A program made the translations under genes and the position numbers. The notes under the pieces are model-generated. The model saw only the letters and a list, made by a program, of their open reading frames with translations. It was not told where the DNA came from and did not search any database. From Woeseiaceae bacterium (lineage in GTDB: Bacteria; Pseudomonadota; Gammaproteobacteria; Steroidobacterales; Woeseiaceae), in NCBI GenBank assembly GCA_011772865.1, contig WVYQ01000009.1, positions 137,800-201,799 of the forward strand: 64,000 nt of DNA. Direction: 5' to 3'. Each line of letters opens with the position of its first letter. The first letter of the stretch is position 1. Below, in pieces: positions 1-64,000 of this stretch.

Positions 1-43
1 CAGCCAGAACCTGGTTGTCCAGACTAAGAATTAACCGTGCCAT
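1..43 (-). CDS. FHA-domain protein, N-terminal fragment (runs off left edge)
   Basis: Reading the minus strand from an ATG at 43-41 gives MARLILSLDNQVLA before the window ends. This is typical of the first beta-strand of bacterial FHA (phosphothreonine-binding) proteins, which often begin M-x-K/R-L-I-L-S-x-D-x-x-V-L. The gene would follow the PP2C phosphatase (159-986) and the CHASE2 kinase (1017-3116) on the same strand, and kinase, phosphatase and FHA genes are commonly grouped. Only 14 residues are visible, so the family call rests on a short match plus context; the rest of the protein lies outside the window. Confidence 0.5.
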   Translation of the reverse strand, partial: MARLILSLDNQVLA

Positions 44-158
44 GTCACCGTTCTCAGTGAGACCAAATCAAAAACAGGGTGTCTGTCGACGCAGGAAAGG
101 CGGGCTGCGGTGCAGCCGTCTCGCTCCAGTAACTGACAATCTCCAAACCCCTGCACCC

Positions 159-986
159 TTACGTGCGGAACATGCGGGCAAGCTTTGCGAAGATACCCTT
201 CTTCGCAGCGAACGGCGCGATGACCTGTGCTAGCTGGACCGAAACGTTGTCACGTCCGCCGTGGTCATTTGCCAATTCAATCAATTGCTTACCAACGATA
301 TCAAGACTAGCATCAAAACTGCTGATAGTTAAGTGAATTTCTTCATCTTCCACCATATCGGGCAGACCATCCGAACACAGCAGGTAGACGTCCTCCGGCA
401 GCACCTCGTACTCGTGCACCTCGACCTCGACAGTCGGTTCCACGCCGAGTGCCCGGGTCACATAATTCCGATTGGTCGAGCGTTGAGCCTCTTCCGCCGA
501 ATAGAACCCGCGATCCACGAGTTCCTGCAGCAGCGAGTGATCAAGGGTCAGTTGATCGAACTGGCCGCCGCGCAGACGGTAGGCCCGGGAATCTCCGACG
601 TGGGCGATCGACACCTTGTTGTCGTAGAACATGCAGGCAACGATTGTGGTTCCCATACCCTCGCAGTGCGTCTGGCTCTGTGCCGTCTGGAAAATGATCT
701 TGTTGGCCCGGTATACCGCGTCCCTGAGCACAATTGACTGGCGCATCAGGCCGCTGTGCGGATCGATTTCGTCCCGGTTCTCGCGGCCAGCGCCTTCGGT
801 CGCAAGTTCAGAGACGATCTGCACCGCGATACCGCTGGCCACTTCGCCGGCGTTGTAACCGCCCATTCCGTCGGCGAGCACCATCAGGCCGATGTCAGGA
901 TCGGACCCAATGGCATCTTCGTTGTGATCGCGGACCCGGCCGGTGTCCGTGATTTCAGCGAATTCAATTTTTCCGCGGAGGTTCAT
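159..986 (-). CDS. PP2C-family serine/threonine phosphatase
   Basis: This 275-residue protein has the full PP2C (Stp1/PrpC-type) metal-dependent phosphatase motif set. It shows RDHNEDA near residue 18, LADGMGGYNAGEVAS near 36, GTTIVACMF, AHVGDSRAYRLRGG, LLLCSDG-type LLCSDGLPDMV, and the late motif GGRDNVSVQL that carries the last metal-binding Asp. Length is normal for the catalytic domain alone, with no membrane segment, so it should be cytosolic. It probably dephosphorylates Ser/Thr residues phosphorylated by the adjacent kinase, whose gene ends 30 bases upstream on the same strand. The arrangement suggests co-transcription of kinase, phosphatase and the FHA gene at the left edge. Substrates are unknown. 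Confidence 0.93.
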   Translation of the reverse strand: MNLRGKIEFAEITDTGRVRDHNEDAIGSDPDIGLMVLADGMGGYNAGEVASGIAVQIVSELATEGAGRENRDEIDPHSGLMRQSIVLRDAVYRANKIIFQTAQSQTHCEGMGTTIVACMFYDNKVSIAHVGDSRAYRLRGGQFDQLTLDHSLLQELVDRGFYSAEEAQRSTNRNYVTRALGVEPTVEVEVHEYEVLPEDVYLLCSDGLPDMVEDEEIHLTISSFDASLDIVGKQLIELANDHGGRDNVSVQLAQVIAPFAAKKGIFAKLARMFRT

Positions 987-1016
987 TCTGGTGCGTACCG
1001 TTTCTCGTTCTCAGGC

Positions 1017-3116
1017 CTAGGAAAAACGCGCACAATTGCGCAACGCGATCGCCATCTCGGCGCCGCATGAGAACCTATCTTTGGGTTTCTTGGCAAGAGC
1101 TTTGGCCAGAACCGTATCAATCGTCTGCGGAATTCCGGCTCGTCGTTTCGATATCGGCGCCGGATCTTCCGAAGTAATCTTCGTCATCAGCACCGCGATA
1201 TTCGTCGCATGAAAAGGCACTTCTCCTGCCAATAGCTCGTACAGGGTAACACCAAGCGAAAACAAGTCCGAGTGCCCCGTGAGGTCGTCCGCGTTGAGCT
1301 GTTCCGGCGACATGTACATGGGTGTACCGAGCACGATACCGGTCTTGGTGGCGTTACCATCGGTCAGCCGGGCGACACCGAAGTCCGTGATCTTCAGAGA
1401 GCCTTCCTTGGGGTTGTACAGCAGGTTCGCAGGCTTGATGTCGCGATGGATGACACCCTGGTTGTGGGCGTAGTCGAGCGCTTCGGCGGTCTGGGCACAG
1501 AGTTCGAGAGCACGTTTCGGCGCGAGCAGCTTTTTCGGGTCCGTAAACTTCTTCAGCGGAATTCCGGGAATGAACTCCATCGCGATGTAAGCAAGGCCCT
1601 TGTCCTCGCCGGCATCGAAGACCGTGATGATATTTGGATGCGCCAGTCGTCCTGCAGATTCGGCTTCCCGATAGAAGCGCAGCCGCGCTTCCTTCAGTTC
1701 CTCATCCTCGAATTCTTTCTCGATCGGGATAGCCTTCAGCGCCACCGGCCGATTGATTCGTGGATCTTTGGCGAGGTATACGGCGCCCATTGCACCGCGT
1801 CCGATACGGCGCTCGATGACGTACCGTCCCAGGCGTTGCGGTCCAGCGCTTGCCTCGTGCTTGCCGGGCAGACCCGAGCCCTGCGCACCATGCGTGCGCT
1901 TCATCCACTCGAGGACGGCCTCCGCGCGCTCCGGCTTGGCTTGTTCTTCGAAGGCCAGGGAGAGCTTGTACATGATATTTGCGACTGTCTCGGACGGCGG
2001 ACAACGGCGGAATTCAGCGAACGCGGGTTCAAGGCGTCCTGCCGCCAGGAAATCGCTGCCGCGCTTGAAGGCATCCTGGACTTCCTTCTTTTCGTCACCG
2101 ACGAGCCAGAAACTCAGTATTGCGACGCCGGCGAAGATAAGCAGCGGTCGACCGAGATCGATGCGAGCGTGCAGCACGTATAGCATCAACGTCTCGATGA
2201 GCAGCAGAATAACGATTCCCACTCCCGCCATGACCGCGATGTCCTTGCGTGATCGGTCCGGCAGGAACAACACTGCGATGATGGCCAGCAGTGCAGGGGC
2301 AAGCCACTCCATCGCTTTGACCCACGCAGGTGCAATGATCATCCGGTCCTGTTCGACACTTGCGAGCGAGGCCGCTACGATTTCGGAAGTGGTTACGAAC
2401 TGGCGCGACGGCAACATCGCAACCGCTCCAACGAGTGCGGGTGATGCGTCAACGAATACGGTTGCGCCGACCAATGGTGACTTGTCCGAGACCGGATCGA
2501 GCAGATCGTCGACATCTACTCGCGGCAACTCCGGGTAGTTCGACAGGTAGATCGCGTTTTCGCTGCCCGACATACCTTGATGTGAACTTGCGTCGTCACT
2601 ATCGAAGGCTACAGCCAGTGGCAATGACGGTGACATGACGCCGTTATTCAGTTGCCACAATGCCGATCGCCTGAGAATGCCATCGCTGTCCGGGTTGATC
2701 TCGACGAAGCCATGACGCGCTGCGAGGTCGGCAAGGCGATTGTGAGTCGGTACGTAGATCGGCAGCGTCGCGTTGAGGGCCGCAGCCCAGGCGGGCAGAT
2801 CCTGATGGTCGGGTATCTCCGGGGGCTGAGTTATGACGATGCGTCTCGCGCCCGCAGCTGCCAGTACTTCGACAATCCTGCCATATTTCGCAGTGGTCTC
2901 GTCGTTGGTCGAATCGGCAGCATCGATGCTCACGATGACCGCGTTCTCGAGGGGCTTGTTCGGCAAGTGACCCGCAAGCTGGTCGTACAGGATGCGGTCT
3001 GCCGCAACGAACCACTGCGCAAGGGGGCCGTATACGAGCAGCAGCAGCACGCTGACGAAACTCAGCGCGATTGCACGGTTACGTTTTTGTTTTTGCTGCG
3101 ATTTCAACGCGGTCAA
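1017..3116 (-). CDS. CHASE2-domain transmembrane serine/threonine protein kinase
   Basis: The 699-residue protein starts with a membrane segment (about 15-35), followed by a periplasmic CHASE2-like sensor domain (about 38-260; note RILYDQLAG near 41 and the VIVSID strand). Three hydrophobic segments follow (about 271-286, 293-314, 323-340), then a helical TPR-like linker (345-405) and a C-terminal Hanks-type kinase. The kinase keeps the P-loop GRGAMGAVYLAK (439-450), the ATP-binding Lys461, HRDIKPANLL from 557 and DFG 578-580, so it should be active. CHASE2 is normally an extracellular sensor that signals to cytoplasmic output domains. The neighbouring PP2C gene probably encodes the opposing phosphatase. 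The signal sensed is unknown. Confidence 0.92.
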   Translation of the reverse strand: MTALKSQQKQKRNRAIALSFVSVLLLLVYGPLAQWFVAADRILYDQLAGHLPNKPLENAVIVSIDAADSTNDETTAKYGRIVEVLAAAGARRIVITQPPEIPDHQDLPAWAAALNATLPIYVPTHNRLADLAARHGFVEINPDSDGILRRSALWQLNNGVMSPSLPLAVAFDSDDASSHQGMSGSENAIYLSNYPELPRVDVDDLLDPVSDKSPLVGATVFVDASPALVGAVAMLPSRQFVTTSEIVAASLASVEQDRMIIAPAWVKAMEWLAPALLAIIAVLFLPDRSRKDIAVMAGVGIVILLLIETLMLYVLHARIDLGRPLLIFAGVAILSFWLVGDEKKEVQDAFKRGSDFLAAGRLEPAFAEFRRCPPSETVANIMYKLSLAFEEQAKPERAEAVLEWMKRTHGAQGSGLPGKHEASAGPQRLGRYVIERRIGRGAMGAVYLAKDPRINRPVALKAIPIEKEFEDEELKEARLRFYREAESAGRLAHPNIITVFDAGEDKGLAYIAMEFIPGIPLKKFTDPKKLLAPKRALELCAQTAEALDYAHNQGVIHRDIKPANLLYNPKEGSLKITDFGVARLTDGNATKTGIVLGTPMYMSPEQLNADDLTGHSDLFSLGVTLYELLAGEVPFHATNIAVLMTKITSEDPAPISKRRAGIPQTIDTVLAKALAKKPKDRFSCGAEMAIALRNCARFS

Positions 3117-3315
3117 TATCCTTTTCGAGGCCGCAAGTATAGGAAAACGCAGCGATTAGTTATGAGATAGGGTTGGCATTTTTTTATGTAACAACCAACG
3201 CTGGAAGCGGTGCTACCATTGGCCTCCAGACCTGGCCGACAGGGCACGGAGCCGCGCGAAACTCCGTCGTTGCGGCCGCTTGCACAAAAATACGTTTAAA
3301 ATCAACAGTATAGCG

Positions 3316-4656
3316 ATGGCCAAGCCCAAAACTGCTTACGTTTGCTCGGAGTGCGGTGCCCACAGCGTCAAATGGGCCGGTCAGTGCCCGGAATGCACTG
3401 CCTGGAACACGCTGGCCGAGGTCCGATTTGCTGCCTCGAAGGTCCCGGCTGAAGGGGCGCCGGTTGCCTCGGGCATCGATATGCTTCCCGATGACCTCGA
3501 GCGCCGGCACGTAACGGGATTCGCTGAATTCGACCGCGTTTTGGGAGGAGGGCTTGTGCCCGGCGCCGTAACCCTTCTCGGTGGCGATCCCGGGGTCGGC
3601 AAGTCAACATTGCTGCAACAGATTGCGGCGAACCTCGCCGCTGATCTCAAGGTGCTGTACGCCACCGGGGAAGAATCGTTGCGGCAGGTGGGCCAGCGGG
3701 CGCAGCGGCTCGGATTGGCGCCGGACGAACTCAAATTACTGGCTGATACGTCGCTCGACAATGTGCTGGAGCAGGCGCGGACGGTTTCCGCCAGCGTCGT
3801 CGTGGTCGACTCGATACAGACCATGGCCAGCCTGGAATTGCCGTCTGCGCCGGGATCCGTAGCCCAGCTGCGCGAGTGCGTCGGCCGCATCGTGCAATTC
3901 GCCAAGCAGAACGAAGTCTCGGTCTTCATCATCGGGCATGTGACCAAGGAAGGGGCGATCGCAGGTCCGCGCGTCGTCGAGCATATGGTCGACACGGTGC
4001 TCTATTTCGAAAGTGATCCGGCCAGCCGATACACCTTGATTCGGTCAGTGAAGAATCGGTTTGGCGCGAGCGGGGAGATGGGCGTGTTTGCGATGACGGG
4101 AGAGGGCTTTCGCCAGGTGCGCAATCCGTCAGCGATTTTTTTGTCGCGGGAATCGGCCGCAGAGCCGGGAAGCATCGTCTCCGTTGCCTGGGAAGGCAGC
4201 CGCCCTTTGCTTGTTGAAATACAGGCCCTTGTCGCCGACGGTGCCACCTCCTATCCCAAGCGTCTCGCGACAGGCATCGACCAGAATCGTCTCGCTTTAT
4301 TGCTGGCCGTCCTGCAACGGCACGGCGATATTGCGCTCGGCCCCGAGGACGTTTTCGTCAACGTGGTTGGGGGGCTGCGCATCGGTGAAACGGCGGTAGA
4401 TCTGCCGGCGCTGCTGGCGATCGTGTCGAGCTTTCGTGACCGGCACTGTGCGGAAGGGCTCGTCAGCTTCGGAGAGGTTGGACTGGCCGGCGAGATACGG
4501 CCGGTGCGATTCGGCGAGGAACGCGTTGCGGCCGCCGCCAAGCAAGGGTTTACGCGCGCACTGGTGCCGGCGGCCAACGTTCCCAGGAAAGCACCCGAGG
4601 GTATCGAGATCGTGCCGATCAGGCGCGTCCGGCAAGCGATAGAGGAGGCGTTCTAG
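3316..4656 (+). CDS. radA: DNA repair protein RadA (Sms)
   Basis: RadA is a RecA-like ATPase that promotes branch migration of recombination intermediates. The ATG at 3316 gives the family start MAKPKTAYVCSEC, so an upstream in-frame ATG at 3280 is not used here. The 446-residue protein has a four-cysteine zinc finger (C10, C13, C24, C27), a Walker A GGDPGVGKST (89-98), the RadA-specific KNRFG motif (VKNRFGASGEMGVF) and a C-terminal Lon-like domain. All diagnostic motifs are intact. It ends convergently on the CorC-like gene; the two stop codons overlap (4653-4656). Confidence 0.97.
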   Translation: MAKPKTAYVCSECGAHSVKWAGQCPECTAWNTLAEVRFAASKVPAEGAPVASGIDMLPDDLERRHVTGFAEFDRVLGGGLVPGAVTLLGGDPGVGKSTLLQQIAANLAADLKVLYATGEESLRQVGQRAQRLGLAPDELKLLADTSLDNVLEQARTVSASVVVVDSIQTMASLELPSAPGSVAQLRECVGRIVQFAKQNEVSVFIIGHVTKEGAIAGPRVVEHMVDTVLYFESDPASRYTLIRSVKNRFGASGEMGVFAMTGEGFRQVRNPSAIFLSRESAAEPGSIVSVAWEGSRPLLVEIQALVADGATSYPKRLATGIDQNRLALLLAVLQRHGDIALGPEDVFVNVVGGLRIGETAVDLPALLAIVSSFRDRHCAEGLVSFGEVGLAGEIRPVRFGEERVAAAAKQGFTRALVPAANVPRKAPEGIEIVPIRRVRQAIEEAF

Positions 4657-5930
4657 CCTTCTATGGCCGCGGGTTCGGGAAGCCGGAGCCCTATGCGAAC
4701 CGTCCGAATGCGCGTGTCATCGGACTCGACGATTTCTATCGGGTAGCCGCTTATTTTCAGGCACGTTCGCGGCGCGGGAATCGTTTCGAGCCGCTCCACG
4801 ATGAGCCCATTGATTGTCTTCGGCCCGTCGGTCGGCAGTTGCCAGTTTTGCGAGCGGTTGAGCTCACGGATGTTGGCCGATGCATCGACCAGCCAGGCAT
4901 TGGCGCTCTCCCTGATGACGTCTTCATCATCGCCCGGGCCGGTCGTGAATTCACCCACGATCTCTTCGAGAATATCCTCGAGCGTCACAATCCCCTGGAT
5001 GTCGCCGTACTCGTCGACAACGAACGCAATCCGCTGACGCCGACGCTGGAATTGAACGAGCTGGTTACTGAGCGACGTACCCTCGGGCACAAAGTAGGGC
5101 TCGTCGAGAACTCTCATCAACGCGTCATGGTCGATCGTTTGCGTCGCGATATTCGCCAGTTTTCTGAGGTGCAGGATGCCGATGATGTTGTCGATATTGT
5201 CGCGGTAGACGGGTAGACGTGTGTGTTCGCTCTGGCTGATTATGCGTTGAACTTCCTCGTCGCCGTCATCGAGATCGATGCCCACGATTTCGTTGTGCGG
5301 CACCATGACGTCGTCGACGGTGACCTTTTCGAGATCGAGGATACTGATGAGCATCTCGCGATAGCGATTCGATATGCGGCTGCCTGCCTCATATACGAGC
5401 GTGCGCAACTCTTCTCGTGTCAGAGCCTGGAGTTCGGTACCGCCCTGGCGGACTCCGACGAGGAAAAGCACGCCATTCGATGCGGCATTGGTCAACCAGA
5501 CAATCGGATACGTGATCTTGAGCAGAGGGTAATAGACGAACGAGGCCGGAAAGGCGAGTTTTTCAGGATGCAGTGCGGCCAGCGTTTTTGGCGCGGCCTC
5601 GGAGAAAATCAGCACGACCAGGGTCAGCAGCAACGTGCCGAGCGCAACCGCCGGTTCGCCGCCGAGTTTCAGCGCAATGATCGCTACGAGTGAAGCGGCC
5701 GAGAAATTGACGAGATTGTTGCCGAGGAGAATCAGGCCGATCAGCCGATCCGGGCGCTGCAAGAGACTCTCGGCGAGCATGGCGCCGCGATGGCCTTCAC
5801 GCGCCTTGTGGCGCAGCTGGTAGCGATTCAGGCTCATTAATGCTGTTTCCGAGCCCGAGAAGAAGGCCGAAAGTACCAGTAATGTGGCGAGCAGTCCGAA
5901 CAGGGCTGCTAGGGGAACGTCATCGCCCAA
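4653..5930 (-). CDS. CNNM/CorC-HlyC family membrane protein (DUF21-CBS-CBS-CorC_HlyC), YfjD-like
   Basis: The protein has 425 residues. An N-terminal DUF21 membrane domain (about 1-180) with hydrophobic segments starts at PLAALFGLLATLLVLSAFFS and contains the FSGSETALMSLNRY motif. Two CBS domains follow (roughly 200-325, with MVPHNEIVGID and VDEYGDIQGIVTLEDILEEI). The C-terminal CorC_HlyC domain (about 345-420) is the last part. Proteins of this build are linked to Mg2+/Co2+ efflux, and the CBS pair probably senses nucleotides. In E. coli the equivalent yfjD (corE) lies beside ypjD and ffh, and the same two neighbours occur here, so this is likely the same locus. Transport specificity cannot be read from the sequence. 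Confidence 0.92.
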   Translation of the reverse strand: MGDDVPLAALFGLLATLLVLSAFFSGSETALMSLNRYQLRHKAREGHRGAMLAESLLQRPDRLIGLILLGNNLVNFSAASLVAIIALKLGGEPAVALGTLLLTLVVLIFSEAAPKTLAALHPEKLAFPASFVYYPLLKITYPIVWLTNAASNGVLFLVGVRQGGTELQALTREELRTLVYEAGSRISNRYREMLISILDLEKVTVDDVMVPHNEIVGIDLDDGDEEVQRIISQSEHTRLPVYRDNIDNIIGILHLRKLANIATQTIDHDALMRVLDEPYFVPEGTSLSNQLVQFQRRRQRIAFVVDEYGDIQGIVTLEDILEEIVGEFTTGPGDDEDVIRESANAWLVDASANIRELNRSQNWQLPTDGPKTINGLIVERLETIPAPRTCLKISGYPIEIVESDDTRIRTVRIGLRLPEPAAIEG

Positions 5931-6004
5931 AGAAAGGCTACCTCCGGTAACGCAATACGGGTCCAGTTCAGCAGGACCGATTCAGGCTGTCAAGAAACCA
6001 GGTC

Positions 6005-6811
6005 TCAACCCCAGCTGCGGTTCAGCAACTCCTCGAGAACGAAGCGGGCGCCGAAGTAGGCGAGGCACAAAAACGCGAAACCCCAGAGATAGAGATAAAC
6101 GGCGCGCCTGCCACGCCAACCGGCAAACAGGCGCCCCGCAATGAGAATGCCGAATAGCGAGAGGGCAAGCAGCGAAAACGCGGTCTTGTGAACGAGATGC
6201 TGCGCGAACAGGTTTTCAACGAACGCGAAACCGGAAAGCACTGCGATCAGCAGGACCAGGAACCCGGCCGTAGTCACGGTGAATAGCATCTTCTCGGTCG
6301 TTTCGAGCGGCGCAAACAGCTGATTGCCCGATGAAAGCTTGCCTGCTTTCAGGCGCCGGTCCTGGACCAGCGCGTAAACGGCGACAATGGCGCCAACGGT
6401 CAACAGGCCGTAGGCGAACATCGCGATCAATATGTGCGCCTGGAGCTGCCACGAGAGACCGGACGCAGCTGTGACATCGGGCTGGGATTCGAACGGTATG
6501 GCTGCGATTGCGGCGAGCAGGAGCAGGCCCGCGGTCATGCCCCTGAGCGCCGGGTTGATCGCGCCGATCAGCCCGATGAGCGCGAGCTGCAGGCCGATCA
6601 GGGAAACGGCTCCGGCGAGCGACACGCTGAGGCCGTGGGCCTGGCGGATTTCGACAAACAGGGTCTGCCCGTGGAGCAGGAGCCCCGCCGCCGCTAGGCC
6701 CACCGCAAGTATGAGCAATAGCCTTGCCCGAGCGCTGAATTTGGGCAATCGGGAAAGCGCAAAAGCTACGGCTGACAAGAGATACAGCAAGAGAATTGTG
6801 ATTTGAAACAC
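6005..6811 (-). CDS. ypjD: Cytochrome c assembly (CcsA/CcmC-like) inner membrane protein, YpjD-type
   Basis: The 268-residue protein is almost entirely hydrophobic, with about eight predicted membrane segments. It ends with the segment YLYLWGFAFLCLAYFGARFVLEELL, which resembles the end of YpjD proteins. It belongs to the CcsA/CcmC cytochrome c assembly superfamily; YpjD itself has no firmly assigned role. In many gammaproteobacteria ypjD sits directly upstream of and divergent to ffh. Here the orientation is kept, but ffh begins about 4 kb away with three extra genes between. The gene lies 74 bases downstream of the CorC-like gene's start, on the same strand. Confidence 0.85.
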   Translation of the reverse strand: MFQITILLLYLLSAVAFALSRLPKFSARARLLLILAVGLAAAGLLLHGQTLFVEIRQAHGLSVSLAGAVSLIGLQLALIGLIGAINPALRGMTAGLLLLAAIAAIPFESQPDVTAASGLSWQLQAHILIAMFAYGLLTVGAIVAVYALVQDRRLKAGKLSSGNQLFAPLETTEKMLFTVTTAGFLVLLIAVLSGFAFVENLFAQHLVHKTAFSLLALSLFGILIAGRLFAGWRGRRAVYLYLWGFAFLCLAYFGARFVLEELLNRSWG

Positions 6812-6890
6812 AGAAACCGACCGGGGCTTTTTCTAACGTTTCGTTGGATGAATCTTCCCACAGGGCGATGTTCAATAGAACCCCAACGGC

Positions 6891-7658
6891 ATGCGTATTC
6901 GAATTCTTGGTTGTAGCGGCGGCATCGGCGCGGGTTCGCGCACGTCGGCATTGCTTGTCGACGACGATGTTCTGATCGATGCCGGCACCGGCATCGGCGA
7001 CCTGTCGCTCGAAGAGATCGACTCGATTCGCCACGTTTTCCTGACTCATGCGCATCTCGATCACGTGGCCGGACTTCCCATGCTTGTCGACTGCGTCTTC
7101 GACGAAAACTTCGATAAACCCCTTACCGTCTACGCACGTGAAGAAACACTGCGGGCCATTCAGGATCATCTGTTCAATGACGTGATCTGGCCGGATTTTT
7201 CGAAATTGCCCTCGGCGGCGAACCCGATGTTGCGCTATCAAGTCTGCAGTCCGGGGGACACGATCACGATCGATCACCGGAGCTTCTATGCGGTCGACGT
7301 CATGCACACGGTCCCGACGCTGGGCTACACCGTGCAGAATTCGGGTGGCGTCTTCGCGGTGAGCGGCGACACGAAGACAAACGAGACACTTTGGCCTGTT
7401 CTTAATGCCTGTGACGATCTCAAAGTCCTCGTCATCGAGGTCTCGTTCCCGGACGAGATGGAAGCACTCGCCAACGATGCGGGTCACTACTGCCCGAAGA
7501 CGCTCGCCAAGGACCTCGAGCGTCTGGAGCACGATCCCGAGATCTGGCTGACAGGCATGAAGCCGGGCGAAGAGCAGCGCATCCTGAAGCAGGTCATCAA
7601 GGCGGCACCTGGAAAGCATATCCAGATGCTATCCCGTGGCACTGTTCTGACTGTTTGA
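6891..7658 (+). CDS. Metallo-beta-lactamase-fold hydrolase, class II 3',5'-cyclic-nucleotide phosphodiesterase-like
   Basis: The 255-residue protein starts MRIRILGCSGGIGAGSRTSA and carries the MBL zinc motif THAHLDHVAG (H53, H55, D57, H58). Further metal-ligand regions are DVMHTVPTLGYTV, AVSGDTKTN and the NDAGHYCPKTLAKDL segment. The start, the wording around HAHLDH and the overall length match proteins annotated as class II cyclic-nucleotide phosphodiesterases (cAMP hydrolysis). Other small MBL hydrolases have the same fold, so the substrate is not proven. No signal peptide is seen, so it should be cytoplasmic. It is the first gene of the accessory stretch between ypjD and ffh. Confidence 0.75.
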   Translation: MRIRILGCSGGIGAGSRTSALLVDDDVLIDAGTGIGDLSLEEIDSIRHVFLTHAHLDHVAGLPMLVDCVFDENFDKPLTVYAREETLRAIQDHLFNDVIWPDFSKLPSAANPMLRYQVCSPGDTITIDHRSFYAVDVMHTVPTLGYTVQNSGGVFAVSGDTKTNETLWPVLNACDDLKVLVIEVSFPDEMEALANDAGHYCPKTLAKDLERLEHDPEIWLTGMKPGEEQRILKQVIKAAPGKHIQMLSRGTVLTV

Positions 7659-7924
7659 TTTCAAACATTTAGAAGCTATTTCTCAAGCAATTTCAGCAAA
7701 ATCCACGACGTGGAGGATGCTATTTGCGAAACTTAAAGCGGTTTCAATGAAGTGCTCCCGCAGAATCGCGGAGCGGGCGCTCCTTGCAATAGCGGCCGGT
7801 CAAGCCGGCAGTTCTGATAAGTTCTGAGAGACTGCTTTCGGCCAAAAGCGGAGAATCAAAACTCTGAAATTCACGAACGCGATGGCACTCTGTGGCAAGT
7901 TGATGACTGCAGAAGCCCCATTTT
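7659..7924. other. Intergenic stretch, AT-richer, no gene seen
   Basis: These 266 bases separate convergent genes (the MBL hydrolase and the TIR protein). Base composition becomes visibly AT-richer here and stays so through the TIR gene. A weak hairpin (CTCCCGC around 7758 with GCGGAG about six bases later) is present. A 26-codon ATG reading frame from 7747 has no recognisable product and is not called. No T-rich terminator is clear. Confidence 0.4.
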
Positions 7925-9463
7925 TCAGTTGACGCTTGTTATCAGGTATTCAATCACGCCTCCAACGATCCAGACCGCCGGAGGGAAGAAGACAAAAAAC
8001 GTGAATCGAACAAGGAATGGCAATGGAACCGGCCATATCTTGGCCTTTTCTACAACAGTCTGATAGGCGACTAGGTCTGCCAGTTCCTTTTCACGTCCTG
8101 CGGTTGTGCTTGCCAGCAATGCGTCCATTTTAATGCTGATGTTTGCGAGTTCCGTTCGTTTCAGTTCCTTGATTCGTGTGCGAATGCCTTTGGTGGGAAC
8201 CATGACGAGATAAACCGAAGCAATCCCAAGCAACAAAAGAATTGGAACAACAATGGCGAGGTGATATCGAAGGCCCATGACCAGGTAGACAATGGGAATA
8301 ATCGAAAGCCCCCCTACCATAATCAGCATGTTATTCAGACCGGCGAAAAAAAATGGCGCCAATTCTTCTGCCCGTAACAGATTGATATGCGTGTACCTTC
8401 GGCCGAGTAGTGAAAAGAGTCTTGCATTCTTAGCAAAAAGATAAATCGCCTGAAACAGCACGATCCACACTAACGCCTGATACATCGTCGCCCAGGAATC
8501 CCAAACACTCATTGGTTTCCCACGCAATATCAGCTCAGAGACAAACCGCCACCCCTGTAAATAGTTGACCAGCAGCGCGAACGGCACGCCAGCCAAAGCG
8601 ATCCAGAAAAGAGGCACCGATCCTTCGGCAAGCAGGAAGTGTCGAATCTTCAAGTAAGCCGTTTCGCTCACACGGAGGCAATGCCTTACGTTATCGAGAT
8701 AGGTCTGCGACTTTCGCAAAACAAAGTTCACGACAGAAATTGTATAAGCAAGGGCCAACGCATTACCGAGTGCGTATCCTGAGCCACTGTATGCTGAGAG
8801 ACTGAGAAAATGAAACTGATACTCCGCATGAAGCCATCGATCGGTCAGATAGAAGATCGGTGCAACCAAGAAGAAAAGTGTTATCGGACCCAGCTTCGTT
8901 CTTTGCGATATTCGAATAAACCAGACCGGTTTATCCTGGGCAGCCATAATTTGTGAGAGCGGGGCAATGTCCACCATCTCAGTATCGGCGCATTCAGTTG
9001 GCGGCATGTCTGAATAAGCATCGAGGGTTTCCCCCCCAGGATGGACATTACTCAGTGCACTCAGAAGCAAGTCCGTAAACTGATTGTCGGGAAGATCATA
9101 CTTAAGGATTGCCTGGCGGTCGCTCAGAGTAAGGAGCAAACCGGGCGGGATAATTGTGCTTTCCAAGTGAACCACGAGTGTTTGTTTCTCGTGATCAACA
9201 GCAAAATTCGCTTCTTGAGCACAGTACTTCGATTCCGCAGAGTGAGGACTCAGAAAATAGAGAAACACCTCGCATTTGAGGATGCGATTTGCGATCTCGT
9301 CCCTCCAGACTGAACCAGGGTGAATTCCGTCGTCGTACCAGACGTTGAAACCATTACTGCGAAGCATCTTCATCACGCGAAAAACTGCTTCAGAGTCCTC
9401 GTGGGCATAGCTGACGAAGATGAAAGGCTCTTCGCCCTGATAGGCCTGGAATGGTTTTGGCAT
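7925..9463 (-). CDS. TIR-domain protein with multi-pass membrane C-terminus
   Basis: Residues about 12-135 of this 512-residue protein form a bacterial TIR_2 domain, with FIFVSYAHEDSEAV (14-27), VWYDDGI (41-47) and the helix motif SKYCAQEANFA (78-88). Glu84 sits where NAD-cleaving TIR proteins have their catalytic glutamate. A linker (about 140-185) leads to seven or eight hydrophobic segments (about 192-208, 230-250, 283-300, 328-346, 368-396, 402-422, 482-508). TIR domains in bacteria act as NADases or form nucleotide signals, often in phage defence, but no known defence partner gene is adjacent. Sequence is visibly AT-richer than both flanks, which suggests acquisition by transfer. Alternative roles include signalling-scaffold function without NADase activity. 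Confidence 0.82.
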   Translation of the reverse strand: MPKPFQAYQGEEPFIFVSYAHEDSEAVFRVMKMLRSNGFNVWYDDGIHPGSVWRDEIANRILKCEVFLYFLSPHSAESKYCAQEANFAVDHEKQTLVVHLESTIIPPGLLLTLSDRQAILKYDLPDNQFTDLLLSALSNVHPGGETLDAYSDMPPTECADTEMVDIAPLSQIMAAQDKPVWFIRISQRTKLGPITLFFLVAPIFYLTDRWLHAEYQFHFLSLSAYSGSGYALGNALALAYTISVVNFVLRKSQTYLDNVRHCLRVSETAYLKIRHFLLAEGSVPLFWIALAGVPFALLVNYLQGWRFVSELILRGKPMSVWDSWATMYQALVWIVLFQAIYLFAKNARLFSLLGRRYTHINLLRAEELAPFFFAGLNNMLIMVGGLSIIPIVYLVMGLRYHLAIVVPILLLLGIASVYLVMVPTKGIRTRIKELKRTELANISIKMDALLASTTAGREKELADLVAYQTVVEKAKIWPVPLPFLVRFTFFVFFPPAVWIVGGVIEYLITSVN

Positions 9464-9507
9464 GACCTATATGACGACCTTATGAGAATAATGTGAAAGC
9501 GCAGTGC

Positions 9508-9580
9508 CCGCTCTGGGTCATTAGCGGTCCTTCCCACCTATTTTAGTTGAATGTCCAGTTTCAGGGGTAAAGCGGACATT
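9508..9580. repeat. Two related imperfect inverted repeats
   Basis: CCGCT at 9508-9512 pairs with AGCGG at 9523-9527. AATGTCC at 9550-9556 pairs with GGACATT at 9574-9580, with three more A/T pairs inside after two mismatches. The two units look like degraded copies of one element (both read as GTCCGCT / AGCGGAC-like arms around a GGG-containing loop). They lie in the 225-base gap between the TIR gene and the MFS gene, which holds no convincing gene. Confidence 0.4.
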
Positions 9581-9688
9581 GTCTCGTCAAATATAAAGCA
9601 CGCCTCGGCCCCTTCGCTGCGGTTATGATGGCTCCAGTCCACACGAAGCTCCACAGAATCGGAACGCGCAATCGTAAACACCGTCTCG

Positions 9689-10813
9689 ATGAATCGTAAG
9701 CAAGGCCTGGTGGCAGTCATCGCGTCGATGGTTGTCGTTAACCTGGTCTACGGGCTGACTTTGCCGCTCTTGTCTTTGGTGCTCGACTCGCAGGGCATCA
9801 GCAAGACAATCATCGGCCTGAGTGTCGTTGCCCAGGCCAGCGCCGGTGTCCTGCTCGCACCGATCTTGCCGCGGCTAATATTGAGAACTGGCGCTGCGCG
9901 CGCGATGCGCCAGTCAACGTTACTCGCTGCGGGGACATTAGTTGCATTGGGCTTGTTTCAAGATGTCTACGCCTGGTTCCCGTTGCGTTTCCTGCTCGGT
10001 GCGGCAGCGGCCATGTTGTGGTCGGCGAGCGAGGCTATTATCAACGAACTCGCGGATGACGACTGGCGCGGCAGAATCATCGGCATCTACGGATCGGCGG
10101 GTGCGGCCGGGTTCGCCTTAGGTCCGCTGATATTGTTGATAACGGGAACAGAGGGGCTGCTGCCTTTTCTGATAACCGCCCTGATCGTCGTCGCGGCCAG
10201 CGTGCCGTTGTTTTTGCTCAGGAATGACACCCACGCCGATACTGACAAGGGGCAGGTGAGCTTGCGGCGGATATTCTGGGTCGTTCCACAGATAATGATC
10301 CTCAACCTGGTCTATGCGGCTGCGGTCGAGGCGTTCATTACCTTTTTCCCGCTATTCGGCATTCACATTGGTCTCGGAGAGGCACGTAGCCTGTCATTAT
10401 TGACAACGTTTGCTCTGGGCGGCGTGGTGCTGCAATTGCCACTGGGCTGGCTCGCAGATCATATGCACCGATACGGATTGCTCCTGATATGCCTTGTCAT
10501 GACAATCGTCGGTTTCATGTTTCTCCCGCAGGTCGTGTCGAGCAATATTGGGGGTCCTGTGTACGTGTTCGCGTTGGGCGGGGTGGAAGGAATGATCTAC
10601 GCGCTTGGCGTGATTTTGCTCGGGCAGACATTTCGCGGTGTCGAGCTGGCGGCTGCAAGTGTCTTGTTTACAGGAATGTGGGGTGCAGGAATGATGGTTG
10701 GCCCGGTGCTAATCGGGGCAGGGATGGACTATTTCGGCAACGATTCGCTGCCACAACTGCTCGCGGCGATTTACGCGATTTACCTTCCAGTGTTCTTTCT
10801 GGCCAGGCGATGA
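9689..10813 (+). CDS. Major facilitator superfamily (MFS) transporter
   Basis: A 374-residue protein with about 12 hydrophobic segments, starting VAVIASMVVVNLVYGLTLPLL. The loop between segments 2 and 3 is shortened but the region LLRTGAARAMRQ corresponds to it. The second half begins near RRIFWVVPQIMILNLVYAAAVEAF. The architecture is that of a drug or metabolite efflux MFS permease (YcaD/MFS_1-like), in the inner membrane. Length is slightly short for the family (usually about 390-420). Substrate cannot be inferred, and no regulator is adjacent. It ends 54 bases before ffh, on the same strand. Confidence 0.85.
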   Translation: MNRKQGLVAVIASMVVVNLVYGLTLPLLSLVLDSQGISKTIIGLSVVAQASAGVLLAPILPRLILRTGAARAMRQSTLLAAGTLVALGLFQDVYAWFPLRFLLGAAAAMLWSASEAIINELADDDWRGRIIGIYGSAGAAGFALGPLILLITGTEGLLPFLITALIVVAASVPLFLLRNDTHADTDKGQVSLRRIFWVVPQIMILNLVYAAAVEAFITFFPLFGIHIGLGEARSLSLLTTFALGGVVLQLPLGWLADHMHRYGLLLICLVMTIVGFMFLPQVVSSNIGGPVYVFALGGVEGMIYALGVILLGQTFRGVELAAASVLFTGMWGAGMMVGPVLIGAGMDYFGNDSLPQLLAAIYAIYLPVFFLARR

Positions 10814-10867
10814 AACGCGGCAAACTCACAGAAGGCGTGCTCCGGCAATTCATGTAGAATCCGCGCC

Positions 10868-12229
10868 ATGTTCGAAAATCTGACTGGCCGGCTGTCGGAA
10901 GCGGCGCGCGCACTGAGCGGCAAGGGGCGCCTCACCGAAAGCAACATCAAGGACACGCTGCGGCAGGTCCGCCTCGCCTTGCTCGAGGCAGACGTTGCGC
11001 TGCCCGTCGTCAAGACGTTTATCGAGCGCATCCGCGAAAAGGCTCTCGGCGAGGAAGTCAGCAAGAGCCTGACCCCGGGGCAGGAACTCGTAAAGATTAT
11101 TCATGCCGAGCTCGTGCACCTGCTCGGCGACGACTTCGCGCCGATCAACTTCCGGGCCCAGCCACCCGTTGTTGTGTTGCTGGCGGGTTTACAGGGTGCG
11201 GGCAAGACGACGACGGCGGCAAAGCTGGCCAAGCGGCTGATGGACAAGGACAAGAAGCGGGTCATGCTGGTTAGCGTCGACGTCTACCGTCCCGCGGCGA
11301 TTCTGCAGTTGCAAACGTTGGCCGATGAAATCGGGGCGCTGCATTGTCGATCGAGCGAAAACGAGAAGCCGACGGATATTGTCGACAAGGCGCTTGACGA
11401 GGCCCGCCGCTCTGCGGCCGACGTGCTGATCGTCGACACGGCGGGACGACTGCATATCGACGACGAGATGATGTCGGAGGTGGCCGAAGTCCATGCCGCG
11501 TCGGGAGCGATTGAGACCCTGTTCATTGTCGACAGCATGGCGGGCCAGGACGCAGTGAACGCTGCGACTGCATTCGATCAGGCCCTGCCGTTGACTGGCG
11601 TCGTGCTGACCAAGGCTGACGGTGACGCCAAGGGCGGTGTCGCCTTGTCCGTTCGCGAGGTCACGGGCAAGCCGATCCGCTTCATGGGTGTCGGCGAGAA
11701 GGTCGATGCACTCGAGGCATTTCATCCCGACCGCATGGCGTCAAGAATCCTCGGTATGGGCGATGTCCTGACGCTGGTCGAGGAGATCGAGGAGAAGGTC
11801 AGCAAGGAAAAAACCGAGAAGCTGGCCAGGAAGCTCAAGAAAGGGCGGGGATTCGACCTGTCGGATCTCAAGGACCAGCTCGAGCAGATGATGAACATGG
11901 GTGGCATGGCGGCCATGCTCGACAAGCTGCCCATGCCCGGAAACGTCAATCCGGCCGCTCTGCAGGACCAGGCGAACGAACAACAGATGCGGCGCCAGGT
12001 TGCGATCATCAACTCCATGACCCCCGGCGAGCGACAGTTTCCCAAGACGATCAACGGGTCACGGAAAAAGCGCATTGCCGCCGGGGCCGGATTGCAGATC
12101 CAGGACGTCAATCGGCTGCTCAAGCAGTTCACCCAGATGGAAAAAATGATGCGCAAAATGTCCCGCGGCGGCATGAAAAAGATGATGCGTGGCATGCCTC
12201 GTGGCGGTATGCCCCCGGGAGTGCGCTAA
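10868..12229 (+). CDS. ffh: Signal recognition particle protein Ffh
   Basis: Ffh is the SRP54 GTPase that delivers nascent inner-membrane proteins to FtsY. The 453-residue sequence begins MFENLTGRLSEAARALSGKG (N domain). It has the G1 motif GLQGAGKTTTAAKL (about 107-120), DVYRPAA (G2 region), DTAGRL (G3), TKADGDAKGG (G4) and the closing GVGEKVDALEAFHP. The C-terminal M domain is methionine-rich (MMRKMSRGGMKKMMRGMP), as needed to bind signal sequences and 4.5S RNA. Length is normal. It is normally next to ypjD, but here is separated from it by accessory genes. The rpsP operon follows on the same strand with its own promoter. Confidence 0.98.
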   Translation: MFENLTGRLSEAARALSGKGRLTESNIKDTLRQVRLALLEADVALPVVKTFIERIREKALGEEVSKSLTPGQELVKIIHAELVHLLGDDFAPINFRAQPPVVVLLAGLQGAGKTTTAAKLAKRLMDKDKKRVMLVSVDVYRPAAILQLQTLADEIGALHCRSSENEKPTDIVDKALDEARRSAADVLIVDTAGRLHIDDEMMSEVAEVHAASGAIETLFIVDSMAGQDAVNAATAFDQALPLTGVVLTKADGDAKGGVALSVREVTGKPIRFMGVGEKVDALEAFHPDRMASRILGMGDVLTLVEEIEEKVSKEKTEKLARKLKKGRGFDLSDLKDQLEQMMNMGGMAAMLDKLPMPGNVNPAALQDQANEQQMRRQVAIINSMTPGERQFPKTINGSRKKRIAAGAGLQIQDVNRLLKQFTQMEKMMRKMSRGGMKKMMRGMPRGGMPPGVR

Positions 12230-12268
12230 ATCCCTGAAAATTAGGGGATTATTCGTGGCGAAAACGGC

Positions 12269-12296
12269 TTCACATTTGGCTTGAAACCGGTACAAT
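12269..12296 (+). promoter_or_regulatory. Candidate sigma70 promoter of the rpsP operon
   Basis: TTCACA (12269-12274) and TACAAT (12291-12296) are separated by 16 bases, close to the sigma70 consensus. The predicted transcript would start near 12303, just ahead of the hairpin leader described at 12311-12359. Confidence 0.5.
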
Positions 12297-12310
12297 GCGC
12301 AACCTGTTCG

Positions 12311-12359
12311 GGCAGGGCCCCGAGGGGTTCGTATCCCCCGCGGCTTTTCTGCCTTTTTT
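12311..12359 (+). terminator. Attenuator-like hairpin plus T-run in the rpsP leader
   Basis: GGCAG (12311-12315) can pair with CTGCC (12349-12353), enclosing an inner GGGG (12324-12327) / CCCC (12335-12338) stem. Six T residues (12354-12359) follow at once. This has the form of an intrinsic terminator but lies downstream of the promoter and 34 bases before rpsP, so it could attenuate the ribosomal operon, or end transcripts coming from ffh. Confidence 0.45.
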
Positions 12360-12393
12360 GCATTTTGAATTTTGCATTTTTGTTGGAAAAACA

Positions 12394-12651
12394 ATGGTTA
12401 GCATTCGTCTTTCGCGCGCTGGCGCGAAGAAACGCCCCTTTTATCACGTGGTGGTCACCGACAGCCGCAATCGTCGGGACGGCCGGTACCTGGAGCGGAT
12501 TGGATTTTTTAATCCGGTCGGCAAGTCGCATGAAGAGAATCTGCGCATCGATCTGGACCGCATCGACTACTGGATCGGCCAGGGCGCGCAGCCGTCCGAT
12601 CGCGTTGCCTCGCTGTTGAAAAAGCACCGCAAGGCGCAGGCCGCCAACTGA
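12394..12651 (+). CDS. rpsP: 30S ribosomal protein S16
   Basis: The ATG at 12394 gives an 85-residue protein beginning [20 protein letters not shown], the standard S16 start, and continuing with [20 protein letters not shown]. An upstream in-frame ATG at 12295 would read through the leader hairpin and is rejected. A GGAAAA ribosome site lies just before the chosen start. S16 is an early-binding 30S assembly protein. It is the first gene of the conserved rpsP-rimM-trmD-rplS operon. Confidence 0.97.
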
Positions 12652-13157
12652 ATGCGGAACTGCAACAGCCCGTCATACTGGGCCGGATATCGGGCCTCTA
12701 TGGGGTAAAGGGCTGGGTCAAGGTTTTCTCGTACACCCAGCCGCGCGAAGCGATCCTTGATTACGATCGCTGGTATTTGAACAAGAAAGGAGATTGGCAA
12801 GCCACAGCTGTCAGCGAGGGCAAGCGCCACGGCAAAGCCGTCATCGCCCATATCGAGGGCGTCGATGATCGGGACGAGGCCGCGCAGCTTGTCGATTGCG
12901 AGATCGCTGTTGCCAGAGAGGCGATGCCCGCTGCCGGGGACGGCAGTTATTACTGGGCGGACCTCGAGGGCTTGCGGGTCGTTCATCGCGACGGAACCGA
13001 ACTCGGACACGTCGCGTACCTGATGGAAACCGGCGCCAATGATGTGCTGGTGATACAGGGTGAAAAGGAGCGCTTGATTCCGTTCATCCTCGACAAGGTG
13101 GTTCTCGGCGTTGATCTTGACGAAGGTGTCATCAATGTCGACTGGGAGTGGGACTGA
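12648..13157 (+). CDS. rimM: 16S rRNA processing protein RimM (non-canonical start)
   Basis: RimM binds S19 and assists 30S head maturation. The reading frame gives [19 protein letters not shown] and then [12 protein letters not shown], matching the RimM N-terminus, and continues through the PRC-barrel ([13 protein letters not shown]) to [10 protein letters not shown] at the stop. No ATG, GTG or TTG lies in frame upstream of this conserved region. The best candidates are CTG at 12648, whose last two bases start the rpsP stop codon, or CTG at 12660. An AGG about 7 bases before 12648 favours the former, giving about 169 residues, normal for RimM. The first in-frame ATG (12777) falls inside the conserved domain. 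A single-base sequencing error near ATG 12652 is an alternative. Confidence 0.85.
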
Positions 13158-13161
13158 CGTC

Positions 13162-13905
13162 ATGCAGATTGCCGTTGTCAGCCTTTTCCCGGAATTGGTC
13201 GGCCAGGTCGTTGAATATGGCGTCGTGGGTCGCGCGGTCGAGCGAAAACTGTTGTCGCTCGATTGCGAGAACCCCCGGGATTTTGCCGAGGACGTGCATC
13301 GCACGGTCGACGACCGGCCCTACGGCGGTGGTCCGGGCATGGTTCTGAAGTACGAGCCGACGGCCACGGCCATACGGGAGGCAAAACAGGGTATGCCCGA
13401 TGGCTGCCCGGTAATTTGCCTGTCGCCGGCGGGCAAGGTGTTCGACCAGCACGAGGCACAACGCCTCGCCAGCCTGCAGGGTTTTGTCCTGCTGGCGGGC
13501 CGCTACGAAGGAATCGACGAGCGGTTGATCGAGAACGAGGTGGATGAGGAGTTGTCGCTGGGCGACTTCGTCTTGTCCGGCGGCGAGATTGCGGCTATGG
13601 CCGTTATCGACGCCGTGACGCGGTTGTTGCCGGGCGTGCTCGGCGACGAGGAATCGGCGGTCCAGGATTCGTTTATGAACGGGCTGCTGGATTACCCGCA
13701 CTACACGCGGCCGGAAATTATTGATGGCCAGCGTGTGCCGGCGGTGCTGTTGTCGGGCGACCACGCCCGCATCGCGCGCTGGCGTTACAAGCAGGCCCTC
13801 GGCCGGAGCTATATGCGGCGGCCGGACCTGCTGAAGAGGCTGAATTTGGACAAGGAGCAACAGCAGTTGCTCGACGAGTTTTTGAAAGAACAGGGGCCGA
13901 ACTGA
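13162..13905 (+). CDS. trmD: tRNA (guanine-N1-)-methyltransferase TrmD
   Basis: TrmD methylates G37 of tRNAs using S-adenosylmethionine and so prevents +1 frameshifting. The ATG at 13162 gives the typical start [13 protein letters not shown]; an upstream ATG in frame (13111) lies within rimM and is not used. The 247-residue product has the trefoil-knot motifs [38 protein letters not shown] and [10 protein letters not shown]. It follows rimM by 4 bases. Length and motifs are normal. Confidence 0.98.
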
Positions 13906-13926
13906 CGGGCGCCCGGGAATAGAGAC

Positions 13927-14271
13927 ATGAGCAAGATTATCGACGCTATCGAACAGGAACAGATGAGCAAGGAGATCCCCGAGTTTTCGCCGGGAGATTC
14001 GGTCATCGTCCAGGTCAAGGTAAAGGAAGGCAGTCGTGAACGCCTGCAGGCATTCGAAGGCGTGGTGATTGCGAAGCGGAACCGCGGTCTCAATTCTTCA
14101 TTCACGGTCCGCAAGATCTCGCACGGCGAGGGCGTGGAGCGTGTGTTCCAGACCTACAGCCCGATTGTCGATTCGATCAAGGTCAAGCGTCGCGGCGACG
14201 TGCGCCGGGCCAAGCTGTACTACCTGCGCGGTCGCACCGGCAAAGCTGCCCGCATCAAGGAAAAGATCTAG
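13927..14271 (+). CDS. rplS: 50S ribosomal protein L19
   Basis: The 114-residue protein starts [20 protein letters not shown] and contains the L19 signature [20 protein letters not shown] near its end. L19 lies at the 30S-50S interface. It is the last gene of the rpsP operon, 21 bases after trmD. Length is normal. Confidence 0.98.
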
Positions 14272-14346
14272 CGCGTCACAGGTCGCGGGCCTCGAGTATG
14301 GGATACTTGGCCTGAACTATCGCTTCGGGGGCAGGTCTTTCGTGGC

Positions 14347-15219
14347 ATGAGGCCTAATCTGCGCAGACCACAGGTTTTGACTCTTCTGGTCCTTTTGACG
14401 GGACTGGCGACGGGCGGTTGCGCGTCTCTCATGTCAAATGCCGCGAGCGGTCTCGCCGACAGCTTGTCCAGCGGCATTTTGAACAATGACGACCCGGAAA
14501 CGGTTCGGGCCGGCATGCCGTCCTACATGATCATGATGGACGGATTCGTACACGATAATCCCGGAGATCCCGCCATGCTCGGGGCTGCGGCGAATCTTTA
14601 CGCCTCGTTCGGAGCGGTTTTTGTCGATGACCCGGCCAGGGCGTCGAGAATCACGGCCCGGGGCCGGGACTACGCGTTGCGCGGAATCTGTATCAGCTAT
14701 GTTGCTGCCTGTGATTGGCGCAAGCTGACTTACGACGAGTTCGTGGCGACGCTGGATGGCCTCGATGCCCGGCACGCAGATGCGGCGTACCTGTATGGAT
14801 TTGCCACCCTTGCTTTTTTGCGGGCACACAGCTCGGACTGGAATTCGCTCGCTGAACTGCCGCAAGCCGAAGCCCTGGTCAAGCGTTACCTGGACATCAC
14901 AGGCGAAGCGGCGAAAAGCTCGGCGCATATGTATCTGGGCATCCTGTTGACGCTCAGGCCGCCCGCACTCGGTGGCAAGCCGGAAGAGGCCAGGGTGCAT
15001 TTCGAAAAGGCCATCGCGTTGTCCGGCGGCAGGGACCTCAGCGCCAAGGTCGAGTTTGCGAAAGGTTACGCAAAGCTGTTGTATGACCGGGAGTTGCACG
15101 ACCGTCTGGTCGGCGAAGTGCTAGAGTCGGACCCCTACGCCGACGGCTTGACGCTGACCAACGTCCTGGCTCAGCAAGAAGCCTTGCGGCTGCAGGCCGA
15201 AGCGGATGATTACTTCTGA
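14347..15219 (+). CDS. TRAP-transporter TatT-component lipoprotein
   Basis: The 290-residue protein has a lipoprotein signal peptide ending at a lipobox around GLATGGC (Cys about residue 25). The mature part, almost all helical, fits the TatT (TRAP-associated T component) family first described in Treponema: GMPSYMIMMDGFVHDNPGDPA, GAAANLYASFGAVFVDD and SSAHMYLGILLTLRPPALGG are typical TPR-like segments. It overlaps the predicted dctP leader region and is followed by dctP, dctQ and dctM on the same strand, so it is very likely the periplasmic partner of this transporter. In Treponema the T component trimerises and contacts the substrate-binding protein. Confidence 0.85.
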   Translation: MRPNLRRPQVLTLLVLLTGLATGGCASLMSNAASGLADSLSSGILNNDDPETVRAGMPSYMIMMDGFVHDNPGDPAMLGAAANLYASFGAVFVDDPARASRITARGRDYALRGICISYVAACDWRKLTYDEFVATLDGLDARHADAAYLYGFATLAFLRAHSSDWNSLAELPQAEALVKRYLDITGEAAKSSAHMYLGILLTLRPPALGGKPEEARVHFEKAIALSGGRDLSAKVEFAKGYAKLLYDRELHDRLVGEVLESDPYADGLTLTNVLAQQEALRLQAEADDYF

Positions 15220-15235
15220 TCACAAGGGTATGTCG

Positions 15236-16243
15236 ATGAGAAAACTGATTCTTCTTACACTGACATTGTTCGCCTGCAGCGCGGGCAACGCGGCCGTACT
15301 CAAGATCGCGACAGTTGCTCCCGAGGGCTCGGCATGGATGGAAGCGATGCGGGCCGGCGCGAAGGAGATCCAGGAGCGCACGGCCGGCAGAGTACAGATC
15401 AAGTACTACGGCGGCGGCGTCATGGGGAACGACAGCAAGGTGCTGGGCAAGATTCGCATCGGCAACCTGCACGGCGGCGCGTTTACGCCGTCGGCGTTGC
15501 AGAGCATCTATCCCGAAATCAGCCTGTATGGCCTGCCCCTTGTTTTCGACTCGGAAGAAGAAGCGGCCTACGTGCGCGAGCGGCTTGACCAGACGCTGCA
15601 GGTGGGCCTCGCCGAAAAAGGTTTCGTGAGCTTCGGATTTGCGGCGACCGGGTTTGCCGTGCTGATGTCGAATGAGCCGGTCGAGGGTCTGGCCGATCTC
15701 AAGGGAAAGCGTGTCTGGGTGCCGGAGGGTGACCCGATCAGTTACGCCACGATGGAAGCCCTGTCGGTGTCCCCGGTGACACTGCCGATGACCGACGTAC
15801 TCACTGGACTGCAAACGGGCCTGCTCGACATGGTTACGATGTCGCCGATCGGAGCGCTGGTGCTGCAATGGCACACCAAGGTCAGCTACGTCACCGACTT
15901 GCCACTGGTTTACACGATGGGCTTTATGGCAATCAGCAAAAAGGCATTCGACAAGATTTCTGCTGACGACCAACAAGTAGTTCGCGAGGTGATGAGCGAT
16001 ATTTACGCCAGGTTCAACGAAAAGAACCTCGTCGACAACAAGGACGCGCTGCAGGCGCTGTTGAATTCAGGTATCGAACTCGTGCCAGCGGCCGATGGAG
16101 AGAAGGCGCGAATCAGGGATGTCCTGGCGGAATCCAATCGCGGCATGGCGCAGCAGGGTGACTTCTCACTCGATATGTACAACCTGATGATGCAATACGT
16201 CGAGGAGTATCGCACCGGTACGGAAACGGTCGCCGGCGACTGA
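15236..16243 (+). CDS. dctP: TRAP transporter substrate-binding protein, DctP family
   Basis: This is a periplasmic solute receptor of 335 residues. The ATG at 15236 is chosen because AAGGG at 15224-15228 is seven bases upstream and the product begins with a signal peptide (MRKLILLTLTLFACSAGNAA). In-frame ATGs at 15230 and 15206 have no suitably spaced site. DctP features include LKIATVAPEGSAWMEAMRAG, YYGGGVMGNDSKVLGKIRIG and LKGKRVWVPEGDP. The conserved region usually containing the ligand-binding Arg is near RVWVPEG. TRAP systems import small organic acids with a sodium gradient; this one's ligand is unknown. Confidence 0.95.
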   Translation: MRKLILLTLTLFACSAGNAAVLKIATVAPEGSAWMEAMRAGAKEIQERTAGRVQIKYYGGGVMGNDSKVLGKIRIGNLHGGAFTPSALQSIYPEISLYGLPLVFDSEEEAAYVRERLDQTLQVGLAEKGFVSFGFAATGFAVLMSNEPVEGLADLKGKRVWVPEGDPISYATMEALSVSPVTLPMTDVLTGLQTGLLDMVTMSPIGALVLQWHTKVSYVTDLPLVYTMGFMAISKKAFDKISADDQQVVREVMSDIYARFNEKNLVDNKDALQALLNSGIELVPAADGEKARIRDVLAESNRGMAQQGDFSLDMYNLMMQYVEEYRTGTETVAGD

Positions 16244-16245
16244 CC

Positions 16246-16749
16246 GTGCGTTCCGGTCTCAGCGCGCTACTTTCCCGCCTCGATCGACTGGGGCAACTGC
16301 TCGAGAACATCGCGCTTGTCGTAATGCTCGGCGGGATGATCGTCCTGGCCTTCGGGCAGATTGTGTTGCGCGAGTTGTTCGAAACCGGCTTCGTCTGGGC
16401 GGATGAACTGCTCAAGCTCATGGTTCTATGGCTGGCTATGATCGGGTCGGTCGCGGCGAGTCGCGACGATCGTCATATCCGCATTGATGTCCTTTCCCAC
16501 CTGCTGCCTGAGGGTTTTATAAAAGCAACGCGAGTGCTGGTCGATACCTTTGCGGCTGGTGTCTGCGCGGTCATCGCCTGGCAGGCCTGGCGCTACCTGC
16601 AGCTCGAAATCGAATTTGAAGACCAGGTGCTGATCGACACGCCTGCCTGGATCGTGCACGTGATCGTGCCCCTCGCGTTTGCGCTCATCAGTTATCGCTT
16701 CATCTGCCTCGCGGCTGGCAGGCTCATCGCCAGGCAGGGTTCGGCATGA
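16246..16749 (+). CDS. dctQ: TRAP transporter small permease, DctQ family
   Basis: The 167-residue protein has four hydrophobic segments, as expected for DctQ. Motifs include the GMIVLAFGQIVLRELFETGF helix and the ADELLKLMVLWLAMIGSVAA segment, followed by RDDRHIRIDVL, a conserved DctQ stretch. The start is GTG at 16246, two bases after the dctP stop, and it overlaps dctM by four bases, which indicates translational coupling. It forms the membrane complex with DctM. Confidence 0.94.
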   Translation: MRSGLSALLSRLDRLGQLLENIALVVMLGGMIVLAFGQIVLRELFETGFVWADELLKLMVLWLAMIGSVAASRDDRHIRIDVLSHLLPEGFIKATRVLVDTFAAGVCAVIAWQAWRYLQLEIEFEDQVLIDTPAWIVHVIVPLAFALISYRFICLAAGRLIARQGSA

Positions 16750-18008
16750 TCCTGATCAGCATTGTCCTGTTGCTGCTAACCCTGCTGGGCGCGCCGCTGT
16801 TCTCGATTATCGCGACCAGCGCCATGGTTGGCTTTCATCGCGATGACACCGATCTGATGAACATGGCGCTCGAGATCCAGAGCATTGCGGATCTGCCGTT
16901 TCTCGCGGCCATTCCGCTGTTCACGTTTGCCGGCTACGTCCTGAGCGAGAGTGATGCGCCGAAGCGACTCGTACGCCTTACCAGCGCAATGATCGGGTGG
17001 TTACCGGGCGGACTTGCCCTGGTCGCGCTGGCCGCATGTGCGTTCTTCACGGCTTTCACGGGCGCATCCGGCGTTACGATCATCGCACTGGGCGCCATAC
17101 TGTACCCGGCGCTCAAGCACGACGGCTACGCCGACAAGTTCAACCTCGGTCTCGTGACATCGTCAGGTAGCCTCGGTTTGCTGTTCGCGCCGTCACTGCC
17201 GTTAATTCTTTACGGTGTCATCGCCGAGGTTTCGATCGATGATCTGTTCCTGGCCGGCATCATGCCGGGCATGGTCATGCTCGCGATGCTGTCGGCGTGG
17301 AGCTTGTGGGTCAATCGACACAACCGCCGGTCGCTGGCGAGTTTTTCGTGGGCCGAGGCGCGCGCGGCGCTCCGGGAATCGATGTGGGAGATTCCATTGC
17401 CATTCGTCGTGCTCGGAGGGATCTATTCCGGCTACCTTGCGGTTTCGGAAGCAGCTGCCGTTACGGCTCTCTACGTGCTGATCGTCGAAGTGCTTATCCA
17501 CCGGGAAATACCGATCCGGGAGATGCCGCGGATCATTCGGTCGTCGATGGTACTGGTCGGCGGAATCCTGATCATTCTCGGTGTTTCGCTGGCGTCGACC
17601 AACTACATGATCAGCGCCGGCATTCCCCAGATGCTGCTGGAGTATGTTGCCAGCCTCGTCTCGAGCCCCGTTAACTTTCTGATTTTATTGCTTATTTTCC
17701 TGCTGATACTCGGGGCGATTCTCGATATTTTCTCCGCGATCGTGCTGGTTGTACCGCTGATCCTGCCAATTGCGGCACAATATGGAGTGCACGAAGTACA
17801 TCTCGGTATCGTATTCCTGGCTGCGATGCAGCTAGGGTATATGACGCCGCCCGTGGGACTGAATCTTTTTATTGCGAGTTACCGCTTCGAGAAACCGATC
17901 ATGCATGTTTACTCGGCGACGTTCCCATTCCTGATCATCCTGATGTTGTCGGTCATCCTGATTGCGTTTTGGCCCGCCTTGTCACTTTGGCTCGTACCGG
18001 GGTCGTAG
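16746..18008 (+). CDS. dctM: TRAP transporter large permease, DctM family
   Basis: The 420-residue integral membrane protein has about 12 hydrophobic segments. It contains the family region GVTIIALGAILYPALKHDGY, the SSGSLGLLFAPSLPLILYGV stretch and the C-terminal LGYMTPPVGLNLFIASYRF. The start overlaps the dctQ stop by four bases. This is the transport-catalysing subunit, using Na+ symport. Length is normal. Confidence 0.96.
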   Translation: MILISIVLLLLTLLGAPLFSIIATSAMVGFHRDDTDLMNMALEIQSIADLPFLAAIPLFTFAGYVLSESDAPKRLVRLTSAMIGWLPGGLALVALAACAFFTAFTGASGVTIIALGAILYPALKHDGYADKFNLGLVTSSGSLGLLFAPSLPLILYGVIAEVSIDDLFLAGIMPGMVMLAMLSAWSLWVNRHNRRSLASFSWAEARAALRESMWEIPLPFVVLGGIYSGYLAVSEAAAVTALYVLIVEVLIHREIPIREMPRIIRSSMVLVGGILIILGVSLASTNYMISAGIPQMLLEYVASLVSSPVNFLILLLIFLLILGAILDIFSAIVLVVPLILPIAAQYGVHEVHLGIVFLAAMQLGYMTPPVGLNLFIASYRFEKPIMHVYSATFPFLIILMLSVILIAFWPALSLWLVPGS

Positions 18009-18024
18009 AGCCGGGAGGTAAGTC

Positions 18025-19116
18025 TTGAAATCCGTCGGTCGCACTCTTTTATTCCTTGCGTTCCTTTCGGTACAGGGCAGCATCGGGGCCGAGCTCGACA
18101 TCGATGACATCAAGTTGCCGCGAGGATTCGAGATCGAGGTCTATGCCAACGTGCCCAATGCGCGTTCATTGACGCTCGGCTACAACAATGTTGTCTTTGT
18201 CTCGAATCGTCAGCAACAGTCGGTGTATGCCGTTGTTCCGAGCGGCGGCGCCAACCCGCGGGTCGTCGAAGTTGCGCAGGGCCTGACGGTGCCCAACGGC
18301 ATCGCATTTCATAACGGTGACCTGTATGTCGCCGAGATCAGTCGCGTCCTCGTCTTTCGCAACATCATGGCGACGATGACCGAATCCCCCAGACCCGACG
18401 TCCTGGATATCGAGCTGCCTCGGGAGGGCCACCATGGCTGGCGTTATATCGCCTTCGGGCCGGATGGCAAGCTCTATATTGGTATTGGTGCGCCCTGTAA
18501 TATCTGTGACCGCGATGACGAGGGCTTCGCCCAGATATGGCGGATGAATCCTGACGGCAGCGGTAAGGAGATATTCGCCCGCGGCGTTCGCAACACGGTC
18601 GGGTTTACCTGGCATCCAGATACCGGAGAGATGTGGTTTACGGACAACGGCCGCGACATGCTGGGTGACGATCTGCCGCCCGACGAACTCAATCGCGCGG
18701 GCCGGCCAGGACTGCATTTCGGCTACCCGTATTGCCATGGTGGCGATTTGCCGGATCCTGAGTTCGGTCGCGACTGCGGGAGTTACATGCCGCCCGAGTT
18801 GAAGCTCGGGCCCCACGTGGCTGCCCTGGGTCTACAGTTTTACACGGGGGATATGTTCCCCGCCGAGTACCGGGGCCAGCTCTTTATTGCGGAACACGGC
18901 TCGTGGAATCGGTCAAAGAAAATAGGCTACCGCGTCATGCTCGTCGAACTGGAAGATGGTTTACCGGTTTCTTACGAGCCTTTTGCCGAGGGCTGGCTGC
19001 GACGTGGCGAGGTCTCCGGTCGACCAGTGGACCTGGTCGAGTTGAGTGACGGGTCGTTGCTCGTCAGCGACGATCACGGCGGCCGCGTATTCCGCATCTA
19101 TTACGAGGACGACTAG
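18025..19116 (+). CDS. Secreted sorbosone/glucose-dehydrogenase-like beta-propeller protein
   Basis: The TTG at 18025 is chosen because GGGAGG lies 7-12 bases upstream and the product begins with a signal peptide (about 1-20). The 363-residue protein follows the GSDH (soluble PQQ-dehydrogenase) fold: LPRGFEIEVYANVPNARSL, LTVPNGIAFHNGDLYVAEI, HHGWRYIAFGPDGKLYIGIG, MWFTDNGRDMLGDDLPPDEL and FIAEHGSWNRSKKIGYRV. Such proteins oxidise sugars in the periplasm with PQQ, but many members have lost activity. The gene lies 16 bases behind dctM and 3 before sppA, so it may be part of the TRAP operon and act on the imported compound or its precursor. Confidence 0.82.
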   Translation: MKSVGRTLLFLAFLSVQGSIGAELDIDDIKLPRGFEIEVYANVPNARSLTLGYNNVVFVSNRQQQSVYAVVPSGGANPRVVEVAQGLTVPNGIAFHNGDLYVAEISRVLVFRNIMATMTESPRPDVLDIELPREGHHGWRYIAFGPDGKLYIGIGAPCNICDRDDEGFAQIWRMNPDGSGKEIFARGVRNTVGFTWHPDTGEMWFTDNGRDMLGDDLPPDELNRAGRPGLHFGYPYCHGGDLPDPEFGRDCGSYMPPELKLGPHVAALGLQFYTGDMFPAEYRGQLFIAEHGSWNRSKKIGYRVMLVELEDGLPVSYEPFAEGWLRRGEVSGRPVDLVELSDGSLLVSDDHGGRVFRIYYEDD

Positions 19117-19119
19117 TTC

Positions 19120-20973
19120 GTGAGTAAACCAAACTTCCTGATCAGACTCTTTTCCGCTATCTGGGGCGGTGTCGACGGTGTACGAAAAATACTGCACCTG
19201 ATTCTTTTGCTGGTACTGTTCACCATCATCTTTGGCGCCATGCAGGACACACCGCTGGTCCTGCCCGATCGCGCCGCACTCGTCATCGAACCCTACGGAT
19301 ATCTTGTCGAACAGATAGAAGGGCACCCGTTCGACCGGGCTCTGTCGGAGCTGGCTGGCGACGGCAGGCCGCAAACACTCGTTCAGGACATGATCGACGC
19401 GCTCGATTATGCGAAAGATGATGACCGCATCGAAGTTTTGTATATAGATCTCGGCAGTCTGCTGGGCGGCGGTCTGAGCAAATTGCAGCGGGTGGCCGCC
19501 GCAATCGAGGACTTCAAAACGTCAGGAAAGACCGTTATCGCAAGCGCCGACTTCCTCAGTCAGCAGGGTTACTACATTGCCGCCCATGCTGACGAGGTTT
19601 ACCTGCATCCCGAGGGCATGATGCTGTTGCAGGGCTATGGGCGATGGCGTAATTACTTCAAGGAAGCGATCGATCTGTTGCGAATCGACTGGAACGTGTT
19701 TCGTGTCGGTACCCACAAGTCATTTGTCGAGCCCTATACGCGAATGGACATGTCGGACGCGGATCGCGAGACAACTCTGCACCTCGTCGAGCAGCTCTGG
19801 TCCCTGTATGAGAGTGATGTCGAAACCGCGCGCGGTCTTGAGCCCGGGACGATCGAGGACTACACGGATAATTTCGTCGAGATCATGGAGGCCAATGGCG
19901 GTGACTTTGCCCGGGCGGCCGCCGAGCACGGTCTCGTCGATGATCTGCTGAAGCGGACCGAACTGCGCGATTTGTTGATCGACCGTGTCGGTCCGGATCC
20001 GGATCACACTGACACCTTCCGGTCGGCCGGTATGTACGAATACCTTGCGCAGATGCGAGTGCTGTCCGGTGGAAAGAAGCGGACGAAGAATGTCGCGGTC
20101 GTTGTTGCAGCCGGCGATATCCTCTTCGGCTCCCAGCCACCCGGAACGGTCGGGGGCGACTCGACATCAGCGTTGCTCCGTGAAGCGCGCAACGAAGACT
20201 CCGTGGAGGCGGTCGTTTTACGTGTCGACAGTCCCGGCGGGAGTGCTTTCGCTTCCGAGATCATCATGGACGAAATCATTGCATTGCGAAATGCCGGAAA
20301 ACCTGTCGTAGCGTCGATGGGCAGCGTTGCCGCGTCGGGCGGCTACGCGATCTCGACCGTCGCGGACAAAGTCTTCGCCAGCCCGGCGACGATCACGGGC
20401 TCGATCGGTGTCTTCGGAATGTTCCCGACGTATCAGCGCACGCTGCGCACGGTCGGTATTGCAACAGACGGCGCCGGATCGACGCCACTGTCAGGGGAAC
20501 TCAGGCCCGATCGGGAGATGTCCGAGCAGTCGAAGAAGCTGTTCCAGCTGGCCATCAATGACTATTACGACGATTTTGTTGGCCTGGTCGCCGAAAGCCG
20601 CGAGATGGATGTCGAGATTGTTGATGCGATTGGACAGGGCCAGGTGTGGACCGGCCTGGATGCCGTCGAAAACGGACTCGTTGACGAGCTCGGTACCCTC
20701 GAGGATGCGATTGCCGCCGCGGCGGAGCTGGCCGAACTCGGTGACGAAGACTACGGGACATTGCTGATCGAACAATCCCTGTCCCCGACCGAACAGATGA
20801 TTATTGATCTGCTCGGTGCGGTTTCCGTTACCGGAATCGACGTGTCCGGCTGGATGAAAAGCCCGTCTCTCGTCCGGGATATCGCGGACGACGTGATGTC
20901 GAAGGCCGGACCGCTGCTGCGCTTCAACGATCCGAAAGGCATTTACTCACACTGTTTCTGCGATCTGCGCTGA
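19120..20973 (+). CDS. sppA: Signal peptide peptidase SppA, 67-kDa type
   Basis: SppA is a membrane-anchored serine protease that degrades cleaved signal peptides. The 617-residue protein begins at GTG 19120. It has an N-terminal membrane anchor (about 24-40) and two ClpP-like domains. The catalytic pair is preserved: Lys200 in GTHKSFVEPY (first domain) and Ser406 in GSVAASGGYAIS (second domain). Length fits the 67-kDa class (E. coli SppA has 618). It starts three bases after the sorbosone-dehydrogenase-like gene and ends convergently, 10 bases from tdh. Confidence 0.96.
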   Translation: MSKPNFLIRLFSAIWGGVDGVRKILHLILLLVLFTIIFGAMQDTPLVLPDRAALVIEPYGYLVEQIEGHPFDRALSELAGDGRPQTLVQDMIDALDYAKDDDRIEVLYIDLGSLLGGGLSKLQRVAAAIEDFKTSGKTVIASADFLSQQGYYIAAHADEVYLHPEGMMLLQGYGRWRNYFKEAIDLLRIDWNVFRVGTHKSFVEPYTRMDMSDADRETTLHLVEQLWSLYESDVETARGLEPGTIEDYTDNFVEIMEANGGDFARAAAEHGLVDDLLKRTELRDLLIDRVGPDPDHTDTFRSAGMYEYLAQMRVLSGGKKRTKNVAVVVAAGDILFGSQPPGTVGGDSTSALLREARNEDSVEAVVLRVDSPGGSAFASEIIMDEIIALRNAGKPVVASMGSVAASGGYAISTVADKVFASPATITGSIGVFGMFPTYQRTLRTVGIATDGAGSTPLSGELRPDREMSEQSKKLFQLAINDYYDDFVGLVAESREMDVEIVDAIGQGQVWTGLDAVENGLVDELGTLEDAIAAAAELAELGDEDYGTLLIEQSLSPTEQMIIDLLGAVSVTGIDVSGWMKSPSLVRDIADDVMSKAGPLLRFNDPKGIYSHCFCDLR

Positions 20974-20983
20974 CGCGCCCGCG

Positions 20984-22009
20984 CTAGTTCCAGTGCAGTA
21001 TTACCTTGCCCGACTGGCCGGACTCCATCAGGTCGAACGCGGGCTGAAACTCGTCGATCGGAAAATGGTGCGTGATGATCGGCTCGATGTTGAGGCCGCT
21101 CTGCAGCATGCTCGACATCTTGTACCAGGTCTCGAACATCTCGCGACCATAGATGCCCTTGACGATCAGTCCCTTGAATATCACCTCGTCCCAGTTGATG
21201 CCGGTGCCTTCGGGCAGGATGCCGAGTAACGCGATCTTGCCGCCGTGGTGCATCGTGCGCAGCATGTCCTGGAAAGCCTGGGCATTGCCGGACATTTCCA
21301 TCCCGACGTCGAAACCCTCGACCATGCCGAGTTCTTGCATCGCGTCGTCGATCGACTCGCGGGTGACATTGAGAGCGAGCGAGGCGCCCATCTTGCGGGC
21401 AAGGTCCAGCCGATAGTCGTTCACGTCGGTGATGACGATATGGCGTGCGCCTGCATAACGAGCGATAGCAACGGCCATGATTCCGATAGGACCTGCGCCG
21501 GTAATCAGCACATCCTCGCCAACGAGGTCGAATGAAAGGGCCGTGTGCGTCGCATTGCCGAGCGGGTCGAGAATGGATGCCATGTCGTCGGTGATGGAGT
21601 CCGGCAGTTTGAATACATTAAATGCCGGAACGGCCAGGTACTCGGCGAAAGCGCCGGGCCGGTTGACGCCGATGCCAAGCGTGTTCATGCACAGATGCCG
21701 GCGGCCGGCCCGGCAGTTTCGGCAAACTCCGCAGGTGATGTGTCCCTCGGCCGATACCCTGTCGCCAGTCTCGAATCCCCGGACTTCGCTGCCATATTCG
21801 ACGATCTGCCCGCAGAATTCGTGTCCGGCGGTCAGCGGCACCGGGATCGTGTGCTGCGCCCACTCGTCCCACTGGTAGATGTGAATGTCAGTACCGCAGA
21901 TTGCGGTCTTGTTGACCTTGATCAGGACGTCGTTGTGACCGACACGCGGCTTGTCGATGTCCTCCATCCAGATACCGCGCTCAGGTTTTACTTTTACTAA
22001 TGCTTTCAT
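20984..22009 (-). CDS. tdh: L-threonine 3-dehydrogenase
   Basis: Tdh oxidises threonine to 2-amino-3-ketobutyrate with NAD+, the first step of the threonine-to-glycine path. The 341-residue zinc-dependent alcohol dehydrogenase family protein has the catalytic-zinc Cys38 in [13 protein letters not shown], the [12 protein letters not shown] segment, the structural zinc Cys set in [15 protein letters not shown], and the nucleotide-binding loop [13 protein letters not shown]. Its start codon shares one base with the kbl stop (TGATG at 22007-22011), so the two are translationally coupled. Length is exactly that of E. coli Tdh. Confidence 0.98.
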
Positions 22010-23208
22010 CAGGTTATCACCTTTAGTTCACGTCCTACTTCAGTAAATGCCTCGACCGCGTGGTCGAGCTGATTGCGCGTCAGGCCCGCCGTCATCTGGG
22101 TGCGTATGCGGGCCTCACCCTCGGGAACCACCGGGAACGAGAAGCCGATGACATAGATGCCGCGTTCGAGCAGCCTGTCGGCCATCGTCGTGGCCAGTCT
22201 GGCATCGCCCAGCATGACCGGAATGATCGGATGCTCGCCGGGCTTCAGGTCAAATCCCCGCTCGGTCATCCTGCTGCGAAAATACTGCGCATTGGCATGA
22301 AGGTTTTCCCGCAAAGAGCTGTCGCGTTCCAGCAGGTCGAGAACCGCGATCGATGCCGCGGCGATGATCGGTGCCACCGAATTGGAAAACAGGTAGGGGC
22401 GCGATCGCTGCCTGAGCCAGCCGACGATTTCTTTTCTTGCCGCCGTGAATCCGCCTGACGCGCCGCCCAATGCCTTGCCGAGCGTGCCCGTGATGATATC
22501 GACGCGCCCCATGACGCCCCGATACTCGTGGGTGCCGCGCCCCGTTTTGCCCAGGAATCCCGTTGCATGACAGTCATCGATCATCGTCAGTGCATCGTAC
22601 TTGTCCGCGAGATTGCAGATGGCTTCGAGGTCGGCAATCGTGCCGTCCATCGAAAATACGCCGTCGGTAACGATTAGCCTGACCTTTGCGTCTTTTGCCG
22701 CTTCGAGCTGGGCCTCGAGGTCGGCCATGTCATTGTGCGTGTAGCGAAAGCGCTGTGCTTTGCAGAGCCGAATGCCGTCGATAATGCTGGCATGGTTCAG
22801 AGCGTCGGAGATGACGGCATCGTCGGGCCCGAGCAGCGTCTCGAACAGGCCGCCATTGGCGTCAAAGCAGGAAGGGTAGAGGATCGTATCCTCGGCACCC
22901 AGGAAACCGCTGATACGGGCCTCGAGATCCTTGTGCAGTGTTTGTGTGCCGCAAATGAACCGGACCGATGCCATGCCGTAACCAAATGCGTCGAGTGCGT
23001 TGTGTGCCGCGGCAATGACCTCCGGGTGGTTAGCCAGTCCCAGGTAATTATTCGCGCACAGATTGAGCACGTGCTGTGTCTCGCCGTCCGATTTGACGTC
23101 GATGGCAGCTTGCTGGGGACCCGCAATCAGGCGTTCGGTCTTGTAGAGGCCTTGCGACTTAAGGGCTTCGGTTTGTTCTCTCAGGGAGTCGAGGAATGCG
23201 GCTGCCAC
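22009..23208 (-). CDS. kbl: Glycine C-acetyltransferase (2-amino-3-ketobutyrate CoA ligase)
   Basis: Kbl cleaves 2-amino-3-ketobutyrate with CoA to glycine and acetyl-CoA. It is a PLP fold-type I enzyme: [69 protein letters not shown] and the PLP-lysine segment [14 protein letters not shown]. The GTG at 23208 is taken as the start because it gives 399 residues beginning [17 protein letters not shown], matching the 398-residue E. coli protein, with GAGA just upstream. A farther ATG at 23250 would add a 14-residue non-homologous extension. It is followed directly by tdh. Confidence 0.95.
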
Positions 23209-23304
23209 GGTCGATTCTCGCTGGTTCGAAAGGGGATGAAAGTATAGCAACCGGGCTCGACATGGTTACCATACGTGCTTTTCACACCGGGCGGCTGTCC
23301 AGCT

Positions 23305-23601
23305 ATGCAATTCACGAACCAGCCTGCGGCGAAGCCGGCGTCGATCCCCGGTCTCAGTAGCCTGTATCTCGCCGACGAGGAGAAGCTTGTCCGGGAACTT
23401 GTGGAGGCCGCCGATCCGGGTGACAGCGCGCGCAGCAAAATCGGGGAAACGGCAGCCCGGCTCGCAATGCATGGCGATGGTACCCATGTCGTATCGCTCG
23501 ACCAGGTGATCGAAACCATGCGCCAGACCGGGCTCGATATGTCTTCGAGCTACAAGGAAACGTCCAAGGGTGGCCTGGCCGTAAATGTGCCCGAGTGCTG
23601 A
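23305..23601 (+). pseudogene. Chimeric remnant: PutA N-terminal-like piece joined to L-serine dehydratase C-terminus
   Basis: The 98-residue reading frame falls into two parts. Residues about 15-50 ([19 protein letters not shown] onward to AARL) resemble the N-terminal helices of proline dehydrogenase PutA. From about 48 to the end ([20 protein letters not shown], then [20 protein letters not shown] and NVPEC) it matches the C-terminal end of L-serine ammonia-lyase SdaA (VSLD-VI-TM--TG-DM---YKET--GGLA). The catalytic parts of both enzymes are absent, so neither activity is possible. The simplest reading is a deletion that fused two degradative genes at a shared AARLA-like stretch. It sits beside kbl-tdh, divergent from kbl. 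The homologies are from recall. A real small protein is less likely. Confidence 0.6.
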
Positions 23602-23611
23602 AGCCGTTTCG

Positions 23612-24106
23612 CTAATGCACTTTTTTCGGATAGTCGTGCAGGATGAGTTTCGTCGCTGGCCGGTCGTAAAGCATCCAGTCGTCGCAATCGAGACTGATCG
23701 ATACGACGCCGGCCGTCGGCAGGTTACTGGTCAGGCCCGGCATGAAAAAGTTGACGAGGTCTGTCAGTCCCGGGTTGTGCCCGAACAGCATCAGGTGATT
23801 GAAACCGGGATCCTGGGTGGCGATGACATCGAGCAGATTATCGAGCGAGGCGAGGTAGAGGCCATCCTCGCGCTGCAGAAATTCCACTGGGTAGCCGAGT
23901 TCGCTGGCAAATATCTTGGCCGTCGTCCACGCACGCACGGCCGGGCTGCTAATGATCTGCGATGGCCTGATTCCGGCCTCCGCGACGCGCTGCCCCATGA
24001 TCGGCGCATCGCGCTTGCCGCGTTTGTTCAGCGGCCGCTCCCGATCGGTCAGGTCGCGATGTTTCCAGCTTGACTTGGCGTGACGAACAATAGTGAGTGA
24101 TTTCAT
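23612..24106 (-). CDS. sixA: SixA-type phosphohistidine phosphatase
   Basis: The 164-residue protein begins MKSLTIVRHAKSSW, with the catalytic RHA (Arg8-His9) of the histidine phosphatase (phosphoglycerate mutase-like) superfamily. RPLNKRGKRDAPIMGQRVAE and SSPAVRAWTTAKIFASEL are typical SixA segments, and LMLFGHNPGLTDL supplies the second catalytic His. SixA dephosphorylates phosphohistidine on phosphotransferase or phosphorelay proteins. It lies 29 bases downstream of sufT on the same strand and may be transcribed with the SUF operon, although no functional link is obvious. Confidence 0.9.
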   Translation of the reverse strand: MKSLTIVRHAKSSWKHRDLTDRERPLNKRGKRDAPIMGQRVAEAGIRPSQIISSPAVRAWTTAKIFASELGYPVEFLQREDGLYLASLDNLLDVIATQDPGFNHLMLFGHNPGLTDLVNFFMPGLTSNLPTAGVVSISLDCDDWMLYDRPATKLILHDYPKKVH

Positions 24107-24135
24107 ACGCGGCAGAACCTTTTGCTGACGCGAGT

Positions 24136-24687
24136 TTACATCAAGCCGGTCTGCAAGCGCGCCTCGTCCGACATCATGCTCTGGTTCCAGGGCGGGTCGA
24201 AGACGAGTTCGACTCGGACATCAGACACGGTCGGAACGACCGCAATCTTTTCCTGCGCGTCCTGCACGATTACCTCGCCCATGCCGCAGCCGGGAGCTGT
24301 CAGTGTCATGTCCACATTGACGCTACGTTCACCATTGCCAAGTGGTTTGATCTCGCACCGATAGACCAGGCCCAGGTCGACGATATTTACCGGAATCTCG
24401 GGGTCGTAACAGGTGCGCAGCTGGTTCCAGATAACTGCCTCGATATCCTCATCGGATGCGTTCTCGGGTACTTCGGGCGGAGGGACGGGCTCCTTGCCGA
24501 TGGCATCGGCATCCCGGCCTGCGATGCGAAACAGGTTGCCTTCGACGTATATGGTGAAACTGCCACCGAGCGCCTGGGTGATGAATCCGTTCGTGCCTTG
24601 CCGCAGCACGAGTTCCTCACCCGCGGGGATAATGATTGCCTTGACGTCACGAGCGATCGTGAATGGTTCATTCATGTGCCCAAACAT
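24136..24687 (-). CDS. sufT: SUF system Fe-S assembly protein SufT
   Basis: The ATG at 24687 gives 183 residues (MFGHMNEPFTIARDVKAIII); translation of the longer upstream frame overlaps sufU and is rejected. The C-terminal half is a DUF59/MIP18-type domain (NQLRTCYDPEIPVNIVDLGL and LTAPGCGMGEVIVQDAQEKI), and the N-terminal half is the extension specific to proteobacterial SufT. SufT helps maturation of Fe-S proteins, especially under high demand. It starts two bases after the sufU stop and is the last suf gene of the operon. Confidence 0.94.
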   Translation of the reverse strand: MFGHMNEPFTIARDVKAIIIPAGEELVLRQGTNGFITQALGGSFTIYVEGNLFRIAGRDADAIGKEPVPPPEVPENASDEDIEAVIWNQLRTCYDPEIPVNIVDLGLVYRCEIKPLGNGERSVNVDMTLTAPGCGMGEVIVQDAQEKIAVVPTVSDVRVELVFDPPWNQSMMSDEARLQTGLM

Positions 24688-24689
24688 TG

Positions 24690-25166
24690 CTACTCCGTCG
24701 ATACCGGTTCGGTCTGGCCGTGAACGGCCGAATTCAGTGCATGCCAGGCGAGCGTGGCGCATTTGACGCGCAACGGATAGTCGCGAACACCGTCGAGCGC
24801 CCGTATCTTGTCGAGGCTGACCCCGATATCCCGCGGCTCGCGCGCGGTGGGGCCGGTCAGTCTTCCCGTGACTTCCATGAAGCACTCGACGGCCTGTTGT
24901 TTGCTGAGGCCCGTCACGAGGTCTGTGAGCAGGGAAGCCGACGCAACAGAGATCGCACAACCGCTGCCCTCAAATGCAGCCTCGCGAATGACATCGTCGT
25001 CGAGCCGGACATACAGTCGCAGTTTGTCGCCACAGAGGGGGTTGATGCCCTCCGCCGTATGCGTCGCGCCGTCAAGCTTGTGAAAATGGCGCGGGTTGCG
25101 GGCATGGTCGAGGATCAGCTCGCGGTAAAGATCGCGCAGTTCATCTGTGTTGGCTGCCGCAGTCAT
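24690..25166 (-). CDS. sufU: SUF system zinc-type scaffold/sulfur-transfer protein SufU
   Basis: From the ATG at 25166 the protein has 158 residues: MTAAANTDELRDLYRELILD. It is IscU-like but carries the SufU insertion. Ligand residues C45, D47, C70 and C136 correspond to the zinc site through which SufU accepts sulfur from SufS in the Bacillus system. The start overlaps the sufS stop (ATGA). An alternative upstream start (25295) lies inside sufS and is rejected. It probably replaces SufE as the partner of SufS here, since no sufE is present. Confidence 0.94.
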   Translation of the reverse strand: MTAAANTDELRDLYRELILDHARNPRHFHKLDGATHTAEGINPLCGDKLRLYVRLDDDVIREAAFEGSGCAISVASASLLTDLVTGLSKQQAVECFMEVTGRLTGPTAREPRDIGVSLDKIRALDGVRDYPLRVKCATLAWHALNSAVHGQTEPVSTE

Positions 25167-26404
25167 GAAAATATCTGCCTGGCCTTCACGACCGCCTCGA
25201 GGAGCTGGTCGATGTCGTCCTGGTTGTTGTAAAGGGCAAGCGACGCGCGAGCCGTTCCAGGCACGCCGAAAAATTCCATGACCGGCATTGCGCAATGATG
25301 GCCCGTGCGAATCGCGACCCCCTGGTGATCGAGTATCGTGCCAAGGTCATGCGGGTGGATGTCGTCGACCAGGAACGATTGCACGCCCGCCTTGTTCGCT
25401 GCGGTACCGATCAGCCGGACGCCGTCGATGTCGCCGAGTTTTTGCATCATGTAGCCGAGCAATCGTGACTCGTGCTCTTCGATTCGCGCCATGCCTGTCG
25501 CTTGCAGGTAGTCGATGGCGGCGCCGAGTCCGACGATGCCGGAGATATTGGGCGTGCCGGCCTCGAACTTGTAGGGCAGGTCGTTATAGATGGTGCCGTC
25601 GAACGACACCTCGAGGATCATTTCGCCACCGCCCTGGTAGGGCGGCATCGCATCAAGGTGCGCTTGCTTGCCCCACAGGACACCGGTGCCGGTGGGTCCG
25701 AACATCTTGTGCCCTGAAAATGCATAGAAGTCGCAGCCGAGCGCCTGCACATCGACGGCCATGTGGGGCACGCACTGCGCGCCGTCCAGAAGTACGGGTA
25801 TGTTGCGGTCCCTGGCCAGGGCAATGATGTCCGCCACCGGATTGATCGTGCCAAGCGCATTGGATACGTGGGCCACTGCGATCAGGCGGGTCTTGTCGGA
25901 CACCAGGTCGACAAACGCCTCGTACACGAGTTCGCCATCCTGGTTGATCGGTGCCACCACGAGTGTCGCGCCGGTTTGTTCGCAGACGAGCTGCCACGGG
26001 ACGATGTTCGAGTGATGCTCCATGTGGCTGATCAGAATCTCGTCGCCCTCTTTCAGCCGCGGACCGCAAAAGCTCTGGGCGACAAGGTTGATGGATTCGG
26101 TCGTGCCGCTCGTGAGGATGACCTCATCGCGGCTTGGCGCATTGATGAACGATCCGATCTTGTCTCTTGCACCTTCATAGGCCTCGGTCGCCCTGTGGCT
26201 CAGCGTATGCACGCCGCGATGCACATTCGCGTGATCGTGTTGCTGATACCGGGCAACGGTCTCGATGACGAGTTCGGGTTGCTGCGCCGAGGCGGCATTA
26301 TCCAGGTAGGCCAGGGGATGGTCGTTGACCAGCTGGTGCAGAGCCGGGAAGTCTCGCCGGCATGCACTCAAAGGAGTGAATTCACGTGTCTGTGCCTGGC
26401 TCAT
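25163..26404 (-). CDS. sufS: Cysteine desulfurase SufS
   Basis: SufS takes sulfur from cysteine as an enzyme-bound persulfide. The 413-residue PLP enzyme (class V aminotransferase fold) has YLDNAASAQQP, RGVHTLSHRATEAYEGARDK, the SHMEHHSNIVPWQ motif, the PLP-lysine segment DFYAFSGHKMFGPTGTGVLW and the active-site loop Cys in RTGHHCAMPVM near residue 365. It overlaps sufD and sufU by four bases each, consistent with coupled translation. Length is normal. Confidence 0.97.
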   Translation of the reverse strand: MSQAQTREFTPLSACRRDFPALHQLVNDHPLAYLDNAASAQQPELVIETVARYQQHDHANVHRGVHTLSHRATEAYEGARDKIGSFINAPSRDEVILTSGTTESINLVAQSFCGPRLKEGDEILISHMEHHSNIVPWQLVCEQTGATLVVAPINQDGELVYEAFVDLVSDKTRLIAVAHVSNALGTINPVADIIALARDRNIPVLLDGAQCVPHMAVDVQALGCDFYAFSGHKMFGPTGTGVLWGKQAHLDAMPPYQGGGEMILEVSFDGTIYNDLPYKFEAGTPNISGIVGLGAAIDYLQATGMARIEEHESRLLGYMMQKLGDIDGVRLIGTAANKAGVQSFLVDDIHPHDLGTILDHQGVAIRTGHHCAMPVMEFFGVPGTARASLALYNNQDDIDQLLEAVVKARQIFS

Positions 26405-27666
26405 TGGTCTCCCTCATGCATTAACTCCCGCAGGCGTGAGTCCACGGCCCCGGCCAGGAAGTCGTGCAGTTGCTCGACAGGCGTCCTGCCAATTGTTGCT
26501 TGTGCGAAAGCGCGGGTCAGCATTCGCCGGGCGTCGCGGCGGCTGAGGCCTCGCGTACGCAAATAGAACAGCGCGGCCTCGTCGAGCTGGCCCACGGTTG
26601 TGCCGTGGCTGCACTTGACGTCATCCGCGTAAATTTCCAGCTCGGGTTTGGCATCGATCTCCGCATTCCTCGACAACAGGAGATTGTGATTCGACTGCTG
26701 TGCGTCCGTCCCGTCGGCTCCCTCGTGCACGATGGCCTTGCCGTTCCAGACACCGCGCGCCTTGCCGTCGAGAATGCCGCGGTACTCCTGGTTGGAGACT
26801 GCCGGCCCGACGCGATGATCGACGCGCGTATGGTTGTCGATATGTTGTCCATCGCCGACGAGGTACAAGCCGCCGAAGTCCGCTTCAGCGCCAGGCTGCG
26901 CGATATCGACAACGAGATCATTCCGGACGAGCCGTCCGCCGAGGTCGAAAGAGGTGTGACGAAGCCGCGCGTCCTTCCCGAGGCCGACGGTGAGATGGCT
27001 CGTCTGGTTGTGCCGCTTGTGCCGGTTCTGGATGCGGACGTAGTCGGCTCGCGCGCCATCGGCCACCGCCAGGTTGATGACGGAATTGGAATAGAGGTCC
27101 GCCTCTCCCTCGGACACCTGGTATTCGACAAAGCTGGCAACGCTTCCGGGCGCGACATCGATGTTGATGCGAACCTGGGACACGCTGTCGTCGCCGGCTT
27201 CGTCGCATACATGGATGCCGAGAGGCCGTTGCAGTGTCACATCCTGGCCTATCGAGATGTGCAGTCCATCGTGGAGCAGCGCGATATTGAAATCGCCCAG
27301 GCGGCCGGCCGGTGCGAGTTCGGGTACGGTGTCACTCAGGCGTTTGACGCTGATACCGTCTGGCAGGCCGGTGATTGAATCGTCGTCGATCTGGCCGTTG
27401 GCGATCCGGATCCACGTCGCATCGATGGCGTCGGGTGCCGCTCTCATGGACGGCGCCGGAAGCGCGGCGCCCTGATCGAGCCAGTTATTGGCGATCTCGA
27501 TCAGCGATGACAGTTCCGTGTATTTCCAGTCTTCTTCGCGGGCCCCCGGTAGTCCATCGCGACGCAGCTGCTCGAGCGCAGCCCGGCGCAGCGCCGACAG
27601 CCCGTTGTCGGGCAATGCGGCGACCGCTCTTTCCAGAGCGTCGAACGAGAGGGCGGTCGAGTTCAT
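26401..27666 (-). CDS. sufD: Fe-S cluster assembly protein SufD
   Basis: SufD pairs with SufB in the SufBC2D scaffold. The 421-residue protein shows the N-terminal motif LPGAREEDWKYTELSSL and the central beta-helix. The C-terminal SufB/SufD family end is DDVKCSHGTTVGQLDEAALF, with YLRTRGLSRRDARRMLTRAF after it. The His in CSHGTT corresponds to the residue implicated in cluster formation in E. coli SufD. It overlaps both neighbours by four bases. Confidence 0.96.
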   Translation of the reverse strand: MNSTALSFDALERAVAALPDNGLSALRRAALEQLRRDGLPGAREEDWKYTELSSLIEIANNWLDQGAALPAPSMRAAPDAIDATWIRIANGQIDDDSITGLPDGISVKRLSDTVPELAPAGRLGDFNIALLHDGLHISIGQDVTLQRPLGIHVCDEAGDDSVSQVRINIDVAPGSVASFVEYQVSEGEADLYSNSVINLAVADGARADYVRIQNRHKRHNQTSHLTVGLGKDARLRHTSFDLGGRLVRNDLVVDIAQPGAEADFGGLYLVGDGQHIDNHTRVDHRVGPAVSNQEYRGILDGKARGVWNGKAIVHEGADGTDAQQSNHNLLLSRNAEIDAKPELEIYADDVKCSHGTTVGQLDEAALFYLRTRGLSRRDARRMLTRAFAQATIGRTPVEQLHDFLAGAVDSRLRELMHEGDQ

Positions 27667-28415
27667 GCGCTGGCCGCCTCCCGCACCCAGTCGTAGCCCT
27701 TGTCTTCGAGCTCGAGCGCGAGCGTCTTGTCACCCGACCGGGCGATCCTGCCGTCGGACAGCACGTGCACATGGTCCGGTTCCACATAGTCGAGCACACG
27801 CTGGTAGTGCGTCACGAGAATGATTGCCCTGTCCGGCGACCGCAGCGCATTGATGCCTTCGGCAACGGCCCTCAGCGCGTCGATATCGAGACCCGAATCG
27901 GTCTCGTCGAGAATCGCGAGACTCGGCTCGAGCATGGCCATCTGCAGAATTTCGTTGCGCTTCTTCTCACCGCCCGAAAATCCCTCGTTGACGCCGCGGT
28001 TGAGAAACTGCGGATCCATGCCGAGTACGGCCATCTTCTCCCTGGCGAGTTTCAGGAATTCGAAGGCATCGACATCGTCGAGCCCCTGGTGGCGGCGCTT
28101 GGCGTTGACAGCTTCCCTGAGCAGGATCGCGTTGTTGACGCCCGGAATCTCGACCGGGTACTGAAAGCCGAGAAAAATGCCTTCGCGCGCTCGTTCCTCA
28201 GGCTCGAGTTCGAGGAGGTCTTCGCCCTTGAAGGTGACGGTCCCTGAAGTGACTTCGTAGTCGCTATGGCCCGCAATGACCTGGGCCAGCGTGCTCTTGC
28301 CGGAGCCGTTCGGGCCCATGATGGCGTGCACTTCACCGGCGCTGACGTCGAGCGACAAGCCCCGCAGTATTTCAGTACCGCCAATCGAGGCGTCGAGATC
28401 TTTGATTTGCAGCAT
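27663..28415 (-). CDS. sufC: SUF ATPase SufC
   Basis: SufC is the ABC-type ATPase of the SufBC2D complex. The 250-residue protein has Walker A GPNGSGKSTLAQ, the altered ABC signature FSGGEKKRNEILQMA typical of SufC, Walker B LAILDETDSGLDIDALRAV and the switch His in ILVTHYQRVLDY. It overlaps sufD by four bases and follows sufB by nine. Confidence 0.97.
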   Translation of the reverse strand: MLQIKDLDASIGGTEILRGLSLDVSAGEVHAIMGPNGSGKSTLAQVIAGHSDYEVTSGTVTFKGEDLLELEPEERAREGIFLGFQYPVEIPGVNNAILLREAVNAKRRHQGLDDVDAFEFLKLAREKMAVLGMDPQFLNRGVNEGFSGGEKKRNEILQMAMLEPSLAILDETDSGLDIDALRAVAEGINALRSPDRAIILVTHYQRVLDYVEPDHVHVLSDGRIARSGDKTLALELEDKGYDWVREAASA

Positions 28416-28424
28416 TCTCTGTTC

Positions 28425-29873
28425 CTATCCGACGGCGCCTTCGAGGCTGACGCTCAGCAGCGCTTGCGCCTCGACGGCAAATTCCATCGGTAATTCCTTG
28501 AAGACTTCCTTGCAGAAGCCGTTGACGATCAGGTTGACGGCGTCCTCTTCCGAGATGCCACGCTGGCGGCAGTAGAACAACTGGTTGGCCGAGATTTTCG
28601 ACGTCGTGGCTTCGTGTTCCACTTTGGCGCCAGGATTACGTATCTCCATGTACGGGAACGTGTGCGCGCCGCATTCCTTGCCAATCAGCAGGGAATCGCA
28701 CTGCGTGTGGTTGCGCGCGCCGTCCGCCTGCGGCATGACGCGAACGAGTCCGCGGTAGGCCTGCTGTGCGCGACCGGCCGAGATGCCTTTGGAGACGATC
28801 GTGCTGCTCGTGTTCTTGCCGATGTGAATCATCTTCGTGCCGGTGTCGGCCTGCTGGTAGTTGTTCGTCACGGCGACCGAGTAGAACTCGCCGACCGAAT
28901 TGTCACCGCGCAGGATGCAGCTGGGGTACTTCCAGGTAATCGCCGAGCCGGTCTCGACCTGGGTCCAGGAAATCTTTGAATTGGCGCCGCGGCAGTCGCC
29001 ACGCTTTGTCACGAAGTTGTAGATGCCGCCTTTGCCTTGCTCGTCGCCCGGGTACCAGTTCTGCACCGTCGAATACTTGATTTCGGCATCGCCGAGGGCG
29101 ACGAGTTCGACCACGGCGGCATGCAGCTGGTTTTCATCGCGCATGGGTGCCGTGCATCCTTCGAGGTAGCTGACATAGCTGCCCTCGTCGGCAACGATCA
29201 GCGTGCGTTCGAACTGGCCGGTGTTGGCAGCGTTGATGCGGAAATAGGTCGACAACTCCATCGGGCAGCGAACGCCTTTCGGCACATAGACGAACGAGCC
29301 GTCGCTGAAGACCGCCGAATTCAGCGCGGCATAGAAGTTGTCGCGCTGCGGCACAACGCTGCCCAGGTACTTGCGGACCAGCTCCGGATGTTCCTGCACG
29401 GCTTCGGAGAACGAGCAAAAGATGACGCCGGCTTCGGATAGCTTCTCCTTGAACGTCGTTGCGACCGAGACGCTGTCGAACACGGCGTCGACCGCGACGC
29501 CGGCCAGTCTGGCGCGCTCGTGCAACGGAATGCCGAGCTTGTCGTAGGTTTCGAGCAGTTTCGGGTCGACTTCATCGAGGCTCTTCGGCCGGTCTTCGTC
29601 CGATTTGGGCGCGGCAAAGTAGGAGATCGCCTGGAAATCGATGGGCGGGTAGTGCACATGCGCCCAGGTCGGCTCATCCATCTCACGCCACATGCGGAAG
29701 GCTCGCAGGCGCCAATCGAGCATGAATTCGGGCTCGTTCTTGCGCGCCGAAATCGCACGCACCACGTCCTCGTCGAGACCCGGCGGCAGGCTCTCGGTCG
29801 CGATGTCAGTGACAAAGCCGTGCTCGTAGCGACGGTTGACGAGGTGTTCGAGATTTTCCTGTTCAGTCGGCAT
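28425..29873 (-). CDS. sufB: Fe-S cluster assembly scaffold SufB
   Basis: The 482-residue SufB contains [40 protein letters not shown] and the [20 protein letters not shown] motif. The Cys-containing loop [15 protein letters not shown] and the end segment [20 protein letters not shown] are also present. It receives sulfur from the SufS-SufU pair and assembles the cluster at the SufB-SufD interface. It follows the regulator gene by three bases. Length is normal. Confidence 0.97.
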
Positions 29874-29876
29874 GGA

Positions 29877-30338
29877 TCAGGTCTTCTTTTCCACGGTTAC
29901 CGGAAGTCCGCCAAAGCGGAAACTCGGAATGGGGCTGTTGGCGCGTGTCAGGTCGATCAGGTTGACGTCTTCGAGCGCTCGACGGATCGCGACATTGATA
30001 CGCTGCCATGCGTTGCCGACGTTACAGACGTCCTCGTAGTCGCAACGACTGTCCGTGGCGCTGCATTCAGTAATCGAGACCGGTCCTTCCAGCGCGTCGA
30101 TGACACTGGCGGCGCTGATCTCGTGTGGGGGCCGGGCCAGCTCATAGCCGCCGTTGGCGCCGCGGGTCGATGTGACGAGCCCGGCGCGGGCGAGCGCTTT
30201 GAGCAGCTTGCTGACCGTCGGAGGCGCGATGCCGGTAGTCTCGGAGACCTCCGCGGCACTGCAGACGCGACCTTCGGCGCCGGCCAGGTGGGCCAGCACG
30301 ACGGTGCCGTAATCGGTGAGTTTACTTATTCTGAGCAC
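29877..30338 (-). CDS. Rrf2-family regulator of the SUF operon
   Basis: The 153-residue protein begins MLRISKLTDYGTVVLAHLAG (GTG start at 30338), with a winged-helix ISETTGIAPPTVSKLLKAL-type recognition region. Three cysteines (C92, C99, C105) are in the loop used by IscR-family proteins to bind a [2Fe-2S] cluster. It fits the SUF system regulator group of the Rrf2 family. It is the first gene of the suf operon, so it probably represses its own operon when its cluster is present. A palindrome upstream (30365-30381) is the likely operator. Confidence 0.94.
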   Translation of the reverse strand: MLRISKLTDYGTVVLAHLAGAEGRVCSAAEVSETTGIAPPTVSKLLKALARAGLVTSTRGANGGYELARPPHEISAASVIDALEGPVSITECSATDSRCDYEDVCNVGNAWQRINVAIRRALEDVNLIDLTRANSPIPSFRFGGLPVTVEKKT

Positions 30339-30364
30339 GTTCAGTCCTGCTTCAGGAACAATAG

Positions 30365-30381
30365 AGGACTATTTTAGTCCT
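30365..30381 (-). promoter_or_regulatory. Candidate Rrf2/IscR type-1-like operator
   Basis: AGGACTA (30365-30371), TTT (72-74) and TAGTCCT (75-81) form a perfect 7-bp inverted repeat. The core GACT-A-TTT-T-AGTC (30367-30379) fits the remembered IscR type-1 consensus core GACTRWWWYAGTC. It lies 27 bases before the regulator start and 69 bases before mlaF on the other side, so it could affect both operons. Confidence 0.6.
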
Positions 30382-30449
30382 ATTTAGTTCAAGAGACTAT
30401 AGATGCCCGCATTTTTTGCTATCCTTCGCGCGGCGCCGCCCCACGGAGA

Positions 30450-31262
30450 ATGACACTGTCTGACACACTCATCGAATTGCGCGATGTGGACTTTTCGCGC
30501 GGCGATCGGCCGATTTTCCGCGATCTGAACCTGACGATCCGCAGTGGCGAGGTCACAGCCATCATGGGGCCCAGCGGCACCGGCAAGACGACGCTCCTGC
30601 AGCTCATCACCCGGCAGCTGAGCCCGGATAGCGGACAGGTTTTCGTCGCGGGCGACGATATTGCCAGGTACGGCATTTCCGAGCTGTACCGGATGCGGCA
30701 GCGCATGGGCATGCTGTTTCAGAACGGTGCACTGCTGACCGACATGAGCGTGTTCGAGAATGTCGCCTTTCCGCTGCGCGAACACACGAAGCTCGGGGAG
30801 CGGTTGATTCGCAATGTCGTCCTGCTCAAATTGCAGGCGGTCGGGCTCCGCGGCGCGGCGGGCCTGATGCCGTCGGAACTCTCGGGCGGCATGGCGCGGC
30901 GTGTCGCGCTCGCTCGCGCGATCGTCATGGACCCGGCGCTTCTGATCTACGACGAGCCCTTTGTCGGTCTCGACCCGATATCGATGGGCGTCATTGCCAA
31001 GCTGATCCGGCAGCTGAACGATGCGCTCGGCATCACGAGTATTGTCGTCAGCCACGACGTCAAGGAAATCGGTGAGGTGGCCGACTACAGCTACGTGATC
31101 GCGGACGGAAAAGTCGCGGCCTCAGGGCGCCCGGCCCAGCTCCGCAACGAGCCGTCGGAGCTTGTCCGGCAGTTCATGCTCGGTCTTGCCGACGGACCGG
31201 TCGCGTTTCATTACGACGCGCCCGATATCGAAGAGCAATTTATCGGATCGAAGCCGGACTAA
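30450..31262 (+). CDS. mlaF: Lipid-asymmetry ABC transporter ATPase MlaF
   Basis: The 270-residue ATPase has Walker A GPSGTGKTTLLQ, ABC signature LSGGMARRVALARAI, Walker B LLIYDEPFVGLDPI and the switch His in IVVSHDVKEIGE. MlaF drives phospholipid transport across the inner membrane in the MlaFEDB complex, which with MlaC and MlaA maintains outer-membrane asymmetry. It opens the operon mlaFEDCB, which is divergent from the SUF regulator. Confidence 0.96.
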   Translation: MTLSDTLIELRDVDFSRGDRPIFRDLNLTIRSGEVTAIMGPSGTGKTTLLQLITRQLSPDSGQVFVAGDDIARYGISELYRMRQRMGMLFQNGALLTDMSVFENVAFPLREHTKLGERLIRNVVLLKLQAVGLRGAAGLMPSELSGGMARRVALARAIVMDPALLIYDEPFVGLDPISMGVIAKLIRQLNDALGITSIVVSHDVKEIGEVADYSYVIADGKVAASGRPAQLRNEPSELVRQFMLGLADGPVAFHYDAPDIEEQFIGSKPD

Positions 31263-31268
31263 GGGCAG

Positions 31269-32033
31269 ATGTTTCACGATATCTGGAAAACGTTTCTCGG
31301 TTTCCTGCAAGGCTTTGGCGCCATGAGCCTGTTTTTCCTGCGGCTGCTGCAGTACACGCCCGCGGTCCTCGTTACGCGATTCAGGCTGGTTTTTTACCAG
31401 GTCTACAATGCAGGTGCGCTGTCGATTGTCATCATCATGGTGTGCGGACTGTTCGTTGGCGGTGTGCTCGGCCTGCAGGCGTATTCGAACCTCGAGCGTT
31501 TCAACGCCGAGGATACGACAGGCATCTTTGCGGGTTTTGCGCTGATCAAGGAAATCGGCCCGGTTATTACTGCGCTGCTCTTCGCGGGCCGTGCCGGTAC
31601 GGCGCTGGCGTCGGAGATCGGCCTGATGAAAGCGACGGACCAGTTGTCAGCAATGGAGATGATGGCAGTCGATCCGCTGCGTTATGTAGCCGTGCCGAGA
31701 TTCCTCGGTGGCGTCATATCGGTGCCGCTCCTGACTGCGATATTCACGACCATCGGATTGCTGGGATCGCATCTCGTTGCCGTCGAACTGCTCGGCGTCG
31801 ACGTTGGCGCCTATTGGCAGCAGTTGCAAAACGCACTGGACATGGAAGATGTCATGGAAGGCATTTACAAGAGCATCACATTCGGGATCATCGCGAGCTT
31901 GCTCGCGGTATGGGAAGGCTATAATTCGGTACCGACGGCAGAGGGCGTGGGCAGGGCGACCACGCGTACGGTCGTCATCACCGCAATCGCCGTCCTGATC
32001 TTCGATTTCATGATCACTGCATGGATCCTCTGA
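31269..32033 (+). CDS. mlaE: Lipid-asymmetry ABC transporter permease MlaE
   Basis: The 254-residue membrane protein belongs to the MlaE/YrbE family, with the conserved VLGLQAYSNLERFNAEDT region, FALIKEIGPVITALLFAGRA and GTALASEIGLMKATDQLSAM. About five hydrophobic segments are present. It starts six bases after mlaF and forms the membrane core of the complex. Confidence 0.96.
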   Translation: MFHDIWKTFLGFLQGFGAMSLFFLRLLQYTPAVLVTRFRLVFYQVYNAGALSIVIIMVCGLFVGGVLGLQAYSNLERFNAEDTTGIFAGFALIKEIGPVITALLFAGRAGTALASEIGLMKATDQLSAMEMMAVDPLRYVAVPRFLGGVISVPLLTAIFTTIGLLGSHLVAVELLGVDVGAYWQQLQNALDMEDVMEGIYKSITFGIIASLLAVWEGYNSVPTAEGVGRATTRTVVITAIAVLIFDFMITAWIL

Positions 32034-32042
32034 GGTAGCGCA

Positions 32043-32525
32043 ATGCAGCAAACACGCACGATAGAACTCGGTACTGGACTTTTCGCACTGCTCGGAATTG
32101 GTGCGTTGTTTTTCCTGACAACTCAGACAACGGGAAAGAACGACTTCTCCGTTGCCGACACTTACCAGGTGACCGCAAGATTTGACAATGTCGGTAGTTT
32201 GAAGCCGCGGGCCCCGGTATCGATGTCGGGGGTAACGATCGGCCGGGTAACCGATATCAGTTTCGATTCGAACGCCCTGGAGGCCGTGGTGACCTTTGTC
32301 ATCGATAGCGAGTATGACCAGATTCCCGATGACTCCGATGCCAGCATCCTTACCGCTGGATTGCTCGGCAGTCAGTACATAGGGCTGACGGCGGGCGGGT
32401 CCCCGCTGTATCTGGAGGACGGGAGTGAGATCCTGTTCACACAATCGGCCATACTGCTCGAGAATATAATTGGTAAGTTTCTTATTAGCGGCCCGTCCAG
32501 TGACGAGGATGGGGAAGACGATTAG
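32043..32525 (+). CDS. mlaD: Lipid-binding MCE-domain protein MlaD
   Basis: The 160-residue protein has one N-terminal membrane helix (about 10-28) and one MCE domain (about 38-120; YQVTARFDNVGSLKPRAPVS and SMSGVTIGRVTDISFD). MlaD forms a periplasmic hexameric ring carrying lipid. An acidic tail (SSDEDGEDD) closes the protein. It lies nine bases after mlaE. Slightly shorter than E. coli MlaD, which is within family range. Confidence 0.95.
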   Translation: MQQTRTIELGTGLFALLGIGALFFLTTQTTGKNDFSVADTYQVTARFDNVGSLKPRAPVSMSGVTIGRVTDISFDSNALEAVVTFVIDSEYDQIPDDSDASILTAGLLGSQYIGLTAGGSPLYLEDGSEILFTQSAILLENIIGKFLISGPSSDEDGEDD

Positions 32526-32537
32526 GCGGGAGTCGCC

Positions 32538-33152
32538 ATGAAAACCATACTTTCAGTCAGCCTGACACTGACAGCATTGCTGGCATTCGCGGCAGCGCCG
32601 GCGGCAGCCAATGCGCCCAATCAGGTCGTCGAGGAGGCCGTGGATCTCCTGTCCGAGGGACTCGACGTGCGCCGGGATGAGCTGGCTGCCGACGAAGTCG
32701 CCTTACGCGAATTTATCGACGGCATCCTGCTGCCGCGGTTCGACCGGGAATTTGCAGCGGGAGCGGTCCTTGGCAAGCACTGGCGTTCGGCCAGCGACGA
32801 GCAACGGGCGCGGTTTGTTTCCGCATTCTACGAGACGCTGTTGCAGCGTTATGCCGATGGCGTGGTCGAATTCGACATGACCCGCGTCGAGGTACTGCCG
32901 TACAAGGGCGATGCCAGCAAGCGCACGACCGTCGTCAAGACACGCGTGCGCCTCGACGATGGCAGCAAAGTGCCGGTCAACTACACCCTCGTAAATCGCG
33001 AGGACCGCTGGCGGATGTTCGACGTGCAGATCGAAGGCGTGTCCTACGTCGTTAATTTTCGCAAGGAACTCGACTCGGAGATCCGCTCAACGAGCCTCGA
33101 GGATGTCATCACGCGTCTGGAACGCGATGCGGGTCTGATCGCCGATGAGTGA
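32538..33152 (+). CDS. mlaC: Periplasmic phospholipid carrier MlaC
   Basis: The 204-residue protein has a signal peptide ending near APAAANA and an MlaC/Ttg2D domain: ILLPRFDREFAAGAVLGKHW, RFVSAFYETLLQRYADGVVE and DVQIEGVSYVVNFRKEL. It carries phospholipids between the MlaFEDB complex and MlaA. It starts 12 bases after mlaD and overlaps mlaB by eight bases. Confidence 0.95.
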   Translation: MKTILSVSLTLTALLAFAAAPAAANAPNQVVEEAVDLLSEGLDVRRDELAADEVALREFIDGILLPRFDREFAAGAVLGKHWRSASDEQRARFVSAFYETLLQRYADGVVEFDMTRVEVLPYKGDASKRTTVVKTRVRLDDGSKVPVNYTLVNREDRWRMFDVQIEGVSYVVNFRKELDSEIRSTSLEDVITRLERDAGLIADE

Positions 33153-33435
33153 ATTCGTTCTCGAGGACTGTGGCGGGGGCCGGTTCGCTCTCAGCGGTGA
33201 CATGTCGTTCCAAACGACCGACAGGATACTGCGTGCGAGCGATGGCCAGTTTGGCCAACATGCCTCGCTGGAGATCGACCTTTCGCGTGTCGAGCGGGCC
33301 GATTCGGCCGGACTCGCGCTGCTTCTCGAATGGAAAGCGCAGGCGCGGCAACGTAATGCCACTATCCGGTTTCAGGCCTTGCCCAAAAGCCTGCTTGCGA
33401 TTGCCAGGGCGTCCGAGGTCGATGGCCTAATCTGA
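33145..33435 (+). CDS. mlaB: STAS-domain subunit MlaB
   Basis: The 96-residue protein is a single STAS domain, with the core LEIDLSRVERADSAGLALLL and the Ser in the DSAG motif. MlaB binds MlaF and stabilises the transporter. Its start overlaps mlaC by eight bases. Its 3' end overlaps that of mlaA on the other strand (33427-33435). Confidence 0.92.
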   Translation: MSEFVLEDCGGGRFALSGDMSFQTTDRILRASDGQFGQHASLEIDLSRVERADSAGLALLLEWKAQARQRNATIRFQALPKSLLAIARASEVDGLI

Positions 33436-34248
33436 GGGCTCCTGGTCGGGCTCGTCGGCTGACGGCTCGCCTTCCTCCTCAAAGAACTCGTCGAACATTT
33501 CGTCGTCGTAGAAGTCTTCTTGTTCCTCGGCGGGCACTTCACCGTCAAAAACGCGGAAACGACGATTTTGCCGAAACGCTTCTCGCATCGTCACGTACGT
33601 GTCTGTTGATTCCTCGAGTATGGCGTCGGCTCCCAGCAGGCGATAGCGCAGGTCGATCAGGCGGACGCCCCAGACCTTGTCGCGCACGGACGAATTGTCG
33701 TAGTGGGTCCAGACGTCGGAGTAGTAGTCGACCGGCAACGCCACGACATCGGACAACATGTTCGGGCCCCAGAACGGCACTACGATATACGGGCCGTCAG
33801 GCACGCCCCAGACCGCCAAGGTCTCTGCAAAATTTTCGTCGTACCGCTCCATACCGGCGGCGCCGGCGACGTCGAACAGGCCGCCGATGCCCAGGGTGCT
33901 GTTGAACAGGAACCTGCCCAGCTCAGTGAAGCCACGAGCCGGTTTGCCCTGCAGGAAGTTATTCAAAGCGGATCCCGGTGTCCGGAGGTTGCTGAAGAAG
34001 TTCGTGACGCTGCGGCGCACCGGTGACGGAACGACCTTGCGATAGCCTCTTGCTACGGGAGCAAGGAACGCGCGATCGAGGGCCCTGTTAAATGTATGGA
34101 TCTTGCGGTTAAGCGGCTCGAGCGGATCATACTCGACGTATGTTGAGTTCTCGTCGGTGGGATCGTGCGATGCGCAGCCACTGATAGAGAATGCGAGCGA
34201 CACGAACAGCAGGCACACGATGGCCTTTTTCGGGCTGCGGTTGTGCAC
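33427..34248 (-). CDS. mlaA: Outer-membrane lipoprotein MlaA (VacJ)
   Basis: The 273-residue protein has a lipobox at SISGC and the VacJ/MlaA segments YDPLEPLNRKIHTFNRALD, LRTPGSALNNFLQGKPARGF, GRFLFNSTLGIGGLFDVAGA and VVPFWGPNMLSDVVALPVDY. MlaA removes misplaced phospholipids from the outer leaflet and hands them to MlaC. Its C-terminus is unusually acidic (about 20 Glu/Asp in the last 40 residues). The stop overlaps that of mlaB, so the Mla genes are split over two convergent transcripts. It follows the M48 protease start by two bases. Confidence 0.95.
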   Translation of the reverse strand: MHNRSPKKAIVCLLFVSLAFSISGCASHDPTDENSTYVEYDPLEPLNRKIHTFNRALDRAFLAPVARGYRKVVPSPVRRSVTNFFSNLRTPGSALNNFLQGKPARGFTELGRFLFNSTLGIGGLFDVAGAAGMERYDENFAETLAVWGVPDGPYIVVPFWGPNMLSDVVALPVDYYSDVWTHYDNSSVRDKVWGVRLIDLRYRLLGADAILEESTDTYVTMREAFRQNRRFRVFDGEVPAEEQEDFYDDEMFDEFFEEEGEPSADEPDQEPSD

Positions 34249-34250
34249 GA

Positions 34251-35753
34251 TCAGTTCTCCGTTCTCGCAGTCATTCCGACCGGTTTGCTGCGTTGTAGCT
34301 GCGTGAGTTGCTCTTCGGTCATGAACTCCCGGATGAAGTCGATACGTGCCTCGAATCGAATACGCTGGATCTCCTGGAGTTCGGGAATCGCGAGCGCCTG
34401 GCGCAGGTAATTGACGCCGCCGACGAGATCGCCCGTCATCAGGCGATACTCCGATAGGTAGTAGTATGCCTCGGCGCTGTCGCCGGCCATCGCGGCGGCT
34501 CGTGCGATCAGCCGGACCTGTTCGGGTGTCGGCGGCACATTGTTCATCAGGTCAAGCAGCATCTTGTGAGCCTGGTCCGCCTTCCCGAGCTGCAACAATA
34601 GTTCGCCATAGTTAATGATGAGCGGCACGTTGCGCGGGAACAATTCGACAGCTCTGTCGAACGTGGCCTGGCCGGCGGCATAGCGCTCCAGTGCGAGTTG
34701 CGCCTGCCCGAGCCCGATGTGATAAGCGATGACCTTTTTGTCGTTCTCGACCAGGTCCTCGAAAATCCGCACAGCCTCGAGATCCCGGCCCGCTCGCTGG
34801 TACGCGACGGCGCGCCCGTAGCGTTCGATATCAGTCTGGTTCTCGTAGTCGCGGCGTTCAAAGTATTCGACGGCCTTTTCCGGCGTGTCGAACGCATTCA
34901 CGCGCAGTCTTGCCTGGGTAATACCGTAACTGATCGAGTCGTCGGACTGCACACGCGGGTACTCCGCGGCGCGCGCACGCGCTTCGGCGATGCGCGTCGT
35001 CGTCACCGGGTGGGTTCTCAGAAATTCGGGCGCGCGCTCGTCGGGCGCGCTCAGCTGCTGCCGCGACATGACCTCGAAGAAGGAACTCATGCCGTGCGGG
35101 TCGAATCCTGCCAGGGCCAAGGCGCCGATGCCGATCCGATCCGCTTCGTACTCATTGCTGCGCGTAAAGTTGATCTGCTGCTGGGCCGCGGTGCCCTGTG
35201 CCACAGCCATGCCGGCCTGAGCGACATCCGAGTCGCCGCTCGCGGCGCCGAGAATCAGCGCCCCGAGCATCAGGGCGGTGGACAGAATGCTCTGGCGGCT
35301 GTTGGCGTGCACCGAACGGGCAATATGGCGTTGCGTGACATGCGCGATTTCGTGGGCGATGACGCCGGCGAGCTCATCTTCGTTCCGGGATGCATCGATC
35401 AGGCCGGTATGAACACCGATATAGCCTCCGGGCATGGCAAAGGCATTGATACGAGAGTCGTCCACGACGAAGAATGTGAATTCGTGGTCGCCTTCGTTGG
35501 TCTGCGCCGCCAGGCGGTGGCCGATGTCATTGATGTACTCGGTAACCTGCGGGTCTTCGACCACCTGGCCGCTCATGCGAATACTGCGCATGATTGCACG
35601 CCCGATCTGCGCCTCCTGGGACTTGTTCAGCACGGCATCGGCAGGGCTGCCCATGTCGGGGATGTTGATATCGTCCGCACCGGCGCCGCTTACGAACACG
35701 GCGGTCGTAATGGCAAGTAACGTCAATACCCGTTTGGCGGCGGCGATAATCAA
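34251..35753 (-). CDS. Periplasmic M48 metalloprotease with TPR repeats, BepA-like
   Basis: The 500-residue protein has a signal peptide (about 1-26) and an M48 zinc-protease domain with H134-E-I-A-H138, and the downstream Glu of NEYEADRIGIGALALAGFDP. TPR repeats fill about 300-490. This layout is that of BepA (YfgC), which assists outer-membrane protein and LptD assembly and degrades misassembled forms. It is upstream of mlaA on the same strand. Confidence 0.9.
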   Translation of the reverse strand: MIIAAAKRVLTLLAITTAVFVSGAGADDINIPDMGSPADAVLNKSQEAQIGRAIMRSIRMSGQVVEDPQVTEYINDIGHRLAAQTNEGDHEFTFFVVDDSRINAFAMPGGYIGVHTGLIDASRNEDELAGVIAHEIAHVTQRHIARSVHANSRQSILSTALMLGALILGAASGDSDVAQAGMAVAQGTAAQQQINFTRSNEYEADRIGIGALALAGFDPHGMSSFFEVMSRQQLSAPDERAPEFLRTHPVTTTRIAEARARAAEYPRVQSDDSISYGITQARLRVNAFDTPEKAVEYFERRDYENQTDIERYGRAVAYQRAGRDLEAVRIFEDLVENDKKVIAYHIGLGQAQLALERYAAGQATFDRAVELFPRNVPLIINYGELLLQLGKADQAHKMLLDLMNNVPPTPEQVRLIARAAAMAGDSAEAYYYLSEYRLMTGDLVGGVNYLRQALAIPELQEIQRIRFEARIDFIREFMTEEQLTQLQRSKPVGMTARTEN

Positions 35754-35798
35754 AATAAACGTCTCAAAAACAGGATCTTATCCCTCGGACCCCGTGGC

Positions 35799-36275
35799 TC
35801 AAGCTGCGTTCAACATTTTAACGCTTTCGAGCACCTCTTCGGCATGTCCTTTTACCTTAACTTTGCGCCACTCGGCCCGCAGTTTGCCGTCTTCGCCGAT
35901 CAGGAACGTGCTGCGCACGACGCCCATAAACTTGCGGCCATAGAGCGTCTTCTCGTGTATGACGTCGAATTGCTTGCACAGCGTCTCGTCCGGGTCGGAC
36001 AAGAGATCGAACGGAAATCCCTGCTTCGCCTTGAATTTCTCGTGCGAGGCGACGCTGTCCCTCGAAACGCCGAAAATTATGGCGTTCTGGCGTTTGAACT
36101 TCGCGTTCAGGGCCTTGAAATCCCGTCCCTCCTGCGTGCAGCCGGGCGTACTGTCCTTGGGGTAGAAATACAGCACGACATGCTGCCCACGCAGGTCCTG
36201 CAACCGGATATTCTTGTCACCGGTCGCCTGTGCGACAAAGTCGGCAACGACACGGTTCATTGCGGGTCCGCTCAA
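35799..36275 (-). CDS. bcp: Thioredoxin-dependent peroxiredoxin, Bcp/PrxQ family
   Basis: The 158-residue protein has the peroxidatic Cys46 in YPKDSTPGCTQEGRDF and the typical SRDSVASHEKFKAKQGFPFD segment. The resolving Cys five residues later in E. coli Bcp is absent (Arg51 stands there), so this member may work as a 1-Cys or atypical enzyme. It probably reduces hydroperoxides with thioredoxin. It lies 23 bases after gcvR, as in E. coli. Confidence 0.94.
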   Translation of the reverse strand: MSGPAMNRVVADFVAQATGDKNIRLQDLRGQHVVLYFYPKDSTPGCTQEGRDFKALNAKFKRQNAIIFGVSRDSVASHEKFKAKQGFPFDLLSDPDETLCKQFDVIHEKTLYGRKFMGVVRSTFLIGEDGKLRAEWRKVKVKGHAEEVLESVKMLNAA

Positions 36276-36298
36276 TGGTGTCTCCTTTTAGTGGGGGG

Positions 36299-36829
36299 TC
36301 AGACTTTTGCCGGTTCGATAATGGCATCGAGATTGAGTCGGTCGCAAAGCTCATGAAACTCGTCACGCAGTTGGGCAATATGCACCGAGGAGGGGATGTT
36401 GACGGCCATCTGTACGGCAAACATCGGCGCGCCGGTGTGCGCCGCCGAGTAGCTGCGCGTTGCGACGTCGGCGATCTCGATATCGTGGGCCGCGAAGAAG
36501 TTTGCGAGGCCGTACACGATGCCCTGGTGATCGAGACTGACGGCGTCGACCATGTAGGGCATCCGGTCTTCCTTGATGGCACGTTCGCCGGTCTTGCGGA
36601 TTGTGAACGTCAGGTTGTCCTTGTCAGCGAGCTTGTCGAGTTCCTTTTCAAGCTTGCCGAGCGTGGCCCAGTTGCCCGAGACGAGCATCAGCATGGCGAA
36701 CTCGGAACCCAATGTGGTCATCCGGCTCTCCTCGATGTTGCCATCGCAGGCCATGATGACCCGGGTGATGTCCTGAACGACGCCAGTACGATCCGTTCCA
36801 ATTGCTGATAAAACAATAAGTTGTGACAT
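36299..36829 (-). CDS. gcvR: Glycine cleavage system regulator GcvR (ACT-ACT protein)
   Basis: The 176-residue protein consists of two ACT domains: IVLSAIGTDRTGVVQDITRV at the start, and VDAVSLDHQGIVYGLANFFA in the second. GcvR binds GcvA and, with glycine as effector, controls glycine cleavage genes in E. coli. The order dapA-gcvR-bcp is conserved. It is divergent from dapA with 94 bases between. The regulatory target here is inferred, as no gcv gene is in the window. Confidence 0.88.
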   Translation of the reverse strand: MSQLIVLSAIGTDRTGVVQDITRVIMACDGNIEESRMTTLGSEFAMLMLVSGNWATLGKLEKELDKLADKDNLTFTIRKTGERAIKEDRMPYMVDAVSLDHQGIVYGLANFFAAHDIEIADVATRSYSAAHTGAPMFAVQMAVNIPSSVHIAQLRDEFHELCDRLNLDAIIEPAKV

Positions 36830-36923
36830 TTATCTCGAAATATTCTAGGTACAGTCGGGTGTGCCTTGCCAGCACCGGACATGAACAGTAACATCGCCGC
36901 CTCAATCAAGGCGAGGACTACCG

Positions 36924-37817
36924 GTGTTCAAAGGCTCTCTGGTCGCTCTGGCGACCCCGTTCGACTCCAATAATCGGGTCGATTATGGGTCGCTCAAGGG
37001 CCTGATCGAGTTTCATGTGCGTGAGGGAACCGACGGCCTCGTGATCGCCGGGACGACCGGCGAGGCGGCCACGATGAATCGTGAAGAGCACACGGAACTC
37101 GTCGCGAAATCGGTCGAGTACGTCGCCGGCCGGCTACCCGTCATCGCGGGCACGGGCTCCAACTCGACGCGGCAGACGATCAATATGTCGCTGAGCGTCG
37201 CGGAGGTCGCCGAAATCGACGCGTTCCTCGTGGTCGTGCCGTACTACAACAAGCCGATGCAGGAGGGCATGTACCAGCATTTCACGGCGATTGCCGATGC
37301 CGTGCCGAAACCCGTGCTGTTGTACAACGTGCCGGGGCGCACGGTGGCCGATATGCAGGCGGAGACAGTAGCCAGGCTGGCGGAACACGACAACATCTTC
37401 GGCATCAAGGAAGCGACCGGCGATATCGACCGGCTGCGGCAGATTAAGGCCCTGGTTGCCGACGATTTCATGCTGTACAGCGGAGACGATTTCACGGCGC
37501 TGGAGTTCCTGGAAACGGGTGGTCACGGCATCGTAACGGTGAGCGGCAATGTCGTCCCGGCAGCGGTCGCACGCTTATGCCGGCTCGTGCGCGAGGGGCA
37601 ATTCGACGAGGCGAGGGCGCTCGATGAAACGCTTCAGCCACTGAACGATGCGCTGTTCGTCGAGTCCAACCCGATTCCCGTAAAATGGGCCCTGAGCCGG
37701 ATGGGACTGATACCGCCTTATCTGCGATTGCCAATGACTGAATTTTCGAAACAACATCACGAACAAATGCTGGCCGCGCTCGCGACAGCGGGCGTCAACC
37801 TGGAGGACGCGGCATGA
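36924..37817 (+). CDS. dapA: 4-hydroxy-tetrahydrodipicolinate synthase
   Basis: DapA condenses pyruvate with aspartate semialdehyde in lysine and peptidoglycan synthesis. The 297-residue TIM-barrel protein shows AGTTGEAATMN, Tyr134 in VLLYNVPGRT and the Schiff-base Lys162 in FGIKEATGD. It starts MFKGSLVALATPF at ATG 36924... codon use GTG is also possible but unnecessary. It overlaps the following lipoprotein by four bases. Confidence 0.97.
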   Translation: MFKGSLVALATPFDSNNRVDYGSLKGLIEFHVREGTDGLVIAGTTGEAATMNREEHTELVAKSVEYVAGRLPVIAGTGSNSTRQTINMSLSVAEVAEIDAFLVVVPYYNKPMQEGMYQHFTAIADAVPKPVLLYNVPGRTVADMQAETVARLAEHDNIFGIKEATGDIDRLRQIKALVADDFMLYSGDDFTALEFLETGGHGIVTVSGNVVPAAVARLCRLVREGQFDEARALDETLQPLNDALFVESNPIPVKWALSRMGLIPPYLRLPMTEFSKQHHEQMLAALATAGVNLEDAA

Positions 37818-38068
37818 CGCGCATCACGCTGGCACTGGTGGTCCCCTTGCTGCTCCTGGCCGGGTGTGGCGGCAACATCGGGAACGTGGACTGCGACGAG
37901 GGCCCTTACCAGGTGGCCGTTCGCGCACCGAAGGTCCAGGCGCCGGAAGGGCTGGACGATCTCGACCCGCTGGCCGAGATACCTCTGCCCGCGGCATCTC
38001 CGCGGGAACCCTGGCCGGCGGATGGCCCTTGCATCGAGCAGCCGCCACAGATCATCAGGATGAATTGA
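37814..38068 (+). CDS. Small lipoprotein after dapA, possibly minimal BamC-like
   Basis: The 84-residue protein has a signal peptide ending at LLLLAGCGG (Cys about residue 18). The mature part is unstructured, with PKVQAPEGLDDLDPLAEIPL and a proline-rich end. In gammaproteobacteria the gene after dapA is normally bamC, whose N-terminal lasso (lipoylated, with an x-PL-x-P-x-LD-like motif) binds BamD. This protein could be just that segment, without the two helix-grip domains. The match is by position and short motif only, so a different short lipoprotein is possible. It overlaps dapA by four bases and precedes tRNA-Ser. Confidence 0.7.
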   Translation: MTRITLALVVPLLLLAGCGGNIGNVDCDEGPYQVAVRAPKVQAPEGLDDLDPLAEIPLPAASPREPWPADGPCIEQPPQIIRMN

Positions 38069-38077
38069 TCCGAAATC

Positions 38078-38168
<91 letters not shown>

Positions 38169-38175
38169 GAACAAG

Positions 38176-38196
38176 AAGGCCCCCTTGCGGGGCCTT
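38176..38196 (+). terminator. Hairpin downstream of tRNA-Ser
   Basis: AAGGCCCC (38176-38183) pairs perfectly with GGGGCCTT (38189-38196) over a five-base loop, eight bases after the tRNA. There is no following T-run, so it is a weak terminator or a 3' processing hairpin. Confidence 0.55.
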
Positions 38197-38220
38197 CGTG
38201 GTTCTGGCCGAGTGCGGTAT

Positions 38221-38312
38221 GGGCTTTCGAACCCTGTTCGACCAACGCAGCCGCGCAGCGGCATGTTGGCGGGGAGCCCGCGCAGCGGGCGAGCCAATCC
38301 CCCTCTCCGCCA
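38221..38312 (+). repeat. Duplicated tRNA-Ser 3' end with two GCA-loop hairpins
   Basis: The sequence from 38296 to 38312 (AATCCCCCTCTCCGCCA) repeats the tRNA-Ser 3' end (38150-38168), differing by two C residues. Just before it, two hairpins share the same GCA loop: GCCGC/GCGGC (38250-38262) inside CCAAC/GTTGG (38242-38246, 38265-38269), and GCCCGC/GCGGGC (38276-38290). A T-arm-like segment GGGCTTTCGAACCC occurs at 38221-38234. It may be a decayed second tRNA 3' half or an attachment-site remnant invaded by a REP-like palindrome. Confidence 0.6.
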
Positions 38313-38370
38313 TTTCATGTGTCCAAGTCGCCGATTCTCGCAGGTAACGGATTGCAGTGCAGACAAGACG

Positions 38371-39159
38371 CTAGGTGTAACCCAGCAAGCGCCGCAGCCC
38401 GGGCAAAACGTGATCAACCATCTGTTTCTGCGTCTCGGGCAGTTCGTCCGGAAAATCGGGCGCCTCTCCGGCCAGGTTTTCCCTTGCGGTACCGCTTTGC
38501 TTGCGATCCGAGCCGACTCGGACCCGGTCGCGCCAATCGGCTGGTAACTCTTTGATACCGCATTTGCCCAGCAGGTCGGCGAAATAAGTCTCCGCCGCAT
38601 CGGAATCGAGGTCTTTCAGGTTTCCGAGCAGGTCTTCGAATCGCACGACTTCGGCCTTGGTTCCCAGCCAGCCGACGGCATTGTGCAGGAATATATCCTG
38701 CATCGAAGGCGCCTTCTTATGAATGCCGAGAATCATCATGTTCATGATTTCCTCGACCGAGACGTTGCCGCCTTTCAGGTGTTCGAGCGATCCCTGGAAG
38801 GTATCGGAAAGAAAAAAGCGTGCCCTGGCAAGAACCCAGTCGTAAGGATCGCGAACGAGGATCGTGTGTTTGACTTTATGCAGCGCGATTGCTGCGTCGT
38901 CGGAAAAGAGTAAATGCCCCCAGCTGAGAAAGGGCTTGTCCTGAGAAAATGCGGCCAGATGCTGGCGCAGCACCGGGTGTTGAATAAACATCGCGTGGTA
39001 TTGCTGTTCGACTGGCACGAACATTCGCACAATATTGCGCATGAGGTGCGTGCCGCACTTGGGGACGCTATTCAGGAATACCGGCTCTTGCAGAGGGATC
39101 TGCACATAGTCTCGGTTCAGTTCGTTCAGGTTGTCGCCTGAAGCCACCACCCTCGGCAT
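38371..39159 (-). CDS. Sulfotransferase-like protein
   Basis: The 262-residue protein has a P-loop-like PAPS-binding motif SVPKCGTHLMRNI (31-43) and a 3'-phosphate segment ILVRDPYDWVLARARFF. These are the usual signs of the sulfotransferase fold, which transfers sulfate from PAPS to hydroxyls or amines. The ATG at 39159 is chosen because AGGAAGG is 8-14 bases upstream. A farther ATG (39231) would translate through the terminator hairpin that follows the TonB receptor. No signal peptide is seen. The gene lies beside the halogenase cluster, but transcription from the receptor is likely stopped before it. Confidence 0.78.
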   Translation of the reverse strand: MPRVVASGDNLNELNRDYVQIPLQEPVFLNSVPKCGTHLMRNIVRMFVPVEQQYHAMFIQHPVLRQHLAAFSQDKPFLSWGHLLFSDDAAIALHKVKHTILVRDPYDWVLARARFFLSDTFQGSLEHLKGGNVSVEEIMNMMILGIHKKAPSMQDIFLHNAVGWLGTKAEVVRFEDLLGNLKDLDSDAAETYFADLLGKCGIKELPADWRDRVRVGSDRKQSGTARENLAGEAPDFPDELPETQKQMVDHVLPGLRRLLGYT

Positions 39160-39205
39160 GGCATCGCCTTCCTGGTTGTTTCGGTCACCAAACAGAGTAC
39201 CCGAA

Positions 39206-39237
39206 AAAAATGTGCCGACAAAAGTCGGCACATTTTT
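39206..39237 (-). terminator. Strong intrinsic terminator after the TonB receptor gene
   Basis: A perfect 14-bp stem (39206-39219 with 39224-39237) encloses AAAA. On the minus strand the second arm ends in seven T residues. It lies 16 bases beyond the receptor stop and separates it from the sulfotransferase gene. Confidence 0.85.
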
Positions 39238-39252
39238 CGTTTGCTTTTCGGC

Positions 39253-42200
39253 TTATTGGTCGAAACTGAACGTGAAGTTGACGAAGTATCGACGCCCAAG
39301 CCAGTCGTATTGAGAGTACAAGGCCGACCGTCCCGCCGTTCGGAGCGGTCCGCCCAGACCACCGAAGGTCGAAACCTGCGGCGGTTCCTGGTCCAAAGCG
39401 TTCGAGACGCCGACGATCGCGCTGAGGCCGATGCTATCCATGTGATACGTGACCGAAAGGTCATGGTATTCGACGGCGTCGGCCTCGAGCACCCGATAGA
39501 CGGTATCGCCCCAATATTGCGCTTCGGGCCCGCCCTCGTCTTCGGTATTCGACACGTCACCGACAAAGCGCACGCCCCAGAAGAACGACCAGTTTTTCCA
39601 GTCATAGGTGGTCCACAACCGTCCCACGTGCTCCGGATGACCGAAGCGGCCGAGATTATCCTGGACATTGCCCGGGAACAGGGCCGTATTCCTCTCTTCG
39701 AGCAGGGTGTGCTGGGTATCGATCTCGAGCGTGCCGTCGCCGATATCCACGACCCAACGAAGCGCGATGTCGTAGCCGTTACTCACCTGGCTGGCTACGT
39801 TGAGAAACCGGTCCTGGATGTTGTCGACGCCGCCGTTGATGCCCGATCGGTCGAACAGGTCGCAGAGCGGTTCGTTCGGGTAGAACTGCGAGCTGTAACA
39901 GCCGCTGACTATCGCCCCCTCCAGGCTCGTGATCTGGTCCTCGATCTCGATGTCGAAGTAGTCGACCGAGAGGCTCAGGTCGGCGAACGCCGGCTGCCAG
40001 ACAAAACCGACCGTTGTCGACGTGGACGTCTCGGCCTCGAGCTCGCCGATATTGCCTTGCCTGATCATAGTTGCCGAAACCGTGCCGCCGGTGTAGTCAG
40101 CCGGCAGCCCAGCCGGGTAATCCGGCGACCGCGTCTCGGCCGCGCAGTTGTCGGCAACGCGCTGGGTGATATCGCCACGGGCGAGCGCGGCGCCCCAATC
40201 CCTGCACGGGTCGATATTACGCTGCGAAGGAAAACTTGTTTCGTCCGCAAGGTACAGCTCGAACAACGCCGGCGTCCTGAAGGACGTTCCTTGCGTTGCC
40301 CGGAGCCTGAACGTGTCCGTGATCGCCCAGTTGAGTCCGACTTTGTAGGTATCGCCCGTGCCGTAAGTGTCGACGTCGTTATAGCGATACGAGCCGGTAA
40401 AGCTCAGGTCGTAGAACCCGGCCCTGTCGGCGAGAATCGGGATATCCACCTCGGCAAACACGGCCTTCGTGTTCTGATCGCCCGATGTGATACCCGCCGA
40501 CGAACTGCCCCAGGCATTGCCGGCACGGACGATTTCGCCCGGAACGTCGTGTATGTCGTCATCCCGGATGTGGAAGCCGAAGGCGACGCCGAGATCGCCG
40601 GCCGGTAACTGCATGATCGGGCCGGTGACGAAGGCCTCCCAGGAAGACTGCTTGTAGACCGTGTTGCCGAAGTCCATGCCGAACAGGTACTCCTGCATTG
40701 CAGGCGAGATATTGCCGGCCAGGAACTGCGGATCGAGCCACGGGATATCCTGGCAGGGCACGCCCCTTATCGAGGTGGTCGGAACCCAATTCGCGCAGGA
40801 GCCGTCCAGGCCGCCGTAGTCGTAGAGCCAGTTCTGGTCGTAGATCGAGTCGCCGTAGATCTCTTCGCCAACGTAATCGCCGTCGGACTTGCTGTACTGG
40901 AAGGAGAGGTCGTAGCTCCAGTCTTCGCCGAATTCGCCGCGCAGGCCGGCTACGTAACGCTCGTAATCGACCGTGACTTTCTCGTCGGAGCCGCGATCGG
41001 TGATTGCCGTGGGGCTGAACCACGAAAGGCCCGCCCACCCCGAATTGACCGAGTTCGTCACACCGAAGAAATCGCCCCCGTTATAGACGTAGCCCCAGAA
41101 CTGCCGATAGCTGTTTGCCGTCGTCTCGCGCCTGTTCAACAGGGCCTCGCCGTACAGCGTCATGGTGTCTGTCACATCGAACTCGACGTCGGCCCAGAAC
41201 GTCGTCCGCTCGATCTCGGGAATCAGGCTTGTCTGCTGCTGGAATGGATGATCCCTGTTCGTTACGGCATCCGACGCCCGGTCATAATCGACCAGGAACC
41301 ATCCGGGCGGTGTAACCAGGAAGTCCGGATTCGTCGGGTCGACTTCCAGTTCGGGTATGTACTGCGCCAGGTCGCCGTCGTAGTCGTATTGTGCGAGTGT
41401 CTGGAAGTTCGGCACGTTGCCGCCCGGCCCCTGGTAGTCATAGAGCCAGACGTGGCCCCAGGTCAGGTCGTCACAAGCCGGCGAGTCGATACGCGGGTCG
41501 ATCAGGTCGACGCGGTTGCCGCCGGCGTCGAAAATGTACTGCTCGGCACATTCGAAATAGTCTCTTTGCCCGCGCCTCAGTTCTTCGGTCTTGGCGTAAT
41601 CCGCCGTCAAACGGAAGTTGCCGCGGGACCAGGTCTTGCCCCAGGTCGCGCTGATGCGCGTCTCTTCGCCGCCCGACTCGGTAGGCTGCGAAACGTAGGC
41701 GTCAAAGGCGCCGCCGTCATCCTTCCGCGTAAAGATATTGACGACACCGGCGACGGCGTCTGAACCGTAGATCGACGATGCGCCGTCTTTGAGGATTTCG
41801 ATTCGCTCGACGGCGATGAGCGGCATAACGTTGAGATCGAACGACGATACGCTGCCCCGCGTTCCTGCCGGCCCGGCCCGGCGGCCGTTGACCAGCGTAA
41901 GCGTGCGGTTAGCGCCCAGGCCCCTGATCGACAGCGTATTTGCACCTGTGCCGCCGTTCTCGACGAATGCGGTCGAGGTCGCCGGTGTCACCTGTGGCCC
42001 CGTGGCGGCGACTGTCGACTGCTGTATCAGGGTGCCGAGGTCGGAGATACCTGCGGGGGCCGCACTGTTCGTCAGAACGACGTCCATCGGAGCCGATGTC
42101 GAGAACCCGTCCCTCTTGATCCTTGAACCGGTTACGACAATATTTTCGATTTCTTCGTCTGATGCCGCATCCGCCTCTTCCTGAGCAAGCACTTGCGAGG

Positions 42201-42267
42201 TGACGCCGAGTGAGCTGGCGGCAATTGCGAGGCTGATAGCACTCGCCAACGGATTCTTCTTGTACAT
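39253..42267 (-). CDS. TonB-dependent outer-membrane receptor
   Basis: The 1004-residue protein begins with a signal peptide (about 1-29, ending SQVLA). A TonB-box-like segment (EIENIVVTGSRIKRDG, 40-55) and plug domain follow, with LSIRGLGANRTLTLVNGRRA and IEILKDGASSIYGSDAVAGV. The rest is a long beta-barrel with FKLRATQGTSFRTPALFELY-like repeats. It ends RRYFVNFTFSFDQ rather than on an aromatic residue. Such receptors import large or scarce ligands (siderophores, sugars, peptides, lipids) with energy from TonB. It is divergent from the two halogenases with a 351-base gap. The ligand is unknown. Confidence 0.95.
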   Translation of the reverse strand: MYKKNPLASAISLAIAASSLGVTSQVLAQEEADAASDEEIENIVVTGSRIKRDGFSTSAPMDVVLTNSAAPAGISDLGTLIQQSTVAATGPQVTPATSTAFVENGGTGANTLSIRGLGANRTLTLVNGRRAGPAGTRGSVSSFDLNVMPLIAVERIEILKDGASSIYGSDAVAGVVNIFTRKDDGGAFDAYVSQPTESGGEETRISATWGKTWSRGNFRLTADYAKTEELRRGQRDYFECAEQYIFDAGGNRVDLIDPRIDSPACDDLTWGHVWLYDYQGPGGNVPNFQTLAQYDYDGDLAQYIPELEVDPTNPDFLVTPPGWFLVDYDRASDAVTNRDHPFQQQTSLIPEIERTTFWADVEFDVTDTMTLYGEALLNRRETTANSYRQFWGYVYNGGDFFGVTNSVNSGWAGLSWFSPTAITDRGSDEKVTVDYERYVAGLRGEFGEDWSYDLSFQYSKSDGDYVGEEIYGDSIYDQNWLYDYGGLDGSCANWVPTTSIRGVPCQDIPWLDPQFLAGNISPAMQEYLFGMDFGNTVYKQSSWEAFVTGPIMQLPAGDLGVAFGFHIRDDDIHDVPGEIVRAGNAWGSSSAGITSGDQNTKAVFAEVDIPILADRAGFYDLSFTGSYRYNDVDTYGTGDTYKVGLNWAITDTFRLRATQGTSFRTPALFELYLADETSFPSQRNIDPCRDWGAALARGDITQRVADNCAAETRSPDYPAGLPADYTGGTVSATMIRQGNIGELEAETSTSTTVGFVWQPAFADLSLSVDYFDIEIEDQITSLEGAIVSGCYSSQFYPNEPLCDLFDRSGINGGVDNIQDRFLNVASQVSNGYDIALRWVVDIGDGTLEIDTQHTLLEERNTALFPGNVQDNLGRFGHPEHVGRLWTTYDWKNWSFFWGVRFVGDVSNTEDEGGPEAQYWGDTVYRVLEADAVEYHDLSVTYHMDSIGLSAIVGVSNALDQEPPQVSTFGGLGGPLRTAGRSALYSQYDWLGRRYFVNFTFSFDQ

Positions 42268-42618
42268 GATCCCCCCCTTCCTGGTTTTCTACCGACCTCT
42301 TGCACCTGGATATTCAGGACAGCTTTCGAGAAGCTCTGTTCCCCCTGATCAGAGGTCCAGGCGCCGAGCACAGGGTCCCTCACGTTTCGTGACCCCGCGA
42401 GATTTACCTAGTGGCCGATGATATCGAAAAATTCTGCTGGATGCTGCTTTTCTTGTATGCTCTGGCATGCACCTGAACATTCAGACGCGAGGTAAGGCGG
42501 GATTCGAATCTCGCTACAGGCTTAGACTAAATCCAAACCTTCCGGCGCGGCCAGGCGAGTGGGAACAGCCCCGTTCCGCCGGACTTTGGTAATTCACGAG
42601 TTTCGGGACCACTCTCAC
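42268..42618. promoter_or_regulatory. Divergent regulatory gap between receptor and halogenases
   Basis: No gene is seen in these 351 bases. They must hold both divergent promoters. An 18-base near-palindrome is at 42497-42514 (GCGGGATTCGAATCTCGC, two mismatches), which resembles a tRNA T-arm but has no tRNA around it. It could be an operator. A strong purine-rich ribosome site precedes the receptor start (bases 42269-42280). Confidence 0.4.
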
Positions 42619-44226
42619 ATGCGACCAAAACGGATGCTGATCGTCGGCGGAGGATCCGCCGGGTGGATGGCCGCGGCATATCTCAACGCGGCGCTGAACA
42701 GGGGCGGGCGGCAACTCGTGGACATCTCGCTGATAGAGTCTCCGGATGTCCCGCGCATCGGCGTCGGCGAAGCCACCATACCGAACATCAATCATATCCT
42801 TGCCGTCATCGGCATCGATCAGTTCGATTTTCTGCGGCGAGTCGACGGCACGTTCAAGCAGGCGATCAAGTACGTCAACTGGGTAAAAAACGACGGTTCC
42901 TGGTACTACCATCCCTTCGACCGGTTCCTCGGGCGGGCCATCGATCGTTCGGCGCTGGACTGGCTCATGAGCGACCGTTCCATCCCCTATATGGAGACCG
43001 TTTCGATACAGCCGGTGATGTGTGAACTGGGACTGGCGCCACTGACGCTGGGCCGGCAGCAGTTCGGCAAGCCGCAGAAGTATGCCTATCATATGAACGC
43101 GTTGAAGTTCGCCGACTACCTCTGCGAACTCGCTACGGCGCGGGGCGTGAGCCATTACCTCGACCACGTGACCGACATCGAGCTGGCCGGGAACGGCGAT
43201 ATCTCGGCGGTGATGACCAAAGGGGGTAAACGCCTCGAGGCCGACCTCTTTGTCGACTGCACCGGTTTCGCGGCATTGCTGATCGAGCAGAAGCTCGGCG
43301 TCCGCTGGGTGGATTGTTCGCAGTGGTTGCTTTGCGACCGTGCAATCACGATGGCCGTTCCCTACGAACAACACTATCCGGGCTACGTGCGGCCATACAC
43401 GACGGCCACCGCATTATCGTCCGGTTGGGTCTGGGAGATTCCGTTACAGGACAAGCGTTCGCTGGGCTACGTGCACTCGAGCGCGTTTATCAGCGAAGAC
43501 CAGGCTGAGCAGGAAGTGCGTGATTTCGAGGGCGGCCATTCTGCGTCACTGGATACGAGAACGGTGCATTTCAAGGTTGGATACCGGGAGCATGCCTGGG
43601 TCAGGAACTGTGTGGCCATCGGTCTCGCCGGGAGCTTTATCGAGCCGCTGGAATCGACCGGGCTCTATCTGAGCGATCTCGCGACCGTGATGTTGTCCGA
43701 GCATTTTCCCCACGGCGACGACATGGAGGCGCTGGCATTCCGTTTTAACCGCATCATGGCGAATCGCTTCCACGAGATTCTCGATTTCATCAACATGCAC
43801 TACTGCCTCACGCGCCGCGAGGACACCGAGTTCTGGAAAGAGATCCGCAAGCCGGAGCGCATTCACGATCGACTGAAGGCGAAACTGGACTTCTGGCGTG
43901 TAAAACCTCCGTCGCCGTCCGATTTCGAGGATCAGTTCTTCCCGGGCCAGCCGGACAGCCCGTTGCCTTCGAACGGATATCCCGGCGACCATCGTAGCCC
44001 CGTCGATACCGCCACTGTTTTCAACCTGTACAGTTACGAAGCCATCCTCTACGGCATGGGATTCCTGGAGGAGGAATGCGATAAGTGGTACGGGACGTTC
44101 CGGCTGCAGCCCGGCGTCTTCAAGGAAGTGATCGATAGTCTCAACATGGCCACGCGCGAATTGCCATTGCACGATGCCTGGCTGCAACAGGTTCTCGGCA
44201 TGAAGCAGTATGAGAAGGCGCAATAG
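42619..44226 (+). CDS. FAD-dependent tryptophan-halogenase family protein (first of pair)
   Basis: The 535-residue protein starts at ATG 42619 (MRPKRMLIVGGGSAGWMAAA); an in-frame ATG at 42559 adds only non-homologous residues. It has the FAD motif GGGSAG (10-15) and the halogenase signature WxWxIP at 270-275 (WVWEIP). Lys80 in GTFK and Glu345 in EPLESTG occupy the places of PrnA Lys79 and Glu346, which direct hypohalous acid, so it may be catalytic. These enzymes need reduced FAD from a reductase, and none is next door. In many genomes such halogenases sit beside TonB receptors, as here, and their substrates are not free tryptophan in known cases. It ends exactly where its homologue begins. 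Confidence 0.9.
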   Translation: MRPKRMLIVGGGSAGWMAAAYLNAALNRGGRQLVDISLIESPDVPRIGVGEATIPNINHILAVIGIDQFDFLRRVDGTFKQAIKYVNWVKNDGSWYYHPFDRFLGRAIDRSALDWLMSDRSIPYMETVSIQPVMCELGLAPLTLGRQQFGKPQKYAYHMNALKFADYLCELATARGVSHYLDHVTDIELAGNGDISAVMTKGGKRLEADLFVDCTGFAALLIEQKLGVRWVDCSQWLLCDRAITMAVPYEQHYPGYVRPYTTATALSSGWVWEIPLQDKRSLGYVHSSAFISEDQAEQEVRDFEGGHSASLDTRTVHFKVGYREHAWVRNCVAIGLAGSFIEPLESTGLYLSDLATVMLSEHFPHGDDMEALAFRFNRIMANRFHEILDFINMHYCLTRREDTEFWKEIRKPERIHDRLKAKLDFWRVKPPSPSDFEDQFFPGQPDSPLPSNGYPGDHRSPVDTATVFNLYSYEAILYGMGFLEEECDKWYGTFRLQPGVFKEVIDSLNMATRELPLHDAWLQQVLGMKQYEKAQ

Positions 44227-45843
44227 ATGTCACCGGCAGAACGCGTTCGGAGCGTTGTAATCGTTGGCGGCGGTTCCGCCGGCTGGATGGCTGCCGCCTA
44301 CCTGGATGCGGCGCTCAATCGAGGCGGCCGGAAAGTCGCCGAAATCAGCCTTGTCGAGTCGCCTGACGTGCCGAGAATCGGTGTTGGGGAAGCCACGATA
44401 CCGAGCATCAATCACATCCTCGCCGTCATCGGCATCGATGAGCGCGATTTCATGCGCAGGGTCGATGGGACCTTCAAGCAATCCATCAAGTTCGTAAACT
44501 GGCTGCACAACCGGGGCGAGCATTACTACCACGCATTCGGACGATACAAACCGACTCCAATAGATGATTCCGGCCCGCGATGGCTGCGGAGCAACCGCTC
44601 GATACCATTCATGCAAACCGTCTCGGCGCAGCCGTTATTGTGCGAGCACAACCTGGCCCCGAAGATGCTGGGCAAATGGGATTTTGGCGCGCGACTGACC
44701 TACGCGTTCCACATGAACGCGCTCAGTTTCGCTGACTACTTGTGCGAAATAGCAACCGCGCGCGGTGTCAAACACTACATGGATCATGTTGTCGATATCG
44801 AGATGGCGGAGAACGGCGATATCGACGTTTTAAAAACGCGTAACGGAGAACAGATCCACGCCGACCTGTTTGTGGACTGCACTGGTTTTGCAGCATTGCT
44901 GATAGAGAAGAAACTGGGCGTGAAGTGGGTCGACTGTTCACAGTGGCTGCTATGCGACAGGGCACTGACGATCAATATTCCGTATTCGCATCACTATCTC
45001 GGCTTCGTGCGTCCTTATACGACCGCGACCGCGCTCTCGGCGGGATGGGTCTGGGATATCCCGCTGCAAAACAGACGCGCGCTCGGTTACGTCCATTCCA
45101 GCGCCTTTCTCAGCGAAGAGCAGGCCGAGGAGGAATTGCGGGCATTCGAGGGCCAGCATGCAAAAGACCTGTCGTCACGGGTCGTGCACTTCAAGGTCGG
45201 TATGCGTGAGAAAGCCTGGGTAAGAAACTGCGTGGCCATCGGGCTTGCCAGCAGCTTCATCGAACCGTTGGAGTCGACCGGACTCTACCTCAGCGATCTC
45301 GCAGCAGTCATGCTGGCCGAGCATTTTCCCTATCACGGCGACATGGCGCCACTGGCGTATCGCTTCAACCGTATCATGGCAAATCGATTCTATGAGATCC
45401 TCGACTTCATCAACATGCACTATTGCCTGACTCGCCGCGAGGACAGCGATTTCTGGCGTGAGGTCCGCCGGCCGGAACGCATACATGATCGTCTGAAGGC
45501 AAAGCTGGAGTTCTGGAACCGGAAACCCGTGTCGGAGTTCGACTTCGAGGATCAGTTCCTGCCGGGACAGCCTGACACACCGCTGGGTTCTGCAGGAATG
45601 CCGGGCGACCATCGACCGCCAATCGATACCGGCAAGCTGTTTACCCGCTCCAGCTATGAAGCAGTAATGTATGGCATGGATTTCATGGGCGACGAATATC
45701 GTGAGCGATATGGTGACGACCGGCCGCCGAGTGCGGTCCACCGTCGCATCGTCGAGAGACTTGCGATGGCGCCGGGCAAGCTGCCGCCGCATGACGTCTG
45801 GCTGAAACAGGTGCTCGGCATGCCGGACTACCCTCGGGCTTAG
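44227..45843 (+). CDS. FAD-dependent tryptophan-halogenase family protein (second of pair)
   Basis: The 538-residue protein is a close paralogue of the preceding gene, with the same order of motifs: VIVGGGSAGWMAAAYLDAAL, IGVGEATIPSINHILAVIGI, Lys84 in GTFK, WVWDIP near 274 and EPLESTGLYLSDLA. The stop codon of the first gene is followed at once by this ATG. The two sequences diverge most in the region after 95 and near the C-terminus, suggesting different substrates or positions of halogenation. FAD reductase is not encoded nearby. Confidence 0.9.
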   Translation: MSPAERVRSVVIVGGGSAGWMAAAYLDAALNRGGRKVAEISLVESPDVPRIGVGEATIPSINHILAVIGIDERDFMRRVDGTFKQSIKFVNWLHNRGEHYYHAFGRYKPTPIDDSGPRWLRSNRSIPFMQTVSAQPLLCEHNLAPKMLGKWDFGARLTYAFHMNALSFADYLCEIATARGVKHYMDHVVDIEMAENGDIDVLKTRNGEQIHADLFVDCTGFAALLIEKKLGVKWVDCSQWLLCDRALTINIPYSHHYLGFVRPYTTATALSAGWVWDIPLQNRRALGYVHSSAFLSEEQAEEELRAFEGQHAKDLSSRVVHFKVGMREKAWVRNCVAIGLASSFIEPLESTGLYLSDLAAVMLAEHFPYHGDMAPLAYRFNRIMANRFYEILDFINMHYCLTRREDSDFWREVRRPERIHDRLKAKLEFWNRKPVSEFDFEDQFLPGQPDTPLGSAGMPGDHRPPIDTGKLFTRSSYEAVMYGMDFMGDEYRERYGDDRPPSAVHRRIVERLAMAPGKLPPHDVWLKQVLGMPDYPRA

Positions 45844-45882
45844 CGCCCTTAACCCGTCTCATGCTTCAGGGAGTCGCGTGAC

Positions 45883-46590
45883 ATGAATTTCCAGGGCAAC
45901 TTCAACCGGATATCGACCGTCGATATTGCGCCTCTGAAGAACCTCGTGCTGCAACTCACGCCACTGCATTGGGCGGACGACACCACGCGGCAGAACAGGT
46001 ATGAAGTCCACCAGGATACGCAAACGATCGGGCTGGTCTACGATGAGGATTTCCGTCATACGAATCCGACCCGGCGCCCGCCACTGGAATTGTTCGGTCC
46101 CGAGCTGCAACCCATACTCGCGGTCACAGCCGATCACTTCGAATCCCGTCCCGAAGCGCAAAGCCTGTTCGGAACCCATGGTCATGGCTATTTTATCCGT
46201 GCAAGCCTGGTGCGCCTGGCTCCTGGCGGCAAGATCCTGCCGCACCAGGACAAGAACTTTTCGCTGGCACATTCACACCGCGTACATGTACCGGTCGTGA
46301 CAAACGACAAGGTGACTTTCACGGTGGGTAGCGAGACTATCAAGATGAAAGAAGGCGAGGTCATCGAAATCAATAACCGCCGCTGGCATTCCGTCAGCAA
46401 TGACGGACAAGACGATCGCGTCCATTTGATTCTGGACTGGGTAACTCCTGCGGAACCTTGTTGTTGCAGTTATAAGCTTCATCCCGGTATTCCGTGCAGC
46501 CCGCAGGCATGCATCGAGTCCGATCGCCTGAAGATTGAGTGTAATTGCTTTCCCGATGACCATTCAGCGATGACCCCGAGTCAGGACTGA
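45883..46590 (+). CDS. Aspartyl/asparaginyl beta-hydroxylase-type Fe(II)/2-oxoglutarate enzyme with Cys-rich tail
   Basis: The 235-residue protein has a double-stranded beta-helix of the AspH type. The likely iron ligands are H121 and D123 in ILPHQDKNF and a later His (H169 in NNRRWHSVSN). RVHVPVVTNDKVTFTVGSET and LILDWV complete the core, which normally ends about here. Residues 192-222 add a tail with seven cysteines (193, 194, 195, 205, 210, 220, 222), not usual for this family. It is 39 bases after the second halogenase, so it is probably in the same transcript and may hydroxylate the same substrate. Confidence 0.85.
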   Translation: MNFQGNFNRISTVDIAPLKNLVLQLTPLHWADDTTRQNRYEVHQDTQTIGLVYDEDFRHTNPTRRPPLELFGPELQPILAVTADHFESRPEAQSLFGTHGHGYFIRASLVRLAPGGKILPHQDKNFSLAHSHRVHVPVVTNDKVTFTVGSETIKMKEGEVIEINNRRWHSVSNDGQDDRVHLILDWVTPAEPCCCSYKLHPGIPCSPQACIESDRLKIECNCFPDDHSAMTPSQD

Positions 46591-46613
46591 AGTGAATCGC
46601 TGAACAGGACCGA

Positions 46614-47585
46614 ATGCGGGCGCCGCAAGCAAAAGCGGATTTACGGCAAGCAGCGCGAAGCGCTACGAGCGGCTTTTCCGCACCTGGCATTGAGGCAATT
46701 CTCGAGGATACGGTCATCATTGTTTCTGCTCCGCGCTCGGGGAGCAGCCTGCTATTCGAGCAGCTGGCGCTGATCCCGGGAATATGGACGATCGGTGGCG
46801 AGAGCCATGGAATCCTGCGGGCGTTTCCGCATCTGCAGGCTGAAAACCCCGAATTCGACTCGGGGAGCCTGGGCGAAGTTCATGCGGATGCCGAAACGCG
46901 GCAGCTCCTGCAGAGCTGCTTTCTTTACCTCCTCAAAGATCATCACGGGGGACGCTATCTCGACCGGCCGGAATCGCAGAGGCCATCGAAAGTCTGCCTC
47001 GTAGAGAAGACACCTCGCAACGCGCTCAATATCCCGTTTCTTCTCAACGTGTTTCCAAGGGCAAAGTTCATTTATCTCTACAGGGATCCGAGGGAGACAG
47101 TCGCAAGTCTGATCGAGGCCTGGTCGCTCGGGCTGCAGACCGGGCGGTTTGTTACTTTCCATGGTCTGCCCGGTTGGGACAGACCGGCGTGGTGTTTCTT
47201 GCTGCCGCGGGGTTGGCGAAAAATGCGGGGCCGGTCCCTGGCCGAGATTGCGGCGTTTCAATGGTCGGCAAGTAACACCGTCATCATGGACGAGCTGGCC
47301 AAGTTGCCATCGCAGCGATGGACAACGATCACCTTCCAGTCGCTGATCGCGCAGCCCCGGGAGGCTCTGGCGAGACTGTGCCGGTTTGCCGGAATCGAGG
47401 TAGACGACGGCCAATTGCCAGATGGTATGTTGCCGCTTTCGCGGACCGCGCTCACACCACCGCGGGCGGACAAGTGGATGAAATACAAGAATGAGTTCGA
47501 AGCCTTGTCGCCGACTCTGTCTGCTACCGCCCGGAAATTCGAAAGCTTTTGCCAGGGCCGTCAGGAACCAGTGAATCAAGGTTAA
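46614..47585 (+). CDS. Sulfotransferase-family protein
   Basis: The 323-residue protein has the PAPS-binding loop IIVSAPRSGSSLLFEQL (35-51) and 3'-phosphate region FIYLYRDPRETVASLIEAW. These match the Sulfotransfer family seen with tyrosine, lipid or polysaccharide substrates. The gene lies 23 bases behind the hydroxylase gene, so it would be the last gene of the halogenase operon. The start at ATG 46614 is the first one before the motif, with about 30 unaligned residues; a later start is possible. Confidence 0.84.
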   Translation: MRAPQAKADLRQAARSATSGFSAPGIEAILEDTVIIVSAPRSGSSLLFEQLALIPGIWTIGGESHGILRAFPHLQAENPEFDSGSLGEVHADAETRQLLQSCFLYLLKDHHGGRYLDRPESQRPSKVCLVEKTPRNALNIPFLLNVFPRAKFIYLYRDPRETVASLIEAWSLGLQTGRFVTFHGLPGWDRPAWCFLLPRGWRKMRGRSLAEIAAFQWSASNTVIMDELAKLPSQRWTTITFQSLIAQPREALARLCRFAGIEVDDGQLPDGMLPLSRTALTPPRADKWMKYKNEFEALSPTLSATARKFESFCQGRQEPVNQG

Positions 47586-47777
47586 TGACCATGTTGTCGT
47601 AAGACAGCAATAGACTCGTTCCACTGCGAGTCCTGACCGATAGCTTGCGGTCAGGAGCGTACCTGGCTAGGTAAAAGCCAGCATTGACCGCACCAGCGCC
47701 CCCAAGACAATGAATATGGCGAAAATCTGAATTGCAGAAGAAACCTGAGGGATGTCAGGCGCGCAAAGGAGGCAGCA
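47586..47777. other. Intergenic with 9-bp hairpin
   Basis: TCCTGACCG (47631-47639) pairs exactly with CGGTCAGGA (47648-47656) over an eight-base loop; a second weaker stem CTGGC/GCCAG follows. No T-run is present. It may end the halogenase operon or be a processing site. A minus-strand hydrophobic frame here has no start codon and is not called. Confidence 0.45.
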
Positions 47778-48974
47778 ATGAACAGGACAGCATATTTCCC
47801 CTCGGTTGCGGTAGTGCTTGTATTGATGTTGCCTGGTTGCGATTCCTCCTGCTCATGGGGAGGATGTCCGCTGCCGGCTCTCCCGATAGAGCAGTCTGCC
47901 ACCGGCGTCTGGGGTGGCCAGGCCGTGACGCCGGCTCCGGCGGACGTCATAACGAGCTTCGAATTTGATGCGGCTGGGCCGTTTTCTATCGGTACCTCGC
48001 CTCGAACAGCCAGCTTTTCGAACGGCATCGCGAAGGCGGCCGGCGACCCCGCGTTTACTGTGACCGGCAGTTATGCGTGGTACGTTTCGGTCGGCACCTC
48101 TGCCACAGTTACTTTTGAGACCTTGCCCAGCTCCCTGTCGTTCTGGGTTCGTACGCAAAACGCAAGCGATGTTAGCGAAATCCAGGTCTTCGACGAGGCG
48201 GGGACGCTGATCCAGACCGTGACTCCGACGGATGTCTTCCAGGAAATCGTCGTAACGCGAGCGGCAGGAGAGACGTTTATCGGAAGCTTCGATGTGATCA
48301 GCACGAGTGGTGGCGATGTTGTCATCGACGATCTCACTCTCGGATACAGTTCTACGACCGATGCTATCGATTGCGTCGTCGCGGAAAACCTCGAGGTTGC
48401 CTGCGTGGTGACGGACACCGCTACGGACGAAGTCATCAGCGCCGCACGCGCGACCATTCAGGTGGCGAATGCCAACCAGGTGACGGGATCCGGAGCGCTT
48501 TACGCAGTACCCGGGTCGATACTCATCGATGGCTCGGCCGTTGCGGCGTTGACGATAACGGGCGGGACTTTCGTCGAAAGAACCACCCTGGATTTGACCG
48601 TGACCGCTGCCGGCGTCACGACAACCATTGCGACCACGTACGATGCTATTTATGAGCGTGGCAGCAGTCTGGACACGGTGGCCGGCGTCTACACGTCGTT
48701 CGACATTTATGGGGACCCATCGTCATTCGCGATTGATGCAGCCGGTGCAATTACCGCGCAATCCAATTCCGGCTGTGTTGCGAACGGACAAGTGACCATC
48801 ATCGATCCCCTGTTCAATGCCTACGACGTAAGCTTCGATCTCAGTAACTGCGCGGGCCTTGACGGGTCATACGACGGTCTGGGAATAACCCAGGACGGGA
48901 ACGCAACAGACGATGAGTTGCCATTCGCTGTGTTCACCGGGCAGACGGTGATTGTCGGCGATCCTGTCAAATAG
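47778..48974 (+). CDS. Beta-rich lipoprotein of unknown function
   Basis: The 398-residue protein has a lipoprotein signal ending LMLPGC (Cys about 20), followed by a further three cysteines near the start. The rest is rich in Thr, Val, Ala and Ser, with alternating beta strands. Residues about 50-180 resemble a galactose-binding-like or PEP-family jelly-roll (FEFDAAGPFSIGTS, SLSFWVRTQNASDVSEIQVF, GGDVVIDDLTL). The C-terminal third has a calycin-like repeat (YTSFDIYGDPSSFAIDAAGA). No family was recognised with confidence. A good AAAGGAGG ribosome site precedes the ATG. Confidence 0.75.
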   Translation: MNRTAYFPSVAVVLVLMLPGCDSSCSWGGCPLPALPIEQSATGVWGGQAVTPAPADVITSFEFDAAGPFSIGTSPRTASFSNGIAKAAGDPAFTVTGSYAWYVSVGTSATVTFETLPSSLSFWVRTQNASDVSEIQVFDEAGTLIQTVTPTDVFQEIVVTRAAGETFIGSFDVISTSGGDVVIDDLTLGYSSTTDAIDCVVAENLEVACVVTDTATDEVISAARATIQVANANQVTGSGALYAVPGSILIDGSAVAALTITGGTFVERTTLDLTVTAAGVTTTIATTYDAIYERGSSLDTVAGVYTSFDIYGDPSSFAIDAAGAITAQSNSGCVANGQVTIIDPLFNAYDVSFDLSNCAGLDGSYDGLGITQDGNATDDELPFAVFTGQTVIVGDPVK

Positions 48975-49003
48975 GCGTATTTAACCCGGGGCGAGCCTGA
49001 CCA

Positions 49004-49573
49004 TTACCGCGTTACGCGGCGATTTCGCTCGTCCAGGGCCTCAATGCACTCCGGGAGATCGTGAAACAACCTCGGTGTAATCATGCCCGATGCCGTTCGT
49101 ACCGGGTCACCGTAATCTGCCCAGAAGGTTTCGCACCACTTCTGATCGCCTGTCTCGGTCTCGATGCATTTCGCGATCTCCGCTGCTCGTAATGGTGCGA
49201 TCTTCGCTTCCCTTGCGTCCTCACAACGCCTGTCGAGGTCCGAAAGACTCATCTGGGCGATGTCTATCTCCGGAGACGGTGGCGCAGCCTGGATTGGCGG
49301 CTGCGCGGGTTCATCGACGACGGTTTCTTCAGAAGCCGGCGGCGATTTGACGGGCGATTGAACAGGGGGGATATACGGTGGAGCCGGATCCGTCTTGATC
49401 GTCTCTACGTCGACGTCCAGCGACCCGTCGGGCGGCTGCTCACTGAAGTGAACGACTCCGTCTTCATCCACCCACTTATACACCGTCTCCTGCGCACATA
49501 TGCCTGCTGCCGGACCCAGCAGGCCGATGACCAGAGTAGCAGCGAGAGCTTGCGTGACATGTACGCCGTTCAT
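49004..49573 (-). CDS. DUF4124-domain periplasmic protein
   Basis: The 189-residue protein has an N-terminal hydrophobic signal (about 6-25). The DUF4124 motif ETVYKWVDEDGVVHFSEQPP follows (about 29-48), a common module in gammaproteobacterial periplasmic proteins. A proline-rich linker and a C-terminal region with two cysteines (CIETETGDQKWCETFWADYG) follow. Function is unknown. It is convergent with the previous gene. Confidence 0.82.
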   Translation of the reverse strand: MNGVHVTQALAATLVIGLLGPAAGICAQETVYKWVDEDGVVHFSEQPPDGSLDVDVETIKTDPAPPYIPPVQSPVKSPPASEETVVDEPAQPPIQAAPPSPEIDIAQMSLSDLDRRCEDAREAKIAPLRAAEIAKCIETETGDQKWCETFWADYGDPVRTASGMITPRLFHDLPECIEALDERNRRVTR

Positions 49574-49762
49574 TACCGCCTCCTTGGCTCCCCTCGTTTG
49601 TCCAAGGTTCGTTTCTTCCCAAAATCCATTGTCTTACGAAGGGCAGGGCGGTCAATTCTGGCTTCTACCTAACGCTAGCCGATCGCATCGATACCGAGCA
49701 GACTGGCCAAATGACGCGCCTGGACTAAACTCATTTAAGTATAAGTCAACGAGGGAAGTCCC

Positions 49763-50551
49763 ATGCGCAAGCAACTTGTTCCTTTCATCGGCGCATCGTT
49801 CGCGCTGTTCCTGGTAGCCTGTTCGAGGCCCGATTCGGAGACGGTCTCCGAACCCGAGCCAGCCGCAGCCGAGCCTGCAGCAGCCGAGGCGCCGGCCGCG
49901 GAGTCGATGCCTGGCCCGGATTCAGGAGATGCTGGCGGCGCTGACCCGACCGTCGTCGATCCTGACCGCTATACGGCAGAATTCGAGAACGAGGCCGTTC
50001 GGATTCTCCGCATCAAGTACGGTCCCGGCGAAGAGTCCCCCATGCACTACCATCCCGACAGCGTCGCCGTATTCCTGACCGATATCGACGTGACGTTGAC
50101 GATGTCGGACGAATCGGCGCAAGAAGTGTCGTCTCCGGCGGGTACCGCCATTTTCAGCGCGGCTGGGGAGCATTCCGGGAAGAACACCTCCGATTCGGCG
50201 TGGGAGGTCGTAGAAATCGAACTCAAACCGCGTGACCCGTCCACGGGCGAAGCAGGTGGTCCGGATGCAACCGTTGTGGATGCCGGCCATTACTCGACGG
50301 AATTCGAGAACGATATCGTTCGCGTTGTCAGGATTGCCTACGGTCCCGGGGAGGCGTCGGTCATGCATCACCACCCGGACAGTGTCGCGGTGTTCCTGAC
50401 CGACCACCTGGTCGAGATGACAATGCCGGACGGTTCGACCGAAGAAATCTCAGCCAATGCGGGCGACGTGCTGTTTATAGAGGGTGGCCAGCACCTGCCG
50501 AAGAATATCTCCGATTCGGCCTGGGAACTGGTTCTGGTCGAACTGAAATAG
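49763..50551 (+). CDS. Lipoprotein with two tandem cupin domains
   Basis: The 262-residue protein has a lipobox at LFLVAC (about 15-20) and an Ala/Glu/Pro-rich linker. Two closely related cupin repeats follow: FENEAVRILRIKYGPGEESP... and FENDIVRVVRIAYGPGEASV, each with a metal-binding-type histidine group (MHYHPDS and MHHHPDS) and a late GEHS / GQHL His. The repeats share most residues, so this is a recent internal duplication. Ligand is unknown. Confidence 0.85.
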   Translation: MRKQLVPFIGASFALFLVACSRPDSETVSEPEPAAAEPAAAEAPAAESMPGPDSGDAGGADPTVVDPDRYTAEFENEAVRILRIKYGPGEESPMHYHPDSVAVFLTDIDVTLTMSDESAQEVSSPAGTAIFSAAGEHSGKNTSDSAWEVVEIELKPRDPSTGEAGGPDATVVDAGHYSTEFENDIVRVVRIAYGPGEASVMHHHPDSVAVFLTDHLVEMTMPDGSTEEISANAGDVLFIEGGQHLPKNISDSAWELVLVELK

Positions 50552-50560
50552 CGCCCCGGC

Positions 50561-50584
50561 AAAAGGCCCCGCAAGGGGCCTTTT
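50561..50584. terminator. Bidirectional terminator
   Basis: AAAAGGCCCC (50561-50570) pairs with GGGGCCTTTT (50575-50584) over GCAA. It lies between convergent genes and has a T-run on each strand. Confidence 0.85.
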
Positions 50585-50589
50585 CCGTG

Positions 50590-51822
50590 CTAAGGCTGTG
50601 TCAGTACGAACAGGCCGTTCGAAGTATCGTTGATGATTATCGTGCCTGACGGCAAGTACGGATACACGCTCCACGCGCCATCGAAATTGACGGCATCGCT
50701 CGCCGGATACGTGTCGAAGAACGCGATTTCGGCCATCTGCTGGTTGCCGAGGTCTGTGAACTCGAGAATCCGGAGACCGGACGTATAGTTCGCCTGGTAG
50801 ACCCGATTGCCAAGAACGTAAAGGTTGTGGTCGATCGAAGGCGTCGACGCCTCGTACGGATATATGTAGACCGGCGCATCCAGGTCGGTGACGTCGAAGA
50901 CATGCGTGCGCGTCGGAACGCCGAGACCCGTTTCGTCGGCTTCGTCACCGATGAATAAGAATCGGTGATCTTCGGTCAGCCAGCCCTGGTGTACGAACCC
51001 CAATTGCGGATACGTGATCGTGCTGACAGTCAGTGGCGCGGCCTTGTTCGTCACATCGGCGATCTCGACATGGTTCTTGTTCGAGCTGGCGCAGATCTCC
51101 GCACCCTGGTGATCGGCATCCGGCCCTGAGTAAACGACGCATTGCGTATCGTGGGTTTCTGCAGATGAGTGGCAGCCGGCGAATAGTGGATTATTGGGCG
51201 TCGTGATATCGATCATGTGCAGGCCTTCATTGCAGGTATTAGTGCCTACGGCATACGCAAAGCCGGTATCTTCATTGACCGCGATGTTGTGAGCGTTGCC
51301 GAAATCGCCATAGACGATGTCGGCAGAGAAGTCCTGAGGGGCGTTGACGCCACGCAGTCGGGTCAGGTCGAAGACCTGCATGCCATGGGCACCGGCATCG
51401 TCGGCCACAATGTAGGCGTGATCCTGGTACACCTTGATATCCCGCCATGCCGAAGATCGCGTCTGGGTTGCCAGGCGACCGAGAAATACCGGGCTCATCG
51501 GATCCGTTACGTCGACGAATGCCGTACCGTTGGTCTTGCCGACCAGGGCATATTCGTTACCGGTCGTCGTGTCGATCCAGCCCCAGATGTCATTGCCTCC
51601 GGTGCCACCCATCTGGTCGAACGGGACGCGGGCTGCGAGCGAGACGCCCGAGCAGGAAAAATTGTCGGCGCTGCCACCGACACAATCGGCAGGACCCACC
51701 GACAGAGCCGGGGGATCACCCGGCCCGGGATTGTTATTAGCCGATCCGTTGCCACCGCCGCCGCAGCTGCAAAGAATCAGAGCGAAGGCGGCCGGAACTA
51801 AACATCTCAAAATAAAGGACAT
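50590..51822 (-). CDS. LVIVD-repeat (choice-of-anchor B-type) lipoprotein
   Basis: From ATG 51822 (with GGGGAGA upstream) the 410-residue protein begins MSFILRCLVPAAFALILCSC, a lipoprotein signal. The mature part is a beta-propeller of LVIVD-type repeats (AYIVADDAGAHGMQVFDLTR, FAYAVGTNTCNEGLHMIDIT, NHVEIADVTNKAAPLTVSTI). This group is annotated as choice-of-anchor B proteins and is secreted or surface-linked; no activity is known. An upstream in-frame ATG at 52050 would extend it through the divergent gene. Confidence 0.85.
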   Translation of the reverse strand: MSFILRCLVPAAFALILCSCGGGGNGSANNNPGPGDPPALSVGPADCVGGSADNFSCSGVSLAARVPFDQMGGTGGNDIWGWIDTTTGNEYALVGKTNGTAFVDVTDPMSPVFLGRLATQTRSSAWRDIKVYQDHAYIVADDAGAHGMQVFDLTRLRGVNAPQDFSADIVYGDFGNAHNIAVNEDTGFAYAVGTNTCNEGLHMIDITTPNNPLFAGCHSSAETHDTQCVVYSGPDADHQGAEICASSNKNHVEIADVTNKAAPLTVSTITYPQLGFVHQGWLTEDHRFLFIGDEADETGLGVPTRTHVFDVTDLDAPVYIYPYEASTPSIDHNLYVLGNRVYQANYTSGLRILEFTDLGNQQMAEIAFFDTYPASDAVNFDGAWSVYPYLPSGTIIINDTSNGLFVLTQP

Positions 51823-51948
51823 GCCAATCTCTCCCCAATAGCTGCTTACTACGACCCGCCGTAATACAGGCGAGTTCCACGCAACCTCGATATCTTCTAC
51901 GTACTTCCGCGGATTTTGAATACACCCGGAGGGCGCTACTTTTATAAT

Positions 51949-53166
51949 ATGGGCACGCGCCTCGACGCTCATGTAGCAGAAGTCCTGGGCGCAATTGACG
52001 CGCCGCTCGCAAGGCATATTCGCGATCTGCGTCGCTGGTTCCACCGCCATCCCGAGCTCTCATTTCAGGAAGCCGGGACTGCGGCGCACATAATTTCCGA
52101 GCTCGAATCGCTGCAGATTCCCTACAAGTATGACGGGGTCGGCCACGCCGTGATCGGGCTTGTCGAGGGGCTCGATCCCTCACCACTGGCAGTCGCGCTT
52201 CGTGCAGACATGGATGCGCTGCCGGGCGAGGAGACTACCGGTGCGCCCTACGCATCGGTCAATCCGGGCGCGATGCATGCCTGCGGCCACTGCGCTCATA
52301 TGGCGATGCTGATCGGCGCTGCACATCTCCTGGCGCAAGAGCCGCCACCCGGGCCCGTAAGGCTCGTCTTTCAGCCAGCGGAAGAGCGTGGCGGGGGTGC
52401 GAGAGTCGCCATTGCCGATGGCGCTCTCGATGGCGTCGCCACGATATTCGGGGCACATGTCACTCACGAGTGGGAGACGGGCAAGATCATGGTTCGTGAT
52501 GGACACATGACGGCCCAGTCCGATGCATTCACCATTAACGTGCGGGGAAAGGGCGGGCACGGCGCCAGGCCGCACGAGGCCGTTGACGCGATCGTAATCA
52601 GTGGTTTCCTGATCACTGCGCTCCAGACACTGGTCTCGAGAGAAACCAATCCATTGCATCCTTCGGTCGTTACAATCGGCAAGATAGGAGCGGGTTCTGC
52701 CGGCAACGTCATTGCAGAAGAGGCCGAACTCTACGGGACGATCCGCACGTCCCTGGATGAGTCCCGCAAGCGCATCCACAACGGTTTGCAGCGCATGGTC
52801 AGCGCCGCGGCGGAACTGCACAATGCGGAAATCGACATCGAGATTCGCCAGGGTTATCCGCCGGTCATTAACGAACCAAGATCGGTGGCAATTGCCCGGC
52901 AGGCCGCAGCGGACGTCGTAGGTACGGAGCATGTCGTCGCGGCGGAGCATCCGAGCATGGGCTCGGAGGATTTCTCGTTCTACCTCGAGAACAGCCCCGG
53001 TTGCTTTGTCAGGTTTGGCGCGCGCGACCCTGCCTGGGAGCCAATTCCACTGCACAGCCCGGCCTTCGATATCGACGAGCACGCACTGGGTATCGGTGTG
53101 CGATTCCTGGATCGAGTCGCGCGAGTCGCACATGAGCGCATCCACGAGTTTACGCATGAAGTTTAG
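51949..53166 (+). CDS. M20-family amidohydrolase
   Basis: The protein (405 residues from ATG 51949) has RRWFHRHPELSFQEAGTAAH, the metal-binding ADMDALPGEETTG and MHACGHCAHMAML motifs, the VFQPAEERGGGARVAIADGA segment with the catalytic Glu pair, and GGHGARPHEAVD in the dimerisation domain. It belongs to the IAA-amino-acid/hippurate hydrolase group, so it should release an acyl group from an N-acyl amino acid. An upstream TTG start (51916) is possible. It overlaps the glutamate-cysteine ligase gene by 11 bases. Confidence 0.93.
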   Translation: MGTRLDAHVAEVLGAIDAPLARHIRDLRRWFHRHPELSFQEAGTAAHIISELESLQIPYKYDGVGHAVIGLVEGLDPSPLAVALRADMDALPGEETTGAPYASVNPGAMHACGHCAHMAMLIGAAHLLAQEPPPGPVRLVFQPAEERGGGARVAIADGALDGVATIFGAHVTHEWETGKIMVRDGHMTAQSDAFTINVRGKGGHGARPHEAVDAIVISGFLITALQTLVSRETNPLHPSVVTIGKIGAGSAGNVIAEEAELYGTIRTSLDESRKRIHNGLQRMVSAAAELHNAEIDIEIRQGYPPVINEPRSVAIARQAAADVVGTEHVVAAEHPSMGSEDFSFYLENSPGCFVRFGARDPAWEPIPLHSPAFDIDEHALGIGVRFLDRVARVAHERIHEFTHEV

Positions 53167-54289
53167 GAACTGTTCACGGCACTCGATAGGCGTCGAATGG
53201 GAACTGCAGCTCCTCGATACGGAATCGCTGGATCTTTACGACGGCATACTGCCGCTAATGGAGTTTTTCCCCGATACGAGTTTCGTCAAGCCCGAGTACA
53301 TACAGTCCTGCGTGGAACTGACGAGCAACGTCTCGCCGACCAGTGACCGGGTCGTACAGCACCTTCGGCAGACTCTCAAGAGGACGGTACGCCGCTGCGA
53401 GGAACTCGGCATGGGTCTTTGCGCTGCGGGCACCCACCCGTTCTGCCGGAGGCTGGCGCTGATCACGCCGTTACCGCGCTACCGGCGAATGGCCAAGTCG
53501 GTGGGCTACCTGGCTCACAACCAGATCACGTTCAGCACGCATGTGCACATCGGGATGAAGTCAGGCGATGAGGCGATGCTCGTCATGTCGCGATTGATTC
53601 CGGTCGTCCCTGCACTCGTGGCGATGTCCGCAAACTCGCCTTTCTGGAGAGGCCATTTGACCGGCCATGCGGCGTATCGCCACCGCATACTTGCCGCTGC
53701 CCCGAACTACGGGCTGCCGACGAGTTTCGAAAGCTGGGCGGCTTTTGAGAAATTTTTCGAAGCGGCAACACGCTCGAACATGATCGGGCATTTCAAGGAT
53801 ATTCACTGGGATATCCGGCCGCACCCCGACTTCGGCACACTGGAAGTCCGCGCAATGGACGCCGCATCCGATTTGCGGAGTGTCCACGGCCTGGCGTCAT
53901 TCGTTCGCTGCCTGGTCGTATCGATGGCGGAGGCGTCCAGTCGTGACTTGAATGCGGTGATGCCGCGGGATCTGCCGTTCTGGGTCGAGAAAGAAAATCG
54001 CTTCCGGGCCGGGCAGCTCGGGATGGATGCCGGGTACATTGTCAACGCCAATGGCGAGCAGCGGCCGATGCGCGAGTTCGTCAACGATCTTTTCGAGTTC
54101 TGCGAGCCGATGGCTGCCAGCATCGGCGAATCGAGTGGCATGCGAATCGCCCGCGAGATGCTGGATGAGATTCCTGCCTACCAGCGACAGCTGGACGCTT
54201 ACGCAACAGGCCGGTCGGCGCGAACGGTCGTGCGCGGCCTGCAGGAAGCGCTGCTCCACGGCTGCACCACGGAGTCCCGCGCGGCATGA
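53156..54289 (+). CDS. Glutamate-cysteine ligase, GCS2/YbdK type
   Basis: The ATG at 53156 gives 377 residues, normal for the YbdK family. It starts MKFRNCSRHSIGVEWELQ and has ELTSNVSPTSDRV, the CAAGTHPFC motif, FSTHVHIGMKSGDEAM and the GTLEVRAMDAA segment. This family has weak glutamate-cysteine ligase activity; in operons it may make small peptides. Codons overlap the upstream amidohydrolase and the downstream Lon-like gene. Confidence 0.9.
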   Translation: MKFRNCSRHSIGVEWELQLLDTESLDLYDGILPLMEFFPDTSFVKPEYIQSCVELTSNVSPTSDRVVQHLRQTLKRTVRRCEELGMGLCAAGTHPFCRRLALITPLPRYRRMAKSVGYLAHNQITFSTHVHIGMKSGDEAMLVMSRLIPVVPALVAMSANSPFWRGHLTGHAAYRHRILAAAPNYGLPTSFESWAAFEKFFEAATRSNMIGHFKDIHWDIRPHPDFGTLEVRAMDAASDLRSVHGLASFVRCLVVSMAEASSRDLNAVMPRDLPFWVEKENRFRAGQLGMDAGYIVNANGEQRPMREFVNDLFEFCEPMAASIGESSGMRIAREMLDEIPAYQRQLDAYATGRSARTVVRGLQEALLHGCTTESRAA

Positions 54290-56670
54290 CCGAAGTCGTC
54301 ACACGTCCCTGCATCGTGCCAACAGCGCAACTACGCAGAGCCTGCGAGTCTTTCGAGCGTAGCTTCATGCGCAGCGATGAATTGCCGGCAGGGACACCCC
54401 ACCTGGGCCAACAACGTGCGATCGATGCGATTCGATTTGGTATCGAGGTAGAGCGGCCAGGTTACAACGTTTACGTACTCGGCCCGCTCGGTAGTCATCG
54501 TCACGGCCTTGTTCGGGAACTCGTGGACGAGCGCGCCTCCCGGAAGGGGCCGCCCGAGGATTGGTGTTACGTCAACAACTTCTCGGATCCGGAACGGCCA
54601 CGCGCTTTGGCTTTCCCGGCCGGCCAGGGTAGGGAGTTTCGTGACGACATGCACGCCCTGATCGAGGACATGCGCGTTGCCATTCCCGCCGCATTCGAAA
54701 GCGATGACTATCGCAATCAGATGCGGGCCATCGAGGAAGAGACGGAAAAAGAAGTCGAGGCGCAGTGGAAGTCCCTCGAAGCCGAAGCGGCGCGCGAAGG
54801 CATCGGTGTACTGCAGACACCGACGGGTTATGTCCTTGCGCCGATTCGCGAAGGCAAGGTTATTGATGACAAGGAGTTCGAGAAACTTCCCAAGAAAGAG
54901 CAAAGACAAATCCAGGTACACATCAAGCGACTCAGCGAGGCGCTGCAGGCGCGTATCGAGAGTATGCCCAGGTTGCAGAAGCTGCACCGCGAAAGAGTCA
55001 AGGCGCTGGATCAGCGGATAATCGCTCACGCCGTGACCGTCCTGCTGGATGAGTTGAAACAGAAATACAAAACGCTCGACAAGGTCACTGCCTACCTCGA
55101 CGAGGCGCAGCAGAATATCATCGACAACGCGCAGGACTTTCAGCAGCCGAAAACATCGCCACTACCGTTCCTCAGCAGGGACTCCTCGCAACTGTTCACA
55201 CAATACGAAGTCAACCTGTTGACTCACAATGGGGAGGGGCAGGGGGCTCCGGTGGTCTACGAACCCAACCCGAACTATCCCAATATCATCGGCAAAATCG
55301 AGCACCGGGCGGAAATGGGTGCTCTCGTAACGGATTTTCGAATGATCCGCTCGGGCGCCCTGCTGCAGGCCAATGGCGGGTACCTGGTCCTCGACATCTA
55401 CCGCGTCCTGTCGCGCCCGTTCGTGTGGGATGCGCTGAAACAGGCGCTTCTGAACAGGTACATTCGCATCGAGACTCCTGGCGAGAGCTACGGTTTTGTC
55501 AGCACGACATCCCTGAAACCGGAGCCTATCCCGCTTAAGGTCAAGATCATCCTGATCGGGGAGCGCTGGCTGTACTACCTGCTGTCGATGTACGACCACG
55601 AGTTCGACGAACTCTTCAACGTCGCCGCAGATCTCGATGACGAAATCGAGCGCAGCCGCGAAAACGTGCAGAGCTATTCGCAACTCGTCGCCGATCGTGC
55701 GAGGACCGGCGAATTGCTGCCGCTCAGCGAGTCCGGCGTACGGCGAGTTATCGAACAGGCCGCTCGAAATGCCGGGGACAGCGAAAGGCTGTCAATGCAT
55801 ATCCGCTCGCTCGACGATCTGCTGATTCAGTCCGACCACTGGGCGCGCAAACGGGGTTCCAAAGTCATCGAACGGCAGGATGTCGCCAGCGCGATCAGCA
55901 AGCGTGAGCATCGACTGGACCGCAGCCGCAACAAGGTGCTCGAAGCAATCGATCGTGACGTACTGCTAATAGAAACCGCTGGTGCACGGGTCGGCCAGGT
56001 TAATGGCCTGTCAATCATTGATCTCGGCGAGTTTCGTTACGGGCACCCTATGCGCATTACGGCGACGACGCGGATGGGCACCGGGGATGTCGTGGATATC
56101 GAGCGCGAAGTCGAACTTGGCGGCGCCATTCATTCCAAGGGTGTTTTGATCCTGTCGTCGGCACTGACCTCGCGGTACGCGCGAGAAACACCATTGTCAA
56201 TTCACGCGAGCATTGTGTTCGAGCAGTCCTACGGCGGCGTCGAAGGCGACAGTGCGTCCGTCGGAGAACTCTGCGCGCTGATTTCGTCAATCTCCGGGAT
56301 CCCGGTACTGCAGAACCTCGCGGTTACGGGCTCGATCAACCAGCTTGGTCGTGTCCAGGTTGTCGGCGGGATCAACGAGAAGATCGAGGGTTTCTACGAT
56401 GTTTGCCGTTCACGTGGCCTGGACGGAACTCACGGTGTCGTAATTCCTCGCGATAACATCAAGCACCTTATGCTGCGCGAGGACGTCGTCGAAGCTGTCC
56501 GCGATGACAAGTTTGCCGTCTATGGCGTGCGAGATGTCGACGAGGCCGTGACAATCCTGACAGGTGTCGAGGCGGACATCGTCAACGCCAAGGTCGAGGA
56601 TCAGCTTGTCCGGTATGCGACGCTCAGGAAAGAATTCAGCGAGAAGCAGGAAGGCGATGAGCAGGAATGA
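54286..56670 (+). CDS. LonB-like ATP-dependent protease (AAA_32 plus Lon proteolytic domain)
   Basis: The 794-residue protein has an N-terminal AAA_32 region (about 10-550) and a C-terminal Lon protease domain. The Ser-Lys dyad is intact: Ser656 in EGDSAS and Lys699 in INEKIEGF. The place of the first Walker A motif reads GPLGSHRHGLV (66-76), without the usual GKT, so ATP binding there may be weak or absent. A second ATPase half has LLQANGGYLVLD and IILIGERWLYYLL. Such proteins act in protein quality control in proteobacteria. The gene overlaps its neighbours by 4 and 14 bases. Confidence 0.9.
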   Translation: MTEVVTRPCIVPTAQLRRACESFERSFMRSDELPAGTPHLGQQRAIDAIRFGIEVERPGYNVYVLGPLGSHRHGLVRELVDERASRKGPPEDWCYVNNFSDPERPRALAFPAGQGREFRDDMHALIEDMRVAIPAAFESDDYRNQMRAIEEETEKEVEAQWKSLEAEAAREGIGVLQTPTGYVLAPIREGKVIDDKEFEKLPKKEQRQIQVHIKRLSEALQARIESMPRLQKLHRERVKALDQRIIAHAVTVLLDELKQKYKTLDKVTAYLDEAQQNIIDNAQDFQQPKTSPLPFLSRDSSQLFTQYEVNLLTHNGEGQGAPVVYEPNPNYPNIIGKIEHRAEMGALVTDFRMIRSGALLQANGGYLVLDIYRVLSRPFVWDALKQALLNRYIRIETPGESYGFVSTTSLKPEPIPLKVKIILIGERWLYYLLSMYDHEFDELFNVAADLDDEIERSRENVQSYSQLVADRARTGELLPLSESGVRRVIEQAARNAGDSERLSMHIRSLDDLLIQSDHWARKRGSKVIERQDVASAISKREHRLDRSRNKVLEAIDRDVLLIETAGARVGQVNGLSIIDLGEFRYGHPMRITATTRMGTGDVVDIEREVELGGAIHSKGVLILSSALTSRYARETPLSIHASIVFEQSYGGVEGDSASVGELCALISSISGIPVLQNLAVTGSINQLGRVQVVGGINEKIEGFYDVCRSRGLDGTHGVVIPRDNIKHLMLREDVVEAVRDDKFAVYGVRDVDEAVTILTGVEADIVNAKVEDQLVRYATLRKEFSEKQEGDEQE

Positions 56671-57133
56671 GGAGTCCCAGCGCGTCGTCATTGCGCTGAC
56701 CGAAACCAGCCCGGTCGCCGATCTGTGGGAGGCCGCGATGCAGGCTATCAGCGGGTCCAGCGCCGAACTCACCGTGATCTTTCTCCACGACGAACGCTGG
56801 CACCGCGCAGCGAGCCTGCCGTTTACCCGCGAGATTTCACAGTCGGGCGGGAGTAGCAGCGACTTCACCCTGCAGCGCGCCGAACAACTCCTGGCCGCAA
56901 CCGCGGCAAGCCTGCAAAAGAATATCGAGGAGCTGGCAGACAGAGCCGGATTGTCGGTCGCGTTTCAGGTTTTACCCGAAACCGACCGCGCGCAATCGCG
57001 GACGCTGCTATCGCTCGGCGCAAGCATCGTGATCGGTCCGTCAGTACTGGAGCAACACCCGATCTTCGTGGAGTTGCGACGCACCGATCTGCGCATTGTC
57101 TTCGTAGCGCCGGAAGATCGCGACAACGAATGA
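56657..57133 (+). CDS. Small Usp/Rossmann-like protein of unknown function
   Basis: The 158-residue protein begins MSRNEESQRVVIALTETSPV at ATG 56657, overlapping the Lon-like gene by 14 bases. It has an alternating beta-alpha pattern (AELTVIFLHDERW, LSLGASIVIGPSVLEQHPIF, LRIVFVAPED) reminiscent of universal stress proteins, but the ATP-binding G-x2-G-x9-G motif is not clear. It ends four bases before dodecin, on the opposite strand. No family was assigned with confidence. Confidence 0.65.
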   Translation: MSRNEESQRVVIALTETSPVADLWEAAMQAISGSSAELTVIFLHDERWHRAASLPFTREISQSGGSSSDFTLQRAEQLLAATAASLQKNIEELADRAGLSVAFQVLPETDRAQSRTLLSLGASIVIGPSVLEQHPIFVELRRTDLRIVFVAPEDRDNE

Positions 57134-57137
57134 GCGG

Positions 57138-57341
57138 TTACTCGTTAAGAATGAACGTGACCTTCATGTGCACCCGATACTCGGCGACGTCATTGCCATC
57201 GACCCGGACCTCCTGGTCCTGGATCCATGCGCCCTTGACGTTTTCGAGGGTCTCCGTGGCTCGCGCTATTCCGATCCTGATGGCGTCCTCGAAACCTTTG
57301 CTCGAAGCCGCTGTAATTTCGGTCACTCGTGCGACTGACAT
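57138..57341 (-). CDS. Dodecin family protein
   Basis: From ATG 57341 (AAGGAGG eight bases upstream) the 67-residue protein MSVARVTEITAASSKGFEDA matches dodecin, including the conserved Trp in KGAWIQDQEVRVDGN. Dodecins form 12-mer shells that bind flavin or CoA and buffer or store flavin. It is convergent with the small Usp-like gene and separates it from the archease gene. Confidence 0.93.
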   Translation of the reverse strand: MSVARVTEITAASSKGFEDAIRIGIARATETLENVKGAWIQDQEVRVDGNDVAEYRVHMKVTFILNE

Positions 57342-57472
57342 GCTGCATTCCTCCTTGTTGCCCTTCCAACCGTTCATGAAATTGGGGCACACATCCGCTG
57401 CGACAATGCCGGTGGACTAAGCGCATGTTCGTATAGACAACAGCGAGAACTTGCGCGAGAGTATTTTAGAGA

Positions 57473-57895
57473 ATGCGCGAAGGAACCTGGGAGCATTTCG
57501 AGCACGATGCCGACATCGGCCTGCGCGCTTGTGCCGGCTCGCGCGAGGAGCTGTTTGAGCTGATGGGCGAAGCGCTGACCGCGCTTGTTACCGACCCGGC
57601 GTCCGTGCGGCCTGTCGACACAGTCGCCGTCTCCTGCAAAGCGCCCGATGACGCAATGCTGCTGGTGGACTGGCTGAATGCGCTCGTCTACGAAATGGCT
57701 ACGAGACGCATGCTTTTCTCCGACTGGCGTGTCGGCCTCGACAATCACGAACTTGTGGCCACGATCGTCGGGGAGACCGTCGATCGTGACCGGCATCAAC
57801 CGGTCGTCGAGGTCAAAGGGGCAACCTATACCGCGCTTTCCGTTACGCAGGAGAGTGATGGCACGTGGCGCGGGCAATGTGTCGTGGACGTGTGA
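57473..57895 (+). CDS. Archease, RtcB ligase cofactor
   Basis: The 140-residue protein begins MREGTWEHFEHDADIGLRAC, with the archease metal site (the Asp of HDADIGL and the C-terminal Asp of VVDV). LVDWLNALVYEMATRRMLFS is the typical core helix. Archease turns RtcB into a multiple-turnover RNA ligase. It shares one base with the rtcB start (TGATG), so the two are coupled. Confidence 0.93.
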   Translation: MREGTWEHFEHDADIGLRACAGSREELFELMGEALTALVTDPASVRPVDTVAVSCKAPDDAMLLVDWLNALVYEMATRRMLFSDWRVGLDNHELVATIVGETVDRDRHQPVVEVKGATYTALSVTQESDGTWRGQCVVDV

Positions 57896-59325
57896 TGGAT
57901 TTATCCCGGCTCAGGCAAGACAGCGAATACCGGTGGCGCTTGCCGGCTGAAGGGCCGATGCATGTGCCAGGCATCCTGTACGGCGACCGCGAGCAGATCC
58001 TGCAGATGGACGACAAGGTCTACACGCAGCTGCGCAACGTGACGCTTCTTCCGGGTCTCGCGGGGCCCGTCTATGCCATGCCGGATGCTCACTGGGGCTA
58101 TGGTTTCCCGATTGGCGGCGTAGCCGCGTTCGACGCGGATGCCGGTGGCGTTGTGTCGGCCGGTGGTGTCGGCTTCGATATTTCCTGCGGCGTGCGGGCG
58201 TTGCATACGCGGCTCGGGCCGGCCGACATCGAATCGGTCAAGAGCGAGCTGGCCGATGCGCTGTTCGAGGAAATCCCGGTCGGGGTCGGCAGCCAGGGCA
58301 GGATCTCTCTCGACCAGGACGCAATGGATGCGATGCTCCGCGGTGGCGCCCGGTGGGCCGTGGACCAGGGTTACGGAACGGATGCCGACCTCGAGAGAAC
58401 CGAGGAAAGGGGATGCATAAAGGGCGCGCAACCCGGGCACGTATCGGATCATGCCAAGCGCCGCCAACGGCGCGAAATGGGCACGCTCGGCTCGGGCAAT
58501 CATTACCTCGAGGTGCAGCGCGTCGCGACAGTTTTCGATCAGGGCATTGCCGACGAATTTGCTCTCGCCGAGAACGACATCATCATCAGCATCCACTGTG
58601 GCTCCCGGGGTCTGGGTCACCAGATCGGCACGGATTACCTGCGCGAAATGTTGATTGCTGCGCCCGACTTCGGTCTCGAGCTGCCTGACCGGGAGCTCGC
58701 CTGTGCCCCAATTCGCTCGGATCTCGGCCAACGCTATCTCGGCGCGATGCGTTCAGGAATGAACTGCGCGCTGGCCAATCGGCAAATCCTCACGCACCTG
58801 ACGCGTGACGTATTTGCACGCGTGCTTCCCGCGGCCCGGCTCGAACTGCTTTACGATGTTTCGCATAACATCTGCAAGGTCGAAACCCACGTCATCGATG
58901 GCAAGGCCAGGGAGCTTTACGTGCATCGCAAGGGCGCAACGAGAGCATTTGGGCCCGGTAATGCGGACCTCGAAGAGGAGATTCGGGACGCGGGCCAGCC
59001 CGTGCTGATCGGCGGGTCCATGGGGACCGGTTCCTATGTCCTCGCCGGCACCCGCGAAGGCGAGGAATTGTCGCTCAGTTCGGCGTGTCATGGCGCGGGA
59101 CGCGCCATGAGTCGCCGGCAGGCACGCCGCCAGTTCAGCGGGCGGCAGGTCGTCGATGAACTCGCCGTCCGTGGCATTGTCATTCGCAGCCCGTCGCAGC
59201 GAGGCGTTGCCGAAGAGGCCCCGCTCGCCTACAAAGACGTGGACCGGGTTGTGGATATCGCGGACAAGGCCGGACTCGCCCGCAAGGTTGCGCGACTCGA
59301 ACCCGTGATCTGCATCAAGGGATGA
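57895..59325 (+). CDS. rtcB: RNA-splicing ligase RtcB
   Basis: RtcB joins 2',3'-cyclic phosphate and 5'-OH RNA ends with GTP and Mn2+. From ATG 57895 the 476-residue protein has GGVGFDISCGVRAL (metal Cys), ISIHCGSRGLGHQIG, and SACHGAGRAMSRRQAR, whose His forms the GMP adduct. All catalytic motifs are present. An earlier in-frame ATG (57865) lies within archease. The beta-CASP gene follows after 16 bases. Confidence 0.96.
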   Translation: MDLSRLRQDSEYRWRLPAEGPMHVPGILYGDREQILQMDDKVYTQLRNVTLLPGLAGPVYAMPDAHWGYGFPIGGVAAFDADAGGVVSAGGVGFDISCGVRALHTRLGPADIESVKSELADALFEEIPVGVGSQGRISLDQDAMDAMLRGGARWAVDQGYGTDADLERTEERGCIKGAQPGHVSDHAKRRQRREMGTLGSGNHYLEVQRVATVFDQGIADEFALAENDIIISIHCGSRGLGHQIGTDYLREMLIAAPDFGLELPDRELACAPIRSDLGQRYLGAMRSGMNCALANRQILTHLTRDVFARVLPAARLELLYDVSHNICKVETHVIDGKARELYVHRKGATRAFGPGNADLEEEIRDAGQPVLIGGSMGTGSYVLAGTREGEELSLSSACHGAGRAMSRRQARRQFSGRQVVDELAVRGIVIRSPSQRGVAEEAPLAYKDVDRVVDIADKAGLARKVARLEPVICIKG

Positions 59326-59341
59326 ACAGGGCAACCATCGA

Positions 59342-60727
59342 GTGAGCCTGTCACTGCAGTTTTTCGGCGCCACCGGCGAAGTGACCGGCTCGCTCTACGT
59401 GCTCAGCACGGGCACCCACACCGTCCTGCTCGAGTGCGGCCTTATCCAGGGTGGCGCCGACAACGAAAAGCGTAATTGGGACGATTTCCCGGTCGACGTC
59501 GCCGACATCGATGCCGTGATCCTGAGCCACGCCCACATCGATCATTCCGGCCGGACGCCGCGGCTCGTTCGTCAGGGCTACAGCGGCCCGATTTACGTGC
59601 ACGAAGCCACGAAAGCCCTGTGCGAAATCATGTTGCCGGATTCGGGGTATCTCAACGAGAAAGACGCAGAATGGGAGAACAAGAAGCGGCGGCGCAAGAA
59701 CCTGGCGCCGTTACAGCCCCTGTACACCCAGGAGGATGGCGAGAACTGTATCGACCTTTTTCGGGGTGTCGGTTACGCGGAGCCCGTCGAGGTCGTGCCA
59801 GGGTTGATGCTGACCTATCACGACGCAGGCCACATCCTGGGTTCGAGCATCGTCGAACTTGCGTTTGCATCTGGCGGCGCCAGGCGAACGCTCGTCTTCA
59901 GCGGCGATCTCGGTTTTCGCGACGCGCCGGTCATGAATCCGGTGTCCCGGATCGATCATGCCGATGCGGTCCTCATGGAGAGCACCTACGGCGATCGCCT
60001 GCACCGTCCGATCGAAGAGACCCTCGACGAACTGACCGAGGTCTTCGACATGGCGAGGGCGGCACAGGGCAACATCCTGATTCCCGCGTTCACCATCGGT
60101 CGAACGCAGGACTTGCTGCACCTGATGGTCGAGAACTATGCCCGCTGGAATCTCGATGACTGGCATATCTTTCTCGACAGCCCCATGGGGATAGAGGCGA
60201 CCGAGGTGTATGCGCGCTATCGCCACCTCTATGACACCGAGTTGTTCGGGGCCAGATCGGATTTGCCCAGGTTGCCGAATCTCCACCAGACACGCACGCC
60301 CGAAGAGTCCATGGTGATCAATGAGCTCGAGGCGGGCGCCATTGTTATCGCCGGCAGCGGCATGTGCAGCGGCGGCCGAATACTGCATCACCTGAAGCAT
60401 AATGTCTGGCGGCCGCAGTGCCACCTCCTCATCGTTGGCTATCAGGCATACGGCACACTCGGCCGGCGGCTCGTCGACGGCGCCGAAACGATCAGGCTGT
60501 GGGGCGATGATTACCGCGTGCGAATTCGCCTGCATACGATAGGAGGCCTGTCGGCCCACGCTGACCAGCGCGATCTTGTCGACTGGTACAAGGGATTCAG
60601 CAACTCACCGCCCCTGTATCTCGTGCACGGCGAGGATAGGGCTCAGCGGGTACTCGCAGGCAAGTTGCGCGACGAGATGGGCGCGCCGGTGCACATCGCA
60701 GAATACGGCCAGAAGATAAGGATCTAG
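59342..60727 (+). CDS. Beta-CASP metallo-beta-lactamase RNase (CPSF/YSH1-like)
   Basis: The 461-residue protein starts at GTG 59342. It has the MBL motif SHAHIDHSGR, FSGDLGF with the metal Asp, a beta-CASP domain (IPAFTIGRTQDLLHLM, IVIAGSGMCSGGRILHHLKH) and a C-terminal LSAHADQRDLVDWYK segment. Homologues cleave RNA internally or 5' to 3'. Behind rtcB it could trim or generate the ends that RtcB joins. Length is normal. Confidence 0.93.
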   Translation: MSLSLQFFGATGEVTGSLYVLSTGTHTVLLECGLIQGGADNEKRNWDDFPVDVADIDAVILSHAHIDHSGRTPRLVRQGYSGPIYVHEATKALCEIMLPDSGYLNEKDAEWENKKRRRKNLAPLQPLYTQEDGENCIDLFRGVGYAEPVEVVPGLMLTYHDAGHILGSSIVELAFASGGARRTLVFSGDLGFRDAPVMNPVSRIDHADAVLMESTYGDRLHRPIEETLDELTEVFDMARAAQGNILIPAFTIGRTQDLLHLMVENYARWNLDDWHIFLDSPMGIEATEVYARYRHLYDTELFGARSDLPRLPNLHQTRTPEESMVINELEAGAIVIAGSGMCSGGRILHHLKHNVWRPQCHLLIVGYQAYGTLGRRLVDGAETIRLWGDDYRVRIRLHTIGGLSAHADQRDLVDWYKGFSNSPPLYLVHGEDRAQRVLAGKLRDEMGAPVHIAEYGQKIRI

Positions 60728-60908
60728 GATGATTCTTGTTCATTATTCGACCTGGAATACGGACATTGACGCCAACTATGCAACTTCCACAAGTTCAGGT
60801 CCGAACGCAGTCCTGTGCTCCCGTGGATTGTAAGCGGGATTCGCATTGATTCCCTGCGAGGGCTGGAGTAGGACTAAAATACGAACTCGGCGACTACAAG
60901 GAGAAGCA

Positions 60909-61277
60909 ATGACTTCGACACACAGCCGTCACATCCTGGTCTCTTTCGCAAGCGTATTGTTGGCCGCCTGCGCAAGTTTTGGGGCAGTCGACGGCGTCGA
61001 TAACCTCTGGCGCGAGGTGCCGATCGACGAATTCCAGGAAGGCGTGACCACACAAGCGGAAGTGCTCGAACTGCTCGGCCCCCCATCACAGCTGATCAAT
61101 CTCAATGATCAGACCGTTTTCTACTACCTGACCGAGAAAACGTCGGGCAAGGGCATGATCTTCATCGTCTGGAACCAGGTCAGTGCCGAAAGTGAGTACG
61201 ACCGCGCCATCTTCTTCTTTGATACGGACGGCATCCTGCAAGAATTTGCCTACAGCAAGGAACAGGTTGCCCGGTAA
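60909..61277 (+). CDS. BamE/SmpA-like lipoprotein
   Basis: The 122-residue protein from ATG 60909 has a lipobox SVLLAAC (Cys about 23) and a BamE-like segment FQEGVTTQAEVLELLGPPSQ followed by FYYLTEKTSGKG. BamE is a small outer-membrane assembly lipoprotein, but many proteins have this fold without that role. An upstream in-frame ATG (60846) gives no extra signal. It lies in a group of outer-membrane genes. Confidence 0.75.
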   Translation: MTSTHSRHILVSFASVLLAACASFGAVDGVDNLWREVPIDEFQEGVTTQAEVLELLGPPSQLINLNDQTVFYYLTEKTSGKGMIFIVWNQVSAESEYDRAIFFFDTDGILQEFAYSKEQVAR

Positions 61278-61283
61278 ACGAAC

Positions 61284-61889
61284 TTGCGTTTGCTCAGTCG
61301 CATATATATCGGCTTGGTGCTGGGTGTCGTTCTCAGCGGGTGCGCCCACCTGGAGCATGAGATCGGCAAACCACTGCCGCTGGAGTCGCTGGATGGCTTC
61401 AGGGTAGGGACGCACTATGGGGACGTGCTCGACCGTTTTGGTCCCCCTACGAAAATGAGTGCGCTGCCCGATGGCATGGTCTTCCTGTACGAGCACGTCA
61501 AGATCGACGAACGCCAGTACGGCCTGATACTGCCCGGGGAGATCGGCAAATGGATCAAGGCGGTCTACGCCTCGGCCGACGCGGACGTCGATGTCATGCT
61601 GCTTGTCTTCGATGATCAGGGTAGACTGCGCGGCGCCAATGCGCAGACGTGGAGTTCGGATGCCGGCGCGGGCATGTCGATGACCCTGATTTTTTCGGCC
61701 GGCAGCTTTACCGACACCGAGCAATATGAGGGATCGCCGACGCGCTCCCTCGAGTGGGGTAAATCCATGTTGTTGCCGCCGCTCAGAACGCTGAACAGCC
61801 GGCAAAACCTCGAAACCGGCGCGAACGGAATTCAGCTGACGACGGTTCCGGATGGAATCGGTCAACACACGCTGGAAATGAAGAAGTAG
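61284..61889 (+). CDS. Second BamE-like lipoprotein
   Basis: The 201-residue protein starts at TTG 61284, six bases after the previous gene. It has lipobox VVLSGC and the similar segment FRVGTHYGDVLDRFGPPTKM plus a long C-terminal extension with no recognised domain. The pair seem to be distant relatives and are probably one transcript. Function is not known. Confidence 0.75.
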   Translation: MRLLSRIYIGLVLGVVLSGCAHLEHEIGKPLPLESLDGFRVGTHYGDVLDRFGPPTKMSALPDGMVFLYEHVKIDERQYGLILPGEIGKWIKAVYASADADVDVMLLVFDDQGRLRGANAQTWSSDAGAGMSMTLIFSAGSFTDTEQYEGSPTRSLEWGKSMLLPPLRTLNSRQNLETGANGIQLTTVPDGIGQHTLEMKK

Positions 61890-61913
61890 CACCGACCACT
61901 TGCAGGACTCGGA

Positions 61914-62999
61914 ATGAACGAATTCAGAACTATCTGTAGCCTTTTACTATTGTTTCTGCCGTTTGGCGTTGGCCATACGGCCGGCGAGCCCTGGTCCAAA
62001 GACTTTACGCCGCCACCGGGCGACTATTCCTGGGTTCAGCTCGACACCGGCGAGTGGCTCAAGGGTGAGATCATCGCGATGTACGACGAGACGCTCGTGT
62101 TCGACAGTGACCACTTTGGTGATATGTGGATCGACCTCAGCGACATTGAACAAATACGTGGTGTAGGAACGTTCAATCTTGGTTTCGGCCGTAACGCAAC
62201 GGTCAATGGCAACCTGATTTTACGAGGTCAGCGGGTTATCGTCGTTTCCGCAGGCGGTACCCGGGAATTCGACCTGAAAGACCTTGTATCGATTACGCAG
62301 AGCGTGGAACGCGAACGTGATCGCTGGACCGGTGATATCGGCGTCGGACTGAATGTGCGCGAAGGCAACACCGAGATTTCGGAGTACAGCCTGTCGGTCG
62401 GGCTGCGCCGACGAACACCGATTTCGCGCGTTTCGATCGACTATATCGGTAATCGAAACACGACGGACGGCGAACTCGTGTCTGATAGTCACCGTACCAA
62501 CCTGGCGGTTGACCGGTTTACGGGCGGCCGGTTTTTCTGGCGGCCGATCGCCGTCCAGTACTATCGCGACGAACTGCAGAACATATCGCACCAGGCGACG
62601 GCCGATGCCGGTATCGGCTACCAGCTTGTCGATTCAGAGCGTGTCGATTGGGAGGTGCAAGCGGGTGCTGGTGTCAACTATCTCGAAAATGTGTCAGTGC
62701 TGCCCGGACAGCCTAATGGCGACTGGTCGCCGGTTGGCACGCTCGGCAGCGACCTCGATATCGAGGTGACATCCTGGATGGACTACGAGTTGCTGATCAA
62801 TACGACTTTCCTGGAGGATCAGGCCGGCAAGTACCAGCACCACATCGTTAGCACCCTGTCGACCGACCTTATCGGTGGCTTCGATCTCGATGTGGCCTTC
62901 ATCTGGGACCGCACCGAGAAACCGCAGATTGACGAGGATGGGATCACACCGGAACAGGATGATTTTCGTCTCGAGGTCAGCCTCAAGTATGACTTTTGA
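61914..62999 (+). CDS. DUF481-type outer-membrane protein (YdiY-like)
   Basis: The 361-residue protein has a signal peptide (about 1-24), an N-terminal beta domain (WVQLDTGEWLKGEIIAMYDE, about 40-130) and a DUF481 barrel from about 145 (GDIGVGLNVREGNTEISEYS) to an aromatic C-terminal Phe (LEVSLKYDF). DUF481 proteins are salt-induced outer-membrane proteins in some species. It follows the BamE-like pair by 24 bases. Confidence 0.86.
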   Translation: MNEFRTICSLLLLFLPFGVGHTAGEPWSKDFTPPPGDYSWVQLDTGEWLKGEIIAMYDETLVFDSDHFGDMWIDLSDIEQIRGVGTFNLGFGRNATVNGNLILRGQRVIVVSAGGTREFDLKDLVSITQSVERERDRWTGDIGVGLNVREGNTEISEYSLSVGLRRRTPISRVSIDYIGNRNTTDGELVSDSHRTNLAVDRFTGGRFFWRPIAVQYYRDELQNISHQATADAGIGYQLVDSERVDWEVQAGAGVNYLENVSVLPGQPNGDWSPVGTLGSDLDIEVTSWMDYELLINTTFLEDQAGKYQHHIVSTLSTDLIGGFDLDVAFIWDRTEKPQIDEDGITPEQDDFRLEVSLKYDF

Positions 63000-63011
63000 T
63001 AGACTCAGATA

Positions 63012-63848
63012 ATGCGCATACCAACGATAATCGCCGCGCTGCTACTGTTCGGTTCAGCTTGCCTGGCGGCCGAGGACCGGGAGGACAGCCACCCATTCAT
63101 GTCGGACACGTTTTTCATCGATGTCGGCATGTACTTCCCTGCGCGTGAGATCGCACTCAGTGTCAATGGTCCGATCAGAGGCGCCCAGCAGCAGGACATC
63201 GACTTCGAGTCCGAGTTCGGCCTGAAGAAGAGCGATGAGACTTTTGCGCTGAACCTGGGCTGGCGTTTCGGTGAGAAGTGGCAGCTTGGAGCACAGTTTT
63301 TCGAGTCGGACGGTCAGCGGAGCAGGACGCTGGACGAAGATGTCGAGTGGGGTGAGTACGTCTTCGGAGCCGGCACCGGCGTCAGGGCGGGTATGGATTT
63401 CTCGATGATCCGGACGTTTTTTGCGCGCCGTTTCGAGAGTGCTGCCGAGCACCACGAGTTCGGGATAGGTGCCGGCCTCCACTGGCTCGAGATCGGGGCG
63501 TTCATCGAAGGCAATGCCATCCTGAACGGCGTGCAGGCCGGGTTTCGGCGGGAATCGGTGAGCGCGGCGGCGCCGTTACCGAATATCGGCGGCTGGTATA
63601 CGCGCTCCTTATCGAAAAACTGGGTGTTCAAGGCGCGGTTCGATTGGCTCTCGGCCGATGTCGGTGACTACGATGGGCGGCTGATCAACGCGTCTGCCGG
63701 GTTCAATTACCGCCTTTCTCAGAACTTTGGCCTTGGCGTCAGTTACAACCTGTTCGAGCTGGATGTTGGTGTCGACAAGAAAGGCTGGCGCGGGGATGTC
63801 GAGCTGTCGTATCAAGGTGTGTTCGTGCACGCCAGCGCCTTTTGGTAG
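63012..63848 (+). CDS. Outer-membrane beta-barrel protein
   Basis: The 278-residue protein has a signal peptide (about 1-20) and repeating amphipathic strands with alternating aromatic residues (FALNLGWRFGEKWQLGAQFF, WVFKARFDWLSADVGDYDGR, FGLGVSYNLFELDVGV). It ends in the aromatic Trp expected for BAM recognition. No exact family was recognised. It begins 12 bases after the DUF481 gene and probably shares its transcript. Confidence 0.8.
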   Translation: MRIPTIIAALLLFGSACLAAEDREDSHPFMSDTFFIDVGMYFPAREIALSVNGPIRGAQQQDIDFESEFGLKKSDETFALNLGWRFGEKWQLGAQFFESDGQRSRTLDEDVEWGEYVFGAGTGVRAGMDFSMIRTFFARRFESAAEHHEFGIGAGLHWLEIGAFIEGNAILNGVQAGFRRESVSAAAPLPNIGGWYTRSLSKNWVFKARFDWLSADVGDYDGRLINASAGFNYRLSQNFGLGVSYNLFELDVGVDKKGWRGDVELSYQGVFVHASAFW

Positions 63849-63850
63849 AA

Positions 63851-63890
63851 AATAGATTAACTATATTGCTTAATCTATTGTTTTATCTAT
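63851..63890 (+). terminator. AT-rich terminator hairpin
   Basis: AATAGATTAA (63851-63860) and TTAATCTATT (63870-63879) form a perfect ten-base stem over a nine-base loop, then a T-rich stretch. The stem is nearly all A/T, unlike other terminators here. It separates convergent genes. Confidence 0.65.
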
Positions 63891-63896
63891 TTTTAT

Positions 63897-64000
63897 TTAG
63901 AACGCTTCGCCGACCCCGGCAAATCCCGTGAATAGCCACTTGTCGTTGAACTGCCAGCGGTACTATGAATCGCTGTAGAACGTTGCGCGGCCATCGATCA
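63897..64000 (-). pseudogene. C-terminal end of a barrel-type gene, interrupted by in-frame TAG (runs off right edge)
   Basis: The minus strand reads IDGRATFYSDS, then TAG (63963-63965), then YRWQFNDKWLFTGFAGVGEA and F at the stop (63897-63899). The last part resembles the final strands of Omp85/D15 (BamA/TamA-like) barrels. The frame is the same on both sides of the TAG, so the gene is broken or the base was misread. Only 104 bases are visible, and the family call is tentative. Confidence 0.45.

Follow-up and report, generated by a model that had tools for sequence, protein, structure and literature searches.

The locus considered here raises the question of what a TIR domain does at the head of a multi-pass membrane protein, and of how the gene encoding it came to lie where it does in a Woeseiaceae genome. 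The window (the whole stretch of DNA that was analysed, 64,000 nucleotides) holds on its minus strand, at 7925-9463, an open reading frame of 512 aa, with an ATG start and devoid of internal stops. Its product is a chimera, in which a TIR domain is joined to a seven-helix membrane module of an undescribed family. The features of the locus are listed in Table 1.

Table 1. Features of the TIR-7TM locus, in window coordinates
Feature	Position	Strand	Basis
TIR-7TM gene	7925-9463	-	ATG at 9463, stop 7925-7927; uninterrupted; GC3 0.538
TIR domain, predicted cytosolic, residues 13-140	9044-9427	-	Pfam TIR_2 E=5.7e-20; confident AlphaFold2 fold; Foldseek TIR prob 1.00
Glu84 codon, catalytic-type position; WxxxE has Tyr80 for Trp	9212-9214	-	Glu 12/12 in subfamily; W position Y/N/H
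Linker, residues 141-192, predicted disordered	8888-9043	-	pLDDT <50 over 147-202
Predicted seven-helix membrane module, residues 193-512, undescribed family	7928-8887	-	AlphaFold2 of window protein and of stand-alone paralogue; no Pfam match above cut-off; relatives in genomes
TM6, 50-residue helix 402-451, predicted to reach the cytosol	8111-8260	-	AlphaFold2; same feature in paralogue, residues 230-283
Conserved Trp-Pro, W477-P478, at break between cytosolic helix and TM7	8030-8035	-	W 31/31, P 29/31 in module family
Inserted segment with TIR-7TM and MFS genes	7657-10854		Relatives' sequence joins 7656 to 10855; absent from 20/20 relatives
MFS transporter gene, divergent neighbour within the insertion	9689-10813	+	Pfam MFS_1; relatives in 14 other genus genomes

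The layout of the protein was predicted from an AlphaFold2 model, run with a home-made alignment, and from the distribution of charged residues. The model places membrane helices at residues 193-224, 230-280, 284-314, 320-355, 365-396, 402-451 and 481-511, TM1-TM3 being modelled at low confidence, and an additional cytosolic helix at 457-473. Lysines and arginines number 4/4/4/10 on the cytosolic side versus 0/2/1/0 outside, which indicates an N-in, C-out topology with the TIR domain predicted to lie in the cytosol. The initial annotation had proposed seven or eight passes; seven agree with both the modelled helices and the charge pattern, and the eight-pass topology was dropped.

The N-terminal part is a TIR domain, as had been read from the letters alone. 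Pfam TIR_2 (PF13676) matches residues 15-119 at 72.5 bits (cut-off 28), AlphaFold2 gives a confident TIR fold (10-residue pLDDT means of 70-96 across residues 1-140), and in the Foldseek search the model matches the TIR domains of TLR, SARM1, RPS4 and SPARTA, all with a probability of 1.00. By alignment, the glutamate of the SKYCAQE motif is residue 84, at the position referred to as catalytic in TIR domains. It is invariant in the alignment of the TIR subfamily (12/12), and Trp42, Asp44 and Ser78 are invariant as well, which indicates that the domain has not decayed. The further suggestion that Glu84 points to NADase activity is weak: the position is right and conserved, but Glu84 also aligns with the glutamate of TLR2/TLR15, and the ‘catalytic’ glutamate is found in >70% of all TIRs and in >90% of the non-enzymatic TLR1/2/6/10 (PMC7075850), and is therefore not diagnostic of an NADase. 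The WxxxE motif is incomplete, Tyr80 replacing the Trp, and this position is Y, N or H among the subfamily relatives. The Trp has been linked to cyclic ADP-ribose products (PMC11374754) and is dispensable in TcpC. If the TIR domain is enzymatic, plain NAD+ hydrolysis would be likelier than a cyclic product.

The nearest solved TIRs found with the profile form a mixed group, with Cat1 first (9mud, E=3e-12), then TLR6, TLR15/TLR2 and TLR1. The closest TIR domains overall (49-56% identity; L004/L005/L006, from two MAGs) are at the N-terminus of TIR-TM-TolB/TPR proteins, and the relatives within the order share 36-43% identity (L075-L079). The subfamily is found on TM-TolB/TPR or FGE-sulfatase proteins, which are mostly sensor-like. 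L075 and L077 (genomes G159 and G221) each encode a protein of ~870 aa that unusually pairs a TIR with an FGE-sulfatase (SUMF1-like) domain. Further afield, an FHA-GAF-TIR protein encoded on a Chloroflexota plasmid (NZ_CP128402; L148, 1625-2884) adjoins a serine/threonine kinase gene and a Swt1-type HEPN gene, and looks like part of a TIR signalling cassette.

The membrane half, judged from its profile matches, belongs to an orphan family: Pfam gives no match above cut-off for the module, which is found elsewhere as a stand-alone protein of ~345 aa. Matches were obtained in 33/396 genomes of the order, 28/107 of the family, 4/369 of the class and 4/379 of the phylum, and the relatives other than the window copy are frames of ~110-400 aa, the shortest of which are contig-end or broken pieces. 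The window module matches the family profiles over its whole length (E=6e-80 to 6e-85, for profiles that contain the window copy as one row), while independent single-sequence matches reach 4.8e-18, with many members matched over residues ~323-508. The Trp-Pro hinge is near-invariant in the family and is kept in the window copy. The stand-alone homologues are found in scattered genomic contexts with no conserved neighbour, one peptidase-like family recurring in 3 loci. Elsewhere in the class, a distant genome encodes two adjacent but divergent copies of the module (L071; G740:C4:482827-484823).

Besides the window copy, no TIR or other extra domain was found in the module homologues among the genomes searched (order, family, class and phylum), and across about 1,900 genomes the fusion was seen just once. 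The combination of a TIR domain with a multi-pass membrane part is thus as unusual as first supposed. What is new is that both halves have relatives, but separately, the window copy of the module being the only one seen to carry a TIR, and the relatives of the two halves show that their ancestries are separate. The TIR subfamily and the module co-occur in 3/12 genomes, which is not significant (p=0.064). TIR proteins of the genus whose frames were read are soluble or have at most 3 strong membrane segments, apart from the window protein and one exchanger-type protein. The latter (L025; G022:C103:92830-93174) has 604 aa and 13 passes, belongs to the Na+/H+ exchanger family (PF00999, 8e-50) and carries a C-terminal TIR_2 domain (9.6e-21).

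The fold of the module was also examined in a stand-alone paralogue of 343 aa from the same genome (G000:C3), for which AlphaFold gave a pLDDT of 84.5 and a pTM of 0.81 with 31 sequences, and helices at residues 28-50, 58-92, 114-136, 151-186, 197-226, 230-283, 291-302 and 311-342. The seven best matches of this model among 350,542 PDB chains are insect gustatory and odorant receptors, namely Drosophila Gr43a (three entries, probability 0.98, E 0.011-0.018), AgamOR28, MhOR5 and AaegOR10, with Orco and BmGr9 ranking lower. The Foldseek TM-scores are ~0.30 and do not reach 0.5, the usual line for global similarity, scores of 0-0.3 being counted as random (PMC9998090). Insect gustatory and odorant receptors are tetrameric ligand-gated channels (PMC9998090, PMC11100771), and the 7TMIC superfamily is defined by seven TMs, an intracellular N-terminus, a cytosolic anchor formed by TM4-6 and TM7a, and a split TM7 (PMC9998090). 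The models and the charge pattern predict seven TMs and an intracellular N-terminus for the module, and the lengths of its helices, together with their interruption at the Trp-Pro, would be compatible with the long TM4-TM6 anchor and the TM7a/7b split, with the low confidence of TM1-TM3 in the window model to be borne in mind.

At the sequence level the resemblance is not seen. The module family stays below the cut-off of Pfam 7tm_7 (PF08395), and homology to it was rejected: one member reaches E=0.009, and the genus-wide hits are background-level, lie in other places and are all below cut-off. A search of the PDB with the family profile recovered no insect receptor, and HHalign of the module against Gr43a, Gr9, OR10 and OR28 gave probabilities of 0.1-0.3, the same as for shuffled or unrelated proteins; the receptors other than Gr43a entered this comparison only with the sequence letters given by the search tool. 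Gr43a and Or22a sequences served as baits, and the Gr43a bait matched PDB 8jm9 across its full 427 residues. The TYhhhhhQF pore motif of insect receptors is not seen in the alignment of the family's last helix, and comparison with viral structures gave no match. A screen published in eLife found no prokaryotic 7TMIC member in the proteomes it covered (PMC9998090), and a later review holds that several lines of evidence favour a transfer of 7TMICs from eukaryotes to prokaryotes (PMC11526382). Since the TM-scores are ~0.30 and a sequence-profile link was absent by four routes, we keep the resemblance as a lead and not as membership. It seems doubtful that the 7TMIC fold has a bacterial representative in this module and that the window protein is a ligand-gated TIR receptor, in effect a bacterial ‘taste receptor’ with TIR enzymology as output instead of or besides ion flow.

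As for the origin of the gene, it lies in a 3.2 kb insertion between a metallo-beta-lactamase-fold gene and ffh. The site is empty in all 20 genus relatives whose locus was retrieved, where the metallo-beta-lactamase-fold gene is followed by ffh within 0.6 kb, with neither a TIR nor an MFS gene. In nucleotide alignments with close relatives, 7656 is joined directly to 10855 with the break at an identical base, which identifies the segment between as an insertion with a base-sharp junction. The junction is a possible insertion hotspot; relative G025 has a different small insert there (L124, 1970-2530), which reads as a GNAT-type acetyltransferase. The TIR gene has a GC of 0.487 and a GC3 of 0.538, versus a GC3 of 0.68-0.79 in 15 neighbouring genes, with the caution that the stand-alone paralogue of the same genome also sits in a region of ~53% GC. 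The MFS gene, with a GC3 of 0.688, looks native. Horizontal gain of the recently inserted TIR-7TM gene is well supported by the empty site, the sharp junction and the deviant GC3, and the AT-richness noted and horizontal gain suggested in the initial annotation are both borne out. The two gene halves hardly differ in GC3 (0.552 and 0.533), which makes it probable that TIR and module were already fused at the time of transfer. The surrounding genes code for a PP2C phosphatase, a CHASE2-kinase, a CNNM/CorC protein, a cytochrome-c-assembly protein, the metallo-beta-lactamase-fold enzyme, the MFS transporter and Ffh, with radA and an rpsP-rimM-trmD-rplS run read by eye. A tRNA as integration target was discarded, the sole tRNA in the window being far off at 38078, and a sigma-70 scan for a promoter of the TIR-7TM gene did no better than chance.

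The explanation that we find best, and put forward tentatively, is that of a horizontally acquired chimeric signalling protein in which the signal would run from the membrane to the TIR domain. The seven-helix module would probably be oligomeric through helices that project into the cytosol (TM2, TM4, TM6 and the one preceding TM7) and would sense a ligand or a perturbation of the membrane. Sensing would bring together or re-orient the cytosolic TIR domains held by the flexible linker. Once clustered, the TIRs would most likely cleave NAD+ or a nucleotide akin to it, or else nucleate a TIR assembly. TIR NADases, such as SARM1, SPARTA and TIR-STING, are generally activated by oligomerisation. 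This reading draws on the intact frame, the TIR fold, the conserved Glu84, Ser78, Trp42 and Asp44 and the N-in topology, as well as on the recurrence of the TIR subfamily as the head of sensor-like proteins, the presence in the genus of the exchanger-type TIR protein, and a well-predicted seven-helix fold that comes closest, among solved structures, to insect receptors. It is weakened by the presence of Glu84 in non-enzymatic TIRs too, by the Tyr at the Trp position of WxxxE, which is not conserved in the subfamily, and by the lack of conserved neighbours around the stand-alone homologues. As the fusion is a singleton, selection on the pairing of TIR and module cannot be demonstrated.

The strongest rival reverses the direction of signalling. 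Here the effector would be the module, acting as a transporter or an ion channel, and the TIR would recruit or sense in a regulatory or scaffolding capacity, much as RCK/KTN domains regulate ion transporters. Cation channels come closest to the module in fold, the TIR at the C-terminus of the 13-pass exchanger looks like a regulator or an add-on, and the scaffold TIRs of TLR6, TLR2 and TLR1 are amongst the closest solved relatives, all of which would suit a TIR acting on the membrane part. The missing pore motif in the last helix and the weakness of the structural similarity (TM-score ~0.3) argue against a channel-like module, and we consider this alternative rather unlikely.

A stand-alone antiphage or cell-death effector, as which the gene was initially proposed, would sense infection at the membrane and deplete NAD+ through its TIR. 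TIR domains are common in defence, the gene lies in an accessory insertion of deviant composition at a junction that seems to accept different insertions, and PADLOC does return matches to the protein, albeit only generic TIR ones (SAVED-TIR and ThsB models), with none for the membrane family. The context does not support such a role: no defence genes lie beside the gene, its neighbours being housekeeping ones, the TIR subfamily is mostly on sensor-like proteins, and the surroundings of the stand-alone module homologues are scattered. Named defence TIR families (NCBIfam) score 19-31 bits against cut-offs of 130-600 (best 30.8 vs 220) and ThsB_TIR 14.9 bits vs 21.2, so known systems such as Thoeris ThsB, SAVED-TIR or retron-TIR were set aside. 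A phage or plasmid origin was likewise rejected, as the searches gave distant TIR-only matches and no copy of the TIR-7TM architecture, and viral contigs no match to the TIR. We regard the antiphage role as unlikely. MT836178.1 (L147), although entered as ‘Bacteriophage sp.’, resembles a contig from a gut bacterium, on which a TPR-TIR-like protein is encoded and carboxypeptidase-like and pseudouridine-synthase-like frames were recognised by eye; the record is probably mislabelled.

The last alternative, a fusion that arose recently by accident and has no selected function, an orphan gene about to be lost, would suit a singleton of low GC3 that lacks a conserved partner, but is quite improbable given the intact 512-codon frame, the preserved TIR core, Glu84 and Trp-Pro hinge, and two halves alike in composition, which suggest that the fusion predates the transfer.

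Should the membrane-to-TIR reading be correct, the coupling of a TIR to a seven-helix module would represent a new route to membrane control of TIR signalling, the bacterial TIRs among the relatives read here being mostly soluble proteins or one-helix anchors. If the module truly has the insect-chemoreceptor fold, it would offer a small bacterial model of ligand sensing with a biochemically readable output, and even without such a fold it is an undescribed membrane family whose fold is testable.

Compared with known systems, the window protein shares its module and the Trp-Pro hinge with the stand-alone 7TM proteins of the same genus, family and order, which have no TIR. With the insect receptors (7TMIC, PF08395 and relatives) it shares, in its predicted fold, the seven helices and the N-in orientation, and may also resemble them in a long cytosolic TM6 and a split seventh helix; those receptors carry no TIR. 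The TIR-TM-TolB/TPR and TIR-FGE-sulfatase proteins of Gammaproteobacteria have, like the window protein, an N-terminal TIR and the shared start PFxAYxGDEPYxFVSYAH, but beyond it have roughly a single membrane helix, followed by a portion of TPR or FGE-sulfatase type instead of a seven-helix module. Cat1, the CRISPR-associated TIR protein (9mud) that the TIR profile ranks first among solved structures, is soluble, forms filaments and has its own sensor, while in the window protein a membrane module is attached instead. Finally, animal Toll-like receptors also place a cytosolic TIR on a membrane protein, but with one membrane helix, an LRR ectodomain and a C-terminal TIR (PMC7075850), where the window protein has seven predicted helices and carries its TIR at the N-terminus.
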